Made by a program: the position numbers and the translations under genes. A stretch of DNA of 58,456 nt from Rhodospirillales bacterium (GTDB lineage Bacteria > Pseudomonadota > Alphaproteobacteria > Rhodospirillales > Magnetovibrionaceae), in assembly GCA_024653965.1 (NCBI GenBank), contig JANLGW010000057.1:1-58456 (forward strand), in the 5' to 3' direction. Under the pieces are notes generated by a model. That model saw only the letters and a program-made list of their open reading frames with translations, was not told where the DNA came from and did not search any database. Every line of letters starts with the position of its first letter. Position 1 is the stretch's first letter. Below are positions 1-58,456 of the stretch, in pieces.

Positions 1-523
1 CGTCATTTCCATCATGGATAAAATCCCCGATCCCGCCGACGAGCCTAACGCCGAAAAGCGCACCTCCATCGAACGTGCGCTGGCGTATATGGATTTAAAA
101 GCCGGTCAGCCCATCGACGGCGTGAAGATCGACAAGGTGTTCATCGGGTCATGCACCAATGGCCGCATCGAAGATTTCCGCGAAGCCGCAAATATCGCCA
201 AGGGCCGCCATGTGGCCAAGGGTGTGCAGGCGCTGGCGGTGCCGGGTTCGGGCCTGGTTAAGGAACAGGCCGAGGCCGAGGGCTTGGATAAAATTTTGAT
301 CGAAGCGGGTTTCGAGTGGCGCGAACCGGGCTGCTCCATGTGTCTGGCGATGAACGATGATCGTTTAGCGCCGGGCGAGCGCTGCGCGTCCACCTCAAAC
401 CGCAATTTCGAAGGCCGTCAGGGTAAGGGCGGGCGCACCCATCTGGTCAGCCCCGCCATGGCCGTCGCCGCCGCCATCGCCGGGCATTTGACCGACGTGC
501 GCAAGTTGGGCGAAGGGGAATAG
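1..523 (+). CDS. leuC: 3-isopropylmalate dehydratase large subunit, C-terminal part (5' end outside window)
   Basis: LeuC isomerises 2- to 3-isopropylmalate in leucine synthesis, using an aconitase-type 4Fe-4S cluster and pairing with LeuD. The reading frame is open from the window edge, so the gene is truncated by the window and not broken. About 173 residues are visible of a family length near 470. The motif GSCTNGR and the motif [10 protein letters not shown] carry the three conserved Fe-S cysteines, and the [10 protein letters not shown] motif is typical of the family. It ends 5 bases before leuD, so the two subunits are co-transcribed. Identification is very secure from motifs and context. 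Confidence 0.97.
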
Positions 524-528
524 ACAAT

Positions 529-1140
529 ATGAAAAAGTTTGAAACCTTCACCGGCATCGCGGCACCCTTAGCCATCCGCAACGTCGATACCGACATGATC
601 ATCCCTAAGCAGTTCTTGAAGACCATCAAGCGCGAAGGTTTGGGGGTCCACTTGTTCGACGAAATGCGCTACTTGGATGACGGTTCGGAAAACCCGGATT
701 TTGTGTTGAACAAACCCGCCTATCGCAAAGCGCAGATCATCGTTGCGGGCGATAACTTTGGCTGTGGTTCGTCGCGCGAACATGCGCCGTGGGCGTTGAA
801 CGATTTTGGCATTAGCGTGATCATTTCCACCAGCTTCGCCGACATCTTTTACAACAACAGTTTCAAGAACGGCATGCTGCCGATCCGCGTGGATCAAGAA
901 ACTTTGGACAAGTTGATGGATGATGCCGAGCGCGGCGCCAATGCGCGCCTTACCATCGATCTGGAAAACCAGACCATCAGCGGCCCCGATGGCGGCTCGG
1001 TGCATTTTGATATCGACCCGTTCCGCAAACATTGTTTGTTGGAAGGCCTGGACGATATCGGCCTCACCCAGCAAAAGGCCGACAAGATCGAAACGTTTGA
1101 AGACAAACAGAAGGCCAGTCAGCCCTGGCTCTTTGGTTAA
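529..1140 (+). CDS. leuD: 3-isopropylmalate dehydratase small subunit
   Basis: This is the swivel-domain partner of LeuC in the isopropylmalate isomerase step of leucine synthesis, and it acts in the cytosol. The 203-residue product is the normal length. It has the [13 protein letters not shown] start typical of LeuD and the substrate-loop motif [14 protein letters not shown] at about residues 77-90. The ATG follows the leuC stop by 5 bases. leuB follows after 13 bases, so leuCDB form one operon. The sequence contains nothing unusual. Confidence 0.97.
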
Positions 1141-1153
1141 GGAAACCGCCACC

Positions 1154-2263
1154 GTGTCTACACCAAAAAATATTCTCATGCTGCCGGGCGACGGCATCGG
1201 CCCCGAAGTCATGGGCGAAGTTGCGCGCATCATCACGTGGATGAACGACAAGCTGGGTTCGGGCTTCGTCGTTGAACAAGACCTGGTGGGCGGTTCGTGT
1301 TACGACGTTCACGGTTGCGCGGTGACCGACGCCACCATGGCCAAAGCCCATGCGGCGGACGCCGTATTGCTGGGCGCGGTGGGCGGGCCGAAGTGGGACA
1401 ACGTGGCGCGCGAGCATCGCCCGGAAGCGGGGCTGCTGCGCCTGCGCAAAGAAATGGATTTGTTCGCCAACCTGCGCCCAGCGCTGGTGTTCGATGCGCT
1501 GATCGATGCCTCGACGTTGAAACCCGAAGTGGTGCGCGGCCTTGATATCATGATCGTGCGCGAATTGACGGCGGGGGTGTATTTCGGCCAGCCGCGCGGC
1601 GAAGATGTGCGGGGCGGCGTGCGTTACGGCTTCGATACGCAAATTTATTCCCAGCCGGAAATCGAGCGAGTGGCGCGGGTGGCGTTTGAATTGGCGAAAA
1701 AGCGCCGTGGTAAGGTGATGTCGGTTGAAAAAGCCAACGTCATGGAATCGGGCGTGTTCTGGCGTGAAATCGTCACCGCGCTGCACAAGGCCGAATATCC
1801 GGACGTGACGCTCGGCCATATGTACGCCGACAATTGCGCCATGCAGTTGGTGCGCAACCCCGGCCAGTTCGACGTGATCGTCACCGACAACCTGTTTGGC
1901 GATATCTTAAGCGACTGCGCGGCGATGCTGACCGGCTCGCTGGGCATGTTGCCGTCAGCCAGCCTGGGCGCGCGCGATGCCAAAACGGGCAAAATTCCCG
2001 CCATGTACGAACCGGTACACGGTTCCGCCCCCGATATCGCGGGCCAGGGCAAAGCCAACCCGTTGGCGACGATCTTGAGCCATTCCATGATGCTGCGGTA
2101 TTCGTTCGACATGGCCGCCGAAGCCGACCGTTTGGACCAAGCGGTGCAAAACGTGCTGGCTAAAGGCCTGCGCACCGCCGACATCATGTCTGATGGCTGC
2201 ACCCTGGTTTCGACCTCGGGTATGGGTAATGCCGTGATTAAAGAGATGGAGGCGTTGGGTTGA
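1154..2263 (+). CDS. leuB: 3-isopropylmalate dehydrogenase
   Basis: LeuB oxidatively decarboxylates 3-isopropylmalate with NAD+, the third step of leucine synthesis. The protein starts with the [10 protein letters not shown] motif and has [11 protein letters not shown], the [10 protein letters not shown] helix, a metal-binding [10 protein letters not shown] segment and the NAD-loop [14 protein letters not shown]. It is 369 residues from a GTG start at 1154, preceded by an AAGGAAA ribosome site. A longer open frame begins at 920, but its extra 78 residues are simply leuD read out of frame. GTG therefore fits both family length and ribosome site. This is the last gene of leuCDB. Confidence 0.96.
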
Positions 2264-2275
2264 GCCTACAAACCC

Positions 2276-2304
2276 TTGCTTTCCCGCGACCAACGGCGTA
2301 GAAA
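2276..2304 (+). promoter_or_regulatory. Predicted sigma-70 promoter of the asd leader
   Basis: TTGCTT at 2276-2281 and TAGAAA at 2299-2304 are separated by exactly 17 bases. They lie just after leuB and about 29 bases before the leader-peptide ATG. Transcription would start near 2311, so asd would have its own promoter independent of leuCDB. This is a consensus-match prediction only. Confidence 0.5.
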
Positions 2305-2332
2305 ATGCGCACTGTTTTTGTAAGGACTTTCG

Positions 2333-2455
2333 ATGAGCCGTCTTGTGGCCCGTATGGAACCGACCTTCGCCCCGGGTGCGTGCGCTCGGGCGGCGGTTGT
2401 CCTTGCCGGCTCTTGGGCCAAAATCATCACCATTAAAACCAAAACCACCCGATAG
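2333..2455 (+). CDS. Putative Thr/Ile-rich leader peptide of an asd attenuator
   Basis: This is a 40-codon reading frame with an AAGGA ribosome site 6 bases before its ATG. It ends in the residues IITIKTKTTR and a TAG stop. The last ten codons hold four Thr and three Ile codons, plus two Lys. This resembles the control region of the E. coli thr leader peptide in kind, though not in sequence. The control codons overlap the first strand of a set of mutually exclusive hairpins immediately before asd. Asd makes the common precursor of Thr, Ile, Met and Lys, so sensing charged Thr- and Ile-tRNA makes biological sense. The peptide itself probably has no other function. Seen: codons, ribosome site and pairing. 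Inferred: attenuation. Confidence 0.7.
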   Translation: MSRLVARMEPTFAPGACARAAVVLAGSWAKIITIKTKTTR

Positions 2456-2518
2456 CGGGCGTTTGGTTTTGCAAAGATTGCAACCGGGCCCGCGGAAACA
2501 CCGCGGGCCTTGGGTTTT
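2435..2518 (+). promoter_or_regulatory. Transcription attenuator upstream of asd (alternative hairpins and terminator)
   Basis: Three pairings can be drawn by hand. 1:2 pairs 2435-2443 with 2462-2470 (AAAACCAAA/TTTGGTTTT), plus CCCG 2448-2451 with CGGG 2456-2459. 2:3 pairs GCGGGC 2455-2460 with GCCCGC 2488-2493, plus GG..TTGC 2465-2472 with GCAACC 2480-2485. 3:4 is a perfect 9-bp GC-rich terminator hairpin, 2487-2495 with 2501-2509 and loop AAACA, followed by TTGGGTTTT. Strand 1 lies on the Thr codons of the leader peptide. A ribosome stalled there would free strand 2 and favour the 2:3 antiterminator. The U-tract is interrupted by GGG, so the terminator may be leaky. Confidence 0.7.
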
Positions 2519-2562
2519 CAGGGCTCCGGCAACGCAGGCCCAGACACAGGAGAGAGACTATA

Positions 2563-3603
2563 ATGGCCAAAAAGGCTAAGGGTTTTAAAGTCGCGGTTGT
2601 CGGCGCTACGGGCAACGTAGGCCGCGAAATGCTGCAAACGATGGTCGAACGCGACTTCCCCGCTTCGGAAGTCGTGGCGTTGGCGTCTCACCGTTCGGTG
2701 GGCAAGGAGGTTTCCTACGGTGACGATCAGATCTTGAAGTGCCAGGATCTGGCGACCTTCGATTTTAAGGGCACCGATATCGTGCTTTCCAGCCCCGGGG
2801 CATCCGTATCGGCCGAGTTTTCGCCTAAGGCCGCTGCGGCGGGCGCGGTGGTGGTGGATAACACCTCGCACTTTCGCATGGATCCGAACGTGCCGTTGGT
2901 GGTGCCGGAAGTAAACCCCAAGGCCATCGCGGGTTACACCAAAAAGGGCATCATCGCCAACCCCAACTGCTCGACCATTCAGATGCTGGTGGCGTTGAAG
3001 CCGCTGCACGATCTGGCGACGATCAAACGCGTGGTGGTGGCGACGTATCAATCGGTGTCGGGCGGCGGCAAGGCGGCTATGGATGAACTGTTCAACCAGA
3101 CGCGCGGCGTTTATATGAACGAAAATGCCGAAAAAAATCGCCAAATATTCACCAAACAGATCGCGTTCAACGTCATTCCGCACATCGACAAGTTCATGGA
3201 TGACGGCATGACCAAAGAAGAATGGAAGATGGTGGTCGAAACCAAAAAGATTCTCGACCCCAACATCGAAGTGTGCGCGTCGTGCGTGCGCGTGCCGGTG
3301 TTCATCGGCCACTCCGAAATGGTCAACGTCGAATTTGCCAAGCCCATCACCGACGAACAAGCGCGGGAAGCGTTGCGCAAAGCGCCGGGCATTTCCGTAA
3401 TCGACCGTCGCGAAAACGAAGGCTATGTCACTCCGGCGGAGTGTGCGGGCGAGGATGCAGTGTTTGTGTCGCGTATCCGCAAGGACCCGTCGGTCAAGAA
3501 CGGCATCAATTTCTGGTGTGTGTCCGACAACCTGCGCAAGGGTGCCGCGCTCAACGCGGTGCAGATTGCGGAAATCTTAGTCAGCGATTATTTGGGCCAA
3601 TAA
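2563..3603 (+). CDS. asd: Aspartate-semialdehyde dehydrogenase
   Basis: Asd reduces aspartyl phosphate to aspartate semialdehyde with NADPH, the branch point to Lys/diaminopimelate, Met, Thr and Ile. The 346-residue protein has the dinucleotide motif VGATGNVG at residues 13-20. The catalytic cysteine is C136 in NPNCSTIQ, and the substrate-side histidine is H250 in IGHSE. Length is normal. The ATG follows a GGAGAGAG ribosome site. The gene lies about 300 bases after leuB, behind a leader peptide and attenuator, so it is probably regulated by amino-acid supply. A strong terminator follows. Confidence 0.97.
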   Translation: MAKKAKGFKVAVVGATGNVGREMLQTMVERDFPASEVVALASHRSVGKEVSYGDDQILKCQDLATFDFKGTDIVLSSPGASVSAEFSPKAAAAGAVVVDNTSHFRMDPNVPLVVPEVNPKAIAGYTKKGIIANPNCSTIQMLVALKPLHDLATIKRVVVATYQSVSGGGKAAMDELFNQTRGVYMNENAEKNRQIFTKQIAFNVIPHIDKFMDDGMTKEEWKMVVETKKILDPNIEVCASCVRVPVFIGHSEMVNVEFAKPITDEQAREALRKAPGISVIDRRENEGYVTPAECAGEDAVFVSRIRKDPSVKNGINFWCVSDNLRKGAALNAVQIAEILVSDYLGQ

Positions 3604-3625
3604 TTTTAGCCCAGGTGTCAGAATG

Positions 3626-3657
3626 AAAAACCGCCCTACGCGAGTGGGGCGGTTTTT
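3626..3657. terminator. Bidirectional rho-independent terminator between asd and a response regulator gene
   Basis: An 11-bp stem pairs AAAAACCGCCC with GGGCGGTTTTT around a 10-base loop. It has a T run on the plus strand and a T run on the minus strand, so it can serve both asd and the convergent gene ending at 3681. Confidence 0.85.
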
Positions 3658-3680
3658 CGTTGCCGGTTCATTCAGCCAGT

Positions 3681-4232
3681 TCATTCAAATGAGATCGATG
3701 CCGATGGGGTGCGGGCGGTTTTGAGCGCGCCGCCCAGCGTTATGGCGTTGCGATCAAAACGACGATCCTGACCGTCGAACGGCATCATGCGCCGTCTGCG
3801 GTCGGGGCCGAAATAGTCGTCGTTGCGGATGAACGGGCGGGGTTTTTCGATGACGGATTGAATGCGGCGCATCAGATCGATGGGCGCCATGGGCTTGACC
3901 AGAAATTCATTTACCCCGGCATCGCGGGCTTCTTTGACCCGATCGAGATCGGAATACGACGACATCATGATGATGGGCAGGTATGGGTCGGGCGTGTCTC
4001 GCCCAGTGCGCGCCCAATGCGTGAAATGCAGGCCGCTGCGGGGAAACATCACCCAATCCGTCAACACGATGTCGGGTTTTTTGGCGATCACCTGATCGAT
4101 GGCATCGTCGCCATCCAAGGCTTCGCGCACGTTGCGCGCGCCGAAACATTCAAGAATGCGCACGCTGACGCGGCGGGTGAAATTGCAATCATCCACCACC
4201 AGCATAGAAATATTATGCAGATATCCGCTCAT
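3681..4232 (-). CDS. Single-domain response regulator with a conserved YFGPDRRRR tail (copy 1)
   Basis: This is a CheY-type receiver of 183 residues from the ATG at 4232; a TTG start at 4250 would add six residues but has no ribosome site. The acidic pair is D14/D15, the phosphoacceptor D59 (LTDWVM) and the conserved lysine K113 (LVKPM), so it should be phosphorylatable. Beyond the receiver, a basic tail contains YFGPDRRRR and no DNA-binding or enzymatic domain. The neighbouring gene upstream on the same strand is a paralogue with the same tail. Such stand-alone receivers signal through protein contacts. Partner kinase and output are unknown; none is encoded nearby. Confidence 0.88.
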   Translation of the reverse strand: MSGYLHNISMLVVDDCNFTRRVSVRILECFGARNVREALDGDDAIDQVIAKKPDIVLTDWVMFPRSGLHFTHWARTGRDTPDPYLPIIMMSSYSDLDRVKEARDAGVNEFLVKPMAPIDLMRRIQSVIEKPRPFIRNDDYFGPDRRRRMMPFDGQDRRFDRNAITLGGALKTARTPSASISFE

Positions 4233-4342
4233 TTTGGTCTTTTGCCCCAAAGAACCATCATTGTCCGGCGGTCATCCTACACCCGGATGCACATGCAGAC
4301 AATCGAAGGAAAAAAGGGCAGGGAAGCGTTAAGGTCCAGACC

Positions 4343-4858
4343 CTAATGGGCTTGCGGCGCTTCAACCGGGTCTTCGTCGCGGCGTTCCTCGCCTGGATGA
4401 GGCAGGGGGCGGCGGCGGCGGTCGGGGCCGAAATAGGCATCGGCGCGCACAAATTGGCGCGGTTTTTCAATCACCGCCTGAATACGCGCCAACAGCGACT
4501 TGGCGGAAATCGGCTTGGCCAGGAATTCGTTGATGCCCGCGTCGCGCGCCTGCATGACGTTGGCGATGTGCGAAAAGGCCGATACCATGATCACCGGTGT
4601 AAATGGCGCAGGGCTTTCTTTGGATTCCCGCAACCAGTGCACCAACTCCATGCCGTCCGTGGGTTTCATCATCCAATCGACGACGATGATGTCCGGTTTA
4701 AAGTTTTTGATCTCGGTCTTCGCAGTTTCGCCGTCGCGCGCTTCTTGAATATCGAGCGCGCCGAACTGCACCAAGATGCGGCGGATTAAGGTCCGAGAAA
4801 AAGCGTTATCCTCGACGATCAGGAATCTAATTCTCGATAAATAGCCAGTCTGGGCCAT
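4343..4858 (-). CDS. Single-domain response regulator with a YFGPDRRRR tail (copy 2)
   Basis: This is a receiver protein of 171 residues from the ATG at 4858, with AAGGA about 11 bases upstream; an ATG at 4903 has no ribosome site. The acidic residues are E16/D17, the phosphoacceptor D61 (VVDWMMKP) and the lysine K115 (LAKPIS). It aligns along its whole length with the next gene downstream, including DW-M-P-G around the phosphoacceptor, DAG-NEFL-KP and the YFGPDRRRR tail. The pair therefore arose by tandem duplication. Its extreme C-terminus is acidic and differs from copy 1. The partner is unknown. Confidence 0.88.
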   Translation of the reverse strand: MAQTGYLSRIRFLIVEDNAFSRTLIRRILVQFGALDIQEARDGETAKTEIKNFKPDIIVVDWMMKPTDGMELVHWLRESKESPAPFTPVIMVSAFSHIANVMQARDAGINEFLAKPISAKSLLARIQAVIEKPRQFVRADAYFGPDRRRRPLPHPGEERRDEDPVEAPQAH

Positions 4859-4950
4859 GCGTGTATTCGTCCTTCGGCTTTGGGCGGCGTCCGTCCGCTT
4901 CATTTATATTAGAAATGTTATACGAATGGCTGAAAGGGGCAATACTATAA

Positions 4951-4992
4951 GTGAATTACATGACGCGAATTATATGAAGTGAATTATTTGTG
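4951..4992. repeat. Three tandem 14-bp repeats upstream of sdhC
   Basis: Units begin at 4951, 4965 and 4979, and each contains G(T/C)GAATTA followed by (C/T)(A/T)TG. They sit directly upstream of the predicted sdh promoter. They could be a regulator-binding array, but no known consensus was recognised. Confidence 0.6.
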
Positions 4993-5004
4993 TCGGTTAG
5001 GGTC

Positions 5005-5034
5005 TTGCCAAGAGGGGGCTAAGGCGGGCATAGT
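5005..5034 (+). promoter_or_regulatory. Predicted promoter of the sdhCDAB operon
   Basis: TTGCCA at 5005-5010 and CATAGT at 5029-5034 are spaced by 18 bases. Transcription would begin near 5041, leaving a leader of roughly 135 bases before sdhC. The triple repeat ends 12 bases before the -35 element, the usual place for an activator. Prediction from consensus only. Confidence 0.4.
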
Positions 5035-5175
5035 TTTCGCAGATGCACAATAACACGTTCAGGAGGCCTCCCCGCACAATCCCTGCATGTTGTTTGCCCG
5101 TTTCCTTTGGGTGGGAAGTATGGGTCGCAGGGTGGGATCCGGGGTACCTGAAGGCTTTGGGGAGCACCGCGCCAC

Positions 5176-5571
5176 ATGGCAGACGATCCAAGACCGCTAT
5201 CGCCGCATTTGCAGATTTACCGCCCGCAGGTGACCTCGGTGCTGTCCATCACCCATCGTTTAACCGGGGTGGTGTTGGCATTTGCCGCGTTGTTGCTGAC
5301 GTATTGGCTGGCGTCCGCAGCCTATGGGCCGGAATCGTTTGCGCGCGCCCAGGCGGTGCTGGAATCGTGGTTTGGCCGTTTGGTGCTGTTTGGTTTTACC
5401 TTTTCCCTGTTTTATCATCTGTGTAACGGCATCCGCCATTTGGGTTGGGATTTGGGCTGGGGCTTCGATTTGGTGAAGTTGCGCTTGACTGGGGTGCTGG
5501 TGATCATCGCTTCTATGGGGCTGACCGTGTTGAGCTGGATGCTGGCCTATGGCCACGTCGGCAAGCTTTAG
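5176..5571 (+). CDS. sdhC: Succinate dehydrogenase cytochrome b556 subunit
   Basis: SdhC is one of two membrane anchors of complex II that hold heme b and form the ubiquinone site. The 131-residue protein has the signature RPLSPHLQIYR near the N-terminus, SITHR at residues 24-28 and the heme-ligand region FYHLCNGIRHL with H81. Three membrane segments are visible at about 30-48, 67-88 and 104-125. The start is the ATG with GGGGAG upstream. It is the first gene of sdhCDAB and ends 10 bases before sdhD. Confidence 0.96.
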   Translation: MADDPRPLSPHLQIYRPQVTSVLSITHRLTGVVLAFAALLLTYWLASAAYGPESFARAQAVLESWFGRLVLFGFTFSLFYHLCNGIRHLGWDLGWGFDLVKLRLTGVLVIIASMGLTVLSWMLAYGHVGKL

Positions 5572-5581
5572 GGAGGACACG

Positions 5582-5986
5582 ATGGTCAATACCCCGCAAA
5601 GCAATCGTGAACTGCGCTCTAAGCTGGGGCGGGTGCGCGGGATGGGTTCAACCCGCGAAGGCGTGCATCATTGGTGGGCGCAACGCATGAGCGCCGTGGC
5701 GCTGCTGCCGTTGTCGCTGTGGTTCGTTTATTCGCTGATTACCTTAACCGGTTCGGATTACGCCAGCTTTCATGCGTGGATGTCGGAATTCGGCAATGCG
5801 GTGTTTACGGTGTTGCTGTTGGTGGCGATGTTCCATCACGCGCAATTGGGTCTTACGGTCGTGATCGAAGATTACGTTCACAGCGAATTGTGGAAAATGG
5901 GCATGCTGCTGGTGGTGAAATACGGCTCGGTGCTGTTCGCGGCATCCGGCATCTTCGCCGTCTTGAAAATCTCTTTGGCTGGATAA
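5582..5986 (+). CDS. sdhD: Succinate dehydrogenase hydrophobic membrane anchor subunit
   Basis: This is the second membrane anchor of complex II. It is 134 residues from the ATG at 5582, which has a strong GGGAGGAC ribosome site; a longer frame from 5549 overlaps sdhC and is rejected. Three hydrophobic segments lie at about 37-56, 73-92 and 105-128. The [17 protein letters not shown] segment is the family heme/quinone region. The [14 protein letters not shown] motif before the first helix is also typical. The gene sits between sdhC and sdhA in the operon. Confidence 0.95.
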
Positions 5987-5993
5987 CGCATTG

Positions 5994-7784
5994 ATGACTG
6001 AAGCCTATCCCATTACCGATCACACGTATGACTGTATCGTTGTCGGCGCAGGCGGCGCAGGTCTGCGCGCGACCTTCGGCATGACCAAGGCGGGCCTGAA
6101 AACCGCGTGCATCACCAAAGTGTTCCCCACCCGCAGCCATACCGTTGCGGCCCAGGGCGGCATCGGGGCCGCGCTCGGCAATGTGGGCGAAGACAATTGG
6201 AAATGGCATATGTACGACACGGTCAAGGGTTCGGACTGGCTGGGTGACCAAGACGCCATTGAATACATGTGCAAAAATGCAGTGCCTGCGGTTTATGAAT
6301 TGGAACATTTTGGCGTGCCGTTCTCGCGCAACGCCGAGGGTAAGATTTATCAACGTCCGTTCGGCGGACACATGCGCAATTTCGGCGAGGCCCCGGTGCC
6401 GCGCGCTTGCGCCGCCGCCGACCGCACCGGCCATGCCATCTTGCATACGCTCTATCAGCAAAGCCTGCGTCATGATGCGGAGTTTTTCGTTGAATTCATC
6501 GCCATCGATTTGATCATGGATGATGAAGGTGTGTGCCGTGGCGTGGTGGCGTGGAATTTGGAAGATGGCACCATCCATCGTTTTCGCGCCCAGACCACGG
6601 TGCTGGCGTCGGGCGGTTATGGCCGCACGTATTTTTCCTGCACCTCGGCGCACACCTGTACCGGCGACGGTCACGGCATGGTGGCGCGTGCGGGCTTAGC
6701 GCTTCAAGACATGGAATTCGTGCAGTTTCATCCCACCGGGGTTTACGGCGCAGGGGTGCTGATCACCGAAGGCGCACGTGGCGAAGGTGGGTATCTCACC
6801 AATTCCAACGGCGAACGCTTTATGGAACGCTATGCTCCCAACGCCAAGGATTTGGCTAGCCGCGACGTGGTCAGCCGCGCCATGACGGTGGAAATTCTCG
6901 AGGGCCGGGGGGTGGGCGAAAAAGCCGATCACATTCACCTGCATCTGGAACATTTGGGCGCCGATATTTTGGCCGAACGCCTGCCGGGCATCAGCGAAAG
7001 CGCCAAGGTGTTTGCCGGTGTCGATGTGACCCGCGACCCCATTCCGGTGATCCCTACCGCGCATTATAATATGGGCGGCATCCCCACCAACATTCACGGC
7101 GAAGTGCTGCGCCCCACGCCGGATGATCCCGAAGCGGTGTGCCCGGGCCTGATGGCGATTGGCGAAGCGGCGTGCGTTTCGGTGCATGGCGCGAACCGCC
7201 TGGGCACCAATTCGTTGCTGGACATCGTGGTGTTCGGTCGCGCCGCCGCTTTGCGCGCGCGCGATACCTTAAAACCCGAAGCGGAACAAAAGCCGTTGCC
7301 CTTGGGCAGTGCGGACAAGGCACTGGAGCGTCTCGATCGGCTGCGCCATGCGGCGGGGTCGCAATCCACCGCGGCCATTCGCGACGCTATGCAACAGACC
7401 ATGCAGCGCAACGTCGCGGTGTTTCGCGATGAAAAAATCCTCACCGATGGCCGCAACAATATTGATGACATTAAAGCCAGCGTTGCCGATATCCGTTTAG
7501 GCGATCGTTCGATGATCTGGAATTCCGATCTGGTCGAAGCGCTGGAATTGGAAAATCTGTTGGTTTGTGCCCAGGCCACCGTGCATGGCGCGCTCAATCG
7601 TACCGAAAGCCGCGGTGCCCATGCGCGTGACGACTACCCCAACCGCAATGACGACGAATGGATGAAACACACCGTCACGTGGTTGAAGGATGACAACTCG
7701 GTCAAGATCGATTATCGCCCGGTACACACCTGGACGCTTACCGACGAGATCGAGTATATCGTGCCTAAAGCACGTGTGTACTGA
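5994..7784 (+). CDS. sdhA: Succinate dehydrogenase flavoprotein subunit
   Basis: SdhA oxidises succinate to fumarate with covalently bound FAD in complex II, on the inner face of the cytoplasmic membrane. The 596-residue protein has the FAD dinucleotide motif [11 protein letters not shown] at residues 17-27 and the flavinylated histidine H49 in [10 protein letters not shown]. It also has the catalytic region [10 protein letters not shown] and the [13 protein letters not shown] motif. The preferred start is the ATG at 5994; a TTG codon sits immediately before it. The gene starts 8 bases after sdhD and is followed by sdhB. Confidence 0.97.
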
Positions 7785-7802
7785 GGAAGGGAGAAGCTAG
7801 AC

Positions 7803-8579
7803 ATGGTCGAATTCGCCCTTCCTAAAAACTCCAAGGTGATGCGGGGAAAAACCCACAAAGCCGCCGCCGGGGCTAAGCGCATCAAGCGTTTCAAAATCTA
7901 TCGTTACGATCCAGATCTTGGCGAAAACCCGCGCTTGGATACCTATGAAGTCGATGTGGACCGTTGCGGACCGATGGTGTTGGACGCACTGATTAAAATT
8001 AAAAACGAGATGGATTCCACGCTCACCTTCCGTCGCTCGTGCCGTGAAGGCGTGTGCGGTTCGTGCGCGTTTAACATCGATGGCGTCAATACGTTGGCGT
8101 GTACCAAGCCGATCCGTTCCATCCGGGGTGACGTGAAGATTTATCCGCTGCCGCACATGCCGGTGATCAAAGACTTGGTGCCGGATTTGAGCGTTCCTTA
8201 CGCGCAATATGCATCCATCGAGCCATGGCTGAAAACCGACACCCCTGCGCCGACCTCGGAACGGCTGCAGAGCGTCGAAGAACGCCGCCAGCTTGACGGC
8301 ATGTGGGAATGCATTTTGTGTTTTTGCTGCCAGACCAGTTGCCCCAGTTATTGGTGGAACGGCGATCGTTATTTAGGCCCGGCGATTTTGTTGCAGGCCT
8401 ATCGTTGGATTGCCGATACGCGCGACGAAGCCAAGGGCGAACGCCTGGACAACGTTGACGATCCGTTCCGCCTGTATCGCTGTCACACGATCATGAATTG
8501 CACCAACACCTGCCCCAAACACCTCAATCCGGGCAAGGCCATCGCTGAAATCAAGACCCTGTTACTGCAGCGCCGCTGA
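7803..8579 (+). CDS. sdhB: Succinate dehydrogenase iron-sulfur subunit
   Basis: SdhB passes electrons from SdhA FAD to ubiquinone through 2Fe-2S, 4Fe-4S and 3Fe-4S clusters. In the 258-residue protein the 2Fe-2S ligands are C80, C85, C88 and C100 (CREGVCGSC...C). The two C-terminal clusters are carried by [12 protein letters not shown] and [13 protein letters not shown]. The C-terminus ends in a basic helix. The ATG follows a GGAAGGGAG ribosome site 18 bases after sdhA. It is the last sdh gene; no strong terminator was seen after it. Confidence 0.97.
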
Positions 8580-8734
8580 GGCTAAATCCCGAGTATTTTA
8601 GTCGGTCTATTTCCTTGTGCGACCAATGGGCGTATGATGTCACGGAAGATGGGCGGAAGGTTCTGCCCGTCGGCATAATGATGTTAGGCGATGACGCGCC
8701 AAGCAGGCCCAGGTCCATCGCCGGGGAGGTCGCT

Positions 8735-9142
8735 ATGAACGTCAAATGGCCAGTCTATCTGTCGGCCCCAGTCTATCTGGGGGCATTTCTTTTGTCGGCA
8801 GGCGTAGCTCATGCCCAAGAGGGAAGCGTAACGATTTTGTCGCCGATGGAAGGTGCCCAATTCATGGGCGGGGAAGGCCCGCACATGCTCGATTATAAGG
8901 TCGATCCCGGTCCGAACGGTGATCATGTCCACGTGTATGTGGATGAGGCGGAAGTGGGCATCCTGCGCGAGTTGTCGGGCAGCTACCCGTTGCGAGGCCT
9001 TGGACCCGGTGCGCATGCCATTTGTATTAAGGTCGTCAATAAGGCGCACACGCCTGTCGGTGTTGAGCGTTGCGTTAATGTAACCGCCTCTATGCGACCG
9101 GGTGGAATGGGGAATCCCCCTCCGTCAATGCCGGGTTACTGA
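8735..9142 (+). CDS. Secreted protein of unknown function, beta-rich
   Basis: The product is 135 residues from the ATG at 8735, which has a GGGGAGG ribosome site; an upstream in-frame start at 8615 would hide the signal peptide. The first ~27 residues are a signal peptide ending AHA, so the protein is periplasmic. The mature part (VTILSPMEGAQF..., HVHVYVDEAEVG) looks like a small Ig-like or DUF4399-like beta sandwich. It has two cysteines that could pair and a Met/Pro/Gly tail. The next gene, a membrane protein, begins directly after the stop, so the two are probably co-expressed. Family assignment is tentative. Confidence 0.75.
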   Translation: MNVKWPVYLSAPVYLGAFLLSAGVAHAQEGSVTILSPMEGAQFMGGEGPHMLDYKVDPGPNGDHVHVYVDEAEVGILRELSGSYPLRGLGPGAHAICIKVVNKAHTPVGVERCVNVTASMRPGGMGNPPPSMPGY

Positions 9143-9556
9143 GTGTTGATCCAAAACTTAGCATACGCCTTGGTGCAGGTGATCCATAACCTGGGCGCGG
9201 TGGTCTTAGTTGGGGTGCCGTTTTTCGTGTTGCTTCGCGCCGATGGTGGTGAAGCGGTGCGTCGTCGTGCAGCTTGGGCGGTGCTTGCCGTCTGGGTGGT
9301 GCAAGCGGCGAGCGGTACTGCCTTCGGGGCGGTCAGTTATTATTTTTACGCCCGGTTTCCTGAGCTTCATGCCATCGCCGTTGTGGCGCTGGTGGTGAAG
9401 GTGGGCTGCGCCGTTGCGGGTTTTTCATTGGCGGTGTTGTATCTGCGCGCCCGCCCGCCCACCAACCCCTTTTTAAAGGACGGGGTTTGGCGGGTATTGG
9501 CGGGGCTGGGCTTGGCGGCGATCACCGCCGCAGCGTTTCTCAGGTGGTTCGCTTGA
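9143..9556 (+). CDS. Four-helix membrane protein of unknown function
   Basis: The product is 137 residues from a GTG (9143) that follows the upstream stop with no gap; a TTG at 9146 is an alternative start. Four hydrophobic segments are visible at about 8-27, 42-64, 73-99 and 114-133. A histidine in the first helix (VIHNLGAVV) and another in HAIAVV could bind heme or metal, but no known motif was recognised. Tight coupling to the secreted protein upstream suggests a joint envelope function. Confidence 0.7.
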   Translation: MLIQNLAYALVQVIHNLGAVVLVGVPFFVLLRADGGEAVRRRAAWAVLAVWVVQAASGTAFGAVSYYFYARFPELHAIAVVALVVKVGCAVAGFSLAVLYLRARPPTNPFLKDGVWRVLAGLGLAAITAAAFLRWFA

Positions 9557-9578
9557 TGGACACTGCGGGGTCGTTAGA

Positions 9579-9917
9579 TCATCCCGCCAATTGGCTGGCG
9601 AACCAAGTGATGATCCATAGGGCGGGCATCAGCGGCAAAAAGCGCCCGGCTTCCATGTTGCCGCGGTTGATTTGGTTCCAGGTGTAACCATTGCACACCA
9701 GCCACACCACCGGGCTTAAGCCGCCCCAGATCACCACGTACCAGTAAAAAAGCTCGTGATCGACGGGGGCGTCGGCGCTGTTGATAAAGCCGTTCACCGC
9801 CAGCAGCGTCACCCAAATCACCGGAATGCCGGTGGCCACGGCGAGAATCTTGACCAAACTTTTCTGCGCGGCGGCGATTTCTTCGGGAGTGCGGGTGTCG
9901 ATACGGGCATCGGCCAT
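9579..9917 (-). CDS. Small membrane protein of unknown function
   Basis: The product is 112 residues from the ATG at 9917 with an AAGGA ribosome site. The N-terminus is hydrophilic (TPEEIAAAQKSLVK). Hydrophobic segments follow at about 24-45, 60-78 and 92-110, with several tryptophans in the second half. It is convergent with the four-helix protein gene, which ends 22 bases away. No family was recognised and nothing indicates a function. Confidence 0.65.
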   Translation of the reverse strand: MADARIDTRTPEEIAAAQKSLVKILAVATGIPVIWVTLLAVNGFINSADAPVDHELFYWYVVIWGGLSPVVWLVCNGYTWNQINRGNMEAGRFLPLMPALWIITWFASQLAG

Positions 9918-9993
9918 GGTGGAACGTCCTTAACAAAAATGGGAAGCGTGAAACAAAATGGGCAGGGGACTATCCCCGCCAGGGGCGTCCGCG

Positions 9994-10398
9994 TCAACCG
10001 TTTCGCGCCGTAATCGTTATTTTGCACAATAAATTGAGCGCCGAAAGGTCCGTCTCGCCCGCTTCGGTGGCCATAAAGAACATGCCCGGCACAAAACGGA
10101 CCGGCACCGTAAGCATTACTTGGCCGCCGGAGTTTTCAAGGGTATGGGGCGGCAAGTGGTCGCCTAAGGTGGTGCCGGTCTGTAGTAAAAACCAACTGAG
10201 CATCTCGTCGCAGGAAAAACGCAACCCGCTGGAATGTTGCACAAAAATTTCGGCGTTTTCCCGGTGTTGCTCAAATGCTTCGACGGCGCTGTCGGCGAGT
10301 TTGAGGTTGCGGCCCTGTGGATGATGGAAATCCACGTCCAGGCCGACGTGTTCGACGATGAAAACGAGGTCTGCAGTTTCCCGCCCAGGTCGCAACAT
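9994..10398 (-). CDS. Conserved-looking hypothetical cytosolic protein
   Basis: The product is 134 residues. The ATG at 10398 overlaps the stop of the upstream desaturase-like gene by one base (TAATG), so the two are translationally coupled. An open frame running back to 10596 is only the out-of-frame shadow of that neighbour. No signal peptide or membrane segment is visible. The composition is that of an ordinary soluble alpha/beta protein, and I recognise no motif. Coupling suggests that it works with or is regulated like the desaturase-like enzyme. Confidence 0.65.
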   Translation of the reverse strand: MLRPGRETADLVFIVEHVGLDVDFHHPQGRNLKLADSAVEAFEQHRENAEIFVQHSSGLRFSCDEMLSWFLLQTGTTLGDHLPPHTLENSGGQVMLTVPVRFVPGMFFMATEAGETDLSALNLLCKITITARNG

Positions 10399-11267
10399 TA
10401 TGGTTTGTCGCTGTGCGTTGGCCAATCGCGGCGGTTGATGGCGTAGCCTCCGGTACCGATAGGGGCGCGAAACGGTTGGGTGATGAGCTTGTCCAAGCGT
10501 TCTTCGACGGGGTCGCGAAACATGTCCAGCCCGATGGTCATGCCTTCGTGCCCGCCTTCGGGTTGCGCTTGATAAGTACCGAACAGTCGATCCCAAAGGG
10601 ACAGGTTGAACCCAAAATTGGAATTGGTCTCATGGGGCAACACGGAATGATGCACGCGGTGAAAGTCCGGCGTTACCAGCAGCACGCGCAGGCCTGCGTC
10701 GATGTTTAAGGGTAGGCGCACGTTGGCGTGGTTGAACATGGCCATGGCGTTTAAGATGATTTCAAACAACAGCACCGCCACTGGGCTGGCGCCGATCAGC
10801 GCAATAACGGCAAATTTAATGGCGAGCGAGAGCAAGATTTCCAAGGGGTGAAAGCGCGCCCCGGTGGTGACGTCATAATCCAAATCCGCATGGTGCAGGC
10901 GATGCAAGCGCCACAGGATCGGCACGGCGTGAACCATCACGTGTTGCAGCCAGATGGCAAAATCTAAAAAGACGATGGCGGCGATAATTTCAAGCCAGAG
11001 CGGCCAATCTTGCAGGTTCAGCACGCCCCAACCGTTGTTTGCGCATAAGCCTGCGAACGCCACCGGGCCTAAGGGCAGAACCAAGCGGGCGACGATGGTG
11101 TTGATCCCCACTAGGCCTAAATTGGAAAACCACCGCAGCGGTTTGGAGACCGTCAACGTCCGGCGTGGTGCCGCCAGTTCCCATCCGGTCATGATGGCGA
11201 AGACGCCGAAAAAAGCCGAAAGGCGGATAAAGGGTTCATATGCAAGTATGGCGTTGGCGCTGGTCAT
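10398..11267 (-). CDS. Sterol desaturase / fatty acid hydroxylase family protein
   Basis: This is a membrane di-iron oxygenase-family protein of 289 residues. The histidine clusters are visible: HVMVH at about residue 108, HRLHHADLDYD at about 122, NHANV near 178 and HRVHHS near 203. They match the eight-histidine pattern of the family. Four to five hydrophobic segments surround them. The C-terminal motif LWDRLFGTY is also typical. The substrate (lipid, carotenoid or hopanoid) cannot be told from sequence. A coupled small gene follows. Confidence 0.88.
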   Translation of the reverse strand: MTSANAILAYEPFIRLSAFFGVFAIMTGWELAAPRRTLTVSKPLRWFSNLGLVGINTIVARLVLPLGPVAFAGLCANNGWGVLNLQDWPLWLEIIAAIVFLDFAIWLQHVMVHAVPILWRLHRLHHADLDYDVTTGARFHPLEILLSLAIKFAVIALIGASPVAVLLFEIILNAMAMFNHANVRLPLNIDAGLRVLLVTPDFHRVHHSVLPHETNSNFGFNLSLWDRLFGTYQAQPEGGHEGMTIGLDMFRDPVEERLDKLITQPFRAPIGTGGYAINRRDWPTHSDKP

Positions 11268-11391
11268 AGCTTCAGTTTGCCCGCATGATGAAAATGCAGC
11301 AAGCGTTAACGCAACGGGTTGGTTTTAGACCGATTTTCTCTGGTCACGATCAAAGGCCTGGGTCAAGATAGGGGCGTCGAAAGAGCGGCTT

Positions 11392-12555
11392 ATGATGGAC
11401 ACGCCACAATTGTCAGAATTGCCTGCAGAACCCGCGCCCGGCCCGTTGGTTGAATACCGTCGCCGCATTGCGTCCGGCGAACTGCGCCATGATCCGGCTC
11501 AGGCATTGGCGGTGGAAAAGCTGCAAAGCTTGCACAAGGCGCTCATATCCTATGAAGCTCAGCGGGGCATGGTCAGTTGGAAGGAACGCTTCGGTCTGGA
11601 GCGCAGGCGCGACGATCCCCCCCAGGGCATCTATTTTTATGGCGGCGTAGGGCGGGGAAAATCCATGTTGATGGATATGTTTTTTGAAGACGCCCCGGTC
11701 AAACGCAAACGCCGGGTGCATTTCCATGCCTTCATGCAGCAGGTGCATATGCGCCTGAATGAATACCGTAAGTTCAAGGGGCGCGAATCCGATCCCATTC
11801 CGGCCGTAGCCCAACAAATCGCCAACGAAGCGACCCTGTTTTGTTTTGATGAATTTCAGGTGCGCGACATCACCGATGCGATGATTTTAAGACGGCTGTT
11901 CGAGACGCTGTTTCAGTGCGGGGTGGTGGTGGTCGCGACCTCCAACCGGCCGCCGCGCGACCTCTACAAAGATGGCCTGCAGCGCGAACAGTTCTTGCCG
12001 TTTATCGACTTGATCGAAACGAAGATGGACGTTCTGGCGCTGGAAGGTAAAACCGATTACCGCCTGGAACAGATGCGCGCATTGGATATGTATATTACCC
12101 CCGATGATGCCGTCGCGCGCGCCAAGCTCGAAGCGGCGTTTACCCGGCTGACCCACGGCGCGCGCACCCATGCGGCGTCGATCCCGGTGCAGGGCCGCGA
12201 CGTTGCTATCCCCAAAGCGGCGCAGGGCGTTGCGCTGGTGAGTTTTAAGGACATCTGCGGCCGCCCCTTGGGGCCCGCGGATTATCTGGAAATTGCCCGG
12301 CGCTTTCATACCTTGATCATTCCCGGCATCCCTAAGATGACGCCGGATAACATGGATATGGCGAGGCGTTTTGTGACGTTGATCGACGCCCTGTACGAAG
12401 GATATGTAAAGCTGATTTGTTCGGCAGATGTGGAGCCGATGGAATTGTACGTCCAAGGCGACGGCGCGTTTGAGTTCGAGCGCACGGCATCGCGCCTTGT
12501 CGAGATGCAATCGTCATCTTACATGGAGTTGAAGCATGCAAAACGCGAAGGTTGA
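11392..12555 (+). CDS. zapE: Cell division protein ZapE (AFG1-family ATPase)
   Basis: ZapE is a P-loop ATPase that associates with the Z-ring and is related to mitochondrial AFG1/LACE1. The 387-residue protein has Walker A GGVGRGKS at residues 84-91, Walker B LFCFDEFQV near 148-156 and the arginine-containing sensor ATSNRPP. The family segment FEFERTASRLVEMQS is at the C-terminus. Two adjacent ATGs (11392, 11395) are possible starts. It lies just upstream of the mdh-suc run, a common arrangement in alphaproteobacteria. Confidence 0.92.
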   Translation: MMDTPQLSELPAEPAPGPLVEYRRRIASGELRHDPAQALAVEKLQSLHKALISYEAQRGMVSWKERFGLERRRDDPPQGIYFYGGVGRGKSMLMDMFFEDAPVKRKRRVHFHAFMQQVHMRLNEYRKFKGRESDPIPAVAQQIANEATLFCFDEFQVRDITDAMILRRLFETLFQCGVVVVATSNRPPRDLYKDGLQREQFLPFIDLIETKMDVLALEGKTDYRLEQMRALDMYITPDDAVARAKLEAAFTRLTHGARTHAASIPVQGRDVAIPKAAQGVALVSFKDICGRPLGPADYLEIARRFHTLIIPGIPKMTPDNMDMARRFVTLIDALYEGYVKLICSADVEPMELYVQGDGAFEFERTASRLVEMQSSSYMELKHAKREG

Positions 12556-12680
12556 CGATTGTACGTCGAGCAACCGCATTTTTGGGGTGATTGACCTTGC
12601 CTCGATGGTAAAATCGCGTTACCACAAAGAATGAATATTGTGCGGCGCAGCATAAGCCGCTGGCGAAAGGCGAAGGATGA

Positions 12681-13769
<1,089 letters not shown>

Positions 13770-13808
13770 CGTTTCGGTGCATATGGGAAGGCCAAAAAGG
13801 AACGCTCG

Positions 13809-14978
13809 ATGAATATTCATGAGTACCAGGCCAAGCAATTGCTGGCAAAGTTCGGCGTTGCGGTGCCGAACGGCAAGGTCGCCTACACCGCCCCGGAAGC
13901 TGAGGCCGTGGCAAAGTATCTCGGCGGCCCGGTATGGGTGGTGAAGGCGCAGATCCATGCGGGCGGTCGTGGCAAGGGCGGCGGCGTGAAGGTCGTGAAA
14001 TCCGTCGAAGATGTACGCGACACGGCCAACCAGATGCTGGGCATGCAATTGGTCACGCATCAAACTGGGCCACAAGGCCGGGAAGTTAAACGGGTTTACG
14101 TCGAGCAGGGTTGCGACATTGCGCGCGAACTCTATTTAAGCTTCCTCATTGATCGCGCCACGTCGCGCATTACCGCCATGGCCTCGACCGAAGGCGGTAT
14201 GGACATTGAGGAAGTGGCGGCGAAAACGCCGGAAAAAATCCTCAAAGTTTCCATCGACCCCGTTACCGGTATGCAGCCATTTCACGCCCGTCAGTTGGCG
14301 TTTGGCTTAGGCCTCGAAGGCAAGCAGGTGGGCTCGGCGGTGAAGCTGATGCTTGCCATGTACAATGCGTTCAATGCGCTCGATGCGTCGCTGATTGAAA
14401 TCAATCCGCTGGTGGTTACCGGTGCAGGCGAGGTGATGGCGTTGGATGCCAAGATGAACTTCGATGACAACGCGCTGTTTCGTCAGAAAGAAGTATCGGA
14501 GCTGCGCGACGAAGACGAAGAAGACCCCGCCGAATTGGAGGCCGCCAAGCACGATCTTAATTACATCAAGCTCGACGGCAACATCGGCTGCATGGTGAAC
14601 GGCGCCGGTTTGGCGATGGCGACCATGGACATCATCAAGCTTTATGGTGGCGCACCGGCAAATTTCCTCGACGTTGGTGGCGGCGCGACCAAGGAACGGG
14701 TTACCACGGCGTTCAAACTGATTTTGTCGGACGCCAATGTGGAGGGCATTTTGGTCAACATTTTCGGCGGCATTATGCGGTGCGACGTGATCGCCGACGG
14801 TGTAGTTGCCGCCGCGCGCGAGGTCAGCCTTAACGTGCCGCTGGTGGTGCGCCTCGAAGGAACCAACGTGGATCTGGGCAAGAAAATTCTGGCGGAATCT
14901 GGGCTGCCCATCGTGTCCGCCGACGATCTGGGCGACGCGGCCCAAAAGGTTGTGCGCGCCGTGAAGGAGGCCCAGTGA
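13809..14978 (+). CDS. sucC: Succinyl-CoA synthetase beta subunit (ADP-forming)
   Basis: SucC carries the ATP-grasp domain of succinyl-CoA synthetase, which couples succinyl-CoA cleavage to nucleotide triphosphate formation. The 389-residue product has the [11 protein letters not shown] start, the grasp segment [14 protein letters not shown], the metal/nucleotide region LIEINPLVV and the CoA-ligase [14 protein letters not shown] and GGGATKE segments. Length is normal. Its TGA overlaps the ATG of sucD by one base, so the two subunits are translationally coupled. Confidence 0.97.
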
Positions 14979-15853
14979 TGTCCGTTCTTGTCAATTCAGC
15001 CACCAAAGTTATTTGCCAAGGGTTCACCGGGGCGCAAGGTACTTTTCATAGCGAACAAGCCATCGCTTACGGCACCAAAATGGTCGGCGGCGTGACGCCG
15101 GGCAAGGGCGGGGCCAAGCATTTGGATCTGCCGGTGTTTGACACGGTCGCTCAAGCGGTTGGCGCCACCGGCGCCACTGCGACGGTGATTTATGTGCCGC
15201 CGCCGTTTGCCGCCGACGCCATCTTGGAAGCCATCGACGCCGAAATCGGGCTGACGGTATGCATCACCGAAGGCATTCCGGTGCTCGACATGGTGCGGGT
15301 GAAACGTGCGCTGAAGGGTTCGGCGACGCGTCTGATCGGCCCCAACTGCCCGGGCATCATTACACCGGGAGAATGCAAGATCGGTATTATGCCCGGACAC
15401 ATTCACGCGCGCGGCAGCGTCGGCATCGTGTCGCGGTCGGGTACGCTGACTTATGAAGCGGTGGCGCAGACTACCAACGCAGGTCTGGGTCAGTCGACGT
15501 GCATCGGTATTGGCGGCGATCCAGTCAACGGCACCAATTTTATCGATTGCCTGGATGCATTCTTGGGCGACGATGAAACACAAAGCATCATCATGATCGG
15601 CGAGATCGGCGGCACCGCCGAAGAAGAAGCGGCCGAGTTTCTGAAACGTTCCAAGATCAAAAAGCCGGTAGTCGGGTTTATCGCCGGGGTGACGGCGCCG
15701 CCGGGTCGGCGCATGGGCCACGCGGGCGCGATTATTTCCGGTGGTAAAGGCACGGCGGGCGATAAGATCGAAGCCATGAAAAGTGCTGGCATCCATGTTG
15801 CGGATTCTCCCGCAAGTTTAGGCATCACGTTGTTCAACGTTCTGAAGGGTTAA
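14978..15853 (+). CDS. sucD: Succinyl-CoA synthetase alpha subunit
   Basis: SucD binds CoA and carries the phosphohistidine intermediate. The 291-residue protein has the CoA motif [34 protein letters not shown] and the catalytic histidine in [10 protein letters not shown]. The start is the ATG at 14978 overlapping the sucC stop, with AGGAGG just upstream. The GTG three bases earlier is in frame but less likely. It sits in mdh-sucCDAB-lpd. Confidence 0.97.
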
Positions 15854-15880
15854 ACAGTCAGGTTTCGCCCGGAGAGGCAA

Positions 15881-18832
15881 ATGGCAGGATCAGCGGATAC
15901 TTTTTTAAGCGGTGCGAACGCGTTGTACGTGGCGGAGTTGTACGCCCGCTACGTGGAAAATCCGGCGACGGTTGATTCTTCGTGGGGTGACTATTTTGCT
16001 GCGCTGGGCGGGACCGAGCGCGAAATTCTCGACGAACTGCGCGGCGCCACGTGGGCACCCAAAGATGCAGGCATCATCGGAAAATCCTCCAACGGCGGGT
16101 TGCAAGCCGAAGCCGTGCGGACGGGTGAGGCGACCGTGCCGCAAGCGGCTTACGGCCAACCCACAGCAAGCCTGCCGCCTAGCGCCGATATTATCCGCGC
16201 CGCCACCAAAGATACCGTCCGCGCCTTGATGCTGATCCGCGCGTACCGCATTCGCGGGCATATGATCGCGAACTTCGATCCTTTGGGGCTTGAAGGCGGC
16301 AATTTCCATCCCGAACTTGATCCGCAGACCTACGGCTTTACCGACGCCGATGTGGATCGGCCCATTTTTATCGATCATGTGCTGGGGCTGGAAACGGCGA
16401 CGTTGCGCGAAATCCTGCGCATCTTGAAAGAGACCTACTGTGGTTCGATCGGCGTGGAGTTTATGCACATCGGTCAGCCTGAGCAGAAGGCCTGGATTCA
16501 GCGACGCATCGAAGGTATTCGCAACCAAACCGATTTCACGTTGAAGGGCAAACGCGCGATCTTGGAACGCTTGGTGGAATCCGAGGGCTTTGAAAAATAC
16601 TTGGACGTGAAGTTCAAGGGCACCAAGCGGTTCGGTTTGGACGGCGGCGAAAGCGTGGTTCCGGCGCTGGAGCAAATCATCAAACGCGGCGGTCAGTTGG
16701 GCGTGAAATATATCTCACTGGGCATGTCGCATCGTGGACGCTTGAATGTGCTGGCCTCGGTGATGCGTAAACCCTACATGGCGATCTTTGCCGAATTTAT
16801 GGGGCGCAGTGTGGTGCCGTCGGAATTGGAAGTGTCGGGTGACGTAAAGTATCACTTAGGGACCAGCGCCGACCGGGTGTTTGATGGCGACGCCATTCAC
16901 TTGTCGTTGGCGGCCAACCCATCACATCTGGAAGCGGTGAATCCGGTGGTGCTGGGCAAGGTGCGCGCCAAGCAAAACCAGATGAAGGATAAAAACCGGG
17001 AACATGTGATGGGCATCTTGCTGCACGGCGACGCCGCGTTCGCAGGGCAGGGCTTGGTGCCGGAAACGTTGGATATGTCACAGCTCAAGGGCTATCAGAC
17101 CGGGGGCACCATCCATATCATCGTCAACAATCAGATCGGCTTCACCACGCATCCGTCGTTTTCGCGCTCGAGCCCGTATCCGTCCGATGTGGCGAAGATG
17201 ATCCAGGCGCCGATCTTTCACGTCAACGCCGACGATCCCGAGGCGGTGGTTCACGTTGCGCGGATTGCTACCGAATTTCGTCAGGAGTTCAGGCGCGACG
17301 TGGTGATCGACATGTTTTGTTACCGCCGTCATGGGCACAACGAAGCCGACGAGCCCATGTTCACCAACCCTATCATGTATAAAGCCATCGCCGCTCATGC
17401 CACGACGCGCGAAATCTATGCGAAGAAGTTGATTAGCGAAGGGGTGATCAGCGAAGCCGACGCCGACAAGATGGTCGCCGATTTCCAGCGTCATCTCGAC
17501 AAGGAACGCGAAGCGGCGGAAAGCTACCGGCCCAATAAGGCCGATTGGCTGGAAGGCAAGTGGAAGGGCCTGTTCTATCTTGAAGGCGCGGAAGAACTGC
17601 GCGAAGAAGACACTTCCGTCGATATGGCGTTGCTCAAGGAAGTCGGTTTAGCCATCTCCGAGCCGCCAAAGAATTTTAATACCAATGCAAAGATTATCCG
17701 CCAGCTTCAAGCCAAGCGTGAAATGATCGAAACCCAAGCACACATCGATTGGGCGACGGCGGAGGCGCTGGCGTTTGGCACCCTGCTGGCGCAGGGTCAT
17801 GGCGTGCGTCTGTCGGGTCAAGATTCCGGGCGCGGCACGTTCTCTCATCGCCACTCCGTCTTGGTGGATCAAGATAACGAAGAACGCTACATCCCGCTCA
17901 ATCATATTCGCCCCGATAGTCAGGCCTATTTTGAAGTCATCGACAGCCCGTTATCGGAAGCTGGGGTGCTGGGCTTTGAATACGGATATTCGCTTTCCGA
18001 TCCGCACAGCCTCGTGTTGTGGGAGGCGCAATTTGGCGATTTTGCCAACGGCGCGCAGGTGATCATCGATCAGTTCGTTTCCAGCGGCGAAACCAAATGG
18101 TTGCGCATGTCGGGGCTGGTGATGCTGTTGCCGCACGGTTACGAGGGCCAGGGGCCGGAACACAGTTCCGCGCGGCCCGAGCGTTATTTACAATTGTGCG
18201 CGGAAGACAACATCCAGGTGGTGAACTGCACCACGCCGGCGCAATACTTTCATGTTCTGCGCCGCCAGTTGTGCCGCAATTACCGCAAACCTTTGATCGT
18301 CATGTCGCCAAAGTCATTGCTGCGCCACAAACTGGTATTTTCCAATTTGGGCGAAATGGGGCCGGATACGCGTTTCCGCCGGGTGTTGCCGGAACACGAT
18401 CAATTGGTTTTGGACAAAAAGGTCAAGCGCGTCATTCTTTGTTCGGGCAAGGTCTATTACGATCTGCTGGAGGCGCGGCGCACGCGCAACATCGATGACG
18501 TCGCCATCGTGCGCTTAGAACAGCTTTATCCCTTCCCGTGGAAAGGTCTGATGCAGCAGTTGGGCCGCTATCCCCATGCCGAAGTCGTGTGGTGCCAGGA
18601 AGAACCGGCAAACATGGGGGCGTGGTTATTCGTTTCCCAGCGGATTGGGACCATTTTGCGCGACTTGAATCATGAATGCACGCACCTGACGTATGTTGGA
18701 CGGCGCGGCGCGGCCAGCCCGGCCACGGGTTCGCTGGCAAAACACAATCAACAGCAGGCCTGGCTCGTTGACCAGGCATTGCAAGGCGATTTGAAACAGT
18801 TGGTGCAACCTAACCAGCGTCCGCACTACTGA
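15881..18832 (+). CDS. sucA: 2-oxoglutarate dehydrogenase E1 component
   Basis: This is the thiamine-diphosphate decarboxylase of the 2-oxoglutarate dehydrogenase complex in the TCA cycle. The 983-residue protein starts with the OdhA helix that docks on E2 (YVAELYARYVENPATVDSSW). It contains the SHRGRLNVL segment and the ThDP motif HGDAAFAGQG...NNQIGFTT. The second half holds the transketolase-like domain with SGQDSGRGTFSHRHSV. Length is typical for proteobacterial E1o. It is followed after 27 bases by the E2 gene. Confidence 0.97.
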   Translation: MAGSADTFLSGANALYVAELYARYVENPATVDSSWGDYFAALGGTEREILDELRGATWAPKDAGIIGKSSNGGLQAEAVRTGEATVPQAAYGQPTASLPPSADIIRAATKDTVRALMLIRAYRIRGHMIANFDPLGLEGGNFHPELDPQTYGFTDADVDRPIFIDHVLGLETATLREILRILKETYCGSIGVEFMHIGQPEQKAWIQRRIEGIRNQTDFTLKGKRAILERLVESEGFEKYLDVKFKGTKRFGLDGGESVVPALEQIIKRGGQLGVKYISLGMSHRGRLNVLASVMRKPYMAIFAEFMGRSVVPSELEVSGDVKYHLGTSADRVFDGDAIHLSLAANPSHLEAVNPVVLGKVRAKQNQMKDKNREHVMGILLHGDAAFAGQGLVPETLDMSQLKGYQTGGTIHIIVNNQIGFTTHPSFSRSSPYPSDVAKMIQAPIFHVNADDPEAVVHVARIATEFRQEFRRDVVIDMFCYRRHGHNEADEPMFTNPIMYKAIAAHATTREIYAKKLISEGVISEADADKMVADFQRHLDKEREAAESYRPNKADWLEGKWKGLFYLEGAEELREEDTSVDMALLKEVGLAISEPPKNFNTNAKIIRQLQAKREMIETQAHIDWATAEALAFGTLLAQGHGVRLSGQDSGRGTFSHRHSVLVDQDNEERYIPLNHIRPDSQAYFEVIDSPLSEAGVLGFEYGYSLSDPHSLVLWEAQFGDFANGAQVIIDQFVSSGETKWLRMSGLVMLLPHGYEGQGPEHSSARPERYLQLCAEDNIQVVNCTTPAQYFHVLRRQLCRNYRKPLIVMSPKSLLRHKLVFSNLGEMGPDTRFRRVLPEHDQLVLDKKVKRVILCSGKVYYDLLEARRTRNIDDVAIVRLEQLYPFPWKGLMQQLGRYPHAEVVWCQEEPANMGAWLFVSQRIGTILRDLNHECTHLTYVGRRGAASPATGSLAKHNQQQAWLVDQALQGDLKQLVQPNQRPHY

Positions 18833-18859
18833 TTCAATTTTTGGGCTTGAGAGGTCGAT

Positions 18860-20092
18860 ATGGCTACCGAAATCAAAGTACCGGCATTAGGTGAATCGGT
18901 CACCGAAGCGACAGTATCGAAGTGGTTCAAAAACCCCGGCGATAGCGTTCAAGTGGATGAATCGCTGTGCGAGCTTGAAACCGACAAGGTTACGGTCGAG
19001 GTGCCATCGCCGGTGGCGGGTGTACTGACATCCATCAATGTGGCGCAAGGGGCCGATGTCGGGGTCGGCGCACTGCTGGGTCTGATCGAAGAGGGTGCCG
19101 TGGCCAAGACTTCTGCACCTCCGTCCAAACCGGCACCCGCACCCGCAGCCGTTGCGGCTTCTTCAAAAGACACGACGCTTTCGCCTGCGGTGCAAAAATT
19201 GGTTAGCGAACACGGCCTCAATCCCGCCACCATTGAAGGCACGGGCAAGGATGGCCGGTTGGTGAAGGGTGACGTGTTGGCGCATCTTGAGGAACAATCT
19301 GCGCCTGCGTCTAAGCCCGCTGTTGCTCCCCAGGCGGCAAAGGCCGCACCGGCTCCGCAGGGCGTGCAATATCCGCCTCGCCCCGTCGGCCCGCGTGAAG
19401 AAAAAGTGCCGATGACGCGGCTGCGCAAACGCATCGCCGAGCGGCTTAAAGAGGCGCAAAACACCGCCGCCATGCTCACCACCTTTAACGAAGTCGACAT
19501 GACCAACGTGATGGCCATGCGCGCGCGTTATAAAGATGGGTTCGAGAAAAAACACGGCGTGAAGCTGGGTTTCATGTCCATCTTCGCCAAGGCCTGCGTC
19601 ACGGCGTTGCGTGAAATCCCCGCCATCAATGCCGAAATCAGCGGCGACGATATCATCTACAAAAATCACTACGACATCGGCATTGCGGTGGGCACCGAAC
19701 AGGGTTTGGTGGTTCCGATCGTGCGCGACGTGGATGCGCTGACGTTTGCCGGGGTCGAAAAGGCGATCAACGATTTTGGCAAGCGCGCGCGCGAAGGCCG
19801 TCTCACAGTGGATGAAATGACCGGCGGCACCTTCACCATCACCAACGGCGGCGTGTTTGGTTCGCTGTTGTCCACGCCCATTTTGAATACGCCGCAATCG
19901 GGCATTTTGGGTATGCACAAAATCCAGCAGCGCGCCATGGTAATGCCGGACGGCTCCATCGCAGCGAGGCCGATGATGTATCTGGCGCTCAGTTACGATC
20001 ACCGCGTCGTCGATGGGCGCGAGGCGGTTACCTTCCTGGTGCGCGTCAAGGAATGCATTGAAGACCCTGAACGCATCATGATCGACGCTTGA
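18860..20092 (+). CDS. sucB: Dihydrolipoyllysine succinyltransferase, E2 of 2-oxoglutarate dehydrogenase
   Basis: This is the core acyltransferase of the complex. Domains in order within 410 residues: one lipoyl domain (residues 1-77, lipoylated K43 in ETDKVTVEV), an Ala/Pro linker, a peripheral-subunit-binding domain (about 107-143, [14 protein letters not shown]), a second Ala/Pro linker, and the catalytic domain. The catalytic domain ends with the active site [13 protein letters not shown]. All key residues are present. It lies between sucA and lpd. Confidence 0.97.
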
Positions 20093-20117
20093 AGTCTCAG
20101 TTGATAAGGACCTCCTC

Positions 20118-21512
20118 ATGACCGACACAGCTTTCGACGTTTTGATCATCGGCGGCGGGCCGGGCGGATACGTCGCCGCCATCCGTGCCGCGCAATTGGG
20201 TTTGAAGACCGCGTGTGTGGAAAGCCGCAATACGCTGGGCGGCACGTGCCTGAATGTAGGCTGTATTCCGTCCAAGGCGCTGCTGCAATCGTCGCATCTG
20301 TTTGAGCAGGCGGGCCACGGCTTGGAAGCGCACGGCGTCAAGGTAGCAGCGCCTAAGCTGGATCTCGGTGCGATGTTGGGGCGCAAGGATGCCATCGTCG
20401 GCGACTTAACCAAAGGCATCGATTTTTTATTTAAGAAAAACAAAATCACCCGCATCGTCGGTTTGGGGCAGATCGTCAAAGCTGGCACCGTGCGGGTTGG
20501 CAACGATAGCTATACCGCCAAGCATATCATCATCGCCACCGGCTCCGAGCCTGCGCCACTGCCGGGAGTCGAAGTGGATGAAAAACAGATCGTCACTTCC
20601 ACCGGCGCATTGGCGCTGGCCTCGACGCCAAAATCTTTGGTGGTTATCGGTGGCGGCGTGATCGGGCTGGAGTTGGGTTCGGTGTGGCGGCGCTTGGGCG
20701 CGGAAGTGACGGTGATCGAATACCTGCCCGCCATTCTGCCCGGCATGGATGGCGAGGTGGTCAAACAGGCGACCCGCACGTTCAAAAAACAAGGGCTCAA
20801 TTTTAAACTGGGAACGAAGGTTACGGGCGCCAAGGCCGCCAAGGGCGGCGTCACGTTGAGCGTGGAGCCTGCGGCAGGGGGTGCGGCGGAAACGCTTACC
20901 GCCGCCGTCGTGCTGGTGGCCATCGGGCGCAGACCGTTCACGCAAGGCTTAGGTCTGGAACAGGCGGGCGTCGAACTTGACGCGCGTGGATTTGTGAAAA
21001 CCGACGGGCATTATAAAACCAACGTGCCCGGCATTTACGCCATCGGCGATGTCATCGGCGGGGCGATGTTAGCGCACAAGGCCGAAGAAGAAGGCATCGC
21101 CTGCGCAGAACTGATCGCGGGCCAAGCCGGTCACGTGAACTACGGCGTCATTCCGGGCGTGGTTTATACCCACCCGGAAATTGCCGCGTTGGGCAAGACC
21201 GAAGAAGCGCTGAAAGAAGCGGGCGTGGCCTATAATATCGGTAAGTTTCCGTTCATGGCCAACGCGCGCGCCAAGGCGGTGGGCGATACCGAAGGGTTCG
21301 TGAAAATTCTCGCCGACGCTAAAACGGACCGGGTGTTGGGCGCGCACATCATCGGTCCGGGCGCGGGGGAGCTGATTCAAGAAATTGTGTTGGCGATGGA
21401 ATTCGGCGGATCCAGCGAAGACATCGCGCGCACCTCTCATGCTCATCCCGGCACCGCGGAAGCGGTCAAGGAAGCGGCGCTGGCGGTATTGGGCCGCGCC
21501 ATTCACGTTTAA
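20118..21512 (+). CDS. lpd: Dihydrolipoamide dehydrogenase (E3)
   Basis: This flavoprotein reoxidises dihydrolipoamide on E2 with NAD+. The 464-residue protein has the FAD motif [12 protein letters not shown] at residues 10-21, the redox disulfide C44/C49 in [13 protein letters not shown], the NAD motif [11 protein letters not shown] and the C-terminal [13 protein letters not shown] with the catalytic histidine. Its place directly after sucB marks it as the E3 of the 2-oxoglutarate complex. It may also serve other complexes. A strong terminator follows. Confidence 0.97.
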
Positions 21513-21518
21513 GGCAAA

Positions 21519-21552
21519 AAAACCGCCCGACGCCGAAGCGCCGGGCGGTTTT
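21519..21552. terminator. Bidirectional terminator after lpd
   Basis: An 11-bp stem AAAACCGCCCG/CGGGCGGTTTT has T runs on both strands. It closes the mdh-suc-lpd unit and can also serve the convergent gene ending at 21598. Confidence 0.85.
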
Positions 21553-21597
21553 GCACCCCCTCAGGTGTTTGGCCCTCAGGTGTTGGACCTCTAAGGT

Positions 21598-22527
21598 TTA
21601 TTTGTTGTCTTTGAATTCACCGCCAGCGGCGAGCGTCAGGGCTTTGCGGATTTGTTCCGGCGAGGCCATGATGTTCATGAAGCTGTTGTCGCCCATCATC
21701 GACAGGTCGGGGAAGTTGATGGCGATGCGGAACCGCGCGTAGAGCGCATATACTTTTCCGCCGGAAACAATGATTTCATAGGGTAGGTGCGCGGTGGAGC
21801 GCATGTCTTTGAAATCGATCTCACTCATAATGAATGCATCATCGCGGAACTTTTCGTTGTTGTTGTTCAAGTCACCCGCGAGACCGACAGCAAAATAGGT
21901 TTCTTCCTTGCCCGGCACATCGATGCGCGCGACCTTGGTCACGCCCGAAGCGTTGTTGGCGATGGCCGCTTCGACGCCGGCGACGGCATCGGCGTAGCTG
22001 TCATAGGTCGCCAGCTTGGACGGGTCGTCGAAGTATTCCATCAAGAACGCGTAGTGATAGTTGCGCAGTTCCTGATCGGTGAGGCCGTTTGCCGGGCCAT
22101 ATTCGCCTTGATCGCCCAGTGCGGCGCCGAGGCTGGACTTAACGTCGGCCAAGTCGCTGGCCATGCGGTAGGCGGACGCCATGTAGGTTGGGTTGGTGTA
22201 AGCCACTTGGATTTCACCGTTGAGTTCGGTCACCGACACACGTTGTGCGATGCCGTAAGCGCCGAATGCGCTCTGCGCGGCGGCGGTCTTTAGGGCATCG
22301 TTGGTGACGATGAGGATGGTGGCGGTGGAATAGGGTGAATACGTGCCGACCACTTCAAACCCGGCAGCGGTAAGTTTGGCGTTGGTATCGGCCACGGCGG
22401 CTTCAAGGGCGCCGGTTGCCTTGGATGCCAAGACGAAGGGTTTCATTTTGCCTTGGGCCATGGCGGGTGTCTGCAGCGCCAGCAGGGCAACAAACACGGC
22501 GGCGATTAATTTAAAGTGACGAAACAT
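21598..22527 (-). CDS. Periplasmic protein, possibly DUF302-related
   Basis: The product is 309 residues with a clear signal peptide (FKLIAAVFVALLALQTPAMA) cleaved at about residue 24, so it is periplasmic. The first mature part (KLTAAGFEVVGTYSPYSTATILIVTND) resembles the amphipathic start of DUF302-type domains. The later part has many Met residues (ARFRIAINFPDLSMMGDNSFM). The start has a GGGAGG ribosome site. It stands alone between the lpd terminator and xerC. Function unknown; the DUF302 relation is tentative. Confidence 0.7.
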   Translation of the reverse strand: MFRHFKLIAAVFVALLALQTPAMAQGKMKPFVLASKATGALEAAVADTNAKLTAAGFEVVGTYSPYSTATILIVTNDALKTAAAQSAFGAYGIAQRVSVTELNGEIQVAYTNPTYMASAYRMASDLADVKSSLGAALGDQGEYGPANGLTDQELRNYHYAFLMEYFDDPSKLATYDSYADAVAGVEAAIANNASGVTKVARIDVPGKEETYFAVGLAGDLNNNNEKFRDDAFIMSEIDFKDMRSTAHLPYEIIVSGGKVYALYARFRIAINFPDLSMMGDNSFMNIMASPEQIRKALTLAAGGEFKDNK

Positions 22528-22679
22528 TGGATTTAATCCTCCCCTGTAAATGAGGAGACCTTAATATTAGAAAAACGTAAGGTTGTGGTAGTACTATGCG
22601 GACACATTATATGCGTGGTTTTTCCGTGGGTTAGGTGAACCGACAGGGAAAAGGACGCATGGGCCGCGCCCGATTGGTG

Positions 22680-23681
22680 TTATTTTTGACGTTTGGCGCG
22701 GGGGTGGGCGAGGCTGTGTATGGCCAAAAGGCGCGCCGAGTCCACGTCGGTATAACGCTGGGTGGTGCTGAGCGAGGCGTGGCCCAACAATTCTTGAATG
22801 GTGCGTAGATCGCCGCCGCCTGCCAGCAGGTGGGTGGCGAAGCTGTGGCGGAGCGCATGCGGGGTGACGGTATCGGGCAGGTTCAGCATGGCGCGCACCC
22901 GGCGTACCATGGCCTGGGCGATGCCGGGGTTGAGCCGTCCGCCGCGCGCGCCCAAAAATAACGGGCTTTGCGGTGTCATCGGGTACGGGCTGGCCTTGAT
23001 ATAGGTTTCGATGTCGCGCTTGACGACGTCGAGGATCGGCACCACGCGCTGCTTGGATCCTTTGCCGGTAATCACCAGCGTATCGCCTTGCGGCAAGTCG
23101 CGAACGTTTAGGTTCAACGCTTCTGATAGACGCAGGCCCGAACCATAGAGCAGCTTTAACAAAGCGCGGTCGCGTTTACCGATCCACGGTTCGTCGGCCA
23201 ATTCGTCGGCAAGCTCCACCGCTTCGATGGCGTCTTCGACGGTCAGCGCTTTGGGCAAGGATTTAGGCACCTTGGGCGTGCGCAGCGCATGGATGGCGGC
23301 GTTGGAGGCGATGCCTTCGCGTTCCAGGTATTTAAAAAGGGTGCGCAGTGTGGAGGCATGCCGCGCGATGGTGGTGCGGCTGTTGCCCGCGTTGCTTTGA
23401 CGCGCCAACCAAGCGCGAAAATCCACCGCGCCCAGGCCCTTCAGTTCCTTGAGGCCCGGCATGAAACCGAAGTGCTCGCTGAGGAAGTTCAAAAAGCCCG
23501 CCACATCGCGGGCGTATCCGTCGAGCGTGTGCGGCGAAGCGCGTTTTTCGAAAGCCAGCCATTCCAGCCACCCATAAAGGGCGCGTTTTAAAGCAGGCTC
23601 GGCCTTGACGGCGCCGAGCGGACCTTGCTCGAACGGATCTTGTTTTGGGGACTGGGGGCTTAGCTTACCGGGCTGAACCAT
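22680..23681 (-). CDS. xerC: Tyrosine recombinase XerC
   Basis: XerC acts with XerD at dif to resolve chromosome dimers. The 333-residue protein has an N-terminal SAM-like core-binding domain. The catalytic domain carries the first Arg in LLYGSGLRLSEAL, the Lys in GKGSKQR, HALRHSFATHLL with His and the second Arg, and the nucleophile Tyr in TTQRYTDV. All six catalytic positions are visible. The start overlaps the end of the DUF484 gene by 22 bases, so expression is coupled. XerC-DUF484 pairing is widespread in proteobacteria. Confidence 0.94.
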   Translation of the reverse strand: MVQPGKLSPQSPKQDPFEQGPLGAVKAEPALKRALYGWLEWLAFEKRASPHTLDGYARDVAGFLNFLSEHFGFMPGLKELKGLGAVDFRAWLARQSNAGNSRTTIARHASTLRTLFKYLEREGIASNAAIHALRTPKVPKSLPKALTVEDAIEAVELADELADEPWIGKRDRALLKLLYGSGLRLSEALNLNVRDLPQGDTLVITGKGSKQRVVPILDVVKRDIETYIKASPYPMTPQSPLFLGARGGRLNPGIAQAMVRRVRAMLNLPDTVTPHALRHSFATHLLAGGGDLRTIQELLGHASLSTTQRYTDVDSARLLAIHSLAHPRAKRQK

Positions 23682-24373
23682 CGCACAAACAGCTTTTCCG
23701 TCACTCGGGCGAGGAAGTTCAGCAAATCCGTTCCCTGCCCCGGATGGAACGTGCCCGAGGTGGAAGAACCTAAAACCAGCAAGCCTTGGGCGGTGTGAAT
23801 GCTGGGACGCAGGCGGGCGATGGCGGCGGAGCGCACGGCGGCGCAGTCGTCGGCGAAGATGGTGCCATCGTCCAACATATCGCGGACCAAATAAACGTCG
23901 CCGCCTTCGCCCACTTGGGCATCGATATAGCCGAATGGGAACATGCGCACGCCGGGCAGGCGCAGCGCCGCCTCGGCTTTGATGTTTTGTTCAAATCCGA
24001 ACGCTACATATTCCACATCGAGCAGCAGCGGTAAATCGTCGGTGATGATGCGCGCCATGTGGGCGGCGTCTTGGGCCGACAGCAGCGCCAACACCGAAGC
24101 GTGGGTGCGGGTGAGGTAGGTCATGTTGACGCGGCTGGTGGCGATGACGTCTTGGGTGCAGGCGGCGAGGTTTTGAATTTCGTCGCGCAGACGGTCCACC
24201 ATGACGGCCTGGAAATCGACCACACCATCGGTGCGTTCCTCGCCCGGCGTTTTCATTTTTACCAGCACTTCGGGATTGCGCGAAAAGAAACCGGGATTGT
24301 CGAGCAAGTATTGGCCGACATCGTGGTCGTCGAGCGCGGCTGTTTCGGCATCTGGGCGGCTATTGTAACTCAT
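23660..24373 (-). CDS. DUF484 family protein (GAF-like)
   Basis: The product is 237 residues from the ATG at 24373, which has a GAGGAA ribosome site; an open frame back to 24508 lacks one. The N-terminal DVGQYLLDNPGFFSRNPEVL is the DUF484 signature. It is followed by a probable coiled helix and a GAF-like domain ending in LLVLGSSTSGTFHPGQGTDLLNFLA. The family is typically found next to xerC, as here, but its molecular role is not established. A promoter between this gene and priA would be divergent. Confidence 0.88.
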   Translation of the reverse strand: MSYNSRPDAETAALDDHDVGQYLLDNPGFFSRNPEVLVKMKTPGEERTDGVVDFQAVMVDRLRDEIQNLAACTQDVIATSRVNMTYLTRTHASVLALLSAQDAAHMARIITDDLPLLLDVEYVAFGFEQNIKAEAALRLPGVRMFPFGYIDAQVGEGGDVYLVRDMLDDGTIFADDCAAVRSAAIARLRPSIHTAQGLLVLGSSTSGTFHPGQGTDLLNFLARVTEKLFVRWFSPVS

Positions 24374-24461
24374 GGGTATTCCTCGCCTGGCGGATCGGTG
24401 CGAATCGGTTTTGTCATGATGGCCTATTTTCGTTAAGGCTTTCCTTCCGTACAGTGGGGAT

Positions 24462-26687
24462 ATGATGAATAGCGATTCCCTGCAAAATACTCTTGATCCG
24501 GCCTTCACAGGCGGGTCGCGGGTCGGTGTGCTGTTGCCGGTGCCGTTGGGTAAAGTCTACGACTACCTTGTCGGCCAGGGGCAATCCCTGCACGCGGGTG
24601 ACTTTGTGCGCGTACCGTTCGGGCCGCGCAAGCTGGTGGGCGTGGTGTGGGGCGCGGGCGCAGGCGATGTCGCCGAAGCCAAGCTGAAAAGCGTGTCGGC
24701 CAAGTTGCCCGCACCACCCATGGCCGAAGTGACGCGCAAGTTTATCGATTGGCTGGCGGCCTATACGTTGAGCACCCAGGGCCAAGTGTTGAAAATGGCC
24801 ATGAGCGTGGAAGACGCCCTAGAAGACCCCCGGGGCGTAAAGGTGTTTCAGATCGCCGATCTTGATGCGGATCACCATGCGAATGTGAAGATGACCAAAA
24901 CCCGCGAACGGGTGCTCGATGTGTTGCGGGGCAGCCCGCCGATGACCGCGTCGGAAATCGCCCTGGCGGCGGGGTGTTCTCCCGCCGTGGTGACGGGTCT
25001 TTATAAAGCGGGGGCATTGGTTGAAGCCTCGCAGGTCCGTGAACGCACCTGGGCAGCCCCCGATGTGGCCAGCGCTGGGCCGGTGTTGTCGGATGCTCAG
25101 GCCCGGGCCGCGCACGATCTGGTGGCGCGGGTGCAGGCCGGGGCCTTTGTGGGCTTGCTGCTGGATGGGGTGCCGGGTTCGGGCAAGACCGAAGTTTATT
25201 TTGAAGCTGTGGCGGAAGCGTTGCGCGAAGGCAAGCAGGTCTTGGTGTTGTTGCCGGAAATCGCGCTTGGTTCGCAATGGCTGGCAAGGTTTGAAAAGCG
25301 TTTTGGCGTCAAACCCGCTGAATGGCATTCGGACTTGGGCCAGCGCGAACGTCGGGAAACTTGGCGCGCGGTGGCGGATGGCCGTGCGCGGGTGGTGGTC
25401 GGCGCGCGTTCGGCGCTGTTTTTGCCGTTTCACGATTTGGGCCTGATTGTGGTCGATGAAGAACACGATCCGGCCTTCAAACAAGAAGAAGGCGTCATTT
25501 ATAGCGCCCGTGACATGGCGGTGGTGCGTGCGCATCTGGGTAACTTCCCCATCTGTCTGGTGAGCGCCACGCCGTCGCTGGAAAGCGTCGTGAATGTCGA
25601 GGCGGGCAAGTATCAATTGTTGCATCTGCCCGAACGGCATGGCGGCGCGGTGCTGCCGGAGCTGGATCTGATCGACATGCGCCTGGAAAAGTTGCCCGCT
25701 ACACGCTGGCTGTCGGGCACGCTGGAACAGGCGTTGCGCGATACTTTTGCGGCGGGCGAGCAGGCGATGCTGTTTTTGAACCGCCGGGGTTATGCGCCGC
25801 TGACCTTATGCCGGACCTGCGGGCATCGTTTGGCGTGTCCCAATTGTTCTGCGTGGCTGGTGGAACATCGGGTGCGCGGGCGGCTGCAGTGTCACCATTG
25901 CGGCCACAATATTCCCCTGCCGGATAAATGTCCGAACTGTAACGCCGAGTACAGTTTTCATGCCTGCGGGCCGGGTGTGGAGCGGTTGGCCGAAGAAGTG
26001 ATGGGTATTTTCCCCGAGGTGCGTTTTGCCCTCGCCAGTTCCGATACCCTTTCCGGTCCCCGGGCGGCGGCGGATTTGATCGGGCGAATCGAACGCCATG
26101 AAGTTGATTTGATCATCGGCACGCAAATCGTGGCCAAAGGTTACCACTTCCCGCTGCTTACCTTAGTGGGCGTGGTGGACGGGGATTTAGGCCTCGCGGG
26201 CGGCGATCTGCGCGCCGCCGAGCGGACCTACCAGCTTTTATATCAGGTGGCCGGGCGCGCCGGACGCGGCGATAAACCGGGGCGCGTCTTGGTGCAGACC
26301 TATCTGCCCGATCACCCGGTCATGCAGGCGATGGCGTCGGGTGTGCGCGATACCTTCGTGGCCGAAGAAATCCGCGCGCGTCAAGAACTGGCCATGCCGC
26401 CGTTTGGGCGGCTGGTGGCGCTGATTGTTTCGGGCAAGATTGAAAGCGCGGTCGATGCCCAGGCGAGCGCACTGGTGCGCAGTTCACCGCGGTATGAAGG
26501 GGTGCGCGTTTTGGGTCCGGCTCCGGCTCCGCTGGCCTTGTTGCGCGGTCGGCATCGGCGGCGATTTTTGATGAAAGTGAAGCCAGGACTGCCCCCTCAG
26601 GCCATCGTGCGCGAATGGCTGGAACGCACGCAGAAGGAAAAGGGCGTGCGAATCCAAGTGGATGTGGACCCGCAGAGCTTTTTGTAA
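24462..26687 (+). CDS. priA: Primosomal protein N' (replication restart helicase PriA)
   Basis: PriA recognises stalled forks and reloads the replicative helicase. The 741-residue protein has the N-terminal fork-binding domain (VLLPVPLGKVYDYLV...) and a helicase core with Walker A GVPGSGKTEVYFEA near residues 233-246 and the DEEHD box near 331. A zinc module with four Cys-x2-Cys pairs (CRTCGHRLACPNC, CHHCGHN, CPNCNAEY) lies at about 450-500. Motif QVAGRAGRG is the helicase motif VI. Two adjacent ATGs, 24462 and 24465, follow a GGGGA site. Confidence 0.95.
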   Translation: MMNSDSLQNTLDPAFTGGSRVGVLLPVPLGKVYDYLVGQGQSLHAGDFVRVPFGPRKLVGVVWGAGAGDVAEAKLKSVSAKLPAPPMAEVTRKFIDWLAAYTLSTQGQVLKMAMSVEDALEDPRGVKVFQIADLDADHHANVKMTKTRERVLDVLRGSPPMTASEIALAAGCSPAVVTGLYKAGALVEASQVRERTWAAPDVASAGPVLSDAQARAAHDLVARVQAGAFVGLLLDGVPGSGKTEVYFEAVAEALREGKQVLVLLPEIALGSQWLARFEKRFGVKPAEWHSDLGQRERRETWRAVADGRARVVVGARSALFLPFHDLGLIVVDEEHDPAFKQEEGVIYSARDMAVVRAHLGNFPICLVSATPSLESVVNVEAGKYQLLHLPERHGGAVLPELDLIDMRLEKLPATRWLSGTLEQALRDTFAAGEQAMLFLNRRGYAPLTLCRTCGHRLACPNCSAWLVEHRVRGRLQCHHCGHNIPLPDKCPNCNAEYSFHACGPGVERLAEEVMGIFPEVRFALASSDTLSGPRAAADLIGRIERHEVDLIIGTQIVAKGYHFPLLTLVGVVDGDLGLAGGDLRAAERTYQLLYQVAGRAGRGDKPGRVLVQTYLPDHPVMQAMASGVRDTFVAEEIRARQELAMPPFGRLVALIVSGKIESAVDAQASALVRSSPRYEGVRVLGPAPAPLALLRGRHRRRFLMKVKPGLPPQAIVREWLERTQKEKGVRIQVDVDPQSFL

Positions 26688-26994
26688 AGGGGTGGATGAG
26701 GGGTGTTATATTCTAATTGACTAATATTATTTTTGCGCGCGGCCTAATATATTGAAAAATGCATATAGGGCGATGTGGCATTGAATACCCAACCCCCTGG
26801 AATAGTGGGGAAAAAAATATCCAAAGAGCAGTCTTGCAACCCCCATACCCGTGTGTTAGAAAACCGCGCGTTTCACTTAAACGGCGTCAAGAAATTGCGT
26901 CGGCGAGTGGACGCTCTGAGAGGGGTTCCACGAGGTCCAGGATTTGGGCTAAAACGGGGCTTCACAACACTAACTCAGGCAGGGGTTTTCCCAG
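26688..26994. other. Non-coding region before the ATP synthase operon
   Basis: This 307-base gap has an AT-rich first part (26705-26765) with CTAATAT and CTAAT repeats, followed by a GC-richer leader. The atp promoter is presumably in the AT-rich part. A TTGACT at 26717 has no -10 at normal spacing, so I do not assign one. Short open frames here have no ribosome sites and look random. Confidence 0.5.
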
Positions 26995-29087
<2,093 letters not shown>

Positions 29088-29123
29088 AGCTAGACCTCAA
29101 GGAGCGGAGCGGGACAACGTCTC

Positions 29124-30023
29124 ATGCCTAACCTCAAGGACCTAAAGAACCGGATCAATAGCGTCAAATCGACGCGAAAGATCACATCGGCCATGAAAAT
29201 GGTCGCGGCGGCCAAGCTCCGTCGCGCCCAGGATGCCGCCGAATCTGCACGTGCGTATTCTGCCCGTATGGAGCGGATGCTGCGTTCGTTGGCGGGTTCG
29301 TTTGCCAACGTTGAAGGCGGACCGAAGCTTTTGGCCGGGAACGGCGCCAACCAGAATCATCTGGTGGTGGTGTTCACCTCCGACCGCGGGCTGTGCGGCG
29401 GTTTCAACGGCTCCATCATTCGCGAGACCCGCGCCGTCGTGCGTGGGCTCAAGGCTGAGGGAAAAACCGTCAAACTGCTGTGTGTCGGTCGCAAGGGCGC
29501 GGACGTCCTGAAAGCGGATTTTCGTGGCGACATCATTGAAACGATTATCGGCATTGGCGGCAAAAAAGGCGTTCAGTTTGCCGAGGCCGTCGGTGTCGCT
29601 CACAAAATTACGGCATTGTTTGAAGCGGGCCAATTCGACGTTTGCTCGATCGTCTTCAACAAATTCCAATCGGCCATGACGCAGATCGTCACGCGTCAGC
29701 AGCTGATCCCGTTCAGTGCGGGTAACGCCAAAGACGAAGAAATAACTGCGAAGGATCAAGGGGCGAAAGCTTCTTATGAATTCGAACCTGAAGAGGGTGA
29801 AATCCTCGAAGTGCTGCTGCCCAAGAATTTAGGCGTGCAAATCTTCCAAGCCATGCTGGAAAGCTCGGCTTCGGAAAATGGCGCGCGTATGACGGCTATG
29901 GACAGCGCATCCCGCAATGCTGGTGATATGATCGAAAGGCTGACGTTGAAATACAACCGTACGCGTCAGGCGGCTATTACCAGTGAACTGATTGAAATCA
30001 TCTCCGGCGCGGAAGCGCTGTAG
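29124..30023 (+). CDS. atpG: ATP synthase F1 gamma subunit
   Basis: The gamma subunit is the rotor shaft of F1. The 299-residue protein has the long N-terminal helix [20 protein letters not shown] with [16 protein letters not shown], the conserved [14 protein letters not shown] and the C-terminal helix [22 protein letters not shown]. All are diagnostic. It starts 36 bases after atpA. An internal loop rich in Glu/Lys near residues 200-225 varies between species. Confidence 0.97.
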
Positions 30024-30045
30024 AGAAAACGCTGAATACCCTTAA

Positions 30046-31485
<1,440 letters not shown>

Positions 31486-31512
31486 GGTAATCGAGTTACG
31501 GAGTTACGCACC

Positions 31513-31932
31513 ATGACCGATAAGGTCGAATTCGAACTGGTCTCGCCGCAGCGTCTCGTAAAGTCGTTGCCCGTCGGTATGGTCGTTGTGCCGTGCGCCG
31601 AAGGCGATATCGGTGTGTTGCCCGGCCATACGCCGTTGATTGGCACCGTGCGCGCCGGGGTGGTGGATATCCACAACGGTGGCAAGGTGACGGAACGCAT
31701 TTTTGTGTCCGGGGGCTTTGTTGAAGTTACGCCGGATCGTTGCACGTTACTGGCCGAAGAAGCGGCCATGGTTGCCGATTTGAAAGCCGACGTGGTCGAA
31801 GCGCGTTTGAGCGCCGCTAAGGCCGCTACGGAAAAAGCATCTTCCGATGTTGAAAAAGCCCATGCTGCAGCCGAGTTGGCCATCGCCGAGGCCATGGTGG
31901 TGGCCATTGCTTCCAACGCGGTGCATCACTAA
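31513..31932 (+). CDS. atpC: ATP synthase F1 epsilon subunit
   Basis: The epsilon subunit lies at the foot of gamma and can inhibit ATP hydrolysis. The 139-residue protein has the beta-sandwich start VEFELVSPQRLV, the conserved EGDIGVLPGHTPLI motif and FVSGGFVEV. A C-terminal Ala/Glu-rich helical hairpin follows. It is the last gene of the F1 operon, followed by a TTCG-loop terminator. Confidence 0.95.
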   Translation: MTDKVEFELVSPQRLVKSLPVGMVVVPCAEGDIGVLPGHTPLIGTVRAGVVDIHNGGKVTERIFVSGGFVEVTPDRCTLLAEEAAMVADLKADVVEARLSAAKAATEKASSDVEKAHAAAELAIAEAMVVAIASNAVHH

Positions 31933-31957
31933 GCTTCGCCAACTCTCGCACAATGAT

Positions 31958-31988
31958 AAAACGGACCCTTCGGGGTCCGTTTTTTTTG
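31958..31988. terminator. Strong terminator after atpC
   Basis: A perfect 11-bp stem AAAACGGACCC/GGGTCCGTTTT is closed by a TTCG tetraloop and followed by an uninterrupted T run. The A run on the other side lets it also end the convergent hemerythrin transcript. Confidence 0.92.
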
Positions 31989-32015
31989 TGCGACAGGGTG
32001 ACATCATGGATCGGG

Positions 32016-32408
32016 TTATTTTAGATATTCGACGTAACCGATGTCGGCCTTCATGATGTGGTTGGTGAGCCACTTCTTGAGGAACTCCAGCACTTCGTTG
32101 ATGTTGATGGCGCCGGGGTTGGTTTGATAGACGTGGGCGATATCCCGCACCGTTTTGGTGATGTCTTCGTGCATGGCCAGATGTTTGTCGGTATCCGGGT
32201 ATTCGGAATTCTTGAACAATTCTTCTTCCCGCTCGAAATGTTTTTCCACATAATCGATCAGGCACTTGATGGTCTGGGCGATTTCTTCGTCGGAAAAACC
32301 TTGATTCACGCGGTGAAATAATTCGTTAGTGATGTTGACCAGAGTCATGTGGTCGAAGTCCACCAGTTTGTGGCCGACCAAATAACTGCTGTTCCATTGA
32401 ATAAACAT
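32016..32408 (-). CDS. Bacteriohemerythrin
   Basis: This is a four-helix non-heme di-iron protein that binds O2, used for oxygen storage or sensing. The 130-residue single-domain protein shows the ligand pattern: DFDHMTL (His in helix 1), EKHFEREEELF (His and Glu), KHLAMHEDI (two His) and NHIMKADIGY (His and Asp). All ligands are present. There are no fused signalling domains. It stands alone, convergent with the atp operon. Whether it stores O2 or protects an oxygen-sensitive process is not shown. Confidence 0.93.
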   Translation of the reverse strand: MFIQWNSSYLVGHKLVDFDHMTLVNITNELFHRVNQGFSDEEIAQTIKCLIDYVEKHFEREEELFKNSEYPDTDKHLAMHEDITKTVRDIAHVYQTNPGAININEVLEFLKKWLTNHIMKADIGYVEYLK

Positions 32409-32548
32409 GATAGAGCACTAGTCCTATTTCATTAGGTTGGTTCACTTTTATCCATTCCATAAAGATGGTCAATGGCTCATTTCAATGGATCGAAAAATGC
32501 AGGATAATGACCCTAAAATCGGTGTTTTCTGAAGGGTTGGAGGAAAAT

Positions 32549-33040
32549 ATGCGGCTGTATCTGGTGCGTCACGGCAAGGCCGAGTTTGGCCCTGAAGAAG
32601 CCGATCGCAAACTGAGCGCCCGAGGCGTTGCCGATGTGCAGGCCATGGCGCAGTATTTGGCGGCGCAGGAAATCCGCGTTCAGCGCGTGGTGCACAGCGG
32701 ATTGGTGCGGGCGCGGGAAACGGCGGAAATTTTAGCCGCTCACCTGGCGCCCGACTTGCCGTTGGAGCAGGTGGTGGGCTTGGCGCCATGGGGCGACGTT
32801 GAAAAATTCTCCAAGGTTGTGGAAAAATGGCATGTCGATACCCTGGTCTGCGGCCATGAACCGTTTTTGGGTTTAGCCGCGTCGGCACTGCTGTGCGGCG
32901 ATGAGCACGCCAATTTGGTGATGGTCAAGACCGGCACGGTGATGGCGCTGGAACCTTCGCCCTATGGCCCGAAGTGGCAACTGCGGTGGATGCTGACGCC
33001 GCGCATCGTTCGTGGCCCTAAAGAGGACGAAGAACAATGA
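32549..33040 (+). CDS. SixA-like phosphohistidine phosphatase, canonical RHG copy
   Basis: This is a short histidine-phosphatase-superfamily protein of the SixA type, which removes phosphate from phosphohistidine on HPt or PTS proteins. The 163-residue product runs from the ATG at 32549 with GGAGGAA upstream; an earlier in-frame start at 32465 is not supported. The nucleophile motif is RHG (R7-H8-G9). A second Arg lies in SGLVRARETAEIL and a second His in VCGHEPFL. Its stop overlaps the next gene, a divergent paralogue, by 4 bases (ATGA). Confidence 0.88.
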   Translation: MRLYLVRHGKAEFGPEEADRKLSARGVADVQAMAQYLAAQEIRVQRVVHSGLVRARETAEILAAHLAPDLPLEQVVGLAPWGDVEKFSKVVEKWHVDTLVCGHEPFLGLAASALLCGDEHANLVMVKTGTVMALEPSPYGPKWQLRWMLTPRIVRGPKEDEEQ

Positions 33041-33507
33041 GGCTGTATCTGGTGCAGCACGCGGACGCGGTTTCCAAAGACACGCACCCGCTGCGTCCCT
33101 TAAGCGACAAGGGCCTGAAAGATGCGATTAAGATGGCGGCGTTTCTGCACGGCGCGGCGGTGTTGGTCGATCAGGTCGTGCATTCGGGAAAACTGCGCGC
33201 CGAAGAAACCGCCAACGTGCTTTCAAAAACCGTATGGCTGGGGCAAACGCCAGAAGTCTTTGACGGTATCGAGCCCAAAGATTCCACCGATCATCTTTAC
33301 AACGCAGCCCTCACGGCGGGCGGCGATTTGATGGTGGTGGGCCATATGCCGTTTATGGGGCGTATGGCGGCGCGCTGTCTCACCGGGCGCGAAGACGGCG
33401 CAGCGGTGCGTTTCGAGCCGGGCAGTGTGCTATGCCTGGAACGGCAAGAAGAGGCTTGGGCATTGGATTGGTTCGCCAAACCCAGCATGATGCCGGACGC
33501 ACTCTAG
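33037..33507 (+). CDS. SixA-like phosphatase paralogue with QHA in place of RHG
   Basis: The product is 156 residues and aligns end to end with the gene upstream: MRLYLV start, [13 protein letters not shown] and [12 protein letters not shown]. The catalytic triplet R-H-G is Q7-H8-A9 here. The nucleophilic histidine is kept, but the phosphate-binding Arg and the Gly are lost. SixA-like proteins with QHG occur in other organisms; QHA is rarer as far as I know. It overlaps the previous gene by 4 bases (ATGA). Its TAG and the uvrB stop share a CTAG palindrome. Activity may be altered. Confidence 0.85.
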
Positions 33508-35618
33508 CGTTTCTTTTTGCCCCTGCGCCCGGCTCCCGCCTGGGCGGCGGCGGCTTTGGATACGCCCGCGCCGTCGAGACCCAGTTCGTGGGCTTCCAAG
33601 CGGCGCAGTTCATCGCGCAGGCGCGCCGCTTCCTCGAATTCCAAATCGGCGGCGGCTTGTTTCATGCGTTTGTCCAAATCCGCCATGTGGTCTTTGAGGC
33701 TTTTGCCCACCAAGTGCGCATCGCCGGACGCACCCGTATCCACGGTGACGTAGTCTTGCTCATAGACCGAACCCATCACATCGGAGATGTGCTTTTTGAC
33801 GCTGGCGGGCGTGATGCCGTGTTCTACGTTATAGGCTTCCTGTTTGGCGCGGCGGCGGTTGGTCTCGCCAATGGCGTATTGCAAACTGTCGGTCATGCGG
33901 TCGGCGTATAAAATCACGCGGCCATCCAAGTTGCGCGCGGCGCGGCCGATGGTCTGCACCAGCGAAGTCTTGGAACGCAAAAAGCCTTCTTTGTCGGCGT
34001 CCAAAATCGCCACCAGCGCGCATTCGGGGATGTCCAAGCCTTCGCGCAGCAGGTTGATGCCGATCAACACATCGAACGCGCCCAAGCGTAAATCGCGGAT
34101 GATTTCAATGCGTTCCAGCGTTTCGATATCGGAATGCATATAGCGCACACGCACCCCGTGTTCGTGCAGGTATTCGGTCAGTTCTTCGGCCATCTTTTTG
34201 GTCAGCACCGTGACCAGTACGCGCTGCGCCTTGGCCGCCGCTGTTTTGCATTCGCCCAGCAAATCGTCGACCTGAGTTTCCACCGGGCGGATGAAACATT
34301 CCGGATCGATCAGGCCGGTGGGGCGCACCACCTGTTCGGTGAACACGCCGCCGGTGCGTTCCATCTCCCACGGGCCGGGCGTGGCGGAAACGAAGATCGA
34401 TTGCGGGCGCATGGCGTCCCACTCGTCGAACTTCAACGGGCGGTTATCGATGCAACTGGGCAGGCGAAAGCCGAATTGGGCCAGGGTCGATTTGCGATTG
34501 TAGTCGCCCTTGTACATGCCGCCGATCTGCGGCACCGAAACGTGGCTTTCATCGACGATCATCAGCGCATCATCGGGCAGGTATTCAAACAGCGTTGGTG
34601 GCGGTTCGCCCGGTTCGCGCCCGGTCAGGTAACGCGAATAGTTTTCGATGCCCGAGCAATGCCCAGTGGTTTCCAGCATTTCCAAATCGAAGGTGGTGCG
34701 TTCTTCGATGCGCTGCGCTTCGATCAGTTTGCCTTCGGCACGGAATCTTTCCACCTGGGCCTTCATTTCCGCTTTGATCTGCGGCATGGCCTGCAGCAGC
34801 GTCGGGCGCGGCGTGACATAGTGGCTGTTGGGGTAGATGGTGACGCTTTCCAGCTCGGCATTTTTTTCGCCGGTCAGGCTATCGACCTCGTAAATCGCTT
34901 CCAGTTCATCACCGAAAAACGATAGCCGCCAGGCGCGGTCTTCATAGTGGCTGGGGAAAATTTCCACCACGTCGCCGCGCACCCGAAAACAGCCGCGACC
35001 GAACGCGGTGTCGTTGCGTTTGTATTGCAGGGTGACCAGCGATTTCAGCACGTCGTCTTGGGTGTATTCCTGGCCGACATCCAGCTTGACCACCATGTCG
35101 GCATAAGTTTCCGCCGAACCGATGCCATAAATGCAACTGACCGAGGCGACGATGATGACGTCGCGCCGTTCGAACAGCGCGCGGGTGGCGGAATGGCGCA
35201 TGCGGTCGATCTGTTCGTTGATGGAGGCATCTTTTTCGATGTAGGTGTCGGTGCGCGCCACATAGGCTTCGGGCTGGTAATAGTCATAGTACGAGACGAA
35301 GTATTCCACCGCGTTGTGGGGGAAAAACGACTTCATCTCGGCATAAAGCTGCGCCGCCAGGGTCTTGTTGGGGGCCAAAACGATGGTCGGGCGCTCGATC
35401 GTGGCGATGACGTGGGCCACGGTGAAGGTCTTGCCCGAACCGGTAACGCCCAGCAGCACCTGATCGCGCTCATTTTGGGCAATGCCGCGCAATAGGTCTT
35501 CGATGGCCTGGGGCTGGTCGCCCGCGGGCTGGAAGTCGGAAACCAGCGCAAACGGCTGCCCGACCGAGGGGCCGGGCCGTGCATCGGCCAGATATCCAGG
35601 TTCAATTAAATCGCTCAT
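33504..35618 (-). CDS. uvrB: Excinuclease ABC subunit B
   Basis: UvrB is the damage-verifying helicase-like subunit of nucleotide excision repair. The 704-residue protein has Walker A GVTGSGKT at 57-64, the DNA-gripping beta hairpin rich in tyrosines ([12 protein letters not shown]), motifs [11 protein letters not shown] and GRAARN. The UvrC-binding UVR domain (residues ~640-680, [28 protein letters not shown]-type coil) is present. The tail is basic (GRRGKKKR). It converges on the SixA pair and overlaps it by 4 bases. Confidence 0.97.
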
Positions 35619-35729
35619 GACCTTGATTTATAGGGACTTAAAGGCCCAGTGCAAGATGCATCATCGACTCGCCAGGGTTAGAGAATCGGGTTATATATTA
35701 AAAAAATGCAGCAATCTGGGGAGGTTGGC

Positions 35730-36371
35730 TTGAATATGAACAAAGGATCGAACGTCGCTGGCGACAAGTTTCCGGCCAGCGCCATGCCCGATGGCGATTG
35801 GTGGCGGGCGCTGTGGCCCGACCCGGAAGGCGTGCTGCGCTGCTTGGGCGTCGATTTTGGCCTCACGATCTTGGATTTATGTTGCGGCGACGGGCATTTT
35901 ACCGCGCCGATGGCGCATATCGTCGGTGGCATCGGGCGTGTGATGGCGCTGGATCTGGACTCAGACTTGCTGGAACGGGCCAAGGACCGCGCCGAAGCGG
36001 CGGGCATTCCTTCTACCGCCATCCGCTGGCTGCAGTGCGACGCTTGTTCACTGATCAATTCGGTGCCGAGCCATCCCGATTATGTGTTTATCGCCAATAC
36101 CTTTCATGGTGTGCCGGACAAACAACAATTGGCGCGCGAAGTGTTCAACGTCTTAAAACCCGGCGGGCAGTTCGCCATCGTCAACTGGCACCATCGTTCC
36201 AAGGATGAAACCACGGTGCTGGGCCAGCCGCGTGGGCCGGAAACCAAGATGCGCATGACACCCGAAGCGGTGATGGACGAAGTGCTGCCGGTGGGCTTTC
36301 GCCTGCATGGCATCGTCGAATTGCCGCCCTATCACTACGGCATCGTGTTCGATAAACCGAAAGTGAGCTAG
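35730..36371 (+). CDS. Class I SAM-dependent methyltransferase
   Basis: This is a Rossmann methyltransferase of about 213 residues. Motif I is LDLCCGDGHFT, the acidic ribose-binding residue is in MALDLDSDLL, and the LKPGGQFAIVNWHH motif is characteristic of the UbiE-like group. The start is uncertain: GGGGAGG lies 5 bases before a TTG at 35730 and 11 before an ATG at 35736, while the first in-frame ATG at 35706 has no ribosome site. Substrate unknown. It is divergent from uvrB. Confidence 0.8.
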   Translation: MNMNKGSNVAGDKFPASAMPDGDWWRALWPDPEGVLRCLGVDFGLTILDLCCGDGHFTAPMAHIVGGIGRVMALDLDSDLLERAKDRAEAAGIPSTAIRWLQCDACSLINSVPSHPDYVFIANTFHGVPDKQQLAREVFNVLKPGGQFAIVNWHHRSKDETTVLGQPRGPETKMRMTPEAVMDEVLPVGFRLHGIVELPPYHYGIVFDKPKVS

Positions 36372-36444
36372 GCCCTAAATGGGCGGATTTTCCCCGTTGC
36401 CTCAGGCGTTACGGGGCGCTAGCTTGCAACTCCTTAAAACCTGA

Positions 36445-37689
<1,245 letters not shown>

Positions 37690-37712
37690 GCGCGCGGGTT
37701 ATATTTGTGAAG

Positions 37713-37743
37713 AAAGGCGGCTCCGATGGGGCCGCCTTTTTTT
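37713..37743 (+). terminator. Terminator after the aspartate aminotransferase gene
   Basis: A 9-bp stem AAAGGCGGC/GCCGCCTTT has a 9-base loop and a long T run to 37743. It sits 24 bases after the stop codon. Confidence 0.88.
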
Positions 37744-37826
37744 ATTGGAGCGCACAACAATTCGAATGCGCGGCCACGCCAAACAGGACGTATAGGCACC
37801 CCGTCTGATCTTAATTGCGAGTTCGC

Positions 37827-38663
37827 TCAGGCAGTCCAAGCTCCGGTCGCAGCGACTTTGTGGGCGTATTCGCTGAAGTCCTTCGGTGCCCGACCCAAGG
37901 CGCGTTGAACGCCGTCGCAAAGGTTTTCGTTGCGTCCGTCCATCACGGTCGTGAAAAGGTACATAATCAGCCAAATCATGTCATCAGGAACCTGGTGCTG
38001 TTTCAACATCGCTTTGTATTCGGCAGCGGGCATAGAGACGAATTGAATTTCACGGCCACAGGCAGCGGCGATTTCGCTAACCGCTTCGCCAAAGCTCAAC
38101 AGACGGGGACCCGTGACCTCGTAAATCTGGCCAATGTCTGCCGAATCCAGAAGGGCTTTCACGACGACGTCGGCGATATCGTTGGCGTCGATGAAAGGCT
38201 CTTTTCTGCCGCCGATCGGAAGCGCCACCTGCCCTGCGAGAATGCCGTCTAAGAGGAAGTTTTCGCTGAAGTTTTGCGCGAACCAAGACGCCCGGACGAT
38301 GGTCCATTCGGCTCCGCTGGCTTGCAGGACGTGTTCGGCGCGCTGCGCTTCCTCTTCACCGCGTCCCGACAGCAACACAATCCGACGCACGCCATGCCCC
38401 AGCGCCATTTGGGTGAATTGGCGCACCGCATCCACCGCGCCCGGCACCGCAAGATCAGGCTGGTAGGTGATATAGACCGCCGCCACGCCCATAAGCACAT
38501 CGGACCACGTGGTGGCATCATGCCAATCAAAACGCGGCGTTGTCGAACGGGATGCGACCAAAACGGTTTTTCCAAGGTTGATAAGTTGCTCAGCCACGCG
38601 GCGACCGGTTTTGCCTTTGCCGCCCAAAATGAGAATCGGTTTTGTGTTATCCAAAGTGTTCAT
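37827..38663 (-). CDS. NmrA-family NAD(P)-binding oxidoreductase
   Basis: The product is 278 residues from the ATG at 38663 with GGAGGAA upstream. It has the short-chain-type dinucleotide motif ILGGKGKTGRRVAEQL near residues 12-27, then an NmrA-like body (VRRIVLLSGRG, WTIVRASWFAQNFSE, FIDANDIADVV). Such proteins reduce small quinones or carbonyls or act as redox sensors; the substrate is not evident. It is transcribed divergently from a TetR gene across a palindromic operator, so the TetR protein almost certainly controls it. Confidence 0.88.
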   Translation of the reverse strand: MNTLDNTKPILILGGKGKTGRRVAEQLINLGKTVLVASRSTTPRFDWHDATTWSDVLMGVAAVYITYQPDLAVPGAVDAVRQFTQMALGHGVRRIVLLSGRGEEEAQRAEHVLQASGAEWTIVRASWFAQNFSENFLLDGILAGQVALPIGGRKEPFIDANDIADVVVKALLDSADIGQIYEVTGPRLLSFGEAVSEIAAACGREIQFVSMPAAEYKAMLKQHQVPDDMIWLIMYLFTTVMDGRNENLCDGVQRALGRAPKDFSEYAHKVAATGAWTA

Positions 38664-38701
38664 GGGTTCCTCCAATCGGGTATCTCTCGGGTTGGCTGCT
38701 C

Positions 38702-38735
38702 AAGTCAATTAACTTGACACCGTGTCAATTGACAG
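38702..38735. promoter_or_regulatory. Operator of overlapping palindromes between the NmrA and TetR genes
   Basis: The perfect inverted repeat TTGACACCGTGTCAA (38714-38728) overlaps the palindrome TGTCAATTGACA (38723-38734), and GTCAATTAACTTGAC (38704-38718) lies beside it. The cluster covers the -35 of the tetR promoter, as expected for an autoregulated TetR operator. Confidence 0.75.
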
Positions 38736-38757
38736 GAAGATAAATACGATCTACTTT
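38729..38757 (+). promoter_or_regulatory. Predicted tetR promoter, probably giving a leaderless mRNA
   Basis: TTGACA (38729-38734) and TACTTT (38752-38757) are 17 bases apart. The usual start point falls at about 38763-38765, on the ATG itself. No ribosome site precedes the ATG, consistent with a leaderless message. Confidence 0.55.
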
Positions 38758-38762
38758 ACAGC

Positions 38763-39362
38763 ATGTCAAGTGAAATAATGAAAACGCGCACGCGCATTCT
38801 GCAAGCCACCTTGAATCTGCTGGAAGCCAGCCAGGGCGTGGGGGGCAAGGGCGTGCGCATGTCGGACATCGCCACGCAAGCGGGGATCTCCCGCCAAGCG
38901 GTTTATCTGCACTTTGCAAACCGGGCGGAATTGTTGATCGAGACGACCTACTATCTTGATCGCTTGAAAGACACCGAAGCCCGCCTTGCCGCGAGCCGTA
39001 GCGCGGAGACGGGGGTGAAGCGCCTCAATGCATTTATCGAGGCGTGGGGCAGCTACATCCCGGAAATATACGGAACCCTGAAAGCGCTTATGGCGATGAA
39101 GGACACAGACCCAGAAGCCGCCGAAGCGTGGAACAAGCGCATGCAAGATATGCGCGAAGGATGCGAGGCCGCGATCAAAGCCCTTCATCGGGACAAAACC
39201 CTATCGCCCGACTACAAGCCCGATTTGGCGACGGATATTCTGTGGACGATGTTGTCGGTGCGAACTTGGGAACACCTGACCACTGAATGCGGTTGGCCAC
39301 AAACGGCGTATATCAAACACATGAAAGCCCTGGCACAAAAAGTTTTTGTTGCGTCCGCGTAG
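38763..39362 (+). CDS. TetR-family transcriptional repressor
   Basis: The product is 199 residues. The N-terminal helix-turn-helix includes TRTRILQATLNLLEAS and SDIATQAGISRQAVYLHFANRAELL at about residues 8-60, typical of TetR. The C-terminal helical ligand domain shows no clue to the inducer. The gene begins at or next to the predicted transcription start and has no ribosome site. It probably represses itself and the divergent NmrA-type oxidoreductase gene through the shared palindromes, responding to a compound that the oxidoreductase handles. Confidence 0.9.
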   Translation: MSSEIMKTRTRILQATLNLLEASQGVGGKGVRMSDIATQAGISRQAVYLHFANRAELLIETTYYLDRLKDTEARLAASRSAETGVKRLNAFIEAWGSYIPEIYGTLKALMAMKDTDPEAAEAWNKRMQDMREGCEAAIKALHRDKTLSPDYKPDLATDILWTMLSVRTWEHLTTECGWPQTAYIKHMKALAQKVFVASA

Positions 39363-39503
39363 GGGGGCTAAATTCTCAAACGAAGTGCAACATCCAAGGT
39401 GTTCATTACTTGATTATCGATCGGTAATGCTCGTGAAAATTGTTCAGATTATATTATTCTTCACAACCCTCCCCTCCCAACGTCTATATCATGACGAGGG
39501 TGT
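39363..39503. other. Gene-free AT-rich stretch entering the decayed locus
   Basis: No credible frame or ribosome site is present. A C-rich patch CCCTCCCCTCCC lies at about 39468-39479 on the plus strand. The sequence runs directly into a truncated copy of small gene A, so this is probably the edge of a deletion or duplication. Confidence 0.45.
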
Positions 39504-39592
39504 GTCCCTTGGCCGTATCGGGTTCGCTGGATTATTTGATCAGCGTGGCGCCGCAGAAAAACACCCCCGCCCCCAAAACACCCGCCGCTTAG
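39504..39592 (+). pseudogene. C-terminal remnant of small gene A (A')
   Basis: The frame codes PLAVSGSLDYLISVAPQ followed by a Pro/Ala/Lys/Thr tail and a stop. It matches the end of intact protein A (PLAISGALDFLVSAAPQ plus a Pro/Ala tail). The N-terminal two thirds are missing. It is followed after 18 bases by a truncated gene B, in the same order as the intact pair downstream. Confidence 0.8.
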
Positions 39593-39610
39593 GCCTGATG
39601 GGAACATGTT

Positions 39611-39763
39611 ATGAGCTTCAACATCGTCGACATCAAAGTCGTCACCGACTGCACGGATTTTTCCAGCACCGTGCAGTTTCAGCTGAACGTGCCGGTATCG
39701 GCAATGGACGCGGCGGCGATTTACAAATCGCTGTCATCGGGCCCATGGCCATGGATGTCGTGA
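39611..39763 (+). pseudogene. Truncated copy of small gene B (B')
   Basis: The first 46 codons are nearly identical to intact gene B at 40574 (MSFNIVDIKVVTD start, one Tyr-to-Cys and one Thr-to-Met change). At the GGCCC after SLSSGPW the sequence switches to the start of gene A and the frame stops four codons later. The break lies in a short GGCCC(A/G)TGG stretch shared by B and the A start, so it is probably a microhomology deletion joining two tandem copies. A 50-residue peptide could still be made. Confidence 0.8.
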
Positions 39764-39819
39764 GCGTTCAGTATTCCAGCGATTGTGCGACGCGGGCGGC
39801 CCGGGCCGTTGCCCTTTGA
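39745..39819 (+). pseudogene. N-terminal remnant of small gene A (A'')
   Basis: The 21 codons from MAMDVVSVQYSSDCATRAAR match intact protein A (one Ile-to-Val change). The match is then lost and a stop follows. It overlaps the B' frame at the junction. Together A', B' and A'' show that at least two further A-B units once stood here. Confidence 0.78.
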
Positions 39820-39851
39820 ATCTCCGCGCACGCCCCACGCACACAGGAGAC

Positions 39852-39880
39852 TTGCTTTTTGGTGCGAATTTTGGTATATT
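39852..39880 (+). promoter_or_regulatory. Strong predicted promoter of a short structured transcript
   Basis: TTGCTT (39852-39857) and TATATT (39875-39880) are spaced by exactly 17 bases. The start would be near 39887. The unit ends at a T-rich terminator at 40065. Confidence 0.6.
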
Positions 39881-39886
39881 TTCCTA

Positions 39887-40065
39887 ATCCCTGAACGGTG
39901 TTCCGGTAGGGGGTCTGGCGATGTTTCGCGGTTGTCAAAAATCGCCGATTTTGTGCAAAAAACGGTGGTTTTTATGCCAAAAACGCCCCTGGTTTTGTAC
40001 GGTTTAAAAAGTTAGTTCTTTGAAAACAAAAGAGAAAAGTGGTTTCGTTTCGTCACTTTTTTTTT
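39887..40065 (+). ncRNA. Compact structured transcript, candidate small RNA or small-protein mRNA
   Basis: The stretch is bounded by a near-consensus promoter and a hairpin-T9 terminator (AAAAGTG 40035-40041 / CACTTTT 40054-40060, T run to 40065). Three consecutive hairpins with A-rich/T-rich arms are visible: 39936-39953, 39955-39977 (9 bp, loop GGTG) and 39978-39997. It also holds a 28-codon frame (39921-40007) with AGGGGG 8 bases before the ATG. That frame codes a basic peptide with four Cys and three Trp, including CKKRWFLCQKRPWFC. The chain of hairpins favours an RNA; the good ribosome site keeps the peptide possible. Family unknown. Confidence 0.5.
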
Positions 40066-40084
40066 ACGTCTCTCGCCTTTGGGC

Positions 40085-40180
40085 GGCGGACGGGTAAAAA
40101 GAGGAAATGAGGACCAAATAGACTCCCCAATAGACTCGGGGCTTCCCGTTTACCGCCGGGCTGGCCAAAGCCGAACCCGG
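40085..40180 (+). other. Possible structured leader upstream of gene A
   Basis: GGCGG (40085-40089) and ACGGG (40090-40094) pair with CCGCC (40153-40157) and CCCGT (40145-40149). They enclose CCCC/GGGG (40125-40128 / 40138-40141) and a direct repeat AATAGACTC. A second stem CCGGG/CCCGG follows. It resembles a folded 5' leader but matches no riboswitch I know. Confidence 0.35.
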
Positions 40181-40278
40181 TGGCTTGGGGGTGACGGTTG
40201 AGGGTTCACACTTTTATTTTCCCCGCGTCTTATTCCTGACGGGCATGCCCCGGCCAACAAAAAAGCGGGAGGTGGCCC

Positions 40279-40563
40279 ATGGCCATGGATGTCATCAGCG
40301 TTCAGTATTCCAGCGATTGCGCGACGCGGGCGGCGCGCATTCGTTTTGCCTTGGACATCCCGGTGCCGCCGGCTAAGGCCGAGGCGTTGAAGGCCCTGAT
40401 GGATGCGGGCGATTGGAACGGCTTCAAGGCCCAGGCCAAGGCGTTTGCGCCGCTGGCCATTTCCGGCGCGCTCGATTTTTTGGTCAGCGCCGCGCCGCAA
40501 AAGGCTGCCGCCAAAACGCCTTCCCCCGCGCCTGCCCCGGCACCCAAACCATCCGGTCAATGA
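40279..40563 (+). CDS. Small protein A of an unknown family, with a Pro/Ala tail
   Basis: The product is 94 residues; the ATG has a strong GGGAGGTG ribosome site and a second ATG lies two codons on. The body (VISVQYSSDCATRAARIRFALDIPV... GDWNGFKAQAKA) is about 70 residues and the rest is a Pro/Ala/Lys tail. No signal peptide is present. The body aligns with protein B downstream: a short strand, an aspartate, (I/V)-x-F-x-L-x-(I/V)-PV, then a helix and G-x-W. A and B are therefore paralogues. Broken copies of both lie just upstream. I recognise no family and assign no function. Confidence 0.72.
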   Translation: MAMDVISVQYSSDCATRAARIRFALDIPVPPAKAEALKALMDAGDWNGFKAQAKAFAPLAISGALDFLVSAAPQKAAAKTPSPAPAPAPKPSGQ

Positions 40564-40573
40564 GGTCTAGCCC

Positions 40574-40867
40574 ATGAGCTTCAACATCGTCGACATCAAG
40601 GTGGTTACCGACTACACGGATTTTTCCAGCACCGTGCAGTTTCAACTGAACGTGCCGGTATCGGCAACGGACGCGGCGGCGATTTATAAATCGCTGTCGT
40701 CTGGCCCGTGGTCGGACGTGGAGGCGGGCATCAGCAAAGCGGTGCAAGCCAGCGCGCCCACGCCGGTGCAAACGCTGGTGACGGCCTTGCTTCAGGCGTA
40801 TAGCGGGGCTGCGTCCGCACCCACTCCCGCACCCACTCCCCCTGTGCCGGGCCCACAAAACGAATAG
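40574..40867 (+). CDS. Small protein B, paralogue of A, with a Pro/Ala tail
   Basis: The product is 97 residues from an ATG with GAGGT upstream, 10 bases after gene A, so the two are co-translated. The body (FNIVDIKVVTDYTDFSSTVQ, FQLNVPVSATDAAAIYKSLSSGPW) resembles protein A in length and pattern. It is followed by an Ala/Pro/Thr tail ending near PTPPVPGP. The N-terminal 46 codons are also present in the broken copy B' at 39611, whose changes are mostly synonymous. That suggests past selection on the protein. Function unknown. An EF-G-like gene follows in the same direction. Confidence 0.72.
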   Translation: MSFNIVDIKVVTDYTDFSSTVQFQLNVPVSATDAAAIYKSLSSGPWSDVEAGISKAVQASAPTPVQTLVTALLQAYSGAASAPTPAPTPPVPGPQNE

Positions 40868-40991
40868 GCGCCCCGGCTTTTCCTTGGAAAAGGGGCTCAA
40901 CAGCAGTACGCTTAACCCATCCGCTAAATCATAAAAGGCCGTTGCGGCCAAGGTTGCGCCGCCCGGCCCGTCAGGGATAGGGAGGCGTTTG

Positions 40992-43001
40992 ATGAGCAAA
41001 ACCAATACACCGCGTTGCGTGGCCTTGGTGGGGCCTTACCTAAGCGGCAAAACCACCCTGTTGGAAAGTTTGTTGGCGAGCGCGGGCGCGTTGCACCGCA
41101 AGGGCAGCGTGCGTGAACACAACACGGTAGGCGATCATACGCCGGAGGCGCGCGCCCTGGAGATGTCGACCGAGGTCAACATCGCCCATTGCGCTTATCT
41201 GGAAGATCAATGGACGGTGCTGGATTGTCCGGGCTCGGTCGAGCTGTTGCAAGAAACGCTGGGCGCGCTGATGGTGTGCGATGTGGCCTTGGTGGTGTGC
41301 GAGGCCGATCCGAACAAAGCGCTGACCGTCGGCCCGGTGCTGCGCCTGCTCGATGAATACGACGTGCCACATGTGGTGTTCATCAATAAAATGGATCAGC
41401 CGGGCGGCAGCGTGAAAGCGACACTAGAAGCGTTGCAGGAACATTCCCGCCATCCGTTGGTGCTGCGCGAAATCCCCATTCGCGAAGGCGGCCGCCCCGG
41501 CGGGCAGGTGATCGGTCACGTCGATTTGGTGTCGGAACGCGCATTCAAATGGCGCGATCATGCACAATCGGAACTGATTGAAATTCCCGATGCCCTGCGT
41601 GGCGTGGAACAAGGCGCGCGCGAAGGCATGCTCGAAACCCTGGCCGATTTTGACGACGCCTTGCTGACGGAATTGTTGGAAGACGTCAAACCCTCGGCGG
41701 CAGAAGTTTACGACAATCTCAAACGCGATCTGGTGACGGATTCCATCGTGCCGGTGTTTTTCGGTTCCGCCGAACACGATAACGGCATTCGCCGCCTGTG
41801 GAAGGCGCTGCGTCATGAAAGCCCCGACAGTTCCGTCACCGCCAAGCGCCGGGGGGTCAACAAAGCCGCTGCCCAGGTGTTTAAAACCCTGCACGTCGAG
41901 CACATCGGCAAGCTGTCGCTGGTGCGGGTGTGGAACGGCGTTTTAAAAGACGGCATGGAGTTGCCCCAAGGCCGGGTCTCCGGCCTTTATTATGTGCAGG
42001 GCGCAAAATTTGAAAAACTCCCCACCGCCAGCGTTGGCGCGATCGTCGCGTTGGGCCGCTTGGATAACGTGACTTCGGGCCAGGTGCTGGGTGCTGGCGC
42101 AAAAGCTGCGCCGTGGCCTGAACCGTTGGCGCCGCTTTATGGCCAGTGCATCCTCATGAACGGTCGTGCGGACGAGGTGAAGCTGAGCGCGGCGCTCGCC
42201 AAACTCAGCGATGAAGATCCGTCGCTGAAGGTCGAACACGAAACAGGCACGGGCGAGTTGGTATTGTGGGGGCAGGGCGAGATGCATCTGCGCATCGCCA
42301 TGAGCAAACTCACCGGGCGTTTTGCGTTGGACGTCACGGCCAGGCCGCCGCAAATCCCGTATAAAGAAACCATTCAAAAGGGCGTCACCCATCGGGCGCG
42401 CCATAAAAAACAATCGGGCGGGCATGGTGAATTTGGCGATGTGGAAATCGCTATCAAACCCCTGCCGCGCGGAACGGGCATTCAGTTCGATGAAGCCGTT
42501 CACGGCGGCGCGGTGCCGCGTCAGTATATTTCTGCGGTTGAGGCCGGGGTTCGGGAATATCTGGTGCGTGGTCCCTTGGGTTTTCCGGTGGTGGACGTCG
42601 CCGTCACCCTGACCGATGGTCAGTATCACAACGTCGACAGTTCCGACTTTTCGTTCAAAAAGGCAGCACATCTGGCCATGCGCGAAGCCATGCCCGGGTG
42701 TCAGCCGGTATTGCTGGAACCCATTTGTGAGGTGCGCGTGGCGGTGCCCAATGTCTTTACCTCCAACGCGCAGCGCATCGTATCGGGCCACCGCGGCCAG
42801 ATCATGGGCTTTCAGCCGCGTGACGGCTGGCAGGGTTGGGATGAAGTCCTTGCCCATATCCCTATGGCGGAAATGCGCGATTTGATCATTGATCTGCGTT
42901 CCCAGACCTTAGGGGTGGGGACGTTCGACTTTCGCTTCGATCACCTGCAGCCCGTTACTGGCAAACAGGCCGATCAGGTTGTGGCCGGGCGGGTGGATTG
43001 A
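40992..43001 (+). CDS. Divergent elongation factor G-like GTPase
   Basis: The product is 669 residues with EF-G domain order: G domain, domain II, and III-V (EMHLRIAMSKL, FGDVEIAIKPLPRGTG, DVAVTLTDGQYHNVDSSDFSFKKAA, GHRGQIMGFQPRDG). The P-loop is GPYLSGKT (14-21) and the guanine motif NKMD is present. The G3 motif reads DCPGS near 78-82 where true EF-G has DTPGH, so the catalytic histidine is a serine. It belongs to the EF-G2/FusA-like group and not to the housekeeping translocase. The ATG at 40992 has GGAGG upstream. It may share a transcript with genes A and B. Confidence 0.88.
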   Translation: MSKTNTPRCVALVGPYLSGKTTLLESLLASAGALHRKGSVREHNTVGDHTPEARALEMSTEVNIAHCAYLEDQWTVLDCPGSVELLQETLGALMVCDVALVVCEADPNKALTVGPVLRLLDEYDVPHVVFINKMDQPGGSVKATLEALQEHSRHPLVLREIPIREGGRPGGQVIGHVDLVSERAFKWRDHAQSELIEIPDALRGVEQGAREGMLETLADFDDALLTELLEDVKPSAAEVYDNLKRDLVTDSIVPVFFGSAEHDNGIRRLWKALRHESPDSSVTAKRRGVNKAAAQVFKTLHVEHIGKLSLVRVWNGVLKDGMELPQGRVSGLYYVQGAKFEKLPTASVGAIVALGRLDNVTSGQVLGAGAKAAPWPEPLAPLYGQCILMNGRADEVKLSAALAKLSDEDPSLKVEHETGTGELVLWGQGEMHLRIAMSKLTGRFALDVTARPPQIPYKETIQKGVTHRARHKKQSGGHGEFGDVEIAIKPLPRGTGIQFDEAVHGGAVPRQYISAVEAGVREYLVRGPLGFPVVDVAVTLTDGQYHNVDSSDFSFKKAAHLAMREAMPGCQPVLLEPICEVRVAVPNVFTSNAQRIVSGHRGQIMGFQPRDGWQGWDEVLAHIPMAEMRDLIIDLRSQTLGVGTFDFRFDHLQPVTGKQADQVVAGRVD

Positions 43002-43017
43002 ATGGGATTTAGGGCGG

Positions 43018-43188
43018 AAAAAGACCGGGTTCCTGGAGGGGGCTAGGAACCCGGTCAGTTCAGAGAGGAAGTCTCGCGCTCTGGGGGGAGCGGAGAGTCC
43101 ATGTGAAGAGCGCAGGGCATCAGGGGGGGAGGGGGAGGTGTCCCTGCGATCTCCCGATGGTTTTGGGCATTGCCCGCAAACATCGTAT
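43018..43188 (-). ncRNA. Candidate small RNA 1 with C-rich anti-Shine-Dalgarno-like loops
   Basis: Read on the minus strand, the predicted promoter TAGACA-N17-TATATA leads to a ~170-base RNA. Its hairpins are GATG..GGGC AAT GCCC..CATC near the 5' end, CGCAGGG/CCCTGCG (43111-43117/43142-43148) with a 24-base loop containing CCTCCCCCTCCCCCC, and a third with CTCCCCCC in its loop. The terminator is a perfect 12-bp stem (43023-43034/43045-43056) whose loop is AGCCCCCTCC, followed by five T. Such loops could mask GGAGG ribosome sites. The plan resembles the CCUCCUCCC-motif sRNAs known in alphaproteobacteria. Confidence 0.7.
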
Positions 43189-43194
43189 GTCCCT

Positions 43195-43223
43195 TATATA
43201 AGGAATATCTAATGCAGTGTCTA
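43195..43223 (-). promoter_or_regulatory. Predicted promoter of small RNA 1
   Basis: On the minus strand, TAGACA (43223-43218) and TATATA (43200-43195) are spaced by 17 bases, placing the start at about 43188. The flanking sequence is AT-rich and otherwise empty (43224-43400). Confidence 0.55.
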
Positions 43224-43400
43224 GTAGAAAAAAACACGTAAAAAATTTATGGATATTTTGACGATTAGAGCAAAAGAAGACCTTAATGCGCTGATTTTTC
43301 AGAAGAATTTATACTCCAATACCTTGGGGCGATCCTAAACGGAGAAAATAAATTTTATAGGAAATTGGTTTTTTTGACCAGGATCCGGGCGTGAAACTCA

Positions 43401-43565
43401 AAAAAAAGCCCCCGGATCAAAAGATCCAGGGGCAAGTCTAACAGGGAGGCTTCACGTCAGAGAGACGTGTGGACTCAATCAATCCCATGAGGGGGAGGGG
43501 GGCGGGATTGAGAGCCCAACCCAGGTCAGGGACCCGGGAGTGATGCTACAGATGCAGCATCGAAC
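43401..43565 (-). ncRNA. Candidate small RNA 2 with a C-rich anti-Shine-Dalgarno-like loop
   Basis: This is the same plan as small RNA 1, on the same strand just upstream of it. Hairpins are GATGCT/AGCATC (43542-43561), CCCAGGT/ACCCGGG (43520-43538), CAATCCC/GGGATTG (43480-43510) with the 17-base loop containing CCCCCCTCCCCCTC, and CACGTC/GACGTG (43453-43469). The terminator is an 11-bp stem with one mismatch (43409-43419/43424-43434), followed by eight T. No clear promoter was found. It starts about 95 bases after the LysR stop, so it may be processed from that transcript. The 5' end is approximate. Confidence 0.65.
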
Positions 43566-43657
43566 TGTTATTAATGTACGACCCAGGGCCTAAAACCACC
43601 ACCGCCCGTTCGGAAGTGTTGGTATGCGCTTTACGCATGGCTGAACACAAACCGGCC

Positions 43658-44590
43658 TTATTTCGTTTTGAGTAGGTCTTGGCGGATGCGATTGACCAAA
43701 AAGTCCCGGAAAACGCCGATTCGTTTGGAATTTCGCAGTTCTTCGGGATAAACGAAATAGGTGTTGAAGCCCGGCCCTTCCAAGCCCGGCATGACTTCGA
43801 CCAAGTCTTCGGCGTGGCCGGTCATGTAATCCGGTAGGGCGCCGATGCCGATTCCCGACCGTACCGCGCGGTAAATGCCGTAGATGTTGTTGACCTTAAG
43901 TACCGGACGGCGGGGTTTTTCCCCCGCGCCGATTTCCAAAAGCCAGTTGAGGTTGGATACCGGCGGTGCGGCGTCGTCGCCATAAATGACCAGTTTGTGT
44001 TGATCCAATTCCTCGACCGTGCGCGGTAGGCCGTGTTCCTTGATGTATTGGGGCGAGGCGTAGATGCGGTAATGCACCTCCATCAATTGGCGCTGGATCA
44101 GGTCCGGCTGGGTCGGCGGGCGCACCCGGATGGCCACGTCGGCTTGACGCATGGAAATATCCAGCTCGTCGTCGGAAAGCACTAATGAGACGTCGATGTC
44201 GGGGAATTCTTCGATGAATTCCTTGAGCCGACGGGTGAGCCAGATGGAACCGAACGCCACCGTGGTGGTGATGCGAAGCGGCCCCCACGGGCGTTCGCGG
44301 GTATCCATGATGCGCGCGGTGGTGAAGGCCAGCTTGGAAAACATTTCACGCGTGGTACGGTCCAGCAATTCGCCTTGCTCGGTCAAGATCAAGCCGCGAG
44401 CATGGCGGTGGAACAGGGAAATGCCCAAGCTTTCTTCCAGTGCGCTGATTTGGCGCGACACCGCCGATTGGCTAAGGTTCAGCGCTTCGCCCGCGTGGGT
44501 AAAGCTGCCTGCCTCGGCCACGGCGTGAAAGACGCGCAGTTTGTCCCAATCCAATATGCCGCCGATTTCGCTTTCGCGTGCGCGATCCAT
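43658..44590 (-). CDS. LysR-family transcriptional regulator
   Basis: The product is 310 residues. The N-terminal winged helix (DWDKLRVFHAVAEAGSFTHAGEALNLSQSAVSRQISALEESLG pattern at about residues 14-56) is followed by a periplasmic-binding-type effector domain (GPLRITTTVAFG, IGIGALPDYM). The family is usually autoregulated and often controls a neighbour. Here trxB lies directly upstream on the same strand, 28 bases away, so this regulator may be co-transcribed with thioredoxin reductase. The effector is unknown. Confidence 0.9.
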   Translation of the reverse strand: MDRARESEIGGILDWDKLRVFHAVAEAGSFTHAGEALNLSQSAVSRQISALEESLGISLFHRHARGLILTEQGELLDRTTREMFSKLAFTTARIMDTRERPWGPLRITTTVAFGSIWLTRRLKEFIEEFPDIDVSLVLSDDELDISMRQADVAIRVRPPTQPDLIQRQLMEVHYRIYASPQYIKEHGLPRTVEELDQHKLVIYGDDAAPPVSNLNWLLEIGAGEKPRRPVLKVNNIYGIYRAVRSGIGIGALPDYMTGHAEDLVEVMPGLEGPGFNTYFVYPEELRNSKRIGVFRDFLVNRIRQDLLKTK

Positions 44591-44618
44591 CGCTTGTATC
44601 CCTATGCTCTAACGGCCG

Positions 44619-45635
<1,017 letters not shown>

Positions 45636-45694
45636 CTAACCTAAAATAAGGCGGCAAGGCGGGCGGAGCAAGCGAAGGTCGCAGCGGTTTGGGG

Positions 45695-46543
45695 TTATTT
45701 GCAGCGTTTCACAAAACTGCTCAACTTGCGGTCTTTCAAGAGCGCCGCGATGCCTAAGCTCTTGGCCCGATTACAAGCATTAAGCCAAGCCGACGACTGA
45801 TCAGGGATTTGGTCCGTGTATTCCACGGCAAAAACGGCTTTGCCGGCCTGCACCATGGGTGTCAGGGCTTGGCACCAGTTCTGATTGAGACAATCTTCGG
45901 CCAATGCCCAGTCGAAGCTATCGATCAACTGGGGCAAAAGATCGGGGGTATTTTTGAGAGCGATGCTCAGCCCCCTGTCGTGGGCCATTTGCGCCAGCCA
46001 GCGGTTAAAGCGTACTTGATCAACGGCAGTAAGGGGAAAACCGGTGTTGTTGTCATAACCGTCGATATTATCCGGCTCTACGGCATCAAATCCTTTATCG
46101 CGGCATAAATCGAATCGGGCTTCAAGGATGGGTTTGAGACTATTGATGGCGCGTATATCCAACCACCGTTCACCCTCCCAGCCTTCATAAGATTTGCCCA
46201 GAATTTGGGGTGGAAAATCCTTGGCGTCTTCGCGCCAATCCTCCCACGCTCCAGCATTGATGTAACAGACCAGGCGTACGCCTTGGGCTTTTAATTGGGC
46301 AATATCTTGGGGTATTGCTTCGAACAGGTCCAAGTCCAAGACATCGACGGGGTGTTTTAGGTCGAACGGCTCGCTCAGCTGCCAATCGAAGCGGGCAAGG
46401 GGAGCGGGAATCCATAGGGTCTCAGCGGGTTGGGCCGACGCGGTGGTGCCCGCCCAAAACAGGGCAAGGCAATACCCGACAAGCGGGTGGGCAGCCCGAA
46501 TGAGGCGTTGTAAAGTTGCGTCAAGGCGCACGGAAAATCTCAT
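45695..46543 (-). CDS. Secreted GH114-family protein (endo-alpha-1,4-polygalactosaminidase-like)
   Basis: The product is 282 residues with an N-terminal signal segment ending near ASAQ, so it is exported. The body has the TIM-barrel signatures of glycoside hydrolase family 114: VRLVCYINAGAWEDWR, FPPQILGKSYEGWEGERWLDIR, KGFDAVEPDNIDGY and FNRWLAQMAHDRGL. Carboxylates in EPDNIDGY are candidate catalytic residues. Relatives degrade galactosaminogalactan-type or similar amino-sugar polymers. It is divergent from the Lrp-type regulator gene. Confidence 0.87.
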   Translation of the reverse strand: MRFSVRLDATLQRLIRAAHPLVGYCLALFWAGTTASAQPAETLWIPAPLARFDWQLSEPFDLKHPVDVLDLDLFEAIPQDIAQLKAQGVRLVCYINAGAWEDWREDAKDFPPQILGKSYEGWEGERWLDIRAINSLKPILEARFDLCRDKGFDAVEPDNIDGYDNNTGFPLTAVDQVRFNRWLAQMAHDRGLSIALKNTPDLLPQLIDSFDWALAEDCLNQNWCQALTPMVQAGKAVFAVEYTDQIPDQSSAWLNACNRAKSLGIAALLKDRKLSSFVKRCK

Positions 46544-46561
46544 GCAATACTTCTTGCCCTG

Positions 46562-46585
46562 GTGTAATGAGTAATATAATTACAC
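46562..46585. promoter_or_regulatory. Dyad overlapping the -10 of the Lrp-type regulator gene
   Basis: GTGTAAT (46562-46568) and ATTACAC (46579-46585) are a perfect 7-base inverted repeat with a 10-base spacer. TATAAT (46575-46580) lies inside it. This suggests autorepression and possibly control of the divergent GH114 gene. Confidence 0.5.
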
Positions 46586-46610
46586 ATTTGCAGTAGGAGC
46601 CCAAGCCATC

Positions 46611-47090
46611 ATGAGCGCAACTCGCGTTAAATTAGACAAAATCGACCGCCATATCTTGCGGGATTTGCAAGACGATGGACGCATCACCAACGTGGAACTG
46701 GCGCGGCGCGCCGGAATTTCCGCGCCGCCGTGTCTGCGTCGGGTGCGGGCGTTGGAAGAATCGGGCTTCATTTTAGGCTATCACGCCGATTTGGACCCGC
46801 GCGCGCTGGGTTACAACGTCACGGTGTTTGCTCACGTGGGGCTGAAAAGTCAGGCTGAAACCGATTTGGATGCGTTCGAAGCCTTAGTCAATTCCTGGCC
46901 GGAAGTGCGCGAATGCCACATGCTGGCGGGCGAAACGGACTTTTTGCTGAAGGTCGTGGCCCCCGATTGGGAACAATACCAGAGCTTCCTCACCACCAAA
47001 TTGACGGCGGCGGCCAACGTCAGCCACGTCAAATCCGCGCTGAGCGTGCGCACCTCCAAACAATTGCCGGGCGTGCCGATCGAGGTTTGA
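46611..47090 (+). CDS. Lrp/AsnC-family transcriptional regulator
   Basis: The product is 159 residues. The N-terminal helix-turn-helix (LDKIDRHILRDLQDDGRITNVELARRAGISAPPCLRRVRALEE pattern) is followed by the RAM ligand-binding domain (VTVFAHVGLKSQAETDLDAFE, VRECHMLAGETDFLLKV). The family binds amino acids and regulates genes as octamers. The promoter region carries a 24-base dyad over the -10, suggesting autoregulation. Specific ligand and targets are unknown. Confidence 0.92.
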   Translation: MSATRVKLDKIDRHILRDLQDDGRITNVELARRAGISAPPCLRRVRALEESGFILGYHADLDPRALGYNVTVFAHVGLKSQAETDLDAFEALVNSWPEVRECHMLAGETDFLLKVVAPDWEQYQSFLTTKLTAAANVSHVKSALSVRTSKQLPGVPIEV

Positions 47091-47146
47091 GGCTTGGCCT
47101 CAACCCAATTGTCGGATTTTGCCGTACATCATGATCGTACGTAGGT

Positions 47147-47668
47147 TCATATCGGCATAAAAGCTGATGTGACCATGCCGATTGATGCAGCCCCGCCATA
47201 CATCCACTTTTCATTATTTGGTAGAAATGGGTGTGAATTTTCGTAAACGCGGACAAGCGGTTTTATAATGAAAATGACGACGGCAATGTAAAAACCGATG
47301 AGAAGGATAACGCTAAATATTCCAAGGAAAAGGGCCTTGGTTAGGGGTTGGCCATCGATAAAACTGAGGAAGGTGGTAAACGTATTTAATAAATGCTGAG
47401 CCCAAGTTGACGCCATTGACGTGCCGGGGGTGAATCCAAATAAAATGATATAATTCAAAATAAACGAAATAAAACCAATGAGCGCTGCCCGCAAAATTTT
47501 ATGTTGAGGAAACGGTATGCGGAATTTGTGGGTTTGAGCTGAATCGTTGGATGTATCAGTTTTTTCTGCGGATCGGCCAAACCGTTCAAAGGCTTTGTTG
47601 ATGATGATTTTTAAGGCCAAGATTGTAAAGATGCTGAGCAGAAGAATGGTTATGGTATCGCCGCTCAT
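47147..47668 (-). CDS. Membrane protein of unknown function, AT-richer than its neighbours
   Basis: The product is 173 residues. Hydrophobic segments lie at about 5-24, 60-80, 90-105 and 110-135. A hydrophilic stretch with many Ser/Thr/Asp separates the first two. The N-terminus MSGDTITILLLSIFTILALK could be an uncleaved anchor. Base composition and codon use are visibly more AT-rich than the surrounding genes, so it may be acquired. No family was recognised. It lies between the Lrp-type gene and greA. Confidence 0.62.
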   Translation of the reverse strand: MSGDTITILLLSIFTILALKIIINKAFERFGRSAEKTDTSNDSAQTHKFRIPFPQHKILRAALIGFISFILNYIILFGFTPGTSMASTWAQHLLNTFTTFLSFIDGQPLTKALFLGIFSVILLIGFYIAVVIFIIKPLVRVYENSHPFLPNNEKWMYGGAASIGMVTSAFMPI

Positions 47669-47739
47669 TTCTGCATCGCCCTTACCCTGAAACCCTTATC
47701 GCATTGACCAGGTCGTCATTGGTGTTCATGTGGCGGTGT

Positions 47740-47787
47740 TTAGATGTAGTCCACCTTCACGATTTCATACGATTTTGAGCCGCCGGG
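47740..47787 (-). pseudogene. Second, orphan copy of the greA 3' end
   Basis: Fifteen codons plus TAA repeat the last residues of greA (GGSKSYEIVKVDYI). Against the intact copy 83 bases away, the only differences are three synonymous third positions and the stop codon (TAA against TGA). It looks like the leftover end of a divergent greA allele after replacement or duplication. Confidence 0.8.
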
Positions 47788-47822
47788 GTTCGGGGTATCC
47801 CCGGAAATAGAACCGGCGGCGC

Positions 47823-48299
47823 TCAGATGTAATCGACTTTCACGATTTCATACGATTTTGAGCCGCCGGGCGTTTTGACTTCGACGCGTTCACCTAAGCT
47901 TTTGCCGATCAGGCCGCGCGCCAAGGGCGAGCCGACGGACAGCTTGCCTTTTTCGATGCTGCTTTCGTGCTGGCCGACGATTTGATAGGTCGATTCTTCG
48001 TCGGTGTCTTCATCGGCCAAGATGATGGTGGCGCCAAAACGCACGATGTCGCCCGACAGTTTGGTCGGGTCAATCACTTCGGCGTGGCTGATGATCGCTT
48101 CGAGTTCCTTGATGCGGCCCTCGATGAAGCTCTGGCGTTCACGCGCGGCGTGGTATTCGGCGTTTTCCGACAGATCGCCGTGTTCGCGCGCTTCTGAAAT
48201 GGCGCGGATGACGGCGTTGCGTTCCACGTCTTTCAACTGGCGCAGTTCGATTTCCAACTGCTTGAGACCGCCGGCGGTCATCGGAATTTTTTCCATCAA
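47823..48299 (-). CDS. greA: Transcription elongation factor GreA
   Basis: GreA enters the RNA polymerase secondary channel and stimulates cleavage of backtracked RNA. The 158-residue protein has the N-terminal coiled coil (GGLKQLEIELRQLKDVERNAVI), the acidic tip DLSENAEYHAARERQ with the catalytic Asp/Glu pair, and the C-terminal FKBP-like domain ending SYEIVKVDYI. Length is normal. Two Met codons open the frame. The 3' end is duplicated just downstream. It is followed upstream on the same strand by carB. Confidence 0.96.
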   Translation of the reverse strand: MMEKIPMTAGGLKQLEIELRQLKDVERNAVIRAISEAREHGDLSENAEYHAARERQSFIEGRIKELEAIISHAEVIDPTKLSGDIVRFGATIILADEDTDEESTYQIVGQHESSIEKGKLSVGSPLARGLIGKSLGERVEVKTPGGSKSYEIVKVDYI

Positions 48300-48407
48300 G
48301 ATTCTCTTTGTTAGCTTTGGCGAACGGCGGGGAATAAAAAGACGGCGGCCTCGCCGACTGTTTCAAGCCAGGGGCCGCACGCCGGGATCATAACCCGCCA
48401 GCGTTTA

Positions 48408-51670
<3,263 letters not shown>

Positions 51671-51671
<1 letters not shown>

Positions 51672-52351
51672 TAGCTCATTATCCAGTCAAAGAGGGCTTT
51701 GACAGCAGCCTTGGCTGCTTCGCCCATCGCTGCGCCAGTAAACTTTTCGGAGATGTATTTAAGGGGCTTCACCAGACCGGCCATGACTTGGTCCTTGGTA
51801 GGGAGCCCTTCTTTGATCTGCTTTAGTGTTTCGCCAATTGACCAAACGATAAGGCTGCGCTCTTCCGGTTCTGACTCTGCATATCCATTGTTCCCCTTAA
51901 TCACGTCGAAAGCTGTTTCTGTTGTTTCAACAGCTGATTCGTATGCTCGCCCAGATCGCTCGAGCGGAAGGGGGGACCAGCTATCTGCTTCATCATCAGT
52001 TGATCTTGCTTCGGGAACATGGTTGTTTTGCTCATCCTCATCGAGCCACTCATCGCCATACTGCTTCAGGGCTGACACAGTCGAGTGAGGTACGTCTAAC
52101 TGACTTTGCACATAATCAATTCCCATGCCCGTAATCTCATAGCGATTAGCCTGTTCAAGCGGATATTGAATGTGAACCAATTCTGCATCCTCAAGGCGCT
52201 TGATTGCAGATTTAAAAAAGGTTGTGGTGATTTTCACTGAGAACAAATTGGTGATTTCAACTTCGATCAAACGACCGCCATGCTCCGCAGCATGTAGATA
52301 CATTTTATAAAGGATTGCGTCAGATAGGATGGATAACTTGAGTTTTCTCAT
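51671..52351 (-). CDS. Unknown protein with a possible winged-helix start, inserted between carA and carB
   Basis: The product is 226 residues from the ATG at 52351, which overlaps the carA TGA (TGATG); its TAA overlaps the carB ATG (TAATG). The gene is therefore coupled to both CPS subunits. The N-terminal ~85 residues ([54 protein letters not shown]) look like a small winged-helix DNA-binding fold. The middle is acidic and disordered-looking ([22 protein letters not shown]). The C-terminal ~60 residues are helical. Codon use is less GC-rich than carA or carB, suggesting later acquisition. Function unknown. Confidence 0.75.
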
Positions 52352-53604
52352 CACCCCTCCATCAACTTGACGAAGCGGTCGAACAGGTAGTGGCTGTCCG
52401 CAGGGCCGGGGCTGGCTTCGGGGTGGTACTGGACCGAGTAGACCGGTTTGCCCTCAATCTTGATGCCTTCGACGCTGCCGTCGAACAGCGACGTGTGGGT
52501 TTCGATCACGCTTTTGGGCAGTGTTTCGCGCACCACTTCAAAACCGTGGTTCTGGCTGGTGATTTCGACCTTGCCCGTTTCAATATCTTTGACCGGGTGG
52601 TTGGCGCCGCGATGGCCCAAGTGCATTTTGCGCGTTTTGGCACCCATTGCGAGGGCGAGCAATTGATGGCCCAAACAAATGCCGAATAAGGGTTTTCCGG
52701 AAGCGATCACGCCTTGGATCATCGGCACCGCGTATACGCCCGTCGCCGCCGGGTCGCCGGGGCCGTTCGATAAAAATACGCCGTCGGGGTTCAGTTTTAA
52801 GATGGCTTCGGCGGTGGTATTGCCCGGCACCACGGTGACGCGGCAGCCCACATTGGCCAAGCAGCGCAGGATGTTTTTCTTGGCCCCGAAATCGACCGCC
52901 ACCACATGGTGTTTGGGTGCGGTTTGGGTGCCGTAACCGCCCGCGATGGCCCATTCGGTTTCCTGCCACTCGTAACGTTCGGTGCAGCTGACTTCTTTGG
53001 CCAGGTCCATGCCTTCGAGCGACGGCCAGTTGGCGGCCATGGTGACCAAGGCCTCGGTATCGATGCCGCTGTCGTCGGCTTCGGCCGCGTTCAAATGCAA
53101 GATCACGCCATTGGGCGCGCCGCCATCGCGGATACGCCGCGTGAGGCGTCGTGTATCCACACCCGCGATGGCAACCAGTTGGTTTGCTTTGAGCCAGGCG
53201 TCGAAGTGGCTCAACGCGCGCCAGTTGGCCGGGTCGGTGATGTCGGCGCGCAGCACGCAGCCGCGCACGGCGGGTTTGTTCGATTCCACGTCTTCGAAAT
53301 TGGTGCCGACGTTGCCGATGTGGGGAAAGGTAAAGGTGATGATCTGCCCGGCGTAGGACGGGTCGGACAAGGTTTCTTGATAACCCGTCAGGCTGGTGTT
53401 GAAACACACTTCGCCCAGCGCTACGCCTTCGGCGCCTGCGCCCCGGCCCCAAAATACCGAACCGTCGCTGAGCACCAAAGCGGCGTTGCAGCCCTTGGGC
53501 CGGGTGGTGTTGAGGTGGTCTTCAGAAATGGCCTGAGACGCCTGGTGCGCGGAAAGATTCGTCCCCTCCGGCGTGGCGGGGGCGTTCGGCAGGGTCTCGG
53601 CCAT
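52351..53604 (-). CDS. carA: Carbamoyl phosphate synthase small subunit
   Basis: CarA hydrolyses glutamine and channels ammonia to CarB. The 417-residue protein runs from the ATG at 53604, with GAGGA upstream. The N-terminal CPSase domain includes AALVLSDGSVFWGRG and FNTSLTGYQETLSDPSYAGQI. The class I glutaminase domain has the nucleophile in FGICLGHQLLALAMG and the His/Glu in VQYHPEASPGP. It has about 40 extra N-terminal residues compared with E. coli. The gene after it is not carB but an unknown coupled gene. Confidence 0.96.
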   Translation of the reverse strand: MAETLPNAPATPEGTNLSAHQASQAISEDHLNTTRPKGCNAALVLSDGSVFWGRGAGAEGVALGEVCFNTSLTGYQETLSDPSYAGQIITFTFPHIGNVGTNFEDVESNKPAVRGCVLRADITDPANWRALSHFDAWLKANQLVAIAGVDTRRLTRRIRDGGAPNGVILHLNAAEADDSGIDTEALVTMAANWPSLEGMDLAKEVSCTERYEWQETEWAIAGGYGTQTAPKHHVVAVDFGAKKNILRCLANVGCRVTVVPGNTTAEAILKLNPDGVFLSNGPGDPAATGVYAVPMIQGVIASGKPLFGICLGHQLLALAMGAKTRKMHLGHRGANHPVKDIETGKVEITSQNHGFEVVRETLPKSVIETHTSLFDGSVEGIKIEGKPVYSVQYHPEASPGPADSHYLFDRFVKLMEG

Positions 53605-53894
53605 GGTGGCGATCCTCAATCAGGAGCTGTCAAACCGTTGAGCAAGGCGGGGGAGGCCGGCGCGTTTGCGCCAAACGCATGCCACTCAGCGGCGATTTGG
53701 GAGTGTTTACGGGAATCTAGGCCCGGCGTCAAGACTCAGATGAATAAAAATAGTCTTTAATTTCAAATAGTTACAAACTTTTTCACATTTGCCTTCGGGT
53801 TCGTTTTCGGCTAATCTCTCGCCTTTCTTAAAAATAGCCCCGAAGCGGGCCCAATGGGGGCTTAAACGGGCGGTGTGCTCCCAGGGAGGATTCT

Positions 53895-54356
53895 ATGCTG
53901 CGCAGTCGAATTTCCGAGGCTCTTAAGGCCGCCATGAAGGCAAAAGAAGCCATCGCCCTGTCCACGGTGCGCCTGATTCAGGCCGCGTTGAAAGACCGTG
54001 ACATCGCCGCGCGTTCCAAGGGCAACATGAACGGCATCGGCGACGAAGAAATCTTGTCCATGCTGCAATCGATGATCAAACAGCGCCGCGACAGCATCGA
54101 ATTGTACGAAAAAGGCGGGCGTCCCGAACTGGCCGACCGCGAGGCTCAGGAAATCGACATCATCGAAGGGTTTCTGCCCGCGCAGATGGACGATGCCGCC
54201 GTCGACGCCGCTCTTAAAGCCGTCATCCACGAGCTGGAGGCCGCTTCCATGAAGGACATGGGGCGGGTTATGGCGGCGTTGAAGGAACGTTATGCGGGCT
54301 CGATGGATTTCACCAAGGCGAGCGCTTTGGTCAAGGCGAAACTGAGCGGTAACTGA
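53895..54356 (+). CDS. GatB/YqeY domain-containing protein
   Basis: The product is 153 residues, the stand-alone YqeY form of the domain found at the end of GatB. Motifs are LRSRISEALKAAMKAKEAIALSTVRLI, EEILSMLQSMIKQRRDSIELYEKGGR, EIDIIEGFLPAQM and MKDMGRVMAALKERY. Its role is not settled; the GatB tail helps tRNA amidation, and stand-alone copies are often next to dnaG as here. It has a GGGAGGA ribosome site and lies divergent from carA. Confidence 0.92.
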   Translation: MLRSRISEALKAAMKAKEAIALSTVRLIQAALKDRDIAARSKGNMNGIGDEEILSMLQSMIKQRRDSIELYEKGGRPELADREAQEIDIIEGFLPAQMDDAAVDAALKAVIHELEAASMKDMGRVMAALKERYAGSMDFTKASALVKAKLSGN

Positions 54357-54448
54357 GCCGCTGCGATTCGCGCTTCCGCTCGATTTTCGTCAATCCCAGC
54401 GGGTGTTCTATAACCGTTTGATTTTAATGAAAAATATAGCTTTACCCC

Positions 54449-54487
54449 TGTGAATAAGGCTGTGGATAACTATGTATCCCTTATAAT
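54449..54487. promoter_or_regulatory. Two DnaA-box-like sites and a TATAAT upstream of dnaG
   Basis: TGTGAATAA (54449-54457) and TGTGGATAA (54461-54469) are direct repeats 12 bases apart. Read in reverse they are TTATTCACA and TTATCCACA, which fit the DnaA-box consensus. A TATAAT -10 follows at 54482-54487, so DnaA could regulate dnaG-rpoD transcription. The neighbourhood is AT-rich. Confidence 0.6.
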
Positions 54488-54585
54488 AAGTATTCGTTGG
54501 CGGCAAAACGCGGGCGGATATCATGAGCGGGCTTTTGGGGCGACCGTTTATGGAAAAAGCGCCTCGAAGCATTTGAAAGGGTTAC

Positions 54586-56433
54586 ATGGCTTTTCCGGCT
54601 CGATTCTTAGATGAATTGCGCGACCGCACCGCGTTGTCGGATGTGGTGGGCCGCCGTGTGCGCTTGGTGAAAAAGGGCCGCGAACATTCCGGTCTATGCC
54701 CGTTCCACAAAGAAAAAACGCCGTCGTTCACGGTCAACGACGATAAAGGTTTTTATCACTGTTTCGGCTGCGGGGCGCATGGTTCGGCGTTCGATTTCGT
54801 GATGGAAACCGAGGGCCTGAGTTTTCGGGAAACGGTGGAAAAACTGGCCGCCGATGTGGGTATGCAGGTGCCCGAAGACAGCCCCGAAGAGCGCCAACGG
54901 GCCGAGCGCAAAAAGACCCTCTACGATGTGGTCGAGGCGGCGTGCCAGTATTTCGAACAGCAATTATCCCTTCCCGGCGGCCAGCAGGCCTTGAAGTATT
55001 TGCGGGATCGTGGGCTGTCGGATCAAACGATCGGCAAATTCCGTTTGGGTTTTTCGCCGGACCGCCGCGACGCTCTGGCGGGTGCGCTTGGCACTCAGGG
55101 TCATAACAAAGATGAACTGGTGGCGGCGGGTTTGATCATCAAACGGGACGATGGCTCCACCTATGACCGCTTCCACGGCCGGGTGATGTTTCCGATCCTG
55201 GACCGGCGCGGGCGGGTGGTGGCGTTCGGCGGGCGTGTTTTGGGTTCCGACAAGGATGTCGCCAAATACTTAAACAGCCCCGAAACCGATTTGTTTCACA
55301 AAGGCCACCTGTTGTACGCCTTGGATACGGCTCAGGTCGCGGCGCGCGCGGGTCAGGCCTTGGTGGTGACCGAAGGTTATATGGACGTGATCGCGCTGTA
55401 TCAGGCCGGATTTGAAGGCGCGGTGGCGCCATTGGGTACCGCTTTGACCGAAGAACAGATTTTGGAACTGTGGAAAATCATGCCCGAGCCGGTGTTGTGT
55501 TTCGATGGCGACAACGCCGGTGCCCGCGCCGCCACCCGCGCCGCCGTGCGCGCCTTGCCGTTGTTGCGCGCGGGTGTGGGTTTGCGTTTTGCCGCCCTGC
55601 CCAGTGGCGAAGACCCCGACAGTTTGGTGCAAAAACAAGGCTCTCAAGCCTTTCAGGCGCTATTGGATGCGGCCAAACCCTTAAGCCAGGTGTTGTGGGA
55701 GATGGAGCAGGCCCAAGGCCCCACCGACACACCCGAAGGCCGGGCCGGGCTGCAAAAGCGCCTAGACGACCATGTGCGCCGCATCGAAGACGCCACCGTG
55801 CGCAACCATTTTCAGTCTACGTTCAAGGACCGGGTGTGGAAATTGGGCCGCGCCGAAGGCCCGCAACGGGCTCAGGGCGGCTGGAAAACCCAAGGCGGGC
55901 GCGGATTTAAGCCATCAAAACCTCAGGTATTCGGCGCGGAAGACGGGCGCAAAGCGGCCCAATCGTCGCGCCTGGATTTGAGTGCCGTGCGCGAGGAGAT
56001 CCTTTTAGCGGCGCTGATCACCCACCCCGAGCTGTTCGATGAGGTGGGGGAAAAGCTGGGAAGCCTAGCTTTTTCAACGGTTGCGCTTGACAAGCTGCGT
56101 CAGGAAGCCCTAAAGACACTGGCTAAAGACGCAAGTCTTGACAGTGAAGCCTTTCAACGCCACCTCAGGGGATGTGGGTACGCCGAAATTCTGGACTCTC
56201 TTTTGAGCCCCCGGGTTTTCGGACATGCCTTCTTTGCTCGTTTGACGGAACCGTTTAATACGGCGTTGGCAGGGTGGAACGAGACGTATGAATTGTATTG
56301 CAGGCGTGACCTGGAAGCCGAACTCCGAGAAGCCGAGCGGCGCTTAGCCGCAGATATGACAGCGGAAAACTTTGAACGGTTTAAGGCGCTGAAAATTCAG
56401 GAGCAGACGGCACAACAGAGGAACGTCAAATAA
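54586..56433 (+). CDS. dnaG: DNA primase
   Basis: DnaG makes RNA primers at the replication fork. The 615-residue protein has the CHC2 zinc-binding domain (LCPFHKEKTPSFTV, YHCFGCGAHG), an RNA-polymerase core and the Toprim acidic motifs EGYMDVIALYQ and CFDGDNAGARAA. A C-terminal helicase-interaction domain follows a basic Gly/Lys-rich linker (residues ~430-460). Length is typical. It is followed by a hairpin and then rpoD, the macromolecular synthesis arrangement. Confidence 0.96.
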   Translation: MAFPARFLDELRDRTALSDVVGRRVRLVKKGREHSGLCPFHKEKTPSFTVNDDKGFYHCFGCGAHGSAFDFVMETEGLSFRETVEKLAADVGMQVPEDSPEERQRAERKKTLYDVVEAACQYFEQQLSLPGGQQALKYLRDRGLSDQTIGKFRLGFSPDRRDALAGALGTQGHNKDELVAAGLIIKRDDGSTYDRFHGRVMFPILDRRGRVVAFGGRVLGSDKDVAKYLNSPETDLFHKGHLLYALDTAQVAARAGQALVVTEGYMDVIALYQAGFEGAVAPLGTALTEEQILELWKIMPEPVLCFDGDNAGARAATRAAVRALPLLRAGVGLRFAALPSGEDPDSLVQKQGSQAFQALLDAAKPLSQVLWEMEQAQGPTDTPEGRAGLQKRLDDHVRRIEDATVRNHFQSTFKDRVWKLGRAEGPQRAQGGWKTQGGRGFKPSKPQVFGAEDGRKAAQSSRLDLSAVREEILLAALITHPELFDEVGEKLGSLAFSTVALDKLRQEALKTLAKDASLDSEAFQRHLRGCGYAEILDSLLSPRVFGHAFFARLTEPFNTALAGWNETYELYCRRDLEAELREAERRLAADMTAENFERFKALKIQEQTAQQRNVK

Positions 56434-56476
56434 GCCCCCAAACAATTGCCTGCGAGCAATTGGTGGAGGGGCTTTT
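56432..56476 (+). terminator. Intercistronic hairpin between dnaG and rpoD
   Basis: AAGCCCC/GGGGCTT (56432-56438/56468-56474) encloses CAATTG/CAATTG, and four T follow. It probably trims readthrough from dnaG into rpoD. The internal unpaired bases and short T run make it a partial terminator. Confidence 0.6.
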
Positions 56477-56570
56477 AGCGCTGGCAAAGCGCTTCGCATG
56501 GGATTGTAATTTCCCTTAAAGCTTGGCGGTCACGCCGGGCCGGGGACATGGAAAAGAACGAACGCGTCAT

Positions 56571-58456
56571 ATGGCTGTAAACAAGAATGCGCAGAAGGAC
56601 AAAGCGTCCGAAAGCGAAACTCCGGACGGTCCGCTGCTCGATACCTTGGGCGCCAACGTCAAGAAAATGATTGCCAAGGGCAAGGAGCGCGGCTTCGTCA
56701 CCTATGACGAGCTGAACGAAGCGCTGCCGCCCGATCAGGTGTCGTCCGAGCAGATCGAAGACACCATGAGCAGCCTCTCGGAAATGGGCATCAACGTCAT
56801 TGAATCCGATGACGCCGATGATCAGGCCGCGGAAGACGAACCCGCCAGCGTCGACGTCGATAGCGTCGACGACGAAGAAAAACCCTCCGCGGGCAACGTA
56901 TCCGAAAGCGACGTGGGCCGCACCGATGATCCGGTGCGCATGTATCTGCGCGAAATGGGTTCGGTCGAGTTGCTGTCGCGCGAAGGCGAAATCGCCATTG
57001 CCAAACGCATCGAAGCCGGCCGCGAAATGATGATCGGCGGCATCTGCGAAAGCCCGCTGACCATCCGCGCCATTGTTTCCTGGCACGACGCGTTGATCGC
57101 CGGGCAGATTTTACTGCGCGACATCATCGATCTGGACGCCACCTACGGTGGTGGTCCGGGTGCTGCCAGCGCCGGGGAAGCCGTCGAAGGCGAAGAAGGC
57201 GAAGCCGCCCCCCTGATCGTCGTCGAGAAGGCGCTTGAAGAAAAAGCAGAAAAACCCGCCGCTAAAAAAGGCCGGGCGGATGACGCCGACGCGGAAAAAT
57301 CCGCCGACGGTGAAGGAGCCGAAGGCGAAGAAGGCGAAAAGAACGGCGACGCCGACGACGAAGACGATCCCGAAAACAATCTGTCGCTGGCGGCGATGGA
57401 GGCCAAGCTCCTGCCGGTGGTGGTTGAAACCTTCGAAGAAATCGCCAAGACCTACAAAAAGATGCACCGTTTGCAGGTGAAGCGTCTCGACGCCATGCAA
57501 GGCGGCGAAGAATTCAAAGACACTCAGGAAAAGCGCTTCGGCGGTTTGCGCCGCGAATTGGTCCAATTGATGGAAATCGTGCATCTCAACAATGCGCGTA
57601 TCGAACAGTTGGTCGATCAGCTTTATGGCCTCAACCGCGCCATGATGGGCCTGGAAGGCAAGTTGCTGCGCATCGCGGTGAAGTGCCGCATCAAACGCGA
57701 AGATTTCATCGAGCATTATCAGGGTCACGAGCTCGACCCGCGCTGGATGGCCAAGATCAAAAAGCTGCCCGGCAAGGGTTGGGAAAAGTTCTCGACCAAA
57801 CATGTCGACGAAATTAAAGATATCCGCACCGCCATCGCCGAATTGGTGGAAGAATCCGGCCTGCCGGTCGGTGAATTCAAGCGCATCGTCAACACGGTGC
57901 AAAAGGGCGAACGCGAAGCCGCCAAGGCGAAAAAAGAAATGATCGAGGCCAACCTGCGCCTGGTTATTTCCATCGCCAAAAAATACACCAATCGCGGCCT
58001 GCAGTTTCTCGACCTGATCCAAGAAGGCAACATCGGCCTGATGAAGGCGGTGGATAAATTCGAATACCGCCGCGGTTATAAGTTCTCGACCTACGCCACG
58101 TGGTGGATCAGGCAGGCGATTACGCGGTCCATCGCCGATCAGGCCCGCACCATCCGTATTCCCGTGCACATGATCGAAACGATCAACAAACTGGTGCGCA
58201 CCTCGCGCCAGATGCTGCACGAAATCGGTCGCGAGCCGACGCCGGAAGAATTGGCGGTGCGCCTTTCCATGCCGCTGGAAAAAGTGCGCAAGGTGCTCAA
58301 GATCGCCAAGGAACCGATCAGTCTCGAAACCCCCATCGGCGACGAAGAAGATTCACACCTTGGCGATTTCATCGAAGATAAAAACGCAGTGCAGCCGCTG
58401 GATGCCGCCATCAACGGCAACCTGCGCGAAACCACCACCCGCGTTTTGGCCAGCCT
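56571..58456 (+). CDS. rpoD: RNA polymerase sigma factor RpoD (sigma-70), truncated by the window end
   Basis: This is the primary sigma factor. The frame runs open from the ATG at 56571 to the window edge (628 codons). Region 1.1 spans residues ~20-85 ([22 protein letters not shown]) and region 1.2 includes [22 protein letters not shown] long acidic non-conserved region follows (~190-265, Glu/Ala/Asp/Gly-rich). Region 2 has [27 protein letters not shown] and [15 protein letters not shown], and region 3 begins at [12 protein letters not shown]. Region 4 is outside. There is no strong ribosome site directly before the ATG; a 10-codon frame overlaps the start. Confidence 0.96.

Follow-up and report, generated by a model that had tools for sequence, protein, structure and literature searches.

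Sequence evidence for a conserved, probable leader-peptide attenuator with threonine and lysine codons upstream of asd in Rhodospirillales

Introduction

How do Rhodospirillales adjust the expression of asd, the gene for aspartate-semialdehyde dehydrogenase, to the demands of several pathways at once? The product of Asd is the last intermediate shared by threonine, lysine (and with it cell-wall DAP), methionine and isoleucine, and lysine ranks among the main products that this step feeds. In Gammaproteobacteria the thr operon is controlled through a leader, thrL, that precedes thrABC. An attenuator of the threonine/isoleucine type had been predicted between leuB and asd in the window, the whole 58,456-nt stretch of Rhodospirillales DNA analysed here. 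We examined the features of this gap against shuffled sequences and against the upstream regions of asd in relatives, and we asked which amino acids its leader codons would report.

Results

Leader and RNA structures in the window

The features of the locus are collected in Table 1. In the window's own genome asd gave a single match, the sole copy found.

Table 1. Features of the leuB-asd region, in window coordinates; the regulatory elements are candidates.
Feature	Position	Strand	Evidence and remarks
leuB, 3-isopropylmalate dehydrogenase	1106..2263	+	NCBIfam TIGR00169, 1.8e-144; 5' neighbour, not needed by the element
Putative leader promoter: -35 TTGCTT 2276-2281, 17 nt spacer, -10 TAGAAA 2299-2304	2276..2304	+	Family alignment
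Shine-Dalgarno AAGGA of leader ORF	2322..2326	+	Sequence; AGGAC in 8/10 family sequences
Leader ORF, 40 codons, MSRLVARMEPTFAPGACARAAVVLAGSWAKIITIKTKTTR, ATG start, stop TAG 2453-2455	2333..2455	+	Sequence; Thr/Lys tails in relatives
1:2 hairpin, window and close relatives	2434..2471	+	Fold -15.1 kcal/mol; p 0.065 in window
Strand 2, 5' arm of predicted antiterminator	2455..2474	+	Core GCGGGC 2455-2460, first base = last base of stop codon
Strand 3, TTGCAACCGGGCCCGC, pairs with strand 2 and excludes terminator	2478..2493	+	2:3 fold against shuffles
Predicted intrinsic terminator 3:4, 10-pair stem, imperfect U-tract to 2518	2486..2510	+	Terminator scan and fold
asd, aspartate-semialdehyde dehydrogenase	2563..3603	+	NCBIfam NF011456, 1.3e-155; TIGR01296, 6e-137

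The promoter placed in the gap by the original prediction was borne out in part. A strict consensus scan of the window region returned no sites, whereas alignment by eye of ten sequences from the window's family revealed TTGC at the -35 position in all ten and, at -10, TA and then an A-rich run, again in all ten (exact TAnAAA in six). AGGAC lay 3' of the promoter in eight of them and was followed by the leader ATG.

The 40-codon leader with a Thr-rich tail was as claimed, read directly from the sequence: the tail is AKIITIKTKTTR, and its Thr, Lys and Ile codons occupy 2420-2449. Four Thr, three Lys and three Ile fall within the last 14 codons. When the leuB-asd gap was shuffled with dinucleotides preserved, a tail with at least four Thr and at least three Lys in the last 14 codons arose in 2 of 2000 shuffles, and one with at least four Thr alone in 41 of 2000.

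A terminator scan recovered the predicted GC-rich 3:4 stem, with arms GGGCCCGCGG/CCGCGGGCCT, and the best hairpin 3' of the stop codon was better than 20/20 shuffles. The U-tract that follows is imperfect (CTTGGGTTTTC); some relatives have longer runs. The competing 2:3 pairing reached -22.2 kcal/mol, which none of 200 shuffles equalled, and the fold of 2400-2521 as a whole gave a z of -2.56, with 4/200 shuffles folding as well. No Rfam model matched the window at gathering score, and none of the four Rfam matches at E<=10 in 2250-2600 was a riboswitch, for lysine or of any other known kind.

Other features near asd were noted in passing. By eye, loci L081-L085 seem to share one more GC-rich hairpin (GGGCCC...GGGCCC type), placed 3' of the terminator and ahead of the asd Shine-Dalgarno sequence, at about 2519-2550 in the window; this hairpin reached p<=0.05 in one of five loci tested, with p 0.27 in the window. 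On the minus strand 3' of asd, at 3681-4903, lie two adjacent ORFs of 189 and 186 aa that have the look of response regulators by eye and share a C-terminal YFGPDRRRR stretch.

Distribution among relatives

Searches located asd in 58 of the 60 relatives. Among 138 loci, 38 passed a leader rule that counted Thr only; 30 were kept to form alignment A1, from which model R1 was built, and eight were dropped by eye (L001, L002, L067, L080, L092, L094, L120, L123). One leader, that of L137, was located by hand. Thr-rich tails 5' of asd in the relatives include AKTTITKTTTRC, AKTKTTKTTTRC, KSTTTKTVKTAT and TGTTTTTKTKTVG, among others, and the leader of Magnetospirillum sp. UT-4 (L003) ends in VVTTKTGTTTTS.

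Of the 58 asd loci from relatives, 32 scored at least 36 bits with R1, 28 of these being its own training rows. Within the window's family the order search matched 14 of 18 genomes; two of the four misses had no asd match and one had its asd cut at a contig end. Across the order, 170 of 297 genomes were matched at E<=1e-3, and 113 at 40 bits or more among the matches listed. The best 30 order loci (about 19 training rows and 11 new) all lay directly 5' of asd. At L092, which scored 23 bits, a convincing leader was absent and the locus was set aside.

In the class, R1 matched 58 of 385 genomes at E<=1e-3, mostly weakly. Ten of the 29 class loci L169-L197 adjoin asd, and nine of those ten have a Thr/Lys leader (one, L169, is a training row); L185, the asd-adjacent match with no such leader, was rejected. 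The other 19 loci, away from asd, were weak matches with no Thr/Lys run. ORFs in two of them, L175 and L186, passed a loose threshold and were unremarkable. We also drew a sample of 131 asd upstream regions from 170 class genomes with asd, ordered by asd similarity (one, L353, had almost no upstream sequence). The leader occurred in 11 of the 131, the window and one other member of the order included, compared with 1/131 reverse complements and a mean of 0.6/131 over ten shuffles; it was absent from the remaining 120. By these searches, the putative attenuator occurs often within the order and has a patchy distribution in the rest of the class.

The element did not depend on the neighbouring gene. 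Within the upstream sequence covered (up to 1500 nt), a co-directional leuB was found in 15 of the 30 A1 leader loci and not in the other 15; the partner of the element is therefore asd and not leuB. In nine close family members leuB and asd stood 237-363 nt apart; near relatives that have no leader often show a shorter gap (about 39 nt at L095 and 47 nt at L105, for instance). The two other genes searched, hom and ilvB, gave no sign of a wider regulon. Neither a Thr nor a Thr/Lys leader was found in 21 hom upstream regions of relatives (L247 had no upstream sequence), and no Thr- or Thr/Lys-rich leader in 30 ilvB upstream regions, and the idea of the leader as a regulon feature was dropped. 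ORFs upstream of hom at L230 and L234 end with at least four Lys and have no Thr run.

Two loci departed from the simple arrangement. One genome (G052) has two asd loci, L103 and L138, each with its own, differing Thr/Lys leader (SKRPTTTTTTPTG, AKTTTTTTKTTRV); duplication or contamination (3%) could account for the pair. At L111 (genome G046), a leader of Thr/Lys type, WVKTVVTTIKMTGR, lies at 851-964, about 540 nt 5' of asd with other sequence between, and the putative attenuator there may govern an inserted gene together with asd.

Control codons

Codon usage was summarised over the last 14 codons of 53 distinct leaders (54 in total), which are related by descent, so that the counts are not independent events. 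Thr accounted for 42% of residues, Lys for 18%, Ile for 4% and Met for 1%. Every one of the 53 leaders had at least one Lys, and 47 had at least two. Both Lys codons were used, AAA 81 times and AAG 54 times; the equally A-rich Asn codons appeared twice. Some of the class leaders had been chosen by a rule that counts Lys, and the 29 A1 leaders chosen by the Thr-only rule and trimmed by eye therefore form the cleaner set: Lys made up 17.7% of their residues and was present in 29/29. Five of the eight loci dropped by eye have Lys and three do not (L067, L092 and L123), which gives a worst case of 34/37.

For comparison we took, from each of 18 gammaproteobacterial thr leaders, the 14-codon window with the most Thr; these leaders came from 22 RF00506 matches over the cut-off in 398 genomes after four with fewer than five Thr were left out. 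Thr made up 48% of the windows and Ile 28%, and Lys was absent. The difference in Lys (0/252 gammaproteobacterial residues against 72/406 in the A1 leaders) gave a Fisher p of 7e-17, with the windows chosen differently in the two sets and kinship ignored.

The original prediction had called the attenuator a Thr/Ile type. Its Thr codons stand, and Ile is indeed frequent, mainly in the window's genus, where L081, L088, L090 and L137 carry two to four each; group-wide, however, the second codon is Lys. On this codon evidence, Thr/Ile is local to the window's genus and Thr/Lys is the general type.

Structures and geometry across leaders

In 49 of 54 leaders no more than 1 of 20 shuffles equalled the best hairpin 3' of the stop codon, and in 41 none did. 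Weak terminator hairpins, equalled by at least 2/20 shuffles, were those of L003, L130, L311, L342 and L350 (3-11/20 for the last three). The 2:3 pairing reached p<=0.05 in 38 of 54 leaders, and in 37 of the 44 that we term order-type (41 leaders that belong to the order or to the nearest titled contigs, together with L170-L172 from two other families of the class); outside this group it stood above shuffles in only 1 of 10 class leaders. The predicted 2:3 pairing was thus upheld both in the window and by its conservation. The 1:2 hairpin bearing the Thr codons, the protector in classical trp-type attenuators, fared differently: it is present but weakly supported in the window (p 0.065) and reached p<=0.05 in only 5 of 54 leaders, with a median p of 0.38. 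A trp-type model in which 1:2 is essential was dropped for that reason.

Strand 2 is mostly GCGGGC, a copy of strand 4, and each can pair with strand 3, GGCCCGC. Pairing was kept through sequence change in individual loci, as judged by inspection with no covariation statistic: at L121 the 2:3 stem pairs CGCGAGG with CCTCGCG, and at L137, a congener of the window, the 3:4 stem pairs CCCAC with GTGGG. Strand 2 is unchanged at L137, and 2:3 is weak there (p 0.245).

Strand 2 also keeps close to the end of the leader: of 45 anchored leaders, 39 have it beginning 2-5 nt from the stop codon's first base. With a ribosome footprint of 13 nt past the A site, an assumed figure, a modelled ribosome on the stop codon left a strong 2:3 pairing in 1 of 44 order-type leaders, and, with the same assumed footprint, one halted at or before codon -4 left it in 43 of 44. 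At each position from -3 to -10, 80-95% of leaders had Thr or Lys; the frequency was 52% at -11, 20% at -12, 36% at -2 and 7% at -1. Control codons therefore sit where a stall would give antitermination, and this geometry would explain how the switch can work without 1:2.

Discussion

The leader, its codon bias, the terminator, the antiterminator, their geometry and the aligned promoter all emerge from comparison of sequences. The leader and the 2:3 and 3:4 stems recur upstream of asd in relatives, and this comparison, proposed with the original prediction, strongly supports an attenuator with Thr codons. Taken together, the evidence makes it very probable that asd is governed by a ribosome-mediated transcription attenuator that would open when tRNA-Thr or tRNA-Lys is uncharged.

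From these features we infer ribosome stalling, termination and a response to each amino acid. Transcription would start just past leuB, and a ribosome would translate the 40-codon leader. With Thr and Lys plentiful, the ribosome would reach the stop codon, which abuts strand 2, and would cover GCGGGC there; strand 3 would then pair with strand 4, and transcription would end near 2518. A shortage of Thr or Lys would stall the ribosome about 4-11 codons earlier and leave strand 2 exposed, 2:3 would form, the terminator would be blocked and asd would be transcribed. The 1:2 hairpin would be an optional refinement in the window's family. This scheme predicts that an untranslated leader reads through in members that do not have 1:2.

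Were Thr alone sensed (or Thr with Ile), AAA and AAG would be merely an A-rich stretch, unstructured or pairing with strand 2, and would carry no lysine signal. In the window's family AAAACC of the leader does pair with GGTTTTG of strand 2; yet 1:2 is not conserved and Lys is present in every distinct leader, and an A-rich stretch as such sits poorly with the use of both Lys codons alongside near absence of Asn codons. The three Ile of the window tail, the greater abundance of Thr than of Lys, and the three Lys-free loci among the eight Thr-rich ones dropped by eye would all suit such a sensor. The total lack of Lys in the gammaproteobacterial thr windows (chosen differently, as noted) and the place of lysine in the pathway argue the other way, and on balance we regard a sensor blind to lysine as unlikely.

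The remaining alternatives concern the role of the element. The leader peptide might itself act, either in trans or by persisting as a small protein, with the terminator just ending a small mRNA. Precedents come from Sinorhizobium meliloti, in which the small protein SEP5 is described as translated, with a tagged form in the soluble fraction (accessible text of PMC10117765), and in which the trp leader peptide is reported to be active beyond its own operon (abstract of PMC7298713). The N-termini within the family look alike by eye (MS..LA), but outside the Thr/Lys tail the peptide varies freely between families and its stop codon keeps a tight spacing to strand 2, which makes a function of the peptide improbable. 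Still less credible is a chance low-complexity ACC/AAA repeat next to a leuCDB terminator. The element does stand directly 3' of leuB, and terminator-like sites do arise by chance, at a mean of 1.0 in shuffles of 2100-2700; but the element is kept in many genomes both with and without leuB 5', the 30 best order loci all precede asd, and the 21 hom and 30 ilvB upstream regions searched have no such leader. The element is best read as a genuine ribosome-mediated attenuator of asd, conserved among relatives and most likely sensing Thr and Lys.

If this is true, two products would set the branch-point enzyme through one RNA, without a protein regulator, and the cell would raise Asd when either Thr or Lys runs short. 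We lean towards the further view that the element is a bispecific Thr/Lys attenuator, a class of its own that reads two tRNAs at the aspartate-semialdehyde branch point in several alphaproteobacterial families. To our knowledge, no earlier leader-peptide attenuator has lysine as a cognate amino acid.

Among documented systems, a 2013 account of attenuators lists specificities for His, Leu, Thr, Trp, Ile/Val and Phe, with no Lys in the part available (PMC3766115). The leaders of alphaproteobacterial trpE (rnTrpL) and ilvB resemble the present one as leader ORFs before an amino acid gene, to judge from the accessible passages of PMC10117765 and PMC1273637, and differ in their amino acids and genes. 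The asd RNA motif of Lactobacillales, RF01732, shares the gene name and belongs to a different phylum (PMC2864571, in its accessible part); it gave no match in window positions 2250-2600 even at E<=10.

The original prediction knew of no attenuator of this type on asd in Alphaproteobacteria, a statement that one remark in the literature qualifies. Towards its 3' end, SEP5 of S. meliloti has six Thr and three Lys codons; it lies in the 5'-UTR of an 'aspartate dehydrogenase' gene, is called 'possibly a leader peptide' and is described as limited in its conservation to Sinorhizobium (accessible text of PMC10117765). That remark was the only trace of a Thr/Lys leader in the literature searched, a scope that excluded the survey of proteobacterial attenuators by Vitreschak et al. 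2004 (FEMS Microbiol Lett); the structure, breadth and mechanism of such an asd leader were not found in the same literature. SEP5 shares with the asd leader the Thr and Lys codons near its end and the 5'-UTR position, compared by description and not by sequence; RNA structures and mechanism are not given in the accessible text of PMC10117765. As described there, SEP5 is probably the same kind of element, and an asd attenuator would offer an explanation for this translated small protein.

The closest curated relative is the thr leader, RF00506, with which the asd leader shares a Thr-codon run in a leader ORF, a GC-rich terminator and the logic of ribosome stalling. RF00506 matched the window end to end at 2409-2517 with 29.8 bits (E 8e-4), below its gathering score of 55, and matched 3 of 16 relatives at E<=0.05 with 32.5-33 bits. 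The asd leader is thus of the same kind as the RF00506 Thr_leader and no member of it by the curated rule. It differs in its link to asd and in its second amino acid, Lys here and Ile in the Gammaproteobacteria, and would stand as an alphaproteobacterial counterpart to the textbook thr attenuator, on another gene and with another second amino acid.
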